From Bugulina stolonifera (taxonomy: Eukaryota; Bryozoa; Gymnolaemata; Cheilostomatida; Bugulidae): a DNA stretch of 64,000 nt. Shown in pieces: positions 1-64,000 of this stretch (positions are counted from its first letter, which is position 1; each line of letters starts with the position of its first letter). Location of the stretch: positions 11,057,072 through 11,121,071 of the forward strand of contig OW285189.1 of the NCBI GenBank assembly GCA_935421135.1, given 5' to 3'. The position numbers were made by a program, and so were the translations under genes. The notes below the pieces were generated by a model. That model searched no databases. It was not told the DNA's origin and worked only from the letters and a program-made list of their open reading frames with translations.

Positions 1-2259
1 AGAAGCCACTGTATTTGCTTCCAACTGAGGCTAAAATTCCATACCCAGTTGGCTGTAGTTTTTTCTCCGGCACTACTTGAGGGTGTTTTGGTAGCAGTTC
101 TTGTGAAGGTTTACATTCAGATTTCTCCCAGAGAGGTGGAAGACGTTTTCTTTCTTCTTCATTGAGCGGAACAAAAACTTTTTTAGCAGTTTCTTCTGAG
201 AGTGGAACTACATGTAGGTTAAAGACTTCACCTGTCCAGTTTACCTAAAGATTTATAATGGATAAACGTTGAAGTTTCAGTATTGGCGGAGTAAAAACTA
301 AATAGATTATTAAACTGGACTAATGTTTACATCCACATTTTTGCAAATGTGGCAATTCCAAGCCCTACAATTGTTATTTCGCACCTATCTGCATGTACGC
401 CCCAATGTACACATATAGAAAAGCGAGCACCATAGCCTAAAACTTTTCTTTAAAGAAATAAATTTTTAAATGTACCAGGCTAAATTTAGATGTAACTCCG
501 TGGGTTAAATTGGAACAAAACCTTCAAGATTGCGTTAAGGCAGGCATTTCTTTCCTATTGGAGTTCTATAATTACCCTGACTGCCGTCTCTGCAGTGTAG
601 GCCTTGCAACACATCAATTGTATATACACATGTTCCTGCAATGAAATAGCGGTGATGCATACTACACATATTCATATCCACTTTACTTTGAATTTTACAG
701 TATCATCTATCAGGGAGTAAATAGGGATATAAAGTTCAGAAGCTCCAGATAGTTGATGTGATAGAATAATGCTCAGATCTATATAACTTTGCAAAGAAAT
801 GGCTGTGTTGTAGACTCTGTCATCTGCACAAGATACACCACATGATTATATGTACATAGCGGAGTTTAATAGCCGGTCGCTAGTATAACTTTTATTCATC
901 ACGTAAGCTATCTAGAATACGTTGAAGCGTACCTTTGAATTAACATAGTGTTTGATATAGTTCTCATTGGTAGAACTGGTCCACTGTGGAAACTTTGAGT
1001 TTGACCAATCATCATATCTGACAATGAGAGACTCCTGTAGTTCTGTTTGATCCACATATTTCCCTTACTGTAGTACTCAATGTAAGGGTGAAGAAAGGGG
1101 GCACATCTATTGGATGAGAAGTCTGGTGCATGTACGTTATCCACAGGTTTTGCTGTGCTGCCAAACCTTCGAAATAGAGCAACAGAGTCCTCTAATCAGT
1201 ACATCTCTGAATGTCACCGATAGCTTTCCACGTTCATTCTTCACAATCTTAATCACTTGGGCTGCGATAGTTGCGTGTAAGGAATTGAGGTGGTACATGT
1301 CAATGATATTGTTATTCACTGCTCGCAAATCACCTAAAATTTTAAAATAATTAATATGCAATCAGAAAAAGCATCATTACACCAGTATAATATATTCTCG
1401 CATCAACTTAAAAGTACAAATTATACTAAACAACCTAGATGAGTGTTATGTACCTACACAGACTGTGGCGTGGCAACGCTGTTCCCATGACATTGGCATT
1501 TAGAATGTTCATATATTACACTACAATGTATTTAAATAACTACACAATGCATATGTAGTATCAGAGAGAATAAAATTGACACTGAGACAAGAAATACACG
1601 TATTTATCAGGCATTCCATTTGTGCCGGCGTTCTATGTAGCTTATTCTCTTAAAATAGAACCTTTCAGTCTACAAGATGACAAAATACTAATTTATTGTC
1701 TTGTAAATGCAAATTGTTCAGTATTATAATATTAATACTTTGTTGTGCACAAATTGTTATAACAATTTCCATACCGACATAGTGGGTATTCCAAGCAAAC
1801 TGTATTCTCTTGTTGAAAATTGAAGGCTATGTGAACAATGGCGGCAGACCCAGAGCAATGATCAGCCGTCTCAAATGCGGAGTTGCCCCCTCTGATAATC
1901 AGGATCATTTTATTTTTGTACAAATCTTTATTCTGGTCATGTTTACTGTAGGTATCTGCCAGTTCAATACCTGTCATAAGAACAATTATAGGTATGTAAT
2001 AGATGAAAATAAACATAGAATTCAAGATAAATGAAGAATTCGTGATAAATGATCAAAATTTCTCAAGGGCTTATTTAATCAGTGTTTGGTTTAGAATTCA
2101 TATAATAATTTAACTATTGCAGCTGATCTATTATATTTGATGCCCAGCTAATGAGCCGAGCACACTCCTGCATCTGTTAAATTGTTGAAGTTAGTTATTT
2201 GTAGACTGATTCTGTGAATTCAGCATCATTTTAGTAAACTCTATAGTGTCACCAATGAG

Positions 2260-2569
2260 CATACTTGCCAAGGAGCTGGAGCAAAAAATCTGGACTTTTT
2301 GGCTCAAAATCCCTGGACATAGTTTGGGTGTACATTGTTTGAAGGAAATTTTTCACTGAAAATAATCAAATTATCAATTTTGGTGTTATTTAGTGGCTTG
2401 TAAGATATTTTCTTCAATGTAAATGACTTATTTTAGGTTTTATCTTATGTTTTATGAAGTCTGGTAACATTTTCACCATAGATCAAAATCAGGACAGCTG
2501 GAAAATTAGTAGGAACAGGCACAAAAACCAGGGGGTGTCCTAACAAAATCTAGACACTTGGCAAGTATG
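2260..2569. mobile_element. 310-bp MITE with 8-bp target duplication
   Basis: The ends form inverted repeats (catacttgccaa at the left, ttggcaagtatg at the right). The 8-bp sequence ccaatgag is present directly outside both ends (2252-2259 and 2570-2577). No coding capacity. The 8-bp duplication fits hAT- or P-type transposition, with hAT more likely. It lies in the large FOXRED2-like intron. Confidence 0.8.
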
Positions 2570-2660
2570 CCAATGAGAGTGAGACTATTATACATTTACG
2601 AAAAACTCACCAATTTTGCTTTTAATAGGTAAGAAAGCTAAAGAAGCTAAAGCTAAAAAA

Positions 2661-2857
2661 GATCTAAAGAGATCTGTATTTTTTTCTACTTTGAGGTGGA
2701 GAAGGCACTTCACCTATGACAAAATTAACTTATATGTAGCACAGGAGCATTATAAGGTTAGATGCTCTTCCTAACACCACCGATGTCCCTCATGGGAATC
2801 AAACCTCGGACTCCCACGTGGAAGTTCAGAGCCCTTACCACTAGGTGAAGGATACTC
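2661..2857 (-). mobile_element. tRNA-derived SINE, copy 1
   Basis: On the minus strand this begins with a tRNA-like head: an A-box-like tagtggtaagggc and, about 30 bases on, a B-box-like ggtttgattcc. A unique body follows, ending at gatctaaagaga (plus strand). The same layout and body ends recur at 2991-3149. This is the structure of a pol III SINE with internal promoter. Confidence 0.7.
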
Positions 2858-2990
2858 TACAATACACTATAAAGGCCAATAAAATGTAAAGAATAACATA
2901 CATGTATGTAATCTACTAATTTATACCTAAACTCATAGCTTTGCAGAAAGTTATACTGGCCTTCCCATTAATCCCAGGTAATAAAGCAAT

Positions 2991-3149
2991 GATCTAAAGA
3001 GACCTGCATTTTTTCTAGTTCGAGTGGAGAAGGGGTACTTCACCAATGGCAAAGTTGCTATGTGATTAGACCACCTTTGACAGGAGTTGAACCTAGGACC
3101 CCCCCCCCATGAAAATCCAGAGCCCTATAACCACTAGGTCATTGTACCA
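2991..3149 (-). mobile_element. tRNA-derived SINE, copy 2
   Basis: This is a second, shorter copy of the SINE family at 2661-2857, in the same orientation. The A-box is tagtggttatagggc and the B-box ggttcaactcc on the minus strand. It shares the gatctaaagaga end and the guggagaaggnnacttcacc-like body. A run of nine C (about 3101) separates the two boxes' arms and may be a replication-slippage change. Confidence 0.7.
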
Positions 3150-3920
3150 GAAGCTATAAATAATAATGATGTACAACTTGTAAGACATGTATACTTCCTT
3201 ATGCCGGCTATTGGATTATTATAGACATGCATCTGATTGGAATTATACTGTGACATTGCTAGGACTAAAACAATGTTAGAAGTGGCAATAAGCTGCATCA
3301 GTTTCCAGCCTAATCAAGTCACCTTAGCATCTGACCAGTGTTCACCAGAGGTGAAACATATCAAGGCCCCCTGTTATCTAAAACTACCTGGGTTCAAGTT
3401 CTACCAGTTGATTTTGGCAATTAAAAAATGTATAGAATGACAAAATTTGTTAAATGGTTCCGCAGCAGAATGCTTCAGTATTAGTAGACTTTCGAAACTT
3501 TATATGTAAACAATTTCTGCTAATAGGGTGATCCACTCTAGCCTACTGGTAAGTGATAATGCAAGTCACAGTCACAAGTCACACAGTAGCATCACTTAAC
3601 CTATCAGAGGCTTAGCTGGTAGTAAAGTGATGACCAGTAATGTTAGGTCATTGGTCATCATCGGTTCATTGATGTAATATGACTAACCAGAATTATAATT
3701 CTAAGTATTAGCAGAGCTTATTACCTGATGGTTGACGACAAATCTGGAGCCTACTTATTTCTAGTGTAACTCTAATCTAAAATTGTGCAATCAGTTAGTG
3801 CCAACGTAGCATGTGTAATGACCGAATGAAAAGTGTAAAGAAACATGCTGCTAGTAAATTTATAGGGGCAGTCAGCAAGTCAAGGTTTGTAATCGTACAA
3901 TGTACATGGTAATGTATGTT

Positions 3921-4464
3921 AGTAGTATAGTCAGTGCAGATCTACACAGACACCCGGCCCTTTCCGCGTCGTATTAGCCCTAGATCCAAAAACTCCCCGG
4001 GCGGACGACCACCCCACCCGTCCTCTCGCCCCTCCTCTCCCCTAAACCTCACTCTATGTGCAAAGCCCTAGAACCTACTCCCCCCCATCGCGGGTGGGGT
4101 TTCAAAAACCTCATCGGCTGTTCCGCGGAACCCAGTCTAAAGAGCAAACCCCTCGCCCCATCCCACGGCTCGGGCGAGGGGGCGCGCGCGTACGCGCGCG
4201 CCCCCCCGCCCCGCGAACCCCACCCGTCCTCCCTCCACCCGTCCCCGCCCCTCCCCACCCCTCCCCACCCCAAACCCCTCCGCCTCGCCCTCCGCCTCGC
4301 GGCGGTTCTCGTTCGCGAGTCCAGCCGTGGTCCCACGCCGCCCTCCCCCCGCCCATCCCCCGCCCCTCCCCCGCCCTCCCGCCCCAACGACCCGTCGCGA
4401 CCCTCGCGGGCGGACCGTCGGCTGGAGTAGGGTGAAGCGAAGGAAAATACGGGTTAGAGTAATG
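3921..4464 (+). repeat. Left terminal inverted repeat of the Polinton-like element
   Basis: Inverted copy of 13042-13586. Very C-rich on this strand. It contains the perfect 12-bp palindrome gttccgcggaac (4120-4131) and an alternating GC palindrome centred on gcgcgcgtacgcgcgc (about 4188-4207). The inner boundary is gggttagagtaatg, after which the two sides diverge. Confidence 0.95.
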
Positions 4465-4870
4465 ATAGGCTACACCCGTGCGGAGTGCCCGTGCAGAGTT
4501 TACGACGCTGACTATACTACTATAAAAAACTTACCGAGTGGTGGTGGTGGTGCTTCCGGATGATTTCTTCGCCGGGGACTGTTGAGACTGAACTGGTCGG
4601 GGTGACACCGCACTCGCGCGCTCCTCCGTTCGAGCGCCCCCGGACCTTCGATGAAAGACTCGCGTCTTAACCCTCATTTTCCCCGGACCCTCCCCTAGGG
4701 GAATCGCCCGTCCCCGTGACGAGCGGCGAGAGAAAGTGAAGGCGGTGGCTCTTCCGCGCTTCAAACCGTAGACTTCGCGAGGAGGTTAGCCGACGACATC
4801 ATCGCTCGGAGGGGTAGAAATAGAAATAGATAAACGGGATAGATGGATGCTTGTCTTCTCATCGCCATCG

Positions 4871-4935
<65 letters not shown>

Positions 4936-5370
4936 CAAATAGACCCGCCTCTACGATGATGTCGTTGACTCGCCACCAATTTCTTTGACCACCGCGTCCA
5001 CTTTCCCCCGGGTAGCAAACTCCGATAGGGAGAGAGCGCATCGTGCGCGTGCGATGTCACCCCCCACCTACGAATGAAGACAATAGAAGAAATGTGAACT
5101 GATAAGGGGTGAGTATGAGCGGAAGCTGCGCTAGTATCGTCTACCCCTTTGGTTTGGAGAGGTAAATGGTTTTTAATGTATTAGCTAGTGTTTTATTGCT
5201 CGGTTTTAAGGCTACAACCGGTAAACCCTCCGTTTTGAGGACGGAGACCCCTTACAATAGAGAGTGAATGTGAAAAAAATTATACGGGTATATGTACAAG
5301 GGTTATGATGCACTGTTCGTTTACTCTCCAATTTATCGAATGAAGTAGTCTCATCTCCGAGAAATCAGTA
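4465..5370. other. Spacer between left terminal repeat and polymerase 3' end
   Basis: No convincing gene. It contains the (CAT)n microsatellite, a small hairpin (ctccgt / acggag, about 5228-5246) and, on the minus strand, a canonical AATAAA signal (TTTATT at 5192-5197). That signal lies about 175 bases after the polymerase stop and is a plausible polyadenylation signal for it. Confidence 0.5.
4870..4932. repeat. (CAT)n microsatellite
   Basis: About 21 uninterrupted cat triplets. It creates a poly-methionine frame on the minus strand that is not a gene. Confidence 0.95.
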
Positions 5371-8300
5371 CTAGCATTCTATAGGACTCGTACTCACCCC
5401 GTCTTCTGCAACCTTCCGCTTACCATAGAAGTAGGTGAGTCCGGTCTTTAGCTGGGTGTAGCTATACGTTTGGTTTCCTCTTCTGATAAAACCCCGATTG
5501 TCCCCTCTCACCGACTCCCCTGTCCTGAGCACGGAGAGGAACTTCTCTTTGGTTAGGGCGTTTCCTCTTTTGTTTAGTCCTTTGCTGCTATACTTGCTAT
5601 CACCATCAGCGGACCAGCAAAAGTATGTTTTTGAGTTGAGCGCGATGACCCCCTCTCCCCGAAACTCCTCCTTAAACAGGCCGGGGGTTCGTGTTTCGTA
5701 TCGTTGCACCTTCTCACAACATTCCCTCATCTCCCACTCTTGACCAAGCACCTTGGTCGTGATAAAGTCTTCCTTGTGCCTATCGCAGAAGGGTCTGGGA
5801 AACCATCTACCATATTCTCTGTAGAACTCTTCTTTTTTATCTTTTCGGATGACCTCATCTATACTACGAGCACTCAGAGCCATGTAAGCGCTATCCGTGT
5901 CCATTTCTACGTACTCAAAGTCCTCTCTGCTGACGAATCTGTGAAAATAAAACGGACGGGTTGTAGGGGGGGGGGGGGGGGGGTTGGGGTTGACACCAAA
6001 GAATAAATAGAGAAGGATTTGATAAAATCTTTGTATAGTCTAGTTCTACTTACCTATCCATAAAGTCGTAGTAGAATTCTAGCATTCTCAACTTGGCTCT
6101 CTGGAGGATAACGAATCCTACGACAGATGGAACATCCATTCGAATCTAAAAGAAAGAAAGAGAGAGAGAGAGTTTACCCTACCACTCAGAAAAAGTTTCG
6201 TCAAATCAAGAATCAAAATAAAAAAAAAGATTGTCAACACTTGCCTTTTTCTTGTGAAGCTCTATCTCAAAGTAGTTTTCATCAACTTCGTTTAGACTAG
6301 AAAAGTGCCTACTCCTCACTTTGACAGCCGCCTCCTCTACTGTCTCCACATACTTGACAGTCTTATGTTTCTCTTTATTTGTTATGGTCTTTCCGTAGGC
6401 TGAATTCCCAACGAGCTTGCTGGTGCTGGCCAAGAGGGTCAGGTCGGGGTTCACATCCCCACCTCTTCTTGCGTCTGAGACCGAAGAACCAAAGTCTTTG
6501 TAGATGGCTCGTGGGATAAAGTGAACAAACTGATAGATCCTGGTAATTATCAAACCTTGATCTAGATACCATCTAGCCAGATCGGAGAGTAGTGTGATTC
6601 GCTCGCCAAAAAGACTCCCCACGAGCATTCGCTGAGGTCTCTTCAAGAATCCGTTCTGTTCGGCAAAAGCGCGCATGTGTTCGCTAAGGTGTTCTCTTCC
6701 CACGTTTATATTCTTGAAAATAGGTGCCATCTCAGAGAACTTCGCTTTTAGCTCTTCGGGTACGGAAATGTCACACTCCACTAAACCATAGTACTCTCCA
6801 CTACGAATGTTATTGATTATCTTATCGAGGTTGACGTAACCCCTCTCCGGATAGAGAGAAGAAAAGAAGATGGCGAGAAATGTCCTAACTTCTACATCCG
6901 AACGAACTCGCGCTTCCCACTCACACTGCCGAGTGGTGATGAGCTTATAGCCTAGAGCCTTGATGTAATCTTCTTTCCTTGCAGTGTCCACCCGGAGCTC
7001 TTCATTCGTCATGTTTCTGACACCTTTTCCGTTCCCTCCTAGCTCGCACTCGTGCCCATGCCAGTAGCAACCGTGGAATTGGTACACCGTCCGACTCTGT
7101 TCGCTATAACCATCCACTGGTATGTTGTGACAGCCTATCCTCATTTCTCCTCCATTCTGTTGGTGAAGGATGACCTCTCCTCTCTTCCACGATTGGAACT
7201 CTAACCAACCATGCGCCACTTTGCTGAACTTTTTAATAGGTTCTAGAGCAAAGCCTCGGCTCTCTAGCCTCCGCCTGGGATAACCCGTAGGCATATTCCC
7301 CATCATACAGTATAGGTAGAGGGCGTTGGCATCAACTCCCAGAATGGACCTACAGGGTTTTGCGGATGTGCCATACATCTTCTCTCGAATAGAGGTCACT
7401 CCAACTTCATGATGTCTGTGAAAGATAATGCTTGGCCCTCCCACGAGGTTATCGCGAAGAGTATGGTACAGACTTTTGCTCTCCTCATCGAACAGACATA
7501 TGGGTTGCGAGTTGCAAAGTTCGTCTCGGAGAGACATTAACCTATGCAGCGGAAGAGCGGCTTGTGGAGGAGAGTAGCCATAAGGTCGGGCCTCCACCTC
7601 CATAAACAACCATCTGATAGCCAAGCCTGGAAGCGAGATTGCGGATTTCAACATGTCAATACCCTTTTGTCGATAGATAGAGCTCTGACGTGCAATGGCC
7701 TCGATGAATGGGGCCACATCGAGGTTGTTGTACCAGATGAGAAAATCCCTGAACGTTTCCATGTTCTCTCTTTCCCACACGACCTGACAGTGGTGATAAT
7801 CTTGCTCGCTCAATTCTTGCTGAGTCAGCGAGTTGAAAAAACTCTCTCGGGGAGGGAGTCCATAATAATCCAACCTTCTCAGGGAATCTACCCAGTCGTA
7901 AGGAAAGAATCCCTTACTCTCTGACACGCCAAATGCCTTCAAGTATTTGGAGTAGTTGAATCCCGGTGCGATAAAGTTGCATATGTCAAGGAACCTAAAA
8001 CGTCTACTCTCCACGCAGGACATACTGTTAACACGCTTAACGATGAAGACAAAATCTTCTCCCTCCTCCTCTTGTAGAGAGCGAAGCAAAGGTCCCTTTA
8101 GTATATTTAGGTCATACTTTTGTGAGTTGAAACCAACCACCGGAACGCTGGAGATGTGCTGTTCTAACTCTCTTTCTAATCCGGAGAGACCGGACTTCAC
8201 CCTGTAAGTCGAGACGTTAGAGAACTTTTCGTCAGCAAAGGCTTCTTCTCTATCCGCCCGATCCGCAAGGAAAGTAGAGAGTCGCTTGCGTACATCCCGG

Positions 8301-10044
8301 AATCTTTCTCCGAACAAATCTCCTGCCACGTCAGCAATCTTTGCTATGTAGTGGACGAATTGACGAATGCACTTCGTTCCATCCTTGCTGTCGACACTCC
8401 TCACAAAGCACTTGGCCTGCTCAAACCCCGGGACGTTAGAACATACAGATATGCTCAGTAACTCGTGTCTTGCACTAAAAGTCATTGTGGAGGTGTTAGT
8501 TTGTAGGTTGTCTTTTGGCATGAAGCATTCAATATCATAGGTGATATAGTAGGGGTAGTATAAGAGGTCGGGGTTCACCACCTCTATTCCCGCCACTCGC
8601 TTGAGTTTTGTGAATATGGTTGGCGGGGGTCCAAACGTTCCACCAGGGAAAACAAACACCGATGCTTCCTCTGGCGAGCACTTATGTCGCCGTAGGCTGG
8701 ACAAACGTGTGAAAGCGCCATCGCACAACTTGCAGGTGAAACATCTGGCAAACAAATCAACATTCTTTATCCAGCTGAAGTGGTTTTCGTACATGTTGAC
8801 AAAGAGTTTACGGGCTTTGTTTCGTGCCCCAGATGACCAAACTATCGGAGCTACCCCCTCATCAGTTAGGCAGAAGACTATTATAGATATGTCAAAATGA
8901 TCTTCCAAGGCCAGCAGATCACTCGCGCCCACCCCGGGAAAGTCTGACAAAGTTGATGAGGGTGGGGAAGAAGATCTAGATTGTCTCATGTATTGTTTAA
9001 ACAAGCGATGTGTTGTGGTCTGAGAGGGGCGATGACAGCAACATCCCTTCTTTGGGTCGCAGTTACAGTCATACATCATGGCCAAACATCTAAAGAAACA
9101 CAATTTGTCTGGGTAGGGACGGGCACCTCCTCTGGACCAAAAGTCTACATCTAGTGCTATCACATGTCGGTTGTTAAGTATGTAGTCTGGGAGTTTGCTC
9201 ACTACACCACCCACCTTGCCAATCTCTAGGAGTTTATAGATGTAGAATGTCAAATTTGCAATGTGACGTAAAACCCAAGCGGTGTTCGGTCTCCTTTGTG
9301 CTGACCTCTCTCTCAAGTCGAGCTCCTGCACAGATTCGCAAAACTCTCTCATCTCATTCTCTGCTCTGATCAGTCTTGGCTTGGGGAAGAACGCGGCATT
9401 GTTGCTTGATGAGTGAAAGTAGCGCAACTCTCCACTGGTCTTATGCTCGAGGATGACTCCAGCGCTACAGTTAATCTTCACAGTACAAGGTACTCTCTTC
9501 CACATCGCTCTCAATTTAGTCCACACCTCTTCATCTCCTTCATCTTCACATTCCCCTCTCCACACTCGAACGTTGAGAATGTCTTCTACAGGACGAGAGT
9601 GTATTGTGGACCTGATCGAGCTCCAATAGCGGGCTAGTAGCACCCCCATCTCATCCCCCTCTTCAGCTGTTGGAGGTTTGGACCAGAAAACATCATCAAA
9701 CTTCTCTGCATCCCCCTCATCTTTTTCCGCCTTGACCTCGCTATGAAATCGTCTCATGTGATGACCTAGCTTTCTCCTCCCATCAAAACATCCGCCACAA
9801 ACCGGGCACTTGTGTGGGTGAGCCTGTGCATGCATTCTCTTCGTGTGCCTGTCTAGAGAAAACGCTGTTTTGAGAACCAGACCGCATAGTTGACAAGTGT
9901 GCTCGGCCTGACGAGAGCTCTCCCCCCCTATAAAAATACAAAATAGTAGGGTGTAAGTTATTCTTTTACCTCATACTACTATTAGCAATCCACAATTGTT
10001 ACCAACTACCTCATTTAGCACTAACCTTTTTTACTTGTTGACAT
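5371..10044 (-). CDS. Protein-primed family B DNA polymerase of the Polinton-like element (spliced)
   Basis: Proposed exons: 10044-10026 (start, 6 codons plus one base), 9927-6245, 6145-6054 and 5938-5371, giving about 1,453 aa. The middle introns are supported by family motifs and phase. The intron 6244-6146 has a GC donor (aag/gcaagt). The one at 6053-5939 is gtaagt...cag. Order of parts: two C2H2 fingers (C18, C21, H34, H39 and C47, C50, H63, H68); an OTU-like region (PDKLCFFRCLAMM about residue 284, NHFSWIKN about 387); another finger near 405. Then come Exo I (YDIECF, about 468), Exo II (GFNSQKYDLN, about 604), Exo III (WYNNLD, about 740), motif A (DANALYLYCM, about 870), motif B (KLVGNSAYGK, about 1177) and motif C (DTDS, 1278-1281). 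All exonuclease and polymerase key residues are present, so it should replicate the element from a protein primer at its ends. The first exon is the least certain part; the 9927-5371 part is secure. Confidence 0.93.
5966..5983 (+). repeat. Poly-G tract (18 G)
   Basis: Eighteen consecutive G on the plus strand, inside the last polymerase intron (poly-C in the transcript). Similar tracts occur at 22028, 30753 and 53554. Confidence 0.95.
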
Positions 10045-10277
10045 CTCTGATCAGGTGCTGACTAGTAGGTAAGTGTCTCTGTTTAGTCTCCCTATAAAAA
10101 ATATATAGTAGTAGGGTGTAAGTTAATTTTTTTTGTTTTTGGCTCAATAGCGTTATATACAATAGACACTTCACAATTGCTGCCGATTACCCTATTTAGC
10201 ACTAACCTTATGTTGTACTTGTTGACATCTCTGATCAGGTGCTGACTAGTAGGTAGCTGTCTCTGTTTACTCTCACT
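9928..10277 (-). repeat. Tandem duplication of a leader exon and intron upstream of the polymerase
   Basis: Two imperfect copies (9928-10091 and 10092-about 10277) each contain, in minus-strand order, a stretch with ctgatcagagatgtcaacaag, a donor (ag/gttagt) and an acceptor-like tttttatag. In the proximal copy the ATG reads into the polymerase frame across the intron 10025-9928. In the distal copy the equivalent ATG (about 10237) is followed by a stop after six codons, so it would act as a short upstream ORF. I infer duplication of a 5' exon with its intron. Confidence 0.6.
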
Positions 10278-10328
10278 CTGTTGACTAGAGGCTGATTGTT
10301 CATACTGCTAGAGTGAGAAACTCATACC

Positions 10329-10335
10329 TTAAATA
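10329..10335 (-). promoter_or_regulatory. TATA-like box of the polymerase transcription unit
   Basis: TATTTAA on the minus strand, just outside the left arm of the central array and facing the polymerase. An initiator-like tcactct lies about 20 bases downstream, and a gggcgg (GC-box-like) motif lies between box and array. Confidence 0.45.
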
Positions 10336-10385
10336 GTAGTATTCAGTGGGCGGAGTCTAACCATTTCCCCACCCTTGGCAATACC

Positions 10386-11140
10386 ACCCCGATGTGAATC
10401 CGAAGCATCCCGATGTGATTCCGAAGCTTCCCGATGCATCCCGATGTGATTCCGAAGCTTCCCGATGTGAATCCGAAGCTTCCCGATGCATCCCGATGTG
10501 ATTCCGAAGCCTCCCGATGCATCCCGATGTGATTCCGAAGCTTCCCGATGCATCCCGATGTGAATCCGAAGCTTCCCGATGCATCCCGATGTGATTCCGA
10601 AGCTTCCCGATGCATCCCGATGTGAATCCGAAGCTTCCCGATGCATCCCGATGCATCCCGATGTGATTCCGAAGCCTCCCGATGCATCCCGATGCACCCC
10701 GATGTGAATTGACACATCGGGACACATCGGGAAGCTTCGGAATCACATCGGGATGCATCGGGAAGCTTCGGAATCACATCGGGATGCATCGGGAAGCTTC
10801 GGATTCACATCGGGATGCATCGGGAAGCTTCGGAATCACATCGGGATGCATCGGGAAGCTTCGGAATCACATCGGGATGCATCGGGAAGCTTCGGAATCA
10901 CATCGGGATGCATCGGGAAGCTTCGGATTCACATCGGGATGCATCGGGAAGCTTCGGAATCACATCGGGATGCATCGGGAAGCTTCGGATTCACATCGGG
11001 ATGCATCGGGAAGCTTCGGAATCACATCGGGATGCATCGGGAAGCTTCGGATTCACATCGGGATGCATCGGGAGGCTTCGGATTCACATCGGGATGCATC
11101 GGGAGGCTTCGGATTCACATCGGGGTGCATCGGGACACAT
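10386..11140. repeat. Central inverted tandem array of ~31-bp repeats (large palindrome)
   Basis: The left arm (10386 to about 10705, about 10 units) is made of cccgatgcatcccgatgtga-type units. The right arm (about 10709-11140, about 14 units) is the same unit in reverse complement (catcgggatgcatcggga...). The units differ mainly at a few sites (aat/att, cct/ctt). The junction near 10706-10722 is the only break in symmetry. It separates the two divergent genes of the element, with a TATA-like box beyond each arm, so it probably serves as a shared regulatory region or origin; that role is inferred. Confidence 0.92.
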
Positions 11141-11185
11141 TGGGATTGGATAATAAAAAGGGAGGAGTCAAGAAATGAGCAGATG

Positions 11186-11192
11186 TATAAAG
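11186..11192 (+). promoter_or_regulatory. TATA box of the OB-like protein gene
   Basis: TATAAAG lies 83 bases before the ATG at 11275 and just outside the right arm of the central array. An initiator-like ctcagcattc follows at about 11211, the usual distance. Confidence 0.6.
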
Positions 11193-11274
11193 GGAGAGTG
11201 GGATCACAGTCTCAGCATTCAAAGTTCAGCACATCACTACTGTACAGGAACACTACTACAATAGTACATTATCA

Positions 11275-12589
11275 ATGGATACTGACAACATAGTCCAGAA
11301 CCAAGAAGAGTTATTTGCGGGCTTAACGGACTCACAAATGGATGGAATTATTGAAGAAGAAGAGTGCAGTCAGAAGAGGAAAGAAGAGGTGGATGCGTTA
11401 AAAGAGGCACGGAAGAAGGGGAAAATAATAGGAGTGGGGAGTCTTGCCCGAAAGGATCTTTCTAACATGGCGGACTCTCCGTCCTCCCCGGAGCGGACCT
11501 CGGATAGGGGCGAGACCACAACAACCAAGAAGAGGAAGAACCCAAAAGGAGATGAAATCTGTGCTAAGAAAAAAAAGAAACCCCAGGCGATTGTAATATC
11601 AGATGATGATGATGATGGCCACGGAGCCGATACGGCTACGGAAGAAATGGATGGTGGTGAGACGACGAAGGGAAAAAAAGCTACCAAGTCCCCTTGCAAG
11701 GGGAAGAAAAAGAGCGGGGGACTAAGCCTGGAGAAAGCTCGTGCAGTGGCGGCAACCCTAATGTAAGTAGCCCTATTCGTATATCTATAAATTACCGTAC
11801 TATCTTTCTCCCGTTTAACCACTTTGTCGGATCTATATACACCACTTTCATTATTGTAGGAGCATGGGAGCGGAGAAGAGGAGCTCTCTGCAGACGACGG
11901 TGAAGCTGTCGGAGCTAGAGCCAGGAACTGTGCTAGAAGTGAGTGGAGGTTCGGTGGTTGAAACGGCATTCGGAAAAGCATTCTTAGCCAGGGCAAGCTA
12001 TGTGGATGACAAGGGGATGAGACATTGCATCAGCTTTCACACCAACATTCGTCACGCCATGCCCAAGCTAGCGGATGTCAAAGAAGAGGAGCTAAAGGAC
12101 CTTACCCTTCCACCTAGGATCATGGTGTACTTGGGACAGCAGGAGACCGCTAAAGGACAAAACACATTCAACCGTATCGAGAGCGTGTGCTCCCTGCCAG
12201 GAGCAGCCATGAAAAAGCTGGCCGGTGACTTGAGAAAGAAGACCTTGGTCCAGTTGGAAGAATTTTTTCGAGTGCAAACGCTATCTTCCTTCCCCGTTGG
12301 TTCTGTGCTGGTGGTGACCGCGCTCCGACCCACATACGTCCCAAGATGCGGTGATGGTGATAATGCGAGCAACTCCATTGCCACCTACGAGTGCCGGATT
12401 GGAAACGAAGAAAAAAAGGGAGAAGTCTTCCTTCCGGGACGTCTGGCAGTTTCGATGAAAGAGCTCCTCCCCTCCGTGATGGTGTACAAGGGACAGAAGA
12501 CTTCCAAGAGCGGGAGAACATTCTACGATTGTGCCATTCTAGACTCCATCCTCGGCGAGCGTCTCCTCCCCGCCACTGCACAGTTTTGA
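11275..12589 (+). CDS. Two-domain OB-like nuclear protein of the Polinton-like element (candidate ssDNA-binding protein), spliced
   Basis: Exons 11275-11762 and 11860-12589 give 405 aa; the intron is gtaagt...ttattgtag and the frame stays open across it. The first ~160 residues are charged and disordered: an acidic start, basic clusters (TKKRKNPKGDE, AKKKKKPQ) that look like nuclear localisation signals, a run of five Asp, and a Lys-rich end. The remaining ~240 residues are compact and contain two similar halves. Each half opens with a hydrophobic strand (LEPGTVLEVSG, then FPVGSVLVVTA) and closes with a matching segment (YLGQQETAKGQNTF, then YKGQKTSKSGRTF). The beta-rich repeats with GQ..K.G.. 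loops suggest OB folds, so a single-strand DNA-binding role beside the polymerase is plausible. This is inference: I do not recognise a named family. Confidence 0.85.
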
Positions 12590-12634
12590 GGCAAAAACTT
12601 TTGTCATTCACACTCATTCGTGTCTACTTATCAA

Positions 12635-13020
12635 TTGATTTTATATTATTACTCTCAAACTCGTGTATCGTTAGCCTTACTCATATTTTTCATAGTCGTA
12701 TATCGGTTTTTATCGATTGATTTTATATTATTACTCTCAAACGTATTGAAAATTAAAACAAACTCGTGTATCATTACCCTTACTCATATTTTTCATAGTC
12801 GTATATCAAGTTTTTTATCGCTTGATTTTATATTATTACTCTCAAACGAATTGAAAATTAAAACAAACTCGCGTATCATTACCCTTACTCATATTTTTCG
12901 TAGTCACATATCAAGTTTTTTATCGATTGATTTTATATTATTACTCTCAAACGCATTGAAAATTAAAACAAACTCGTGTATCATTACCCTGACTCATATT
13001 TTCATAGTCGTATATCATCT
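12635..13020 (+). repeat. AT-rich ~105-bp tandem repeats next to the right terminal repeat
   Basis: The motif ttgattttatattattact recurs at 12635, 12717, 12822 and 12927. Spacings are 82, 105 and 105; the first unit lacks the attgaaaattaaaaca segment. The array fills the gap between the OB-like gene's stop and the right terminal repeat and is much more AT-rich than the repeat. It may hold 3' processing signals or act as a replication-associated spacer. No counterpart lies beside the left terminal repeat. Confidence 0.9.
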
Positions 13021-13041
13021 ATTCTAGAATACATCACACAC

Positions 13042-13586
13042 CATTACTCTAACCCGTATTTTCCTTCGCTTCACCCTACTCCAGCCGACGGTCCGCCCGC
13101 GAGGGTCGCGACGGGTCGTTGGGGCGGGAGGGCGGGGGAGGGGCGGGGGATGGGCGGGGGGAGGGCGGCGTGGGACCACGGCTGGACTCGCGAACGAGAA
13201 CCGCCGCGAGGCGGAGGGCGAGGCGGAGGGGTTTGGGGTGGGGAGGGGTGGGGAGGGGCGGGGACGGGTGGAGGGAGGACGGGTGGGGTTCGCGGGGCGG
13301 GGGGGGCGCGCGCGTACGCGCGCGCCCCCTCGCCCGAGCCGTGGGATGGGGCGAGGGGTTTGCTCTTTAGACTGGGTTCCGCGGAACAGCCGATGAGGTT
13401 TTTGAAACCCCACCCGCGATGGGGGGGAGTAGGTTCTAGGGCTTTGCACATAGAGTGAGGTTTAGGGGAGAGGAGGGGCGAGAGGACGGGTGGGGTGGTC
13501 GTCCGCCCGGGGAGTTTTTGGATCTAGGGCTAATACGACGCGGAAAGGGCCGGGTGTCTGTGTAGATCTGCACTGACTATACTACT
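13042..13586 (-). repeat. Right terminal inverted repeat of the Polinton-like element
   Basis: Inverted copy of 3921-4464, differing by about one base in length around the G-run before gcgcgcgcgtacgcgcgc. It has the same palindromes (gttccgcggaac; the alternating GC palindrome at about 13307-13328). It ends ctatactact, followed by the duplicated tatgtt. Confidence 0.95.
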
Positions 13587-14185
13587 TATGTTCACCAACG
13601 AATTTAGACCACTGGTGCTTGAGGTTTCTAAACAGCCTTTCATCAAGCAAATTTTGAAAGCTGTCACAAATTTGTATTATTTACTAACCTTCCATCTGTT
13701 CAGGTAGGAATGTTTTCTTTGACTGCACCAGTAGCCATAAGAACACAAGTGGAAGTACAAGCTGTAATTTCACCATCTTCACCTTCTGTACTCACTGTAA
13801 ATGTTGAGTCATCTTTACTGATCTTGCTGACTTGCTGACTTGATGTTCAGTTGGAATCTGTGAGCAAAATCATTCAAATATCTGTGAAGATCCGACGCTT
13901 GAGGATACAAGTTGTCTGTGTACTCGGTAAATCTCATTTCTTTGTCTTCTGAGAGCAAAGAGTTCCAGTCATGCCTCAAATTAAACTCGTCTTCATCAAA
14001 CAGATTATTCTTCTTGTTCAGGGAGATTAACCGGCGATTTCTTGGATGCTGCTCAAAAAATGTGGCAGCCTTGTTTGCTGCTTCGTAGACGACGTAGCTG
14101 CGGTTGGAATGGTGGAGAAAGTACGCCATCTGCAGACTGGCAGGTCCAGCTCCAATTATGATGTGGTCATAGTCTGTAGAATCAC

Positions 14186-14589
14186 CTGTTTCAACTTTAT
14201 GAACTAACGAAGACAGTAAATTTATAGTACTTCTGAAAAAATATTTTCAAGTACTAATTTAATATATTAAATCAAATGCAGACAAGTAAGTTCTAATTAT
14301 CGATATTAAAATATACTTTGAATGTAAATGCAAACACATCATTATATTTATATACATGTACATACAAAGTATAAGAATCTAAATAGCACTATTTACCTAA
14401 CTGTGGCGGTGCTAAATAGACCTCCACTAGTTCAGTGTGAACCAGCTTGTCTTTTGCCTCTCAACTCTTCTGGTATCGTTGTAATATGCGCTGCATCTGT
14501 TCCAACACGAATACATGACATGCGTGATCCTTTTCCAAACTAAACACTATTCAAGCCTACAAGTATTAGACCTACAATATTGTAGTGGT
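14186..14589. other. No gene recognised
   Basis: This lies upstream of the first visible FOXRED2-like exon. All frames carry stops. I could not find the expected signal-peptide exon here. Confidence 0.4.
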
Positions 14590-14592
14590 TTT

Positions 14593-14745
14593 TGGGGGGT
14601 TGTGATGTCGTCCTAAGACGACCCCTTGTCCAAAATGAAGAACCTATGAGTGATGCTAGGTCTTCTCATTACATGAAAGATCGACAAGTACTAGTAGTCC
14701 AATGACTACTCAAGACGGCCCATGTGGTCCCGAGTCAATGCTTGT
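14593..14745 (+). mobile_element. Retroelement coding fragment (related to 16199-16345)
   Basis: A degenerate reading frame contains EEPMSDARSSHYMKDR, close to EVPMSGNRTSHYMKDR encoded on the minus strand at 16345-16199. Two diverged copies of one coding segment in opposite orientation show a repeated retroelement-type sequence. With LTR-like sequences nearby, I assign both to an LTR retrotransposon; the domain itself is not recognised. Confidence 0.45.
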
Positions 14746-15839
14746 TTACTATTGTCATGTATTTATTTATATGACTACCCTCTGACACACTAGTGTCGTA
14801 CTAATGTAGTGTTATAAATAATACACAACACATATTATACCTTTATACACATATTATACCTTTATAAATATATTATACCTTTATAAATACATGCTTTTAA
14901 ATATTATTGCATAGCATTATTTTATATGATAAGATGTTACATGCATATACATGCAGTACACATGTTTATAAAAGTTATTTTATGAATTTTTATATGATGG
15001 GATGTTACATGCATATACATGTGGCATACATATTTTATAAAGTTATTTTATGAATTTACATGGCAATATAAGTTGACGTCAATTATGGTTTGCTCTGAAC
15101 TTGTTTGTGGTGTGCTACAGAAAGCACACACAAAAAAAAGATGACATTAGTTATTTAATTATTTAATTATTTAATTATCGTGAGAATATCCTGGTGCAGT
15201 ACAAGCAGCACAGAATATTGGCTTTACTGTCTGAGACAGAAAACTTAGAATTGGTCAAGATCAAGCATGATGTGATGGGTATGACATCATATTCATATAA
15301 CAGCACAAGTCATATCATGAGAATATCCTAGTGTGCTACGGGCAACATAGACCCAGTATGGCGCCATGAGTATGGCATCAGAAACAAAAACCGGAGCTTA
15401 GTACCATCTAGATATACCCGGGTCTGCTGGATACGTCGTACATGTAGTCTGGAATTTATATGACATACAAATCTGGTTGATATAAAAGAGGCAATGCGAT
15501 AGAGACAGACACACAGAGAGAGTGAGAGAGGCGGGTAGAAGGATATAAGACTTTTACATCGAGCTTACTAATATTTATCTTACACTTTTACAGTATACTT
15601 TTTATATAATTTTGTCAAGAACACAGAGCAACCAAAAGGACTGAAACTGTAAGTTTTGCCATGTCGTAATCAACTTTATAGCTTATAATGTGTATTGTAT
15701 TGTGATGGTACGCCCAGTCGTATCTTACATCTGACACTCATTATTGTGTGCATACATGTATATATCTGCTTGTACTTTACTTCTATATTGTTGTATATGA
15801 TTATATGATTATATCTAAGTCTTTTAATGCCTTTTATAC

Positions 15840-16186
15840 CCATGTACAGAGGCCCGACCTCTCAGAATCCATTGATATTCATTTTGTACATGAATTGGAC
15901 CATTATAAGCAACTTTTGTAGAACCCGACCTATTTTGGGTCGGCCGTCGGGCTTCCGGCGGCCATCTTGTTGCGCAACTTCCGGACGACCACACGTCGTC
16001 TTTTCCCGACGTCACGTCGGCCGGAAGTCCTTATACTATATAAAGGGCACTGTTTTACTGTTCATTGTCTCAGTCTTCACTTGGCTTTCAATAAAGACAC
16101 ATCTATACTTGATACAGAGACTTTCTCTTCCTTTTACTAGGTCATTCGCTTAGCGAACCGCCTATTAGGTCGGATCACTCTCTTTC
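15840..16186 (+). mobile_element. LTR-like sequence, copy 1
   Basis: Contains a TATA box (tatataaag at 16037-16045) and, about 50 bases on, AATAAA (16090-16095), the U3-R-U5 layout of an LTR. It ends ...ctctttca. The block from gggtcggcc to aataaagacacatctatact is shared with the minus strand of 17059-17400. Neither copy has a matching partner in the same orientation, so both look like solo LTRs or remnants. Confidence 0.55.
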
Positions 16187-16198
16187 ATTGTATAGTCT

Positions 16199-16345
16199 GA
16201 AGGTCGGACTTGAGATCAGATGGGTCGTCTTTGGTAGTATTTGGGCTACTGAGACCGCTCGATCTTTCATGTAATGCGAAGTCCTATTACCACTCATAGG
16301 CACTTCATTTCTGGGTCGATAGTCGTCCAAGGACGACCGCACCAA
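16199..16345 (-). mobile_element. Retroelement coding fragment (related to 14593-14745)
   Basis: An open minus-strand frame carries RPRNEVPMSGNRTSHYMKDR. It is shared in diverged form with 14593-14745 on the other strand. It abuts the end of the LTR-like sequence at 16186. Confidence 0.45.
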
Positions 16346-17058
16346 ATCACAGAAACCATTACAGTATTTTATAGTTAGGCTTTTAATAATAAAGATATTA
16401 AATTGAACTTTGAATCTCACGTTTGGTTCTGAATGTAATTTAAGGAACATAATAACTAAGACATTAATACACGCCATTTGAATTCAGATTGCAGGGTTTA
16501 GTTGATAGTCAGTCAGAGATATCTGTTATATAATGATAAGTTAGGTAATGAATAATTTGCTATTACAAGTACATGTACATGTAGACAATGCAGTCGCGAA
16601 GAGTCTAGAGTTGCTAGCAATCTCAAGGTATGTTACATGCACATGGAACCTGAATTATCACTTAGTAGTAGTAGGGACAAATGACAAAATATGCTAATTA
16701 GTTAGACGTGTGCTATGGCCATTATTTACTACATGTGCTAAGTGTATTATGGTAAACCAATCAGATTAATGTTGTTTACAAGTATATCGGTGGCTAATAA
16801 CTTATACATGTTATAATAATTGTGGATGTCATAATGGAAGTAGGAATGACCCAAAAGGTCAACCCAACATCCAAGTTGATATCTCTGCACCTCGCTGCGA
16901 ATGTGCTGATGACATAGGTTATTGGCACTAATCACTGGGTGTACACAACTTCATGTTGTGGTACCTGTGATTGGTGCTGATCCTGTGTCCTTGTATATCG
17001 AACTGTTATTCCAAACGGTTTGATATACACAAATCAGCATATTTCGTCACAACTATAC

Positions 17059-17400
17059 TGAGAAAGAGTATGTTCCGACCTAGCAAAAAGCTCGGGAAGC
17101 AAGGTCGAGGACCTTGAAGACTGGAGCGACCAATACTATGAAGTGAAGACTCTGTATAAGTAGTATAGATGTGTCTTTATTGAGATCCAAGCATCAACTG
17201 AGACAATGAACATAAAAACGATGTGCTTTATATAGCATAAGAACTTCCGGAAGAAGTTCTGGTAAAAAGGCCGACGTAGTGTTGTAAAAATACGATGCAG
17301 TGTCGTCCGGAAATTGCACAACAAGATGGCGGTCGAAAGCCCGAGGCCGACCCAAAACATGTCGGGTACAAAAAGGGTATAAAAAGGACATAATTGCTCA
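17059..17400 (-). mobile_element. LTR-like sequence, copy 2 (opposite orientation)
   Basis: Reverse-complement relative of 15840-16186. On the minus strand it has gggtcggcctcgggctt, a tatataaag box (plus 17227-17235), AATAAA (plus 17176-17181) and the end ctctttctca at 17059. It is clearly diverged from copy 1, so these are separate insertions of one family. Confidence 0.55.
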
Positions 17401-19443
17401 GTAATGCACATTATAAGTATATAAGTGACAGTTTACTACACAGACAAGTTAACACAGGCAGATTAATGCAATGGATGTTTATAACAAGTGTCATGTAGTC
17501 GGGAGGCTGGGTTTAGAGTCGCATTCAACCATTACAATATAATATATCAATGTTAATAGAAAATATTTGCGCAGGCTTATCGACTAATAATGAACCTATC
17601 CAAAAATGAAACGCCATGTGTTTTTATTGGTTGGAAACTAGAAGTAGTGGCAGTATATTATGATGATCCCAAAATCCTCAATGATATGGCAATTTTTGAG
17701 ACATTCGCCCTTTCCCAATGTCTCACCCTTGACTATGTTACTGTTAAAGTTCCACTACCTTTTAGTAACCATTATCCTTTACTGGGGATTATAACATATC
17801 CTTCAAGGTCTTTCGTATTAGCTCAGAGAGTTAGAGTCCACATTATGTGAAGCATTTGGAACCCACTGGCAAACAACATTGCAAATTAACTCGTATTCTG
17901 TGGTTGAACAATCCGTTTGGTGACATGGTTTTATGGATATATCGTTGATCTCCATGTTGAAATTTTACGTTTGCGTTAATGCTATCGCTACAAAGGTACA
18001 GGATTTTGTACCTTCACCTTAGACATGATACCTTTTCAGTATAAATAAACAACGCATAAACAGTGTATTATAGCAATGTGCACAATATAAGTAAATATGC
18101 AGTAGCCTATATTATAGCAATGTGTACAACGACTTCCCAGGGATAAAAATAATATAAAGTGCAACATTATTTATTATAATACTGTGAGTTTATTTTTAAA
18201 AAAATCAATTAAAATTGGTCCTACTTTTCTAATGTGGTAATTGTAACTCGGCCATTTTCTTGTATTTTTCCTTCTCCTGTCTGCTATTTTATAGCAATAC
18301 AGTCTAGAAATGATGAGTATGTTAATACTATAAATTATCATTAATATCAATTACCGAGTAGTAAAACATTAATTGCTTAAATCTCTTACATTTATGTGTA
18401 ATATTGGTTAATTATCAAAATATATGGTTTCATTTAACAAAGTATTCTATAGCAATCACTTGTGATAAGAATGTATTGGAATGTAATTACTTTTTCCATT
18501 TCTTCATTCTGGTTCAAGGAGGATAAAGATGAGCTACTTCAGTGAAAGCAATTTATTTTAGCACCCTATTTTTATACATACTTTCAAGTTACATGCTAAA
18601 ATTAGCCTGGGTTCTGAGTCTCCAAAGAGTGGGTGGATTGTAATGAAACCGCCTGGAGAACTTTGGTTAGCGACAGCAGTCAGTCGGTACATAGCACACC
18701 CACAAATCAAGATCGAGTTGAAGTCTTTTTCTTATTTTCTCTCCTGACAGTTCTATCAAGGGATAGCAACAATTACAGGGTGCAAAATTCTCAGCGCTAA
18801 AGGTTCTTCCAATATCCTTGTAGATGGTGATTGTATTACCTTGATCTGAATACACATATTGAATGTACAGTAATATCTCAGGGTCCTAAGAGCTGGATTG
18901 CAAAGTTTTACTGGGGATGCAAGGTGATCAATTTGGTTGGTAATTTTGACTATAATCTGGTCTACAGGTATGTACCTACTACCTAAAATGTACCCCACTA
19001 AATGAATTCTTATTTGCAATTCCTACTATAGCAACTTTTAAGAAGTTGTTCCCTCAAAATATTCTGGAAAGTGTAATACTAACTAGTTAGCCCTTAGTTA
19101 TTCTAAATATTCGCCTTTTACCCTTTCTCGTTCCGTCTTGCCAAAACTTGAGGTTTTATGAATGATTATGAATTGTAAGAGTGAGCTTTCTAATTCGGAC
19201 AGGATATCAGGTTTGGAATGTAATAAAATAATGCTGATGACAGCTTAGCGAATACCTCTTTTCATCATAATATAAGCCATAAGGTGATGTTTGTTACTAA
19301 TGACACTTCGGCTCTACCATAATTCCACAACCCAGATGTCCCAGAATGGTGTGAAACAAGCATGTGACAGACAACGAGAGCAAATCCTAAATCCTAAAGC
19401 AATAATATTATATTTTTTATATATTGCTGTGGATGTGTCTCAG
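17401..19443. other. No gene recognised
   Basis: AT-rich sequence. An open frame at 17590-17850 and frames on the minus strand at 18667-19019 show no motif I recognise and no clear splice support. Upstream exons of the gene ending at 19779 may be hidden here; 19336-19400 is one weak candidate. Confidence 0.35.
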
Positions 19444-19779
19444 ACGGCCAAAGGTCTGTACACAAGCCAACAACGACTTGTAGGTGCAGATGCAGAGAAC
19501 GGCTACCTAGCCAAGCAACCTCTATACCAAGGTAGGTTTCAGGTGTTTAGTGACGTTCAGATTATCAATGCACTAGTATAACTCAGAGTATAAGTATGCA
19601 TATGAGTGTATTGTATGAACTTGACAGCTTGAAAACATATAATATAAGAGACTGCACTTAATGACAAGAATCTGGTTCCTTTTATAGGTAAAGAGAACAA
19701 AGAAAGTAGTCTAACTACTTCTGGCGGGTTCTGGTCGTCTATGCACAGCCCGTTTAGAAAAGAGGATGGCCCAAGATAG
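19444..19779 (+). CDS. Last two exons of an unrecognised gene (partial)
   Basis: Exons about 19444-19531 (after gtctcag) and 19688-19779 join in phase (G/GT) to give about 60 residues. The sequence includes LYTSQQRLVGADAENGYLA and then GGFWSSMHSPFRKEDGPR before a TAG. Donor gtaggt, acceptor tttttatag-like (ttttatag), and an AATAAA at 19843-19848 about 65 bases after the stop support a real 3' end. I do not recognise the family and did not find the upstream exons with confidence. Confidence 0.5.
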
Positions 19780-19849
19780 AGCTGTCCTTCAAGATATAAT
19801 AATGTATATAAATGACATTACTTGTAATGCTTATAAGTATACAATAAAG

Positions 19850-22020
19850 ACGATACTATGAGAAGTCAGTCTTATAATCAATAAAGGGCGCGGTGACCTT
19901 GAGGGTCGTTGGCAGGCAAACAGACTGGAGGTCGTCTATTACAACATTATATAATACACATGTACACTGTATATATATAATAATATATACATGCATTGTA
20001 TATGTATACAAATGTATAGTGTTGAGGCTAGGGCGCCTAAGATGTGACATACATGTAAGCCCTACATAAACTACCAACAGTAATATTATCATTGATACCC
20101 ATAATTCCTCAGTCCACTAATATCCCATAGTTCTACTAATCACCAACACTTCCCAACTGTTAGTACATGTGCTACTTCACCACCAATGACCACATGATAA
20201 TCCTCAGAGACCATTGTCCACTCGGCTTCCAATAACCATATATGACGCATTCATAATATTATAACAACATAATACGTACATATTATTTTATAAAGTTTGC
20301 ATACCCATGTTACCAAATTTTTTGGTAAATGATAAAAGAATATCCTGACATTGTTTTCTAATCTCTTTTACTTGAATAAAATACTCAAATACTCCGATTG
20401 GTCAAGTTGTTGCTACAAGTCACACCCCTGGGCTTAAGCTTCATACAGGCCTTTCTATGCATGGAAAGATCTAAATAAAATTGTTCTAGTCTTCAATCCA
20501 TATCTTTTACCAACAGACTGATATAGGATCGTTTGAGAACCCTTACCAATATTTTACCAATCCATGTCTGGAGGGCTTACCATGATCTTAGTTTGTACCT
20601 CTTCAAGCTTACCACTAAATATCTTAATGCTTGTTCCAGACTGAATCTGACCTGGTGATATTACATAACCTCTGTCATCTGGTTATTATAGCTGTTTTAT
20701 GTTGCCACAGAATTTAGATCTGATGATTATACAGCTGCTGCTGTTCATCCAAGTAGAAATCCACATATAATGTGCATTCCCTTAAAACACATAAAAGTTT
20801 GAGTGGAGATTTGTGTGGTTTAAGGAAAGATAATTCTTTCCTTTACTTGCATGAGATATTCAGAGTAAGTACTAACTTTACTTACCAACTCAGATCAGAG
20901 AATTATAAACCTGGTCATCTGTCTGCTACACCAGGTGAGGGGTGACTCATCAGGCTACCAGGAGTCGAGGAGAATTAAACTGTTGTACAATGGTGGACCT
21001 GGTGCTGACCTAGGATGAATGATTAAGGGGATTAAGGGATTGAAGGAGAAGGGACAGCATTTACTGATTCACTCTCGTGGTGTTAGTTTAGTATCCTCAT
21101 TTTGTTCTCTTGCTTCTCCCTTTGTAGAACATGGAGTACCATATAATGGAACAATCTATCATCTCCATTATGTACATTTGATAATATCAACAAGGTATAG
21201 CTCTGCCTAGTAATGCACTCCATATCTAGTCTTACATGAGTAAATAAATACTCTCAATCATAGAGTGACCTCCCCAGTCAACCGAAAACAGATTTGTATA
21301 CAAAGTTATTATTCATGTCACAAAGGTAGCACAACTCCAAACCATTATTGAAGTTGCACTATTTGGTTGTAGAATACTCATACTGTATGAGTATACCCAA
21401 ATGATGTATACAAAATGTTTCTTTTTGTGTGCATCATTCCTATCAAATTAACAATGATCTTATTTTATTCATTTACATACATGATGACCAACAGAACCCT
21501 TGTAAGAACTGTACTACACTGTATAGTACGTTAGTACATGATTATATAATCAGTAAAGGCTGGAGACTAAATCCTAATTTCACACATTTATGATAAGAGA
21601 AACAAATTTTTTTCTGTAAATGTAACCTAAAAGTATAATTTATGTGAGTAATATTGTAATGTGTGATTTAATACAGCATTGTGTTGTATGATATTAATAG
21701 GCTGGGTAGCTTGATAGACTGTTGGCCTAAAATAAATATTTTAAACAACACAATAATATATAGCTGCTGTCGTTCCAAAGGGGATGAAAATTCTACTGTA
21801 TAGTGGAAGAGCCAAAATTGCAAGATCAGCGCACTAATTACTTATTGTTTTTTTTCATGTTACTTTATCTATGTTCTGTACACTGTAGGAAATACATTGT
21901 TATCTACTTGATATTGGAGATCAGACTGTGCAACGTTTAATTAAAAGCCAAGTTACATGAAACTGAGGCCTAAGCTAACATTTTAGTCTCCTAGATTAAG
22001 TTCTCTAGTAAACAGTTGAC
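19850..22020. other. No gene recognised
   Basis: AT-rich intergenic sequence with short repeats. The frame at 21019-21210 has no motif or splice support. Confidence 0.35.
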
Positions 22021-22027
22021 TTCCAAC

Positions 22028-22043
22028 GGGGGGGGGGGGGGGG
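22028..22043 (+). repeat. Poly-G tract (16 G)
   Basis: Uninterrupted G run on the plus strand, one of four such tracts in the window. Confidence 0.95.
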
Positions 22044-22135
22044 AAGGTGGGGCCGGAAAGACCCTAAGGTTCAAGCTTAGTGTGCTTCTGTTCTGCAGGA
22101 GCGATTCTAGACTATAGAAATATATCAGATACTTT

Positions 22136-22425
22136 TTTTCCACTATAGACTATAATAGAGGGTAAACTATCACTCTTACTGTTACTATAGAGTATAGAGG
22201 TTAAACTATCGCTCTTACTGTTACTATAGAGGGTAAACTATCACTCTTACTGTTACTATAGAGGGTAAACTATCACTCTTACTATTACTGTTACTATAGA
22301 CTATAGCGGGTAAACTATCACTCTTACTATTACTGTTACTATAGACTATAGCGGGTAAACTATCACTCTTACTATTACTGTTACTATAGAGTATAGAGGG
22401 TAAATCACCACTCTTACTATTACAG
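22136..22425 (+). repeat. Imperfect minisatellite
   Basis: Repeated blocks of the form actatagagggtaaactatc followed by actcttactgttact, in about six to seven copies with variable inserts (an extra attactgtt block in later copies). No coding role is seen. Confidence 0.85.
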
Positions 22426-23739
22426 TAAATTATCTACGTGATAGTAAATCAACTTTGTTTCTATTCAATTGAAAACTATTCCTCCAAAAACACAGTTTGA
22501 AGACTTCTAGGTATGAATAAAGAATACAAAATATACAAATAAATTATACTAGACAGACATGTAACTCAAATATAGACAAATGAGTGACTTGACACTTGGA
22601 ACTGTTACAATGACTAATAATATACTGTCCTAATTTAGAATACACAAATTTTACTTAACTGTCACAAAATTATCAATCTGTTTCTTTTTAATGTAATATT
22701 AATTAACTATTTGACACATTATAACAGGTTTTTGACACGTAGAAACAAAAATGAGATGTCTAAAATAGCCAAAATTGAATATTTGTTGTCTGGGCTTTAA
22801 TAACTCCAGTAGTAGCTGGTAGCAGGTGATGCATATATATCATTATCAATCAAGTACCATAACTCTTTGTCAAACAACAAAAAGTAACTTTCACCTGTTG
22901 TGGATATGAAGCCCAACATTATTAGAAATATTATGCAATGCAATGTCAGAATATATACATATGGTATGTTGGCTATATCTACATGATCGATATGAATATT
23001 TGTAATTCTATGACAGGAGAATAACCAGTCGCTCCACTTATTAGGGTTGACTACCGATTTTCCAGGAGATATATTTAGTAAACTTTGGTAGTGAGTAACG
23101 CATGTATACATGCACCCTTCGTTAACATTTTTATTTGAGCCTAACTGCATGTCCAATACAAAAAAAGAAACGAATTGTCTTTTGGTCTTTTGGGCTAGCT
23201 ACTTGCGCAGAATTAACAATGAAATTCGTTCTATTGTTCAGCATTCCACAGATCTTTTACATTAGTTTCTCTGTATTCACAAGTAGGAAAAGCCTACTAC
23301 ATTCTAAATATTATGCAAGCAGTTACTGTTGTAATAGACTAGCAGAACACTATAGAAACAGGTAGGTAGGTTATCTGCATAATTACGTACATAGTTGTGT
23401 GAGGGAAATCTCAGGATTCTAGTGGTGTATGGAGACCTATAGTTATAGACCCATAGGCTAACTTCATTTATGCAGAATATATGGTACACAGGTACAATTG
23501 ACATTGTACACAATCTAATATAGCCAAAGTGGCCATATTCCTTACATACATTTTACCCTCTCCCCAAAAAACTAGTAATATTGCAAACAAGGATCTCAGG
23601 CTACATAATATGATGTAATGTTGCGCATTTCCAGGGTAATCATATTACCCATCATTGCTTCTCTCTCGTATCTCAGTTCACTCTACTATACCTTCAGGTA
23701 CCAAGGTTAAGGAGTACAGCCTGACTGTGCCCTACTACT

Positions 23740-24900
23740 ATGAGGGGCTCATTAGTTGCTCCACTCTCCTACCACTCCTACCAACCTCCTCCACCTGGTA
23801 AGAAACAATGAGAACAAGTTGTAGGCGTGGCATTTGACATTCTAATAAGCAATTGTATTAAATGTGAAGTTGTCCTCTCTCTCTTCAACAATTCCAAAAG
23901 AATACAACTCTGAGACTTATTGAAAACAAAATTCTGTTTTTAGTTTATCAGCAGCCACATGGAAGCGATTGTCTCGTCTGTTCCATAGTAGTCTGCTTCT
24001 TCTGCAACCCTTTCTGTGGTATATTTGCTATTTTCTGCTCATGTTTGGCAAGAGACGCATTCTCAAGAGGTGAGTATATGATATTATATTAGATGATATG
24101 CCACCCCTTGTATGTTATAAAGTACATCTACATGATTGTATTCTAATAATATAACACACAATGTGTAGGATTGCACATTGAAATTCGTGAAGTGAGATTT
24201 AGTTCTTGTTAAAATACAACGCATGTGGTATATTACTACTAAATTACTACACACACAGCATAGGGCTATATAGTGTATAATTATATATTTAATAATTATA
24301 TAACTCTTCAATATATAATTCTTAATTATTTACTTTATAACTAATAATAATTTTGTATGGTTTGTATTTGTATGCCTTGTACATTGGTAGACTAGTCATA
24401 ACTTCCAGTAATTGCAATTTGAGCCTTGATTATAATGCGAAGTTGTCCTATTATAAACTTGCACACTTGTTAACTATCTACATTATGTAGAGTAACTACT
24501 AATATTGTCAACAATATGCATGTACCTGCCAAATAAACAGAAATCAAAGTTTGAAAGATTTCATCAGCACACTTCCAGCTAAATGTTCAAATTTAACAAG
24601 AAGATTTCTAGAAAAACGAGCTTGATTTTGTATGATGCTTTTGACGTTTTTATCAAAATATTGTTGAAAATCTCAACAGTAACCAAATGAAATTTTTAAA
24701 AATTATGGTCAACAGTAGCAACAAATGCACGATATAATTCTGTCTTTATATTTACAGGTGACATATCTGGGGGAACAAATCGTGCAAATGTGGCTACAGC
24801 CTTGAATATTATTGGCCCAATTCTCACTATTTTACCTTTGGTAACCATTATTCCCTACTTCGCTATGACCACTGGATTGACATGGAAAGCCACTGGATAA
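23740..24900 (+). CDS. CD225/dispanin-family small membrane protein, gene 1
   Basis: Exons 23740-23797, 23944-24069 and 24758-24900 give 108 aa. A short proline- and tyrosine-rich cytosolic start (SYHSYQPPPPG) leads into a first hydrophobic segment with many cysteines (DCLVCSIVVCFFCNPFCGI). Next is the conserved loop R.AFSRGDISGGTNRANVA, and a second hydrophobic segment (NIIGPILTILPLV). The CNP.CGI motif and the small GD-containing loop are the signature of the CD225 domain of IFITM, SYNDIG and PRRT proteins. Those are small membrane proteins of endosomal or plasma membranes whose cysteines are often palmitoylated. Splice phases (1 and 1) match those of the neighbouring paralogue. The start is the first ATG in frame. 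Physiological role unknown. Confidence 0.82.
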
Positions 24901-25307
24901 AGAGACAGTTATCACCAACATTGAGTAGTACTAGGCTATATAGAGTTGCCTTTCTTGCTTCTGATAATGTTTAAGCAAAATTGATAAATTGTAATAGATT
25001 ATTGTAATTACAATTTTTATAGCAACATAGGGACTGACTAGCAGGAATAGTGTTGTACTTGTATACGACAGTATATGTGAAACAATACAGAAATTTGCTT
25101 TACACTTACAATAGTGTTGTCACCAGATTTCAAATGCAGCCGTTGCTTGAAACATTCTTGTGCATCATGCTGCACTGCAAGACATGTTGGATGTGGTCAT
25201 TGTTGTACATTAAGTTAATTTCACACAATATTGACATTGAGATACGACTATAAATACAGAAGTTTATTTGAAAAAGAAAAGGTAAGGATATCTGAAGGTA
25301 TTTACAT

Positions 25308-25532
25308 GGGCGGTCATCATACATGGGTGGTCATCATACATGGGTAGTCATCATACACTGGTAGTCATCATACATGGGTGGACATCATACATGGGCGATC
25401 ATCATACATGGGTGGTCATCATACACTGGTGGTCATAATACACTGGTAGTCATTATACATGGGTGGTCATCATACATGGGTGGTCATCATACACTGGTGG
25501 TCATCATACACTGGTGGTCATCATACATAATT
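25308..25532 (+). repeat. 18-bp minisatellite between the CD225 genes
   Basis: About a dozen units of ggtcatcatacatgggtg or its variant ggtcatcatacactggtg. The period is a multiple of three, so frames stay open through it, but no gene is implied. Confidence 0.9.
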
Positions 25533-25881
25533 TTGTGGGCAATAATTCTAAATTTAATCATTTGCTGAGGAGAGGACACCGTGGAGCCCCTCTCAACATC
25601 TCATTGACAACTTATAGGACTACACAATGACTAGATACATATGATAGTTGAAGTGACACTATTGCCTGATGACAGCCTCTAGTCTTCTAGCTTTAGGGTT
25701 TGTGTACATATGACTCAGAATCCTACCCCACTGCCAGCAACTCAATTTATTTGGTTCCAAGGTTACATGTAGATAATATTATTGACATACATGTAGGTAT
25801 ATATACATATCTATTATCTTAGTAAAGTTAATATGATACTTTACTCCACAGAAAAGCCTGCTGCAACAACATTGTTTGGAA

Positions 25882-27941
25882 ATGGCCATGGAAGCCACAG
25901 TTGCTACATATGGACGACCAACTCACGTTGGTAAGCACATAAAACAATTATTAGTGTATTTACTGCACTATGCACATCTCGCAGTTATTGGTTATAATCC
26001 AGAGTTGTCCCCTCTTGTTTTTTTCCGAGTCCTTTGCAATAGCTTCAATAGCTTACAAAAATGCTCTTAGTGCCAGGGGCGGATATAGGACATATTTCAA
26101 CACCAGCCTATTTTCAAGAAGTCATGAATTTCACGCGTCTGAGGGAGTTAATACAAGATAAGTGTGGAACATGAACATGCATAGGTACAGTCTACACATA
26201 TAACATGACTAAAACAGCACTATAAAATGACTGTACTGCCTGAGCTAGTAAATAGAAAATGAATTGAAGCCTAGATATGCATAGTATTCAGTGGCGGATT
26301 TTGAACTTTGGGGAAGGGGTGGCTCCATGGATGGGTGGGGATAAATGGTTTAGGAGCATTTTAGACAATGCATTTTTCCTTATATGAAGGTTTGCAATGT
26401 AAAACTCAAAGCTCAAACTATTAAAGTAGTAAAAGATATGGAACTGCACAAGTCTTGGAAACCAACACTATACGGACCTCGGAATGACCAGATTAATCGA
26501 ATTTAGTATCTGACCTGTGGTCATGATTAACAGGTTTGACTTGGAAACACGTAATATTTATTTTATAAGAAGAATAGGCAACTCTGCCTGAGATACAAGC
26601 ATGTACTATTGAAATAAAATATGAAATACAATATAAAATATAAACCACATGTAGATATAAGTGTGCCAGGTAAATATGAGTAAATTAGTCAGATACTGGA
26701 TTGGGTAGAAGGAGGTGTCTTCTTTTCATTCTAATAAAAGTGTCTGCTAATGACGTCAGACTAATTTTCTTTTGTACACAGCTGAATAACTCAGGTGAGA
26801 CATGATAGCTTGTTAAACAGCTAACTAGTTCTTCAATTAGCAATCAGAATTCAACAGATTAAAAAGAGTTCTCCAAAAAGAACAGTGGAATTTATCAGAA
26901 ATCAAAAACCTATTATTATTGAGAAACACACTGAATGAAGACCAGGTGAACACGTGCAGAAAATAACAAGATGATTAATCTGAGTTTCCAACTTGAAAAC
27001 TACCTAGATGGGACGCTAAATGTTACACTCAATCTTAGCAATAATCAGGCCCCGCGAACACCTGGGCTAAATAAAGCGTGCACATACTGATTGGTAAGCA
27101 CGCTGCACAGAGCGCTGGTATTTTGGGGAAGTTCCATTTAAATTGCATTTTGAAAGAACACGAAGGGGTGGCGCGCGACCCAGGCGCCAGTAGGAAAATC
27201 CGCCACTGGTATTGATAGTTTACAGAGCACAGCTAGTATTGCATGCTTGATTGAACACACGTCTAGGATGGTGGCGTGTGTGCCTATAGCCGCCCCTGCT
27301 TAGTGCATCCTGCATTACAGATGACTGAGATGAACTATAGTTAACTGAATAGCTTATTTTATGTGTACTTTTAATATTGTAAAGTTGAAAATATATGATT
27401 CATATTTCTTCAGTTTATCAAGGTCACCCAGATGATTGCCTCGTTTGCTCCGTACTGATGTGTCTCTTCTGTAATCCAGTATGTGGAATATTAGCAGTTA
27501 TCTGTTCTTGTATGGCCAGAAGTGCATTTTCTAAAGGTAAGTAAAAATTGCACTTATAATGGGTCACAGTCTACATTATAAAATGTCCCACATCAACAAG
27601 CAATGGTGAATTTATTTAGGGGATAAAAATTCCCTGTAAGAAAAACATCACACAATTATGAGATTGTTATTTTAATAAAATACAGCTTGTAATGATTGCA
27701 TCATTTGGTTACTGACTACTAACTTGCATGTACACCAAGTATAATAGGGCATGTAATAATATAATATTATGTACAGCACATGTATATCTATATTACAGGT
27801 GACATATCAACTGGTGTTGGACGAGCAAAGGTTGCTTCAGCTTTCAACATCATTGGCACCCTTATTACTATTATACCACTTATAGCAGTAGGTATATACT
27901 TTGTATATGTTTCTAACACAGGAAAAAAATTAAATACATAG
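25882..27941 (+). CDS. CD225/dispanin-family small membrane protein, gene 2 (tandem paralogue)
   Basis: Exons 25882-25930, 27414-27536 and 27799-27941 give 104 aa. It has the same three-exon layout, phases and domain order as the gene at 23740. The order is a short N-terminus (TYGRPTHVG), VYQGHPDDCLVCSVLMCLFC, the CNPVCGI motif, the loop R.AFSKGDISTGVGRAKVA, and a second hydrophobic segment (NIIGTLITIIPLIAVGIYF). The last exon has exactly the same length as in gene 1 (143 nt), clear evidence of tandem duplication. ATGGCCATGG gives two good start contexts; the first is used here. Intron 1 holds a 920-bp hAT-like element. The CD225 assignment is from motifs. Confidence 0.82.
26289..27208. mobile_element. 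Non-autonomous hAT-like element, 920 bp
   Basis: The ends are cagtggcggatttt and aaaatccgccactg (perfect 14-bp inverted repeats), flanked by gtatt on both sides (26284-26288 and 27209-27213). CAGTGGCGGA-type termini are typical of hAT elements. A 5-bp duplication is shorter than the usual 8 but known for one hAT subgroup. No transposase frame is seen. Confidence 0.75.
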
Positions 27942-28395
27942 CTTTAGTTTACTATATTACATTTAGAGCCATTTGATGTAACAAGTGTGTGGTATTATAT
28001 TATTATTATACATGTGCATCAATATAATATATTGTAATAAATATTATGGTGCATAAATAATCTTGGATTTTAGCAGTTATCTGCGTTGTGATTTACAATA
28101 TTATTTAAAAAGTGGACACTGGATCTACCAAATGATTGCACTATTGACCATACTCATGTACTTTTCATGGATAATATACTTTATACATGTAATCTACACT
28201 ATATATTCTGTATAACATATCGCACTTGAGATTTATTACTACACTACTACATAACTGGATTTGGCAAATACTAAAACTGTTGTTACAAAGCTATAAATTT
28301 ATTAGATAAGATAATATCATATATACATCAATTGTTTGCTGTACAAATTGTAATTAATATAAACAAGTCCATATTAGACAGTTAATGTCGTCGGG

Positions 28396-31300
28396 TCAGC
28401 ACTCGGGCCCTTCTCCACCAGGTACCAGCTACAAACAACAACCAATTATGTTAGCATGAAGTACGGATGACTTGCTGCCATTGGCAACCACTAAAATATG
28501 AGAATATTATTATCAACAAATGCATGATGATACTTTTTGAAAACATAATATTGTAGTTGGTAGAATGTTTATGAATATCATAGCCTGCAGCGACTGCGGA
28601 GTAGTAATTTTGAGAAAATTCCTTGGTTCCCAGACTTGACAGGGAGCAGAGATGGTAGCCTGTAGTCTACATCGTAGCTACTGCACAAGCTGGCATGAAC
28701 TCAACTACCAACTGAAAACCAACTAGTAATGAATGATTAGGCCTATACCTAATTTTGACTCAAACTTGCACTTTACCTAAAAACTGCCCCTGCAAATTAT
28801 CCTACTACCATAGTTAGTAACCTATTATACACGCATATTGAGTCATAGTAGTCTAATGAAATCATCATAATATTATCAGAATACAATTACGAAATTTATA
28901 GAACATAATATTAAGCATAGCTCTGAGCTGCACTGATGAGCTGTTAAACACCGAAACGGTACACTGTATGCAGATTGGGTATTATGCTCGAAATTGGTAA
29001 CAATACCAATTTCTTGAGCACTTTACCTGGGAGATACACTGAACTGGTAGCATTACGCAATTCTCGCTGCCTCTGGCAGCTTGAGAACTTTGGTTCAGTG
29101 TATTTCACACCTTTTAAATACGCTTTGCTGTAAATCAGGGATGCCCAAACTTTTTGGTGGAAAGGGACAAATTCTAAAAGCGTACCATAGCAAGGGACAC
29201 TTAGATTTTGTTGCTGCATTTATTGAGGTTATTAAATGGGCAGTTTGATTATGATACAAAACGAGTTATTTTACAGTTTTAACACGCAAATTTATTGGTT
29301 GTGTTTTAACCAAAGTATAACAGCAATTAATCATCTGCGTTTGAAGTACACGAAAACAGAATCAAGGTAGAAACAGATTAGTGAATTGTGCACTGTTATT
29401 AGCTGCCAAATGACGGTGGAGCGACAGGGCATCACAAAATTGAACGCAAAATGCCCTGTTTGCTAAATATCAAGGGTGTTTAATATTTTACGTTTAGCTA
29501 TTAACCACACTGACTTCTGATTGGCAGGCAAAACCTTTATCGGCTCCATTCCCCACTTTGGTCTGTATACGGAAATTTCAAATTGGGTTGCTGTTATAAT
29601 GTCATTTGCATGTAGGAGAAATATATAACAACAATTACCTGCCTTGGCACACATGGAGGAAATAAAGTGGTCATGCTGGCAAAATGTGGTAGAACGTGGC
29701 GAAAATATTCGATATTCATATTTGGCCTTGAGCAAATTAAATGAAAATTGTAATGAATTGCTGTCAGACTGATGACACTCTTTGGTAGCACATTATTGTG
29801 TGAGAGTTTGTTCAGTCAAGAACAAAAGTCAGACAAGACTGACTGACAAGCATACTAGGCAGCTACTAAAAGAGACAGTGTGAATGTTGCAAGAGAAAGG
29901 ACAATTCCATGTTACTCACTAATAATTATTGTATTCACAAGTGTAACATACATGTATAGCCTGCATAGAATGTCTCTTTTAGTAGCTGCCTGGTATGTTT
30001 GTCAGTCAGTTTTGTCTGACTTTTGTTCTTGACTGAACAAACTCTCACACAATAATGTGCTACCAAAGAGTGTTATCAGTTTGACAGCAATTTTAGATAA
30101 ATTGGGGTAGCTGAGCTTTTCACTTTACTCTTCAGCTCTTGACAATGTGATAAGGTCAACCAGCCCATCAATTTTTTGTAGCTTTTAACTCGTTGACAGA
30201 AATCTACTTCTGTGTCAGCTAAAAATACTTTGGAATTTCCGAATTTGGGGATTTTTTAACATTATGATGTACATTATTTTTGAGTTTAACTTGAGCGGTG
30301 CAATTGCTTTCACTGCTCAGCCACAAAAACACATGTTTGCATGTAAAATTTGAGAAGTGATGAAGGGACACCAAAATTCATGCAAAGGGACACTGTGTCC
30401 CTTAGGGACACATTTGGGCATCCCTGCTGTAAATATACAGTATTGCTAAGGTGTGCTCCCAGGCATAGCTCTGAGCTGCACTGATGAGGTGTTAAACACC
30501 TAAACAGTACACTGTATGCAGATTGGGTAGAACATAATATTATATAATTATAGTCAGCATAAAGGCACATGAACTATCTAACACTTCACCAAATACTTAC
30601 CATTGTAATGTTGTTACCATTCAGCAATATTGTGTCCAGCTTTGTGACACGTCTACCTTCGGATGTGCTCTCACTAAAATATAGATACCATAATGATAGA
30701 GAAAACCCTTTCACAGTATAACACTGTCAAGTAAACTACAGTATTATGTTGTGGGGGGGGGGGGGGGGGGGGCTAACATATTTTTTGAGTTTTTCATTAG
30801 TGATAGAACATTCAGTACAAGATAAAATATGACCAAGAAGGCTGGGTGGTTACCATAAATGCATTAACTTATATGTAAAGATCACATCAAAGCTATGGTC
30901 AAAAATATATCTGTGTAAGTACATATAAATAGAGTGACAGAATAAGATGAGCTGGTATCCCATATAGTGTACCATATCAAGCATTTTGGTAACAACACAA
31001 AATACAGCCTAACTTTTTCATGAATCGAAATTATTAGCTTTGATAAACCAATGAAAAAATGATAAACTAAATGGTACTGAAATGAATCCTTGATGTTGAA
31101 CGGTTTGTTGGTCCAGGACTGAACACTTACAACTCTGTTACATCTTCCAGAACCATATTGACAAAATCATCAAATCCAAGCAGTGTCCCAACAACTTCTT
31201 TATCATTCTTCATGATAATATGAATGCGTGAGCCAATACATTTATCTACAAGCTCTAAAATAAGAAATAAGCATAATGTGAGTTATTAGGTACGACTTTC

Positions 31301-32898
31301 AGAATGCCATGTAAAGTCACTGAACAGATATACAGGGCTATACAACCTACACATTAAGTCTTACAACACAATGTTTACATTATTGTGCATATTTTTGTGT
31401 AGAGTAGCTGCCTGACCTAATTTTGTCCATTTGTTGATTGGTCAGTCAGCCCAATCTTCAAGCAACCTCTAAATCAACACCTCTCATGTACGTAATCAAT
31501 AGGCTAGTGATTGTGAATAAATGTAGGCTAATGTCAATGTGTGGGCTTAAAGCCAATTTACACTAAACACTCGGGTGGACAATTACAACAATGTAATGTG
31601 AATATACATAAATTATCAATATAACACAACATAGATGGAGTTACAGCATCTTTTAATAATTTTATCAGATCATACCTTGTCCGGTTTAGGATTACCTAAG
31701 GTTTATTTATGACAAACTTAGAGGTGACAACACACAAATTCTTTTGGTAGCAAGTGTCAAACGCTATAGTCTTGATAAACACAGTAGAAGAACGGTAGAG
31801 CAGAGCAATTTTCCAATTAGTAAATGGTATTTTAGCAGGTATTCACTTCGTGGCAACTCACGTGTTTAAGTTTAGGCTACTAATGTTTTAGCAGCCGATA
31901 ACCGGCGAGCGAACCGTTTCAATATTTCTGTGAACACAGCTTGAGCGTTGGCACCCGAGTGATTCGTGAGCGTCATTTTCGCTTGAAAACACTCTCGTGT
32001 GTCTGCAGCTTAAATCAGCCAATCACCGGTAAGCAAATCGCCTGAATACTTCTGTTGACGAATGTGCGACTGTTCGAAACAGGACATTTCGAAAGTGGAC
32101 AGTTCAACACCGGACAATTCGAAACACCTAACCCCAAACCCCAACCACCAGATTTTAATTAATTTTTATTTTCAATACTTTTTTATTCAACTAAGTAAAT
32201 TAATTAACTAAAATTAATCATCTGTGAGTTTTGTTCTTTTAAATGCAATCTACACAGTTTCGAACTGTCTGGTTTAGAGCTGTCCGGTTGTGAAACGGCC
32301 TGTTTCGAACTGTCTTTTTCAAAATGTCCCTTTACCTCTGTTAACACAGCTCGAGCGCTTGACACCTGAACGATTCGCGAGCGTCAAAAATGCTCTCATG
32401 TTGTGTTTGTATCTTTCTGGAGCATGAAATGATAGATTTGGAATATCAATTTGAATTCGAACATCATGATCATTATCAAATCATACAGTAAATATGATTA
32501 TGAAATCAATATTTATTAATAAAATAGTTACTGAACTTCATTCTGTTGTTATTGTAGTTCCATAGATTTATACTGGATTTATATTACACTATGATGATTA
32601 TATTAATATAAATATTACTTATAGGCCTATTTAGTTATGCATATTTTTTAAATGTTTTTTCATCTGATTTATTTTCTTTTTTTTTAATGTTTTGATTTTT
32701 ATCATTTTTATTTTAACTTTTAATTATTCCTTTTATAAATTTAAACTATATCATCAACTTCACCAATACTTTACCAACCGGTCAATCAATCAAACAAATA
32801 ACTTAACAAAACTAATAATTTAAACAAACCCGATAGAGAAGGTAATATTTGTTACCTAAAGGCAAAAGTTGTGTTGGAGAAGACAAGGACGCCGCCAT
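28396..32898 (-). CDS. LSM5: LSM5, U6 snRNA-associated Sm-like protein
   Basis: Exons 32898-32856, 31254-31131, 30673-30601 and 28428-28396 give 90 aa, against 91 in human. The order is [14 protein letters not shown], then the Sm1 motif ([36 protein letters not shown]), then the Sm2 motif ([18 protein letters not shown]). It is one of seven subunits of the nuclear Lsm2-8 ring on U6 snRNA and of the cytoplasmic Lsm1-7 ring in mRNA decay. All splice sites are canonical and the phases agree, so the gene looks intact. Its last intron (2.2 kb) carries a retrozyme split by a hAT-like element; the first intron carries a MITE-like repeat. The start codon sits in a good context (aatATGG). Confidence 0.97.
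28928..28973 (+). ncRNA. Type I hammerhead ribozyme, left copy
   Basis: Stem I is CTGCA (28928-28932) with TGCAG (28969-28973). The core CTGATGA is at 28933-28939. Stem II is GCTGT-TAA-ACACC with one C-C mismatch. The core GAAA is at 28953-28956. Stem III is ACGG-TACA-CTGT, and the cleavage triplet is GTA, so cutting falls after 28968. All invariant core bases are present. Open stem I makes it type I, the form found in animal retrozymes and Penelope-like elements. Confidence 0.83.
29136..30426. mobile_element. Non-autonomous hAT-like element, 1,291 bp, nested in the retrozyme
   Basis: The ends are cagggatgcccaaa and tttgggcatccctg, perfect inverted repeats of hAT type. The exact 8-bp duplication ctgtaaat is at 29128-29135 and 30427-30434. 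Inside is a separate 108-bp inverted repeat (29769-29876 with 29972-30079) that could form a long hairpin. No intact transposase was found. Confidence 0.9.
29769..30079. repeat. 108-bp inverted repeat inside the hAT-like element
   Basis: Arms 29769-29876 and 29972-30079 are nearly identical in reverse complement (ctgatgacactctttggtag... against ...ctaccaaagagtgttatcag), with a 95-base loop. It may be an older palindromic insertion or an internal duplication. Confidence 0.9.
30476..30521 (+). ncRNA. Type I hammerhead ribozyme, right copy (probably inactive)
   Basis: Stem I is CTGCA with TGCAG, core CTGATGA at 30481-30487, a perfect stem II (GGTGT-TAA-ACACC) and a perfect stem III (ACAG-TACA-CTGT), with the GTA cleavage triplet. 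The second core box reads TAAA instead of GAAA (30501-30504), which removes the essential G12, so self-cleavage should be lost. Confidence 0.78.
30753..30772 (+). repeat. Poly-G tract (20 G)
   Basis: The longest of four plus-strand G runs in the window, inside LSM5 intron 2 close to exon 3. Confidence 0.95.
32058..32345. mobile_element. MITE-like repeat rich in ttcgaaac / gtttcgaa motifs
   Basis: The left side has gttcgaaacaggac and the right side gtttcgaactgtc and gcctgtttcgaactgtc, in inverted arrangement, around an AT-rich centre. It interrupts one copy of a diverged direct repeat (about 31925-32000 and 32345-32405). The bordering tctgttgac and tctgttaac could be a 9-bp target duplication. 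Boundaries are approximate. Confidence 0.45.
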
Positions 32899-35800
32899 AT
32901 TTACTAGTTGCGAAGTGAATTTGTAAAATCATGCACCGCCAAATTAACCAGTTTGCTATCAGCTTCACGATTTCACCATTTCTGTATCAGCCAAAACGTT
33001 TTTGGATCATTATTATAAACTAGTCTCTGCGGGACAGAAAACCGGAAACGTCCTATTAACTTTCAGATTGGAAAATTTCTTCCCTGGGCGACCAAATCTG
33101 GTTTTATTTGTAAGGTTTGTTGTATTTTCTTATAATATTCCTATTGACAAAAGGTATCAATTGATGTTCTGTGCAAGGTGAACACATCTTATTCTATTGT
33201 TTATATTATTCCTAGGCAAGGCCAAAGTAAGGTAATAAAATAAATATTAATATACTTATCATTAGACCACTAGACTTAGATTTAGATTAAGATTAGACTA
33301 TGTAGTATCTAGGTTTATTATTTATATTATTTATTATTTAATACTTAGACAAATAGCATTTCTTTGATATAACTGTATTTATTATTCACTGATAACCATA
33401 AAAGATGGTAGGCTATTTATGAGGTAATGTTATGTAATTACAAAGCAGTAAATGAGTAAGTGTAATATTTATTTATATAATTAATAAAATAAAAATAGTA
33501 TAAAATAATAAAATATTAATGTTATTAATATTAATATAGATAATATAATAATTTATATTATATTTATTATATTTATACAAATACAACATAGGCTGTAGTA
33601 GACTAATATGAATATTATATATCTAACCAGGCCTGTGTTATATTAATCTTTGATGCTATAACTATTCATGTTATTATTTTAATCTTTCATATTAGCTACT
33701 AACCGTAATTATTATAGTTTAATAATAAATAACATGATAATTATCATTATTTTATGTTTTTCTTATTGAATAAACTTATTGCATATTTTTTAAATAGAAG
33801 ACAGGAGAATCAGAATAAATAAAATTAGCATAATTGTTTTATTTGCCTCCAATGCTGGGAAAACAACAATTATTGAAACAAAATTTAAATATTTTTTAGC
33901 ATTAGGCTACAGATGCAAAAATTTTATTATGATAATGGCTAGGTAAATATTAATTTTTGTTTAAGTCAAGGTAATCACAGCAGTGTAAAATTTTATGGTC
34001 AATTGCAATTATAAAAATAACAACAACGGCAATGTCAATATGATGATGATTACGTAAGGTCTACAACAATAGAATAACTAATAGTTCTATTCTTATAATC
34101 AGCCTAAGACTCTATAGGCCTATATAGAATGTTATATATAATGTATTTATACTGTAAAGTACAAGGCAGGATATAGGGAGATAGGTTAGTTTATGGCCGA
34201 TAAGTTTCCATCATTTATAGAGTGGATTATACTTCATTGTGATTCATCCAAGATTGACTATAGGCATAACTTGTTGACTATATTATTAAGCCTAAATAAT
34301 TCTACCATCCTATAGTTTTAAGCTGTAAACTACACGAGCAGGCTTTAATAGGCTATTCTTAGCTTTCTAATGCACTACTGTACTATTATTATTATTATTG
34401 TAAAACATATAGGCTTAATATTTTATTACAAGGAATATATCTATGGGCTGCCAACGACTTTGTTTCTACATTTGTGAAAATTTTCCATCCCTGACTGGGG
34501 TCTGAACCCAGGACTCTTCGACATCAAATCTAGTCAAACATATCACGAGCATCAGAAGAAGTAGGCTTGTAGGTTGCAAAGCTAGAGTAAACTGACAGGG
34601 TGTTATTTGCAACCTGCAGGGATCTTTCATCAATAAATTTAAAAATGAAAATTGCTTTAAAAAATTGTAAGTTTGCAGATGTTCATTCGAGCTACCAGTA
34701 TTCCATCAAAAAGATAGACTACATATACAGTAACACATGCCTCTTTCGAGTTTTGGATAATTTATATATGCTGATGGAGTGAGTGCATATGATTGGGGTG
34801 TTAATCCTTTGAGGATCATAAAGTTATATAAATACCACTAACTACTGAGAGGATGTTTGCATTATAGGCAACTTAGTGACAGACATTAAAAAGAACTCCA
34901 GAAATTGGATCATTCTGGTCAATATTGTCATTGGTACTGCCACCAATTTAAGCTTTTCAAAATATTTTTCAAGTGTTCAGTTTTAAATGAACATGCCTAC
35001 ATGTAGGACATGAGTATCAGAGGCTCACATGGTACACCTGAAGCTTCATATATGTCCTGCTGGAAGATAGCTTGGTATGCTTTAAATTTCCACCTGACTG
35101 TTTATGTGGGTACTTTTTTATTTTTCTTGATGTTTTATTATTGCTAATGGTCTTCCTGTCTATATTGTTACTTGGACCTGTTGAATTAATTATATTAGCT
35201 TCTACTGAAATTTCCCTTTACATACAGGCCTACATACCTGCTATCTTGGTAGGCAGTGTCCTGTATATTCTAGCTATGGAAATGCTGATTCTATTAAACT
35301 TAGGTGTTGTAGGTTTGCGATATGTACCTTAAAGTATGAGAGAATTCCCCATCTTCTCAGTAGTCCCCAATTTATGGAAAGAGTCCCACAAAAATGTATT
35401 AAATTATCTCTATGATGTTGCAAGAGTGGGCAGTGCAAATGTTTGGTTTGAGGAAGTAATGAAATTTAAGCATTGATAATTAGTAGAAGAGTTGCGTACA
35501 GCCAGATAACACAGGCCATTAGATTTTGGTGGTCATTCATTTGCTACAATCTACATCTACAGTATAAAATTATCAACAAGGCTGTGGTTATCATTGTAAT
35601 GATTTCCATAACATATTTTGCATGAATTCTACGATTTTAGCACAAACTCCCAAGATAGATTTTTCTGCTTTGTTTTTCGCATCTGCATTTAAAGATGCTT
35701 TAATCGCCAAGCTGTAATTGTCAAGGGGCCTTTTATTGGCTCAACATTTGATAGACAAGTTCATCACTGATTATAAGTTTTCTTAATGTTGCACATGTCA

Positions 35801-38800
35801 ACAAGGTTGTTATAGTAGTTAGGGTGGCATTGTTTTCCTCAAGAGATATTGAGTTATCTGTTTATGGCTAGCAATTAGATATTATTTGCAAACTGTTTCT
35901 TCATATTGTCATTTCTGTCTACTAGTAGATACAGGTAGCTGTTCACAGTGAGACAGTTCTATTGTTGGATTGTTATTGCTATTCTGAGTCTCTTTTATGC
36001 TCTTGTATACCATCAGTAGCAGTTGTCAATCACTTGATCTTGATTTGTATTGTGATGATTATAATAAAAATCCTATTCAGCTATCCTAGTGTTAATGCCT
36101 CTGTTTTTTACATTATCTGGTTTGAAAAGTTATAAGCTTCCTGCAATTTAGTCTAGTCTGCTTCAACTAGGTGAAGTAATAAACATAAATTTTATAGACT
36201 GAGATTTTTGTTTGTGGTTGAGGCAATTGGGTTGGAGGTTACCCAAATGTACGACTAGGCCACAACATCTTCAAGTTTGAAAAGATTAAAGGCAATTTCA
36301 TATAGTGTTGGTCCTGAACCTATCTCCTCTAATTGAGGGAGAAGTACTTAGTACTATTACTAGTGGTTGAATTCCTGGGAGTTTATTGCCTGAGCACTTT
36401 AGTAGGTGTTGGTATTTCATTATGCTACTATTATGTGTATATATTATACTAGGTTTCTACTTTATATAGAACTGTTGAAATGTGCATGATATCTTTTCAT
36501 TGGTATTTTATACTCTCTATTGATTTGCTGACTCTGTGAGTCAGCTATTGAATCATTTTATTGAATGTTTTATTCCAGTTATGTAAATAACTATTCTTTA
36601 GCTAGCAGCCAGCTAACCATATTATGATTACTATAGTGGGTAGTGTTATTGTAGCTAGTATGCTTGTTGATTTCAATTGAATTGGTAGGGAAAAACTAGC
36701 GTCACCGTCACTTTCTTAGGTAAGGTCAGGTAGAGCTTTCTCTCTTGTAGAATTGTTATAAAATCTAGTACATGTATATGTGCATGTACATTGTAGTGTT
36801 GTAGTATGTTTATATTCTATTACACCACATGTGCAGGTAGATATAGTAATAATTTCTAGTTGATAAGAGGTGCTGCTGTCCTATATCCTGTCTCTAAGGT
36901 ATATTATTAGTAGGAAATGTGTATTATACAGTAACAGTCTTTCAGGTACACCTATCCCCAAATTACTAATACATGATGTATGTTTCAATCATGCTAGTCA
37001 TCTCTGCCTACATTGTGTATGTAGGTAGGTTTGGTCTGCAATAGTACAATATATATATATATAGTTGCTACTTCTCCTGCTACCATTAACGACTGGTAAT
37101 AGTATGACAGTTTCTTTTCTTGCAGGAAGTGTATCGATAGCGGTTTGTTAGGTTCCTGGTGTATGAGTTTCCCACATTTTCTTCATTTAAAGAATTGCGA
37201 TAACATGACATAATTATAGCAAGTTTCATACCAAAATAACAGGCCTAATGCTGGGTTTCAGTGCATGTCTTCAACCCATTTATATTTGATGAACAAGATT
37301 CAGAAATATAGACATACTTCAGTTCCACAACATGGGAAAGTAATTACTGGATGGATGAGCTTGTATCTATTGGTTTAGTAGGGTATCTCCGAATATAAAA
37401 TCTTAGGGCCAAATTAACCTTTGGTAGCTTTGATTTAATATGGTTCACCAGTCTCAATGATAGTAGATATTAAACCACATCCTACTATTAGGTATCACTC
37501 TTATTTTCTAAGTTTTTATCATGTTTTAGCCTGTGATCACTAACAAATGACACTACTAATCTGTACTTTAAGCCTCACTAATTTACTGCTTACTCTTATC
37601 CCTCAGCTGTTCCTTCCATTCTTCTAGCTGAGCTTTTCCAGTATACATGTATTTACAGCTTGGAGTTATAGAGTGGACTTAGTCACCTTCTTCGGTAGTA
37701 TACTTGTGAGCACAAGATAACTTAATATTACTCTATATATGAGCTCTAGATTTTTTCCTGTAAGACACAAATAATTAAAATGGTAGAAATAATCTATCAC
37801 TACTAGATGTACATTCTCTGGGGCATTTTTTTGGATTTGAGAAAGTCTAGTAGATGTAGGCTATGCTCAACTCACTGGTGGTTATAAGTAGAACTTTTGG
37901 TATAATAATATTTGTTCCAGTTTGACCTTTGTGGTAGAGGCAGAAAACCACCTCTAAGCAGAATGTAAATGTCAGGCCATGCTTGGTAGTTTTGTGGTGT
38001 TGACTACCTGTCCTTGGTTCATACAAAGCCTTAGCACATGTATTTGGGATTTCGGTTCAGCACAACATGCTCATAATTATTATTACTATTCAAGTTTAGT
38101 AGATTTTAGTAGAATTTTGGGTTTATCTGTTTACCTTTACATCACCCCTACCCACTTTTATGTTGAGGATTTAAAATATTGATAATCAAGGTGATAATCT
38201 ATGATCAAGTGCCCCAGGTGCTCAGATGTGAGGCAGGTAGTAATTCACAAAGTAGTAGATTAACTCTGTTCTATAACATCATAGATTTAAACTGGTCAAC
38301 AGCCTCAGCCTGGTATAGTTCATTAGTAATTACTTATTAGCAATTATTACAGTGAAGTACACAGGGCTAATCTACACCATTTGTATGAATAATATAGTAG
38401 ACCTGGTCTAGAGAAGATAGTGTAGGCTAATTATTGACTATACAGCATTAAACTAATAACCATTGATTTATACTAGAGTAATATTCATGACAGCTTGCCT
38501 CTCTTCCCCTCTCCACACCATCTATAATACTCTACTTCATATTATATTTATGATATTTGTCATGAACAAGTACGACTGGCCCTCAAGTGTACTAGTAATG
38601 GCTATTATACATTATTATATTAGTGCTGCTAGTTAGTTATAACACTATAGAGGGGAGGGAGATACTAGTTTATATACTCCCTATAAACTACTTGTAATTT
38701 AAAACATTTCAGTTTGATTAGGCAGTAAACTCAAGGTTGTTAGCACAGCTAGATGTAGCAGTGATAGAATATAACATTTTACATACCTGTATAATACAGG

Positions 38801-39169
38801 CTCACAGTTGTATACCAATTACTAGCGCTTAATTTTAGACCTTCAACTGGACTAGTTGGCCCAAGTTATATGTTTCGTAGTCAATTTCTGTGAAACACCT
38901 GTTTTTAGGCTACCTGTTTTGTGGTAATTTATGTTTTTTAAAACTTGCAAACTTCACATACTGAACTGGGGTTTACCATATGAAATGTATGTCAGCTTAT
39001 GAACTATCCAAGGCCGTTTTAATGGTGCATCGACCTGGAGAGGTCACCTCTATACTTACAACCCCAACCCACACCTGCTATGGAAGGTGAACTATTTTAC
39101 TGCTCTTCAGCTTATGTGGTCCATGTTTCATATTGTAGACTAAGCTAGTGTTCTGATTGGCTGTAAAGA
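32899..39169. other. Intergenic region between LSM5 and the TRIO-like gene
   Basis: The first ~150 bases should hold the LSM5 promoter (gattgg CCAAT-type motif near 33067). From 33200 to 34400 it is extremely AT-rich. At 34480-34580 a minus-strand ggttcagacccc resembles a tRNA-SINE B-box. Frames such as 35072-35332 show no motif I recognise. No gene supported. Confidence 0.4.
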
Positions 39170-42100
39170 ATGAAGGCGGCTGAGGTCGCTCACCTACTCA
39201 AGGACCGAATTGCATTCTGGTCAGGTAGGTCTATGACTGGTTACATAATACCATCTACTCCATCGACTAGTGTTCAATACACACAACTCAGTCATTTGAC
39301 ACATTTAATAGGCGTATCTTACATTCAGTGATGTATTACTATACTTGATTATACAAACTCTTTGACACCGATTAGAGAAAAGGTGTGGAGCATTCTTTCA
39401 ATTATATTGTGATTGTAAAACATCACTTATATTCTACATCATTAGCCAGTAATGAGACTAGACAGCTTTGAAAGCACACCTGTCCTAACAAACCCTGAAC
39501 ACAGCTAGGGTTAGTATTGCTCATTCCATGTCTTGCTAACTTGCCCAAAAAGAATGTGCTGAACTGTAATAAGAATGATCAATTGTGTCGTGTGAATAGA
39601 GATATTATACACTTGTGATTTGATGCCTTTATTTCCCCACTATTGTACCAGCTAATTGAATGTTAGACCAATTTTATATGCTGTTATTTGATTTTGGTAT
39701 GTGTTAGATAGATACATTATGTAGGTCTATGGTGTATTATAAATTATATATACTCCACTGGTATATGCTTGATATTCCATGTGCATTATGTTGTGCAAGT
39801 GCTTGTGCGACCGATGTAGGAGTTATCTCTCTTGTTTTACTAGAAACTGTTTTCTGACCAGTTACCATCATTACTCTTCCCATGTAGAAGTCATGCTGTT
39901 AGAATACTCTGCTTGGTTTGCTAGCTTACTACATGCAAGTCTACTGTGTTCCTGTATCAACTGGCCATGTTTAACTCACTGATATCTCCCCTCTCCCTCT
40001 CTAGGTGGAAGAGACAGACAGGACAGACCAGTGCTCACCTTCCCATGTCATGAAAGTCCAGATAAGTTGAAATATGAAGATCTACTCAAAGTCCTGTTCT
40101 ATCTATCCAAAGTACCCAGGTAAGTCAACTGTAGGCTAGCTATATAATGAAACCAAGTAAGTCATTAGTAACGAGGTAAGTCATTAGTAACAAGGTAAGT
40201 CATTAGTAACAAGGTAAAGGTGCGTTTACACTACACCAACTTATGCAGGAGTCAGTGTAGTGTAAACGCATCTTTAGTCATTAGTAAAAGGATGGGTTTA
40301 TGGCAAGTGTATTGGCTACTGTATTTGACACTAGGGAGGTTAGTAGTAGTAGCAGCCTCAGCAGTCTCCGCAGGTACATTATTACATATGCATATACCAA
40401 GGTTGGTTTATGTAGTAAATATATACCAGGGTAAGTTAGTGGGTAAGTATAAGCGTATACCATACAAGGGTAAGTTAGTGGGTAAGTATAAGTGTATACC
40501 ATACCAGGGTAAGTTAGTAGGTAAATATAGCTGTATACCATACCAGGGTAAGTTAATAGGTAAGTATAGCTGTATACCATACAAGGGTAAGTTAGTGGGT
40601 AAGTATAAGCGTATACCATACAAGGGTAAGTTAGTAGGTAAGTATAGCTGTATACCATACCAGGGTAAGTTAGTAGGTAAATATAAGCGTATACCATACC
40701 AGGGTAAGTTAATAGGTAAGTATAGCTGTATACCATACCAGGGTAAGTTAGTAGGTAAGTATAGCTGTATACTATACCAGGGTAAGTTAGTAGGTAAGTA
40801 TAGCTGTATACCATGGTTATTTCATGCACCCCACTAATTGCCTTCATTATTCTATCTTCAGTCGTGAGACGGTTGAACACGGATTCACGGTTGTCCTTGA
40901 TATGAGAAGGTCAAAGTGGGACAATGTCAAACCTGTACTAAAAGGCCTGCAGGTAATATTACCTACTTTCACTTGCTGACTTTGATGACTGTTTAACCAG
41001 CTGATCATTGAAATTCTTAACTTTTGATACTGGATGTACCATCGTAATATGCAAACGTACAATATACATGTACCTGTAAAGTGCTTGCAAGTAGCAATGT
41101 ATTTTATTGTAGCCATACGCACAACATTACAGTATTACTAGTTGTTGATCTATGTGTGAGTAAAAGTTGCACTGCATACTGTCTATCTGTGTTTGTATCT
41201 AATGTATAGTAAATGTGTTGACATTTAGGAAGTATGTCCAGACCTAGTCCATATCGTGTTTATTATTAAACCTGAGAAGTTCTGGGAAAAACACAAGACT
41301 AATGTTGGATCTTCAAAATATACATTTGAGGTGAGTGGTGTGTGCTAGAACTAGATGTCTATGTATAGTATATACTGAGTGGTGTGTGCTAGTACTAGAT
41401 GTCTATGGATAGTATATACTGAGTGGTGTGTGCTAGAACTAGATGTCTATGGATAGTATATACTGAGTAGTGTGTGCTAGAACTAGATGTCTATGGATAG
41501 TATATACTGAGTGGTGTGTGCTAGAACTAGATGTCTATGGATAGTATATACTGAGTGGTGTGTGCTAGAACTAGATGTCTATGGATAGTATATACTGAGT
41601 GGTGTGTGCTAGAACTAGATGTCTATGGATAGTATATACTGAGTGTTGTGTGCTAGAACTAGATGTCTATGAAAAGTACAGTCATGCTGAATGACACTAA
41701 GAGAAGCCAATGCAGTGCATTTAAATAAGGAAGTACATTGCCCCTCTGCCAGATTATATACCTGGAGAGACTACAGATTATCATTGTTATTGGTTGGATT
41801 ATCCCATTGACTTATCTTCGGGCACCTGCAACCTGCCTCAGGGCACCTGCAAAGAAAATGCGGTGATGTTTGTTATGCGCACAGGCCATTATATTCAAAC
41901 ACACTGAAATACTTTGAAATGGCTATTGGTTATATTAGAAAACCCTCATGTGTATGTTCATGTAGGGCCTATATAGCTGCCATATATTACATATAAATAT
42001 TGTAATGGAAGTTCTTGTAATCTGTTCTACTTAGAAATGTGTCCTTCGTCCTTGGTCACTGCTGCCAGTGTATATACTTTCACCCTAGTCTAAGCTGACA

Positions 42101-45100
42101 CTGCAAGGTCATTGCCCTATAGAGTGTTCTGGGAAATTACTTAGGTTATTGACATGACACTCTGTACAGAAGTCAATCCTAGACATACATTATATAATTG
42201 ATCTGTGTGTCTGTGTGTCTGTAGGCTATATAGGGTAATTACTTTCCTTCTCCAATCACTGGTATTACTCTGTTACATATTATAATTATATATATTCTTA
42301 CTTGAGTATTAAATTAATGTACTGTACGATATTAGCTAATGCATTATCATAGACAATTAGAATGTTGTAATGCAACTGCATCCTACCTAATATTATTTGG
42401 AGTTAAGCCCTCTTTGTAATTAGCTCTATATTGTGCTTCTTTCTTACTAGACTGCTATGATATCATTGGACGGACTGCAGAAGCATATTGACCAATCACA
42501 GCTAGCCACGGATCTGAATGGTCAGCTACAATTTGATCACAATGATTGGTTGAACAGTCGAATGGTGAGTGACTTCAATCTCACGGTGTCTGTGTCATAG
42601 AGATACTAATTTATAAGTAATGGTACCCTTTTTTATTTATAATTATTTTGGAGAAAATTCTTTAGCCAATGATATTATATTTCAGCTATGCCCTCCATGT
42701 ATACCTTGGCATGTTTATATTGACCAACTTCCTGTTTGGCTTTCCATTCATAAAAAGTAGGTTTGCTTACATCACAGGTGGGAACTGTTTGCTTTCCCTC
42801 AGTGTAGAAGGTGATTAGAGAGTCGTTAGTCTAGTCAGCTAGCCAATCTACATGTTGTATACTCTCACTGATTATACTCTCCTATTGATTCATTTGATTA
42901 GTATTAAAATGTTATAATACCAGTTTAATTCAACATGGCTAGCAGTTGGTAATGAGTATACCTATTAGTCCCTACTATACCTGGTCAACAACTACATGAA
43001 GCTTACATGTATATTATGTATATTACATTTTAATGGATATCATTGATGTTAGATTTGATGAGTTGACTGACTTTTTCATGACCACAAAACGCTATCCTAC
43101 TCATTACCTACAACAGTGCTGCATAAAAAACATGCATCTCTACTTGCTCTGTACTGTAGTACAAGCAGAACAAGATATAATACACATAATAGTACATGCT
43201 TGCTTAATCCTTTTGGAGCTCTATGCTCCTGAGCAAACCAAATGTTGGCCATTTACTTACACATTGTGCAAGTTTAGTATTATAGGGTGGGATAGTGGGT
43301 AGTAGGGGTAGTCAGACTATGGGTAGTGTAGGGGTAGTCAGACTATGCCTAGTGTAGGGGTAGTCAGACTGGAATGAACTTGGATGTAGAGTTTTATTTT
43401 TTAGTGATATATTATAAATTTATATATCTGATAATATGTTTGCTTAGCTAACTGTAATCAGATTAGGAGAGTGGGCAGAGATAGGTGCTAATTGGACAAT
43501 CGATAGCTTGGAGACACTCATACTGTACTACACTCCCACATATAGGCCTGTTATTATGTCACACATATAACCATAGATTATTGTCTTGTAGTATCATAAT
43601 TATTGGTATACTAAATATTTATTATAATATTCAAGTTATAATATTACATAATATACATTTGTTTTACATATACGATAGTGTAGTATGTAATGTAGTGTGT
43701 GTAGAAATAACTAAAATTTCATTATATCATTTCTTGAAATACTTGGCCATTTTGTCCTTTTATTAATTGTAAGTCTATTTCGTAAATACATACAATGGGA
43801 GTAACTGGTAACTTTACTTGTAGATGTTGGAGGAATTTATAGACAATGCCCAAGGTCTGCTGAAGGAGTTTGATCAGTTGATCGGGTCCCTCAGGCGTAC
43901 CGATGTGGCTAGTAATATCAACACAGCTAAGGCTATGCTACACCAACATAGCCAACTTAGAGACAGTATTAACACTTCCGCTGTAGAATCTCTCATACAA
44001 GATGCTCATGCTATTATGAAACGTCTGGACTATGCCCGCTCTCTCAACCCCAACTCTACTGCAGGTACTTAAGCTACTGTTTATATACTTTACTATTTTA
44101 TATTTTAGGTGTTAATTTCAACTGAAATCTGGAAAATAGTAATTTTATACTTCATCGCCCTTCAATAATCTACTCTAGGAATGTGGGTAGACTGACTTAT
44201 AGATAATATTAGCCATCTTATCTATGCTGTGATTTTGTGGCTCCATGTTTATATTTTGAAGGGATATAGCTAATTTGTAATATGATGTTATTTAGGAATT
44301 TGTTTATTGAGCAGTCAGATACTTGTTTCACATCCATAAAAATACCAGGTGTTTTCATGAATGTGAAATTGAGTCTCTGATTACTCAATAAATAAATTCC
44401 TAAATAACATCATATATGAGAAGAAATGGCCAAACCCTCTAACTTGTGTTAGTTTAAATAACTTTGAGGGGGCTAGTATATTGCTATATCGGAAGGTTGT
44501 ATTGTGTTGTTTATTTCTTTTCCCTAGAGATGTGATATCTATGATATATCAAAGTTTGAGGAGGGTCCATGCTGGTGCATTGGGCCAGATTAGGATAATA
44601 TCAGTTAGTTTTGTTCTATGTCAAAACATCCGTATATCAAAGCATATTGCTTGCTTCATGTTATGTTATCTAGGAGTAAGTTCATATGGTAGAGATACAG
44701 TATGTATGCTGTCCTATCTCTCCATCCTGTAGTAGGGATGAACTGCATCTAGTAGAGTTTAGTGATTAGTATGATAATTATTGGTTTCCACTTCCACACC
44801 TTGCATCTGTCTACATCTGCAATGTGTTGCAACTTTATAATAGCACCTAATTTTATCTAAAAGTGTAGATATTTTAGCTAATGCTACTTGATTATGATAT
44901 ATTATACTGTTATATAATTATGTACGTTGTTAATTACTTACACTTGCACATATTTACAGGTACTGTGGAATACTCAACGGCTACTAAACACATATCTACT
45001 CTACTGAATAGGATGCATATATCAAGGTCTAACGTACAGGAAACTTGGCACCAGCGTAAGGTGCAACTAGATCAATGTCTACAGTTACAACTCTTTCAGT

Positions 45101-48100
45101 GTGACATCGAACAGGTACCCTTTAATATAACACATTATTTTTTACTTGCCTGTATTTACACTGTATACTGCACCTTGATTTCACTGTGGTGTAACTTCCA
45201 CTTCCTACTGATGGAAGGGTGTCACTTTCCTGGAGTTGTCTTACCTATTTTTTCTCGTATTCAATTATTGATTTAGATAATATAGCAATCATTAAATTTT
45301 AGTTTTATGTTTTAGCAACAACGATGGTCAATATTCACTACCTGTTAGCCTCTGGTATAAACCTAGAAATTGTTGCATCCGTTATCGTTGGCAGTTAATA
45401 GTTATCTCTGATTTAATAAACTAAACCAGGGGACGATAACCCCAACTACCATACTAGTAATGCATTGCTCTTCTTTCATTAGGTGGACAGATGCCTATCA
45501 ACTTAGTGAAGTATAATACTACTAGTTTGTTACAGAAGCTACTATTGTATCCACTGGTATAAGTTGAAGAGAGCATGCTGGTTCAGATAGCTCTTACTAC
45601 ATGTACATTACCAGTTGATGTCTAAAGTATATATTTATATCTTCTCACTTGTTTCCCGCTCTTCTCTCCTGTAGATGTTCAGGTGGATAGCCCTGGAGAA
45701 AGAGAAGTTTCTTATGAACTATACAGATATTGGTACAACATTTCACCAAGCTCATGAACTACAATCACAACACATAGAGTTTGCCGAGAGATGTGAGGTA
45801 AGCTTCACCTTGTTGATTGTATAACTATAATTCTTTTGTCTAATTAGTATGTTGTACTCATTAAGTTTGTTTAAGATTTGTATGTGAATTTAGTAGTTTA
45901 ATTAACGGTGCAAGGGCCAGTTTGCTCTCTATTGCTGTACATTGTGTTGCTGGTTAGTCTTTGTGTAGCAAATGAGAGTTATCTGTTCCTGCTCAGAGTT
46001 CGTTCAAGAGAAGACAACTCTTTTATAGTTTGACTACTATTTCCTATGTTACACTTACGTAAATTCTTCTAATCAATAAGGTCTTATATTTTGTACCATT
46101 TACAATGTGTGAAACATCTACATTTATCAGAAATCTGGTAGTTATGTTTAGCTCACTTAATGTTGATGTTTGTTTTCTCTTAAATATATCATAGTACTCT
46201 TTCTACTAAGTAGAGAAGGTATCTGGTCTCCACGGTATGATCATAGTGTACTACTAGTATAGTGGAAAATTTATGTTGGCCTTTCTAATGTTAGCTAGTA
46301 AGTACTGTGTAATGTACATGAACAGTGTATAAGGAGTACATTATGTATATATAATCTTCACACTGTATAGTCATATAACCTCTACAGATAATGTGCATAT
46401 GATTATTTACAGGTTAGAACTTGTTTCCTATATGCAAATAAACACTGACCTCTTGTTAATATATATTTTACTATCATCTACTACATGTTTATTTGTAGCA
46501 AACCACCACAATGTAGTTATTGTTTAGACAGCAAGCGTGTATTTGATTAGTTAATACAGAACAGGACCTGCCTCCACAGTAATTATACTACGTGTAGAGT
46601 AATTATGTCTAAATGAGCATTAGTTATAGACTAGATGTACATAGTGTATTAGCTATTAGTTACTGTAACAGTTATTACTCATTTATTATAGAGGGTGCAG
46701 GTGAACGTATCAGAGATAAAATCAACAGCTCACAGGCTATCGGACACTGGTCACTACGCCTCTCCCAGTGTGAAGATGCAGGCTCAGAAGTTGGACGTGG
46801 AATGGAAGGCGTTCTACACGGCCATAGAGGACAGAACCAATGTGATAAACCTGTCTACCAGCTTCCATGAGAAAATAGAACAGGTATGCGACTATCTCTT
46901 TCTGGATACTGTCATGCCGTGTATTTAGTCATCCTATTCAGTGGCTATAAGTTGAATGAGCGGTAGGAGTGGAGTTTACCTTTCACGGTGGAAGTGTGTG
47001 GAACTTGACACTGTGACTCGTGTCTACAGACTGAAACCTTGCCACTTTAGTCATATACAGTAACTACACTGAGTGTGACAAATATTGATATTCACAGTAG
47101 GAAGATAAACATGTACATCTCTCGAGGTACATGTGCATTTAGCTGTTTCTCGTAAACTTTTCTCTAAAAAGAGAATCAACACTTCAGACAATAATATTAT
47201 ACTATAATAATATTATTTCCTATTAGTTGTATACACTCTGTACAAGTATTACACTGATATGTCTGGTTTATAACAGTACATGTTGGATGTACCCAACTGG
47301 CTATCAGAGGTACAGAATCAAGGAGTACCAGATTCCATAGATGAGCTGGAGGAGGCCGTAGCTAGATTTGATGACCTTCACGCTGCCTTCAACTCCTTCT
47401 ATAACGAGGTTAGTCTATGCTATACACATGTACTTGTACATACATAAAGTATAACGGTGTAACACACCTACGGCAGGCGGTTAATAGTCGTCTGCCATCT
47501 ATTATATAATAATTGTGAGTCCATATTAAGTTATCTAACTGCTGGGTGGTCTAGTGGGTGAAAGAACTAATCATACACAGTCACCTCTATGTGCTGAGGC
47601 AAACAAAGGAATTGACTTCCCAGTTGTTGTCCTACCCTACACCATATACTACATGCACACACCATACACTGCATGTGCTTAGGTAGGTTAATGTCACAGT
47701 GGGTAAACAGACTGCTAATTGCTGTCTAACAGATGTTAGGTTCATATCAAACTAATACTGCAGGTAATCAAAGCTGACAGTTGAAAGTTACCAAAGTGTG
47801 CATGTAGATAGTATGTAGACTGTGCATGTAACCTCTAGTTAGTTGTTGGTGAAACACCTTAGCTGATTAGTTAGTCTAGACTACCTGCACACATAATGCA
47901 CAGGTCTACATCATAAAGTATCTAATTCAGTGAATTTAAATTTTACATTACTAATAGATGGAGCCTGGTGTTTATGTATTACATGATATTATATGATATT
48001 ATATTATATTATATTATATTGTATTTTAATGTATATTGTATTATATTATAATAATCGAATATTTATATAAAATGCCCTTTTCTTCGCTATGTCGCATTGA

Positions 48101-51100
48101 TTGTATTCATGCTTGTAACGAGTATGATATGATATACGTGGGCAGATAATAATCAATTATTTTACATCCCATACCATAATAGGTAAGATATAACATTGTC
48201 CTTCTGGTATCTCCTCACTCATGGCGTCTCTATACCTAGGTGGTATCTGAAGGAAATAAGCTACTAGATATACTACAGACCCCAGTAGCTAGCTCAGCGT
48301 ACAACTCTATCATAGCACAGGCTGACTACAGGGTCGGCTCTGACCACCTACTAAACATGATACACGAGGTACTAGAGAAGAATAAGAGTATAGAGGAATG
48401 CTGGACCTTGACTAAGTCTCAGTTAAACCAGAAACTGGGTTTACGACTCTTTCAAAAAGACGTCCTTCAGGTCAGCCAATCAAATTTACTATTTCGTCCA
48501 ATTAGATCATTTATGTGATACATATTAACACTAAACATAATTATTGTGCACTTTTCACATTCAAAATTTGAGAATTGGAATAAAAGATTTTCCGATGTAG
48601 GCCTACAATGTACGCAAGATTTACATTTCCAACCTATGTGTACATAAATCTTCTGTGATAGAAAAATACAAGAATTTATTTTTTTTTAAATTCTAAATAA
48701 GATGAGATGCACAGACTTGTCAAAATCTGTTTTCTGTCATGGAATGCTCATAATAATGTTCAATGTGCTTACATCAATTCCACTGGACTTGGAAATTGTC
48801 TGTCCTTTTCTGTGATGTGTAAGGGTGAGACAACTCCAGAATATTAATATTGTTATATTTCCAGGTGCTCACATGGCTAGATAATCATGGCAATGTGTTC
48901 CTAGACAAAAATACGAATGTAGGTCGTAGTCTGCAGAAGGCAGTGAGTCTACAGAAAGCTCACGACCATTTTGAAACTATAGCAGAGGTAAGACTAAGTA
49001 CATCACACAGTGCATTCAGTACATGTCTAGCAACCGTTACCGGGCTATATTCTAGCCCTGAGACACGGCTAGATGGCTCACATTAGTTGTCTTCTGATAG
49101 AAATTCTACTTGCATAGAATATCTGGCAGGATGATGTCATACTGCCAGTATGTATAGCTAATAGAAAGTACATTGAGGGTGATTATAGAAAGTTTGCATA
49201 TGATAGAAATTATTGATCTGGACTGAGTCCATTTGAATGATAAATCATATAACATTATAGTCTAGTAATTTATCCTAATGACATTTCCTGGCATAAGGCT
49301 CTGATCTCTCTTCTCCTGTTGTTCTTGACCTCTACATATGCATAATAGTATAATGGTTGACTGTTATAGTAATAAAATAATATGTTATATTACTTGTTCA
49401 AAGCTAGTTGAGTACCTCTTTACCAGTCGTTGATAATTAGTTTCCAATATAGTGGCTATTCATTAGTCTTTATCACTCTATAATATATCTCATGTGTATC
49501 TCAACTTTTACTAAGAAATGAATCAGGTGATATGATTGGATGACTAGTTTGTACCAACTCCTGTCTCGGTTAGTCTGAATAACAACTCGGTTACAGTCTA
49601 GTTTCTTCTTATTCATAAACTAGTCAGTCTTTATCCTTACCTGCCGGCAATGTACTTATAGGTGTATTACAAATTATATCTAGATTATTATTGCAAGGTA
49701 AGCAAATACGGTAAACTTTGATTTGGCTTCTTGAGAATATCCCCTAAAATTTATATTTAATACTAATTAATAGTATTAATTATAATTTATATACAATAAT
49801 TTACAACAGTAATTAATGTAATATATTATGTCGAGTAACTAAGCATTACTAGAAAATGAACAGTAATTTGTATTATTTCATAACAGGATGGGATATCATT
49901 GTGATACATAGTAATAATCTATAGTCCTACAATCTAGTTTTAAATTTTGTTTTCAAATATTATTTCAATTAAGATTTTATATACCTTAACTTTAATTAAG
50001 CTTATGTTCAAGATGTAATGTAATATGGATGTGGATTGTAGAATACGATTACTAATGCTGACAAACTACTTAACGCTGCTGATGAGCTCGCTCAAAGTGG
50101 AGAATGCAACGCCGAACAGATCAACATGGAGGCCGGCAAGTTAGAGTCGAGGATTCGTGAGTTTCTCCAGCGACTAGAACAGAGGAAGAATCTACTCACT
50201 CTAACTGTTAATTTCTACACCCACACTCAGGAGGTAAGTGTGTATATGTATACATCTACACCCACATTCAGGAGGTAAGTGTGTATATGTATACATCTAC
50301 ACCCACACTCAGGAGGTAAGTGTGTATATGTATACATCTATACCCACACTCAGGAGGTAAGTGTGTATATGTATACATCTACACACACACTCAGGAGGTA
50401 AGTGTGTATATGTATACATTGTACACCCACACTCAGGAGGTAAGTGTGTATATGTATACATCTATACCCACACTCAGGAGGTAAGTGTATGTGTATATGT
50501 ATACATCTACACCCACACTCAGGAGGTAAGTGTGTATATGTATACATTGTACACCCACACTCAGGAGGTAAGTGTATGTGTATATGTATACATCTACATC
50601 CACACTCAGGAGGTAAGTGTATGTGTATATGTATACATCTACACCCACACTCAGGAGGTAAGTGTGTATATGTATACATCTATACCCACACTCAGGAGGT
50701 AAGTGTGTATATGTATACATCTACACCCACACTCAGGAGGTAAGTGTGTATATGTATACATTGTACACCCATACTCAGGAGGTAAGTGTATGTGTATATG
50801 CATACATCTACACCCACACTCAGGAGGTAAGTGTGTATATGTATACATTGTACACCCACACTCAGGAGGTAAGTGTATGTGTATATGTATACATCTATAT
50901 CCACATTCAGGAGGTAAGTGTGTATACGTATGCATCTACACCCACACTCAGGAGGTAAGTGTGTATGTGTATACATTGTACACCCACACTCAGGAGGTAA
51001 GTGTATGTGTATATGTATACATCTACATCCACATTCAGGAGGTAAGTGTGTATACGTATGCATCTACACTCACACTCAGGAGGTAAGTGTGTATGTGTAT

Positions 51101-54100
51101 ACATCTACACTCACACTCAGGAGGTAAGTGTGTATACATATGCATCTACACCCACACTCAGGGGTGTATATTGTGTGCATCTACACCCACACTCAGGAGG
51201 TAAGTGTGTATGTGTATACATCTACACCCACACTCAGGAGGTAAGTGTGTATACGTATGCATCTACACCCACACTCAGGGGTGTATATTGTGTGCATCTA
51301 CACCCACACTCAGGAGGTAAGTGTGTATGTGTATACATCTACACCCACACTGAGGAGGTAAGTGTATGTGTATATGTATACATCTACACCCACACTCGGG
51401 AGGTAAGTGTGTGTGTATGTATAGATGTAAGTGTATACATGTATATGTAGGTATCAGTGTAGGAGTAAGTAAGTCTGTGTACACCTGATTTCTATTGGTC
51501 AGATGCATCTACTATGCAAGTCATTAATTATTTGAGATGATTAGTAGAATACACTTACACTGTATGTGTACTTTGTATTCACAAAAGGAAAAGTAGACCT
51601 ACATTTGTGTCACGTATATGTAAATACGATGTACCAGTCAGTGTATGTACACTTGAAAGCTTGACTCTCTGAACATTATATAATAATGGTATAATAATTT
51701 AGAGTTATCTGCTCCTACCTATATATATTTATATTAGCTCAGTATTGTACCCAATGTGTTGTATTTAATCTAATCCCTTAATAATTGCTAATAATAATTA
51801 TAATTAATTATAATAGTTAATAGTATATTTTATGAATAACAACAACAAATCCTACAATATATAACACAAGGTAAACCAGCAGGTGATGTTTAGTGCCTGC
51901 CTCTCTTGACCACTGCTTGCTTCTAGCAGATTGACATTGTATACTAATTAGCAATAATTAAAAGACAACTTGAGGCTTTTAAGTGTCTTATATACTATAT
52001 AAGTCAGTGCATGGTTTTAATGATTAGCTTATTGAGTCCTACAGTCAACCCAGGCACTTCCCCAGAGCCTTGAGTATGGACTGGGGTACACACATAGCTA
52101 CATTAAACGCACATGTGCAGTATATTATATACTAGCAACTGTTTACGTGTAATTACTGCGCTGTTACATGATAACTGGCTACATTTAGTCTATTCAGTCG
52201 ATTCACTGCAATAATAAAGTGAAATATAATGCCAAACAGTCAACTTTAACTTCACTTATAGACAATCATAATCAACTTACTGGTAGTTAAAGTTTACAAG
52301 TGCTTGTGTAAGTGGAGATAGATAACCTTTATACATGACATACAAGTAATAAGTAACATTGTATGTATGTATTTATAGTGTATCAAGTAGTATATCCAAG
52401 GAAAGACAGCTGTTGTTATAGTCAATAGTGTAATGTTTTATCAGGTATTCACACTGCTAGCTGAGATATGAGAACGTATATGTATATGTATGGCTTGGTT
52501 AGAATTAGTAATTACTAATTACCTACACCAGTGTTATATTGGGTCTCAGCTCTTGGGGGCAGGAGATTAGTTACTTCCCAGGAAAGTGAGTATTATATAG
52601 TTGATTATCATCTTTGATATTATCTGGTTACTGCAATAACACTGATCATAGTGTTGTAGTTTTGTATGAATTTCTATAAAAAAGGTAAGTGATTATATTT
52701 AAATTGCAAATAACTGAAATAGGCATTATAGAATGATAGCATAAGGTAAGTTTAAAATTTTATCATCTGATTTTAATAGTTGTACTACATGTATATGTTG
52801 GTAGCCTAGCAGTTTTGTGCACTGTATTTATATTGCATTTAAAACAAAACCTGTGTATTCTAATATTATAGAGGCTACACTATGTGTACATCTAAGACAA
52901 CATGCATGTTTATTATACAGCCATGTAGTTTGCTACTAACTATAACAAATTATTATGCATTATAATAATGTTTTGTGTGCTAGACAAATTTGACATGTGA
53001 AAAATGAGAATATAATATCTCTTTATCATATACGGTGTATGCGCCTGTGACTGGAGACATCATTTCTCTCTTCTCTAGAGGCTGTGGTATTGTAGTAGTT
53101 GCATTTATAGAGTCATAGAGTATAGTTGCAGTAGTTATAGTTTATTATCTGTTGCTCCTGTCAGCAGTGTTATCATAGTTAATTATTTACCATCAGCTGG
53201 TCAGTTAACCGCTGCCACGAGTGTCAGAAACCCTACTGGCAGTAGTATTTAGTTGTACTGTCTAATTATTCCAGCTGTCAGAGTGGTTTGAAGAGCTCAG
53301 GACTGAACTGTTGGATGGTAAACTAGCCGAGAACGTGGACGAGGCCACCCGTCTTGTTAACCAATTTCACAGGCAGAAGGAGGCTACGATAGAAGCGGCA
53401 GTGAATACAATAAACGAGGGAGAGAGTTTACTAGAACAGCTAGGGTTGGTATTGTATACATACATGTACATGTATTATGCGTATATCTCATAATATTAGA
53501 TGTAGGCTACCGTGTGATTGTGGTAGCCTGATGATTTGCAGGTTACTCCTCAAGGGGGGGGGGGGGGGGGGTACGTGCATTCTTTCTCATAAAACACAAC
53601 CTGTTAGTAAAAAACAATAGATTTTGCATTACAAGTCACATTTTTAAATTTACATACATTTTTGAAATACCAGTTAAAAGATGTGTTCAGTTGCTACCAA
53701 CATAAAATAGCTGACATGGATCAATACTGGATATATGCAATGTATGTGTACTAACAGTTGTACACACATAGTCCTCCTCCTACAGTTACCTTTCCATAGA
53801 ACATACTAACAAAAGGTGGTGTTGCTAATTGTATTCAACAAATCGGTGTTCAGTGTGCTCACAAAACTGGACAAGGTGGTTTATACACCTTCAGTAAGGA
53901 CTACATAATACCTGGGCTGTGTACATACCTCATGCTTACCAAGTCCCCCTGATTCTGTAAACAACAAGTTTATCTCATTCCTACCTGATTTCAAACTGGT
54001 TTTTGTACTGAAAATAATTATTTTACCACTTTTTCAAATTGTAAGTAAATCTCCAAGTCTGAGGGAAGATTTACATTTCTATTTCTCTACCAGATATTTG

Positions 54101-57100
54101 GATTGGGGTTAATGTATTCAGTCTCACACATGGCCAAGCCTGTAGAATATATACATATTCCCAGTAATTAGGCTAATTGTAGTAGCAGAGTGGGCTGCAA
54201 TCTTATCCTGTGGGACCTGGGAAACTTGTCTCAATATAATTTATATCATTATCAATATCAATAGATTATCAATATAATTTATACAGTGTTGTGTGCGTGT
54301 GTCGGGTATTGTGTTGTTACAATCTACAATGGTGTGCTACGTAATACCTCCTTATAAATCCAGATACAGATTATAGTAATTATGCTAGAAGTGTTATACA
54401 TATCAAGGGGGCACAACTCCTACAGAGCTGTTAACCTAGTCACTTTCAATTCCAATACAATCAGTATGCTAGTATTTCTCAGCCTATCTAATGCATAGAA
54501 TTCTATGATCTAAAGGTACATAAATAAATGATAAGACTGTATTATCTTAGTGTATAGCATTCAGTGGAGTGATACTATAGCCTCTTCATCTCCTAAACAA
54601 CACTAACCAGCTTGTTGTATTGGTTCATATTGATTACATTTAGTACTCTACTGTATTTTTTGCCTTGTGGTTAGAGTTCTACTACTGAATAATATGCTGG
54701 TAGCAATGATGGACATGTGGTTTTGATACTTTCATTTGTTATTTGTTAAAATTGGAGTAGTTCTCTCCATGTAGTATTCTGCATTGATTATAGCACAGCC
54801 ATGTAGTGTCTCTACTTGCATTTAGTTCATTCTACCCTAATAGATATTACTATACAGATTCCATTTAGGTTAAGTTATCGCTACACTGCCAACGGACATG
54901 CTAGGAATCTGATTGTGTTGAAGGGAGTTGTGCCCCCTTAATATATGAAGTAGCAACATAATACTAGTTGTTAATGTTTAGATTTTAGTAACTGGTAAAT
55001 TGTATAACCTCATGCTTTTCATTTCTTGAGATAAAATTTCCAGTGGATAGTAAAAGTTTGAGTTTGACCTCACAACCACCTCTCACTCTTGTCAACTGTG
55101 CTTGATGTCTCTCACAGCCACCTCTCACTCTTGTCAACTGTGCTTGATGTCTCTCACAACCACCTCTCACTCTTGTCAACTGTGCTTGATGTCTCTCACA
55201 GCCACCTCTCACTCTTGTCAACTGTGCTTGATGACTGTCTGTATTATTGTTTGTAGACAAGTCACAATGAACAGTGAAAGTGCTAGTGAAGACTTTGCTC
55301 ATATCCATGGTAAGATAACTACCAATTACTTACCAACACAATATTTATAATAATTTGTTTAAATGTATTTTTTTATTGAAAATTTAAAAATAGTCAAAAA
55401 GACCAAGACTGCAATACATTATGGGATCTACATGGCATTAAAAATATATCAGAATAGCACAATCTCCCCTGGTGAAGTGAGATACATCATGATAGGGCAA
55501 TTCCTCATCAGCAACCAATGTACATGATAGGACAATTTCTCATCAGCAACAAATGTACATGATAGGACAATTTCTCATCAGCAACCAATGTGCATGATAT
55601 GACAATTCCTCATCAGCAACCAATGTACATGATAGGACAATTTCTCATCAGCAACAAATGTACATGATAGGGCAGTTCCCCATCAGCTACCTACGTGCAA
55701 TGTACATGTACATGATTGTACATGTACAAAAATTGTAGTAGAAGAAATTGAATGCATGATCAGATTTTTCCTGGATGTTGCATGATGACCTTGAAATGAT
55801 ATCATTACCAGTTAGTAAAACAAGAAGTAATAGCTGTTATTATTCTTAGAATTTCCTGTTGAATATTTACACTAGTTAATAATGTGCACAGATTTATTTC
55901 TGGTTAATATTTTATTTTTTATTATTTACTGTGTATAGAAATAGCATAGCTCAAGGCAGCACTTCCTTTATCGGGATATTATCAGTTTCATAACATGAGG
56001 ATATAAACGTGGATAAGGATATAAACAGACAAGATGCTATAATATACAAATGGGAGTAATGTCCCCTTTCCTTACTCATAGTGAACATGTCTAGACAGAG
56101 TTGAAGTCTACTCAACGTACAATATTATCCGATTGTCATCTCATTTGGCAGGGTTATCATTTTTAACGAGTCATTTCAAACAATGTGTATTGAAGATCAA
56201 AGTCCCACTCTTGATATAATAGGTCACATCTATGTATGTCATCAGATAAAGTATAACTAATAACAGCTAGTAGCATAATATAAACTATAACTATCCGATT
56301 ACATAACATAAATGCATGATATGACACAAACTCAGCATTCAGGCTGAATTTTAGCTTCTGTCGCTGGTCTATGGATCACGTCTTGATCACTGAATGATGC
56401 CAATGTACAACTAGTCTGGCAGCTGACAGTCCTATACTGTGTCAGCATGAGAAATCCATCTGATAATTTCTGGCTTAGTATTATATAAGTTTAGATATCG
56501 ATATTTACTTTTAGAATTAGGCCTTTTATTTAGGCCTATATAGTAGGTTCCATATATAGAAAAAGTATGTAGGCCCTACCACCTTTCCGAAATCATAACT
56601 GTGGTGAATTGAACTGTTAGGTGCAGTTCTTTCGTTTTACCAAAGAGTAGTCCCCACACATACATGTATGTAGATATGCAACACTTGTATGCTCATATAG
56701 GCCGACATGTAGGCCGTCATGTGTATGGGCCCTATAACATACATGCTCTAAGGCTACAGAACTGCATCCCATAGTTCTACATGTATATATGCTGGTTAAA
56801 TGGTCTATTACTCCTTGTTACTGTGATATCTTATTCCTAACAAGTAGACATACGTGGTCTGTTTAGCTCTGATTCCATTATTAGACAAGTAAAGAGCTCT
56901 TATGCAGGAAGTTTTATATAATATTATTACTTTGTATATGTGCAAATTATTTTCTGTTTCACAATCAATCATAACGTTGAATAACATAATCTACTTGCTT
57001 ATCTACAGGGAAGTGTAGAATCACTATATTTAGTTCATTCAATAATACAATACAACATGTAGCTGCAAATAAATAATAAATGCTATATAGTTGTGTGTTA

Positions 57101-57227
57101 TTGTATTTTAGACATTCTTGAAAACCTCACCGAGGCTCGAAAGTCATTGGAAGAACTTTGGGAGAAGAGGAAGATAAAGTTAGACCTCAGTTTGGAGTTA
57201 CGCTGCCTTGAGGAAGATTCCAACAAA
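39170..57227 (+). CDS. TRIO: TRIO/KALRN homologue, 5' part (SEC14 domain and first spectrin repeats), continues past the window
   Basis: Sixteen exons in phase, 735 codons: 39170-39224, 40005-40119, 40862-40952, 41229-41330, 42451-42564, 43824-44064, 44960-45114, 45675-45797, 46692-46883, 47277-47408, 48240-48470, 48865-48987, 50042-50233, 53275-53444, 55257-55309, 57112-57227. The first five encode a CRAL-TRIO/SEC14 domain (GGRDRQDRPVLTFP, FTVVLDMRRSKWDNVKP, HIVFIIKPEKFWEKHKTN). The rest are spectrin repeats with regular W residues (ETWHQRKVQLDQCLQLQLF, VLTWLDNHGNVFL). Trio-family proteins carry these before RhoGEF modules and link receptors to Rac and Rho; the GEF exons would lie beyond the window. 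The ATG at 39170 follows an in-frame TAA by one codon, so it is the likely start unless an upstream exon joins here. Homology is from recall of family motifs. Confidence 0.93.
40221..40273. repeat. Short palindromic hairpin
   Basis: tgcgtttacactac is mirrored by gtagtgtaaacgca with about 24 bases between. It may be a very small MITE in TRIO intron 2. Confidence 0.75.
40429..40818 (+). repeat. 39-bp minisatellite in TRIO intron 2, ten units
   Basis: Each unit reads ggtaagttagtrggtaartat followed by agctgtataccatacca or a close variant, so each carries two 5'-splice-site-like ggtaagt/ggtaart motifs. Because 39 is divisible by three, all frames stay open across it; this is not a gene. Confidence 0.95.
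41331..41673 (+). repeat. ~45-bp minisatellite at the start of TRIO intron 4
   Basis: About eight units of gagtggtgtgtgctagaact then agatgtctatggatagtata and tact. The first copy begins at the exon 4 donor (gag/gtgagtggtgtg); later copies have actgagtgg, so the donor GT itself is not repeated. Confidence 0.93.
44281..44414. mobile_element. Palindromic MITE in TRIO intron 6
   Basis: The left arm tatgatgttatttaggaatt... is mirrored by ...aattcctaaataacatcata, with about 60-bp arms and only a few mismatches around a short centre. This is a foldback element with no coding capacity. Confidence 0.7.
50213..51415 (+). repeat. 41-43-bp minisatellite repeating the exon 13 5' splice site (TRIO)
   Basis: The unit ctacacccacactcaggag then gtaagtgtgtatatgtatacat begins inside exon 13 (its last codons, tacacccacactcaggag) and runs through the donor into intron 13. 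I count about 27 copies that keep the aggtaagtg donor, counting the real one, and two that lost it (cactcaggggtg near 51161 and 51281). Open frames on both strands here are repeat artefacts. Confidence 0.95.
53554..53571 (+). repeat. Poly-G tract (18 G)
   Basis: Plus-strand G run about 110 bases after TRIO exon 14. Confidence 0.95.
55075..55235 (+). repeat. 39-bp minisatellite just before TRIO exon 15
   Basis: Four units of ccacctctcactcttgtcaa then ctgtgcttgatgtctcaca, ending about 20 bases before the exon 15 acceptor. The units are pyrimidine-rich, so they extend the polypyrimidine context of that splice site. Confidence 0.93.
55480..55690 (+). repeat. ~35-bp minisatellite in TRIO intron 15
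   Basis: About six units of catgataggacaatttctca then tcagcaacmaatgta. No coding role. Confidence 0.9.
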
Positions 57228-60200
57228 GTAAGTGTTTGACAGTATTGAAATGTGATATTCGTTTATCGGTTGGAGTTGAATTAAAATGTGATTGTAGACT
57301 GTAGATTGCAGGCGTGAATCTCTCGTCTTGGATCTATTTGGATAGTTGGATGATGTCCGTCCTTGTTAGTGGTTATGTGGACATACTAGTGGACATACTA
57401 GTTCTGTCTAGTAGTACAATATGTAGGTGTGATAATGTTTGAGATCCTCACCTTATTCTCCTATCCCAACTTTCTGCTTATGCTTGATCGGTCCTTTTAA
57501 ATGGGGTTTGATACTTTTTCCTTATGCAGGTATGATTATCACTTCGCTGGTTTACTTTGTCCTTCAATATCTTGTAGTACTGGAGATGGTGAAAAGTGTT
57601 TGAGGAGAATTTATGGTTCATAGCTGTGTTAGTGTAGAGGTGTACATTATACTGTTGATAATCTCTGTTTATGGTGTGGATTATCCTTTCTTTGAAGAGC
57701 TTGTATTCGCAGGTTGATAAGCTGTGTGTATTTGAGTGCTGATGTACTACCTGGTGGGATAGTCATGGATTATATAGTTTGTTACATTATTTCACCAGTA
57801 TACTTCTACGGTTCTCACTGGACTCCATCTAGTGCTCCAAATACGGTTGTTCCAGGGTACTAAACTATCACTGGTGTGGAGTTGTCATTCTCTTCTCTTG
57901 ATTCCCTCTTCATAAACAGTCAATCAAACTCATGATTACTGCAAGAAGCTAATAGATATTAGTCCGAGTGTTTTGCTTTAGCCGTAACCATACCATGCAG
58001 GGGAACTGGAGACTGTAGAAATAGTGAATGTATGATAAGATAACTCCCAGCATATGACACTTTCTCATTACTGAATTGTCCCACAGTATGCTTTAGAGTG
58101 CTACTGCCAGGTTAGTTGCCCTGGGGTTGAAGCTTGGACACTCTCTGCAATGTACGTGCCATTTACCTAACTTACACGTAAATACAACAAGTACATGTAG
58201 TTATTGTTAATTTTAAGTATCATAGTTTGTTTACAGTTTCTGAATTATTATAATTGATGATCATATTGACTACTAGTCGACTGTTCAGTGATGTGACAAA
58301 TAACATATTATTGTATGTGTAAAGTAGCTCTACATGTCAGATAGTGTAGTAGATACTGTGTGTTACAGCTTGTTTGTGATGATAACTCTCTAGTTGGTAA
58401 CGATAACTGCAGGCACAAACTGGATAAGTAGATATCTACAGACAAGAAATAATTAATATGACATGCAGTCAGTATGGTTAACCTACCATCCTATTACTAG
58501 CTGTCCATAACTACTTGTGTTAATCCCCTATAAACTGTAAACTATCTCAACCAGTGAACTTTTTTGTTATTAATAGTAATGAGTTAGGATTAACATATGA
58601 GTGTTAATCCTCTAGATAATCTCAATATTATGCTCTATTATATGAAGCCAGATAGTAGCAAGTCTTCTTTACAACTGCTATACAAATATATGTAGTTAAT
58701 TTTGACTTCATCACTAATGTCAGAACAGTGACTTGGCCATTTTTATGCAGCTTACAAAGTTATTTATTATGACATTAGCTGCACTGAAAATAGCCAGTAT
58801 AAAATATAGATTTATGGGTTGCCTCCTCCCGGTACATAATATAGAATACTATTTTAATGCTGCATCATACTCTCTCCTGCTTGTGTTTGGCTGATGCAGC
58901 ATATTGAGGAATATTTATGGCATTCAAGAGTAGCCTTGGTTCCATGAATGATGATTATGTTTGTAGACCTTAGGCTAAATTCTACCAGCTAATTCAAGTG
59001 TTGAACTTTCCTCCTCCAGATGTGTTATAAATATAGAGAGTTACGTAGTTAGTTGCTGCTTCTTATCTGGCATATGCTTGAGTATATTGTAGTAAGCTAA
59101 TAACCTCTGATGTTTTACAAACTAGCGTTAAAAGGGCCAGTTGTTTGATGAATGGAAAGTATATTCTAGACTTGGGTGTTAGTAAAATGTGGGCATTTAG
59201 TACACTCTCTTATCTTCTCCGTAAACTTCTTGACTTGATTGATTTTAGTTTATTCCCTGCAGAGTTTCTAGTTCATACTGTGATATGGTTTGTACTGAGT
59301 AATAGAACAATGGATTCAGTTTTATAGTTTGAAAAATAGAATAAAATATTGCTCAGTTGAGCACTGTCATTGGTTGCTGTGAAGTAGCTTGTACAATAGA
59401 AAAGTTAACTTTCGGTTTTCTTGACTTTGGCTACAAGTGGAGGACTCAAGTCTTCAGTATAGAAGAGCACTTTGACAGTGGTACAAGCAAACACAACTGA
59501 TATAGTATCCAGTACTACATCTGTGTATATACTCAATTATTAATCAGGTTTACCACAGCCAATCAGGGCGAGGCTTCTGCTGCCAGTGCTGCCGTTACTG
59601 TGTCATCATCGCTGTTAGCTATTAGCGTAGAGTTATTAGTGACAGCTATTGGTTGAGCTTATTATTAGCTGAGCCAGCAGATAACTCTGTGTGTATTGGT
59701 TAGCTGTCAGTTGATTAGTCAGCGACATAGCATCAACTGATCACGATCACGGGCTGGTCCCGTAGTAGTATTCTACAGCTCTATACTCTCTACTTCATCT
59801 CTCTGCTCCTTTCCTCCGGACAATATGTGAGTACACAGTTAGCCAAGTATATCTCCAATTGCAATGTAGTTAAGTTATAGTATTAGCGGTAGCTAGCAGT
59901 TTTAGTTAGAGAAAAGTAATTACCCTTCCCTCGGCGCCAGTCACACCGGTGACCACATCCTGCCAATGGTGAGGGATGGTTGGTGACTACCATATCTCAT
60001 TACACCACGTTCACACGTGGACACTGGATTATAAACCACGACCTCTCTATCTCTCATCTGGTTTCTCTATTCGTCTCTACATCTGTATGTCTCTTTGTGC
60101 CTCATATGGCAGATCTACCGGGATGTTGAGATGTTGGTGTATAGTCTCACTATTAATACATGTAGTGTAACATCCTAGCGAAGGGACTTGGATATAGTTC

Positions 60201-60349
60201 GTCAGCTGCATACTCTCACAGACTCCATGTACATGCATTACATACCATCAACTATACATACCATCAGTACTTTAGGAATCAAAGAGTCATGTGACATTGG
60301 ATGGCAGCAGCTAACCAGCTGTGGTTTAGAGCATATATATAATAACTAT
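57228..60349. other. TRIO intron 16 (first part), nothing further recognised
   Basis: No further spectrin-repeat exon was recognised. At 59555-59620 a CCAAT-containing, GC-richer stretch (agccaatcagggcgaggc) could be an internal promoter, but no transcript evidence is visible. Confidence 0.4.
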
Positions 60350-61234
60350 CAGGGCCGTAGTGCCCTATACGGCCGTGCGGCTTGGCCGTCTCAACTTTTA
60401 GCATTGCAAAGTCGAAATGTAGTCAATTTATTATCATGGTCAGATAAGTGTTTAAAGTTTCTTCTACTTTCCTATTTGCGGGATTTACAAGATATGTAAA
60501 GATATGGTGATAATAAGTGTGCTAAACACTTTTATATCAGAAAATTCTAAATACTACCGTACTTAACTGCAGTTATGCAACATTTTAGATATTGAAAACT
60601 TGTCAGGGGAGGTAACTCTAAATTTGAAGATTATTTTAGTATACAGTATAAGAGGTACCGTATACACAGTCCATGTAGTGGGTGTGTTAAAAAATATAAA
60701 CCTTGAAAATCTAAACAATTATATTAGTTTTCAATTGAACAAACTTTTTTGGATTCGGCTATCTGTCTGCCCTACATTGTTTTCAATATATTTACTTAGG
60801 CATTCAATCTTATAGGGAGAAATAAGAAATATCTCTATGGTAGGAAAGAAACACATGCTTTCAGCTGCTTTTTGTAGATTCGTTAGCTCTATTTCATTTC
60901 ATTGCATGTTTTTCATCATTGTAAAGGAGTAAAGCATTTGTAAATGTCGTTAGAGTTGAATGATTCATGTTCAGTCATAATATTGTGAACAGATACAATG
61001 TATACATGTACATGCATATATATGTATGAGGCTGGGTTATATTTAATGTTATTACACAGGTATATTTCATAAGCCTGAACTGCTTCAAATTTGCTCTATT
61101 TTTATGAAAAACACTCTCAGGGCGCCGGCGGCCGGGGCGCTGCCCCGGACCCCGCCAGGGGGCCTAGGCGGCCCCCTGGACCCCCGGCCAAATATTTTGG
61201 CCCCACCAACATTTCTTAGGGCGCTACGGCCCTG
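60350..61234. mobile_element. Non-autonomous hAT-like element, 885 bp
   Basis: The ends are cagggccgtagtgccc and gggcgctacggccctg, flanked by the exact 8-bp duplication ataactat (60342-60349 and 61235-61242). Near the right end (61118-61195) is a GC-rich foldback block (ggcgccggcggccggggcgc...). No transposase frame is visible. Confidence 0.9.
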
Positions 61235-61242
61235 ATAACTAT

Positions 61243-64000
61243 GCATATTATAAAGAACATTATTATCATAAGATCAAAGGGATCGTAACTCTTGTTAATT
61301 ACAGTAGATTGTTGTCCTCTCATGCAATACATGACTGTATTATACAGTACCCAGTGCCAAGTATTCATTCATTATTCTATCACTATTTATATCTTCATTG
61401 TGTTGAGATATCCCAACAGCATCTAGTTCTACATCATTTAACCTTGAGTATGGTAATCTAGCCCTATGTCAAACTGTACAACTGTAGATACTAGCCTAGT
61501 TATAGTAGATACATGTATATAATGATTATGGTATGTTGGTTATTGTAGAATGATACCATTAATTGTCTGCTATATTTATTTACCTTTAGTATTGATATAG
61601 ACTAAATAAACCCACTAAATAGCTTTTCATCTGCATCAAAGTGCTCTCCCACAGCATCAGATATAGTGTGCTGCCCCACTGGCCACTGACTTCTATCTGT
61701 ACTATACATATACAGTGTATGTCCTACATCCACATGAGGGTATCGGATATACTCCTGTTAGTAGGTGCTAGAGAGGTGTTTGAATTTATTCACTTGTTGC
61801 GTTTGATGTTTGATTTTTAAACCAATTTAATACAATAGAACTTGTTACAAATCATTACACAGTAGAGTAGCAGGAATTCACCTATTACAGCTACTATTAA
61901 CACACTGTGTCAGTTATTTATATAAATATTATAATATCTGTCCGTTTACATCCCCAGCAGATTTGTTGTGAAATAAGATGCATAATATTGGTCATGACTG
62001 TGGGGGAATTTTGGAGTTGAATGTTCCATTGTACTTTCGGTTTTGCAATGTCAGTGATTTCACCATCTCTGCTAGTGCTAAGTATAGACTGTATAATGGA
62101 CCTCAGTGATATGAATATGCTACCATGTACTTAGATTTGAGCTCTTACTTGTGGTTATAATAACTTGATTGCTAACCCCCATCACTCAAGAGCTAACATC
62201 CCTGGCTTTGTTCTAGCAGGTGATGGCAGGTGCTCCCTGGTAGTGTAACATTACCAGTTGGTGGTGTATAATTAATAAGAATATTGATAATCTTATAAGT
62301 TTTGTTTGACCTAATTTAAAATATTGATAGTGTAATCATGTCATTTAACTTCATCGCAAACTATAACATGTACTGTTGTATTTAGTTATTCTATTATTTA
62401 TCATAATAAATTTTTGTCTAATAGCTTTTGACAGCTTCCAGTGTTGACACTGCACTTGTTAGAGGAAACGGTTCTATCAGTAGAATACTATAAGTACTTC
62501 CCATATAGTGTACATGTATGTAGCTCAGTAACCAGTGCTGCCCATCTCTCTCTCTGCTGACTCTATGCAACCAGTTGTGACGTTTGATGCACAGTTCCCT
62601 TCATGACGTGATATGTCCAATTGTAGATATTAAATATATACACACATGTATTTCTACCCAACAAGCCACAATCCTAATAGCTGAATCATGTCAACATTCA
62701 TGGGATAAATAGCATCCATATATGTTATAAAAATGAACCTTGATTTATGCATAATAATGTTATAGATTTATTATATTTTATGGTAATGTCATATTCAATA
62801 TTCATATTATATCCTAGGGTTTTAATACTGGTTAGTTAATGTCATACGCAGTGATTGTGATAATTGTTTTAGCAAGTAATCTAGTTGATACACACATTAT
62901 AGGTCATGAGGTATAGGATAATATTATCTGTATGTTGTTGTAAGTTGTAAGGGATGGAATGGGATGGGATGTGCAAACCTATACTGAAGGAGATATAGGC
63001 TGGTCTTGTCAACTTTTGGCTTACTCCCAGCCTTAATGTGTTATATTATTCTGGTATGGCATGCAGTCTGATTAGTCTACTTCAAGAATGCAAAAACTTT
63101 TGAATAGTGGGATCTGGGATGGACCTCATGGTCACACCCTATTTTCTCTGTCAAGTTTTGGTGGCGCAGGAGTAGCCAAGTTCCCAGTGTAATACTACTA
63201 CAGTGTATATGGACAGTTATGGTGCCCTAAAGTTTATCTTGTTATGTGTATCGTATCTTCAAACCTGTGTTTGGATATTGTGATTGCTTGTCCCAGACTG
63301 TGGTTTGGTTCTTATCTGATGTCACTTTCTCACAATAATATTTATAATTCAGTGTTTTGTCAGGCTAGTGTGTTACATTCTAGGATGGGAGGGGTGCTTG
63401 GCACCCGGAGTAGTACTTACCATTAGTTTAGGTAGTTAGTCTACAGTTGTCTATTGACTTGGGTGGCACTAAAAGGCAATTTGCTGTAAACATGTGAATG
63501 GTGATTACCAGTTCTTGCTTGTATGTAGCAAGTTGTGTCTGTTGAGGGAGGAATATTGCTGTATGTAATGTACATCCATCATCTCTATGTAATACTGACT
63601 TGTATATCTATTGTTTGTTGAATATAATTTATTCACCCCACCTAAACATTGGACATATCAGATTCAACATCACATCTATCAATTACATTGTTTTTACTTT
63701 GAAACTGGCATCAACTAGAGCCAGGGTAGTAGTAGTATAGCCTAGTAAGTGCTAGCTCATTCTAAGTAGATCAACCTGATGCTGACCATACAGTAACCAC
63801 TGGCAGCACTCGCTGTTTACCTGTATCAGCCACATTCTAAAAATACATTCATTCATAAAACTGGTGGCCTGGCTCAAGTAGCAACTACAAGTGGTGGGGT
63901 ACCAGGTGGGCCAGTTGAAAGTTGGATCTTGTTAGCACCAGTTTCAAGATTTGAGTGTTTTTATTTTTAAAATGAATTTGAAAGTGTTTCAAACACATAC
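61243..64000. other. TRIO intron sequence continuing to the window end
   Basis: AT-rich, no exon recognised; the frame at 63244-63426 lacks motif or splice support. The next TRIO exon should lie beyond the window. Confidence 0.4.

Follow-up and report, generated by a model that had tools for sequence, protein, structure and literature searches.

Element A of the Bugulina stolonifera genome as the probable replication segment of a bipartite Polinton

A 9.7-kb element in the window (the whole 64,000-nt stretch of Bugulina stolonifera DNA analysed here) is probably the replication segment of a bipartite Polinton, whose integrating, perhaps packaging, partner is a second element family of the same genome. 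We call the two A and B. Both are young, multi-copy families; B carries the complementary gene set and also makes 6-bp target-site duplications. From these gene contents we infer that A and B each depend on the other for movement.

Structure and genes of element A

Sequence reading places the boundaries of element A at exactly 3921 and 13586. Its features, in window coordinates, are as follows.

3915..3920, no strand: left target-site duplication, TATGTT
3921..13586, no strand: element A, putative replication segment, 9666 bp, defined by terminal inverted repeats and 6-bp duplication
3921..4464, + strand: left terminal inverted repeat, 544 bp
5371..5938, − strand: polymerase exon 3, with motif C (MDTDS), from frame and motif reading
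6054..6145, − strand: polymerase exon 2, from splice sites and frame in the sequence
6245..9929, − strand: polymerase large exon, from the open frame 6206-9835 and upstream openness to about 9929
10080..11526, no strand: block also found in young B copies, from sequence comparison
10400..11146, no strand: CCGATG-type array of 31-bp repeats, its two halves opposed in orientation, in the space separating the divergent polymerase and OB genes
11275..11762, + strand: OB gene exon 1, charged, without Pfam match, from frame reading
11860..12589, + strand: OB gene exon 2, two predicted tandem OB-like folds, RPA/POT1-like, from predicted structure
13042..13586, − strand: right terminal inverted repeat, 545 bp
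13587..13592, no strand: right target-site duplication, TATGTT

The original prediction, of a recently active element with Polinton-type ends and two genes only, one for a polymerase and one for an OB-like protein, is borne out in each of these parts. The two long terminal repeats differ by a single indel, an extra C in the right one, and TATGTT stands on both sides. The large-exon open frame of the polymerase (6206-9835, − strand) encodes 1209 aa, with C2H2 fingers, an OTU-like motif, exonuclease motifs and polymerase motifs A and B, some of these parts being named by what we take to be the corresponding motifs; motif C follows in exon 3, and the splice sites read from the sequence are GC-AG and GT-AG. 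Pfam matches the protein to PolB (PF03175, 2e-6, 27.4 bits against a cut-off of 25.8), and by its sequence the polymerase appears to be of the protein-primed type.

Nothing in Pfam matched the OB gene. Two OB-like barrels appear in the model of exon 2, which was built from two sequences and has a mean pLDDT of 65, and all 12 of its PDB matches at E ≤0.001 are of RPA, POT1 or Teb1 type, with TM scores that are low over the whole model (0.16-0.21). The tandem-OB protein thus modeled probably binds ssDNA. Six copies of exon 2 show one replacing and no silent difference, a small sample.

Profile searches detected no gene for integrase, ATPase, protease or capsid in A; ten of its remaining open frames had no Pfam match at E 0.01, and in tblastn comparisons of A with nine B proteins and with the open reading frames of a canonical Polinton the polymerase was the only match. 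With only a polymerase and an OB gene detected, A by itself falls short of the Polinton gene set.

Copy number and recent activity

Exact 24-nt A ends occur 365 times in the genome (187+178) and exact 24-nt B ends 341+349 times; the reversed-pattern control gave 0. Sizes and linkage were taken from the first 100 places listed for each family, counting those ends that paired (6 of 100 A places and 2 of 100 B places did not). Of the 47 A-type elements so paired, 29 measure 9.63-9.76 kb. The 6-bp duplication was identical on both sides in 20 of 20 copies and in eight of eight further ones, that is, in all 28 examined. Since these additional copies lie genome-wide, each with a 6-bp duplication of its own, a chance origin of A is excluded.

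Frames are open as well. The polymerase piece is stop-free in all 91 scored matches (the best 91 of 399) and the OB gene in 146 of 150 (the best 150 of 340); for B the genome-wide check was made with its MCP, stop-free in 94 of 94 (the best 94 of 269). Because A is recently active and only replication genes were found in it, its integrase is probably supplied in trans.

The partner element B and class C

Integrase supply in trans to a self-replicating element had been foreseen and is probable; its likely source, a partner in the same genome, had not. A different integration route becomes unnecessary. In the copy B′ the B integrase matches rve (2e-11) and Chromo (1.2e-6) in Pfam, so that it includes a chromodomain, and the B catalytic residues D80, D140 and E175 are in place. 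B further encodes an A32-type packaging ATPase (Pox_A32, 1.1e-7), an MCP, and candidates for protease and penton. The MCP model (mean pLDDT 65, pTM 0.71) matches PBCV-1 Vp54 (2e-15) and the mavirus MCP (1e-11) in the PDB, and by this predicted fold the protein is a double jelly-roll capsid protein. The protease candidate matches Peptidase_C5 at only 0.06-0.1; the penton candidate has no Pfam match and is presumed from its likeness to known pentons. A genome-wide Peptidase_C5 search had no match, and its controls had none, so that its outcome is uninformative. No polymerase was found in B′ by tblastn, and for this reason A and B resemble complementary parts rather than an intact element and a fragment of it.

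Whole reading covered five elements with a capsid gene. Three were older B copies, in each of which genes are broken; the other two were B′ elements, one of them carrying a nested insertion. At a fourth place with a B-type ATPase, C11 near 857 kb, no long inverted-repeat pair was seen. A further class, C, has B ends and the array and no recognised gene (its 516-aa open frame scores near no Pfam cut-off), and looks like a satellite.

Shared sequence and separation of the gene sets

The outermost 33 bp of the A and B ends are about 91% identical; beyond them the terminal repeats are unrelated. The array is shared too. The densest kilobase holds 49 CCGATG/CATCGG sites in A, 45 in both B′ and C, and 14-21 in the three older B copies; the corresponding count is 1 for each of the two canonical Polintons compared and likewise 1 for 50 kb of host DNA. 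A stretch of 1.4 kb of A recurs in both of the young B copies read: the block 10080-11526 is 88.3% identical overall, with 93.7% in its left unique part and 97.3% in its right part, which includes the start of the OB gene.

The gene sets themselves stay apart. By listed hits, no OB gene lies inside any of 49 paired B-type intervals and no MCP inside any of 47 A-type ones, so both sets meet in none of the 96 paired-end intervals, which represent roughly one in six of the exact ends. Of 94 MCP hits, 3 have an OB hit no more than 15 kb away, close to the 2.0 expected.

Proposed mechanism

In the bipartite reading, a terminal protein would prime the A polymerase, which would copy any linear DNA ending in the shared AGTAGTATAGTCAGTGCA-type terminus, and the B integrase would insert these copies, making a 6-bp duplication. 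The CCGATG array that they have in common may act in cis as a site of replication, pairing or packaging, and class C would be a satellite within the system. A tentative extension, to which we give somewhat less than even credence, is a multipartite integrating dsDNA virus of an animal, in which A with the replicase, B with integrase and capsid, and C with hardly any genes would be separate chromosomes of about 9.5-10.9 kb that would share a terminal origin and one integrating enzyme and be packaged one per particle by means of the array.

Alternative explanations

A and B might instead have arisen by separate deletions from a single complete Polinton of about 17-20 kb that had the same ends and is missing from the assembly or was overlooked, and be mobilised by it in trans; we regard this as unlikely. 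Such deletion products do arise and spread, since defective, rearranged A copies exist: A′ is one, of 7.66 kb, and 14 of the 47 A-type intervals fall below 8.4 kb. Whole reading, moreover, covered part of the elements; of the six B-ended intervals longer than 12 kb, two were read. Those two, the longest, proved to be a B′ that has a hAT-like insertion nested in it and a class C element that also contains an insertion, not a parent, and none of the 96 paired intervals is one by listed hits. Helper-dependent elements would not be expected to retain open genes, yet the polymerase, OB and MCP frames are open in the scored copies. In MCP codons, silent and replacing changes between B′ and two older copies stand at 11:8 and 16:14, an excess of silent ones over the share of roughly one in four that is generally expected without selection. 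The original prediction had held that full-length relatives with the same ends would make A an internally deleted derivative; relatives with nearly the same ends do carry integrase and capsid genes, but no polymerase was detected in them.

Canonical 15-kb Polintons are also present, with polymerase, integrase, ATPase and further genes on one element and with 6-bp duplications where their flanks were read. As their outermost 9-10 bp are those of A and B, they might supply the missing functions, A borrowing an integrase and B a polymerase as otherwise unrelated partners. We consider this very improbable: the canonical ends diverge after those first bases, the CCGATG array is lacking, identity to the A and B proteins is 26-29% for the three that match, and the canonical ATPase explains only six of the ten ATPase matches listed. 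As the parent of A and B, a canonical Polinton is ruled out by protein identity, ends and array. Least probable of all, and hardly to be expected, is that A integrates itself, a Vsr-like insert in its polymerase being the nuclease that makes the staggered cut. A weak Vsr-like match does lie between motifs A and B (E 0.003 in A), and among 22 members of the polymerase alignment six match Vsr and two the Vsr-related RAP at E 0.01; the match in A is, however, under the Pfam cut-off, and B, with an rve integrase and no polymerase found, makes the same 6-bp duplication.

Significance and comparison with known systems

If the bipartite reading is true, segmentation can arise among integrated elements, with the labour of replicase and capsid divided in a split Polinton. 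Such an arrangement could explain Polinton-like pieces without integrase or polymerase that are otherwise termed defective, and it is a testable system, both halves being abundant, with open genes, in one sequenced animal. The array common to A and B is a candidate signal for packaging or for pairing.

Scans of IMG/VR with the polymerase, the polymerase alignment and the MCP alignment gave no relative. Among the records listed, with most subscription journals outside the scope of the search, no title or abstract opening mentions a bipartite or segmented Polinton. Close analogues are Bidnaviridae and the Drosophila Vesanto virus, which in the excerpted accounts have, like A and B, PolB and linear segmented genomes with terminal inverted repeats (PMC4061559, PMC8363768, PMC11071296). 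In those accounts they are ssDNA viruses for which no integrase is mentioned, and Bidnaviridae have parvovirus-type capsids; A and B, in contrast, are integrated halves with an rve integrase, and B has a double jelly-roll capsid gene. No SF3 helicase, which Bidnaviridae have, appeared among the Pfam results for A and B, which covered the B proteins other than one of 451 aa. The segment-like traits of A and B, common 33-bp ends and complementary genes, are known from genome sequence. In adintoviruses and other Polinton-like viruses PolB, integrase and capsid modules occur in varying combinations, some members being without recognisable PolB and integrase, and the excerpted account mentions no same-ended partner in the same genome (PMC11071296). 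The canonical Polintons of B. stolonifera share with A and B the 6-bp duplications and outer 9-10 bp, and differ in having all genes on one element, in protein sequence and in the array.

A close likeness is also to Polintons/Mavericks (Polintoviricetes), whose terminal repeats begin with AG and whose gene list is that of single elements. The published list (PMC11071308, as excerpted) gives the comparison. A and B jointly have a PolB of protein-primed type, an rve integrase with chromodomain, an A32-type ATPase, a double jelly-roll MCP fold and a protease candidate, together with long terminal inverted repeats that start with AG and 6-bp duplications; they differ in that this gene set is spread over two elements of about 10 kb, each with ends of its own.

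Element A and its insertion site

The window corresponds to C3:11057072-11121071 in the searched genome (235 Mb, 27 contigs) of the cheilostome bryozoan Bugulina stolonifera. Element A (window 3921-13586), the proposed replication half of a split Polinton, ends in inverted repeats (544 and 545 bp) whose sole difference is one additional C, and is flanked by a 6-bp duplication, TATGTT. Its first bases are AGTAGTATAG; the slide-back of protein-primed replication relies on a short tandem repeat at the extreme terminus. Because pieces of a host flavin-oxidoreductase-like gene stand on either side in collinear order, A is probably located in an intron.

Window 1732-2025, minus strand: flavin-oxidoreductase-like gene piece (Pyr_redox_3, 0.0018, below cut-off)
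Window 13815-14129, minus strand: flavin-oxidoreductase-like gene piece (Pyr_redox_3, 8e-5, below cut-off)

Elsewhere in the window, the host DNA holds a 41-bp unit repeated in tandem over a long stretch (28.7 copies, 50214-51412) and more arrays at 40423-40814 and 41332-41678.

Genes of element A

The polymerase gene (minus strand) consists of one large exon, with an open frame of 1209 aa, and two short exons; its first intron (window 6146-6244) is by appearance of the GC-AG type. The product matches DNA_pol_B_2 (Pfam, 2e-6). Exonuclease motifs are in place, as are motifs A, B and C, the last of these encoded by the final exon. A Vsr-like stretch, below the cut-off in this protein, sits between A and B; in the polymerase alignment Vsr is matched in 6 of 22 members and RAP in 2 of 22. 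To the eye, and outside any profile match, the residues DKLCFFRCL near position 243 resemble the D2 (OTU-type) domain of Polinton polymerases, as described in part of PMC11071308.

Exon 2 of the second, tandem-OB gene (plus strand) encodes a 241-aa region; two database entries match it at E 0.01, the first identical and the second at 43% identity. The structural model of this region (mean pLDDT 65, built from two sequences) has two five-stranded barrels; RPA, POT1 and Teb1 lead its PDB matches (E from 1.6e-5; TM 0.16-0.21). No Pfam match at 0.01 was found in ten further open frames of A.

Abundance and age of family A

Family A is both young and abundant. Exact copies of the A-type 24-mer number 187 in the forward and 178 in the reverse direction across the genome; the reversed-pattern control has none. 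Among the first 100 places of this end type, 94 pair up into 47 elements, 29 of them at 9.63-9.76 kb, 3 at 9.13-9.32 kb, 14 shorter and 1 longer. The best 150 of 340 candidate OB matches are 98-100% identical (146 stop-free), and the best 91 of 399 candidates for a 464-aa polymerase piece are 99-100% identical, none with internal stops and 86 inside open frames of at least 1190 aa. In a rearranged, defective copy, A' (contig C1:5429527-5437188), the polymerase middle is missing and the right end is replaced by the left 1.1 kb in inverted orientation, an arrangement that we take to resemble defective linear viral genomes.

The complementary family B

A genome search for A32-type packaging ATPases, in which the best 150 of 192 candidates were scored, gave ten places. 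Six are the ATPase of canonical Polintons, which have polymerase, integrase and ATPase in one element; three of the six were read as elements of ~15.1 kb. Canonical Polintons also have 6-bp duplications, and their three enzymes are 26-29% identical to the counterparts in A and B. Three of the other four places were read as whole B elements of 9.3-9.8 kb, each with a 6-bp duplication, and the start of one of them is AGTAGTATAGTCAGTGCActTCTAtACAGACAC, the corresponding stretch of A being AGTAGTATAGTCAGTGCAgaTCTAcACAGACAC. These older elements hold an integrase, the ATPase, a major capsid protein (MCP) and penton and protease candidates, with some genes broken in every copy. At the remaining place (contig C11, near 857 kb) a long inverted-repeat pair is absent within the 30 kb fetched; this may be a B copy that has decayed or been truncated.

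A younger copy (B', C1:5414706-5425529) has nine open frames, measured from stop to stop.

Open frames of B', in listed order
451 aa
225 aa, ATPase
134 aa
195 aa
359 aa, integrase
256 aa, penton candidate
147 aa
461 aa, MCP
177 aa, protease candidate

The integrase matches rve (2e-11) and Chromo (1.2e-6) and has residues D80, D140 and E175. The MCP model (pLDDT 65, pTM 0.71) matches capsid proteins of PBCV-1 and mavirus, and its top match in a viral library is a Cotesia bracovirus protein; genome-wide, all 94 scored MCP matches (best 94 of 269 candidates) are identical and open. The protease candidate has a weak Peptidase_C5 match (0.06-0.1), and the penton candidate is so named by resemblance. 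With the A polymerase and the canonical polymerase as tblastn queries, no polymerase was found in B'. The exact B-type 24-mer occurs 341 + 349 times, a count that takes in a third class, C, with B-type ends; its control gave no occurrence. Another B' copy (C1:26262243-26279407) holds a nested ~6-kb insertion, with open frames that are presumably hAT-like.

Links between A and B

Six sequence features, namely complementary genes, ends, array, common block, duplication length and gene separation, argue that A and B belong together. Beyond the complementary gene sets, the outermost 33 bp of A and B agree at 91%, while canonical Polintons match them over only 9-10 bp. A CCGATG-type repeat array is present in A, B and C: counted over the densest kilobase, A has 49 sites, B' and C have 45 each, and older B copies 15, 21 and 14, whereas two canonical Polintons have a single site apiece and 50 kb of host DNA also yields one. 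A block of A (window 10080-11526) recurs in both young B copies read; in B' its identity is 88.3% overall, 93.7% in the left unique part and 97.3% in the promoter region and OB start. The older copy on contig C6 is without it. The simplest account of the block would be template switching during joint replication. All 20 further copies examined (5 of the C size class, 5 B' and 10 A) have 6-bp duplications, as do eight other elements.

The separation counts rest on the best-scored candidates and the first 100 places of each end type. On that basis none of 49 paired B-type intervals contains a listed OB match and none of 47 paired A-type intervals a listed MCP match; OB is present in 27 of 29 full-size A intervals, and a listed MCP in 11 of 49 B intervals. 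Of 94 MCP matches, 3 are within 15 kb of an OB match (random expectation 2.0). Six B-ended intervals exceed 12 kb; two were read, and among the other four a 13.6-kb one holds a listed MCP. Canonical Polintons might supply help to A and B.

Class C

Paired B-ended elements of 6.9-9.65 kb number 22; for nine of them a 400-bp mid-piece was compared. Seven of the nine match an AT-rich element at C1:12730353 (97-100% over 341-400 bp), and the other two match it partly (95% over 138 bp, 85% over 262 bp). The right repeat of this element appears to be interrupted by 5.5 kb of inserted DNA, and its left end is 99.9% identical to the left end of B' over 691 bp. The element has the CCGATG array and one open frame, of 516 aa, that gave no Pfam match. 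Class C may be a satellite. Another AT-rich repeat is common to B-ended elements (8.6 and 6.9 kb) and an A-ended element (7.3 kb), 97-99% identical in places, and may reflect additional exchange between the classes or the existence of a fourth one.

Proposed mechanism and known systems

Replication of A, B and C would start at their AGTAGTA ends, through the A polymerase and a terminal protein, which according to part of PMC11071308 belongs to the polymerase itself in Polintons. The displaced strand would be covered by the OB protein, and the B integrase would insert the linear product, making a 6-bp stagger. A (9.65 kb), B' (10.6-10.9 kb) and C (~9.5 kb) are of similar size, which is suggestive of a packaging limit.

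In other data, at E 0.001, the A polymerase has 263 relatives, the top-scoring of those listed 50% identical, and the MCP has eight, five at least 45% identical and one of the five identical. For 12 of 120 listed polymerase relatives the longest contig is 10.0-12.0 kb, and some other relatives are on far longer contigs; lengths of 10.0-12.0 kb may reflect A-like segments, and assembly alone could produce them.

The component parts of A and B are Polinton parts. Among the papers listed in our literature searches, none showed an integrated Polinton divided into a replication element and an integration/capsid element; bidnaviruses and Vesanto virus have PolB genomes divided over segments, as described in parts of PMC4061559, PMC8363768 and PMC11071296.
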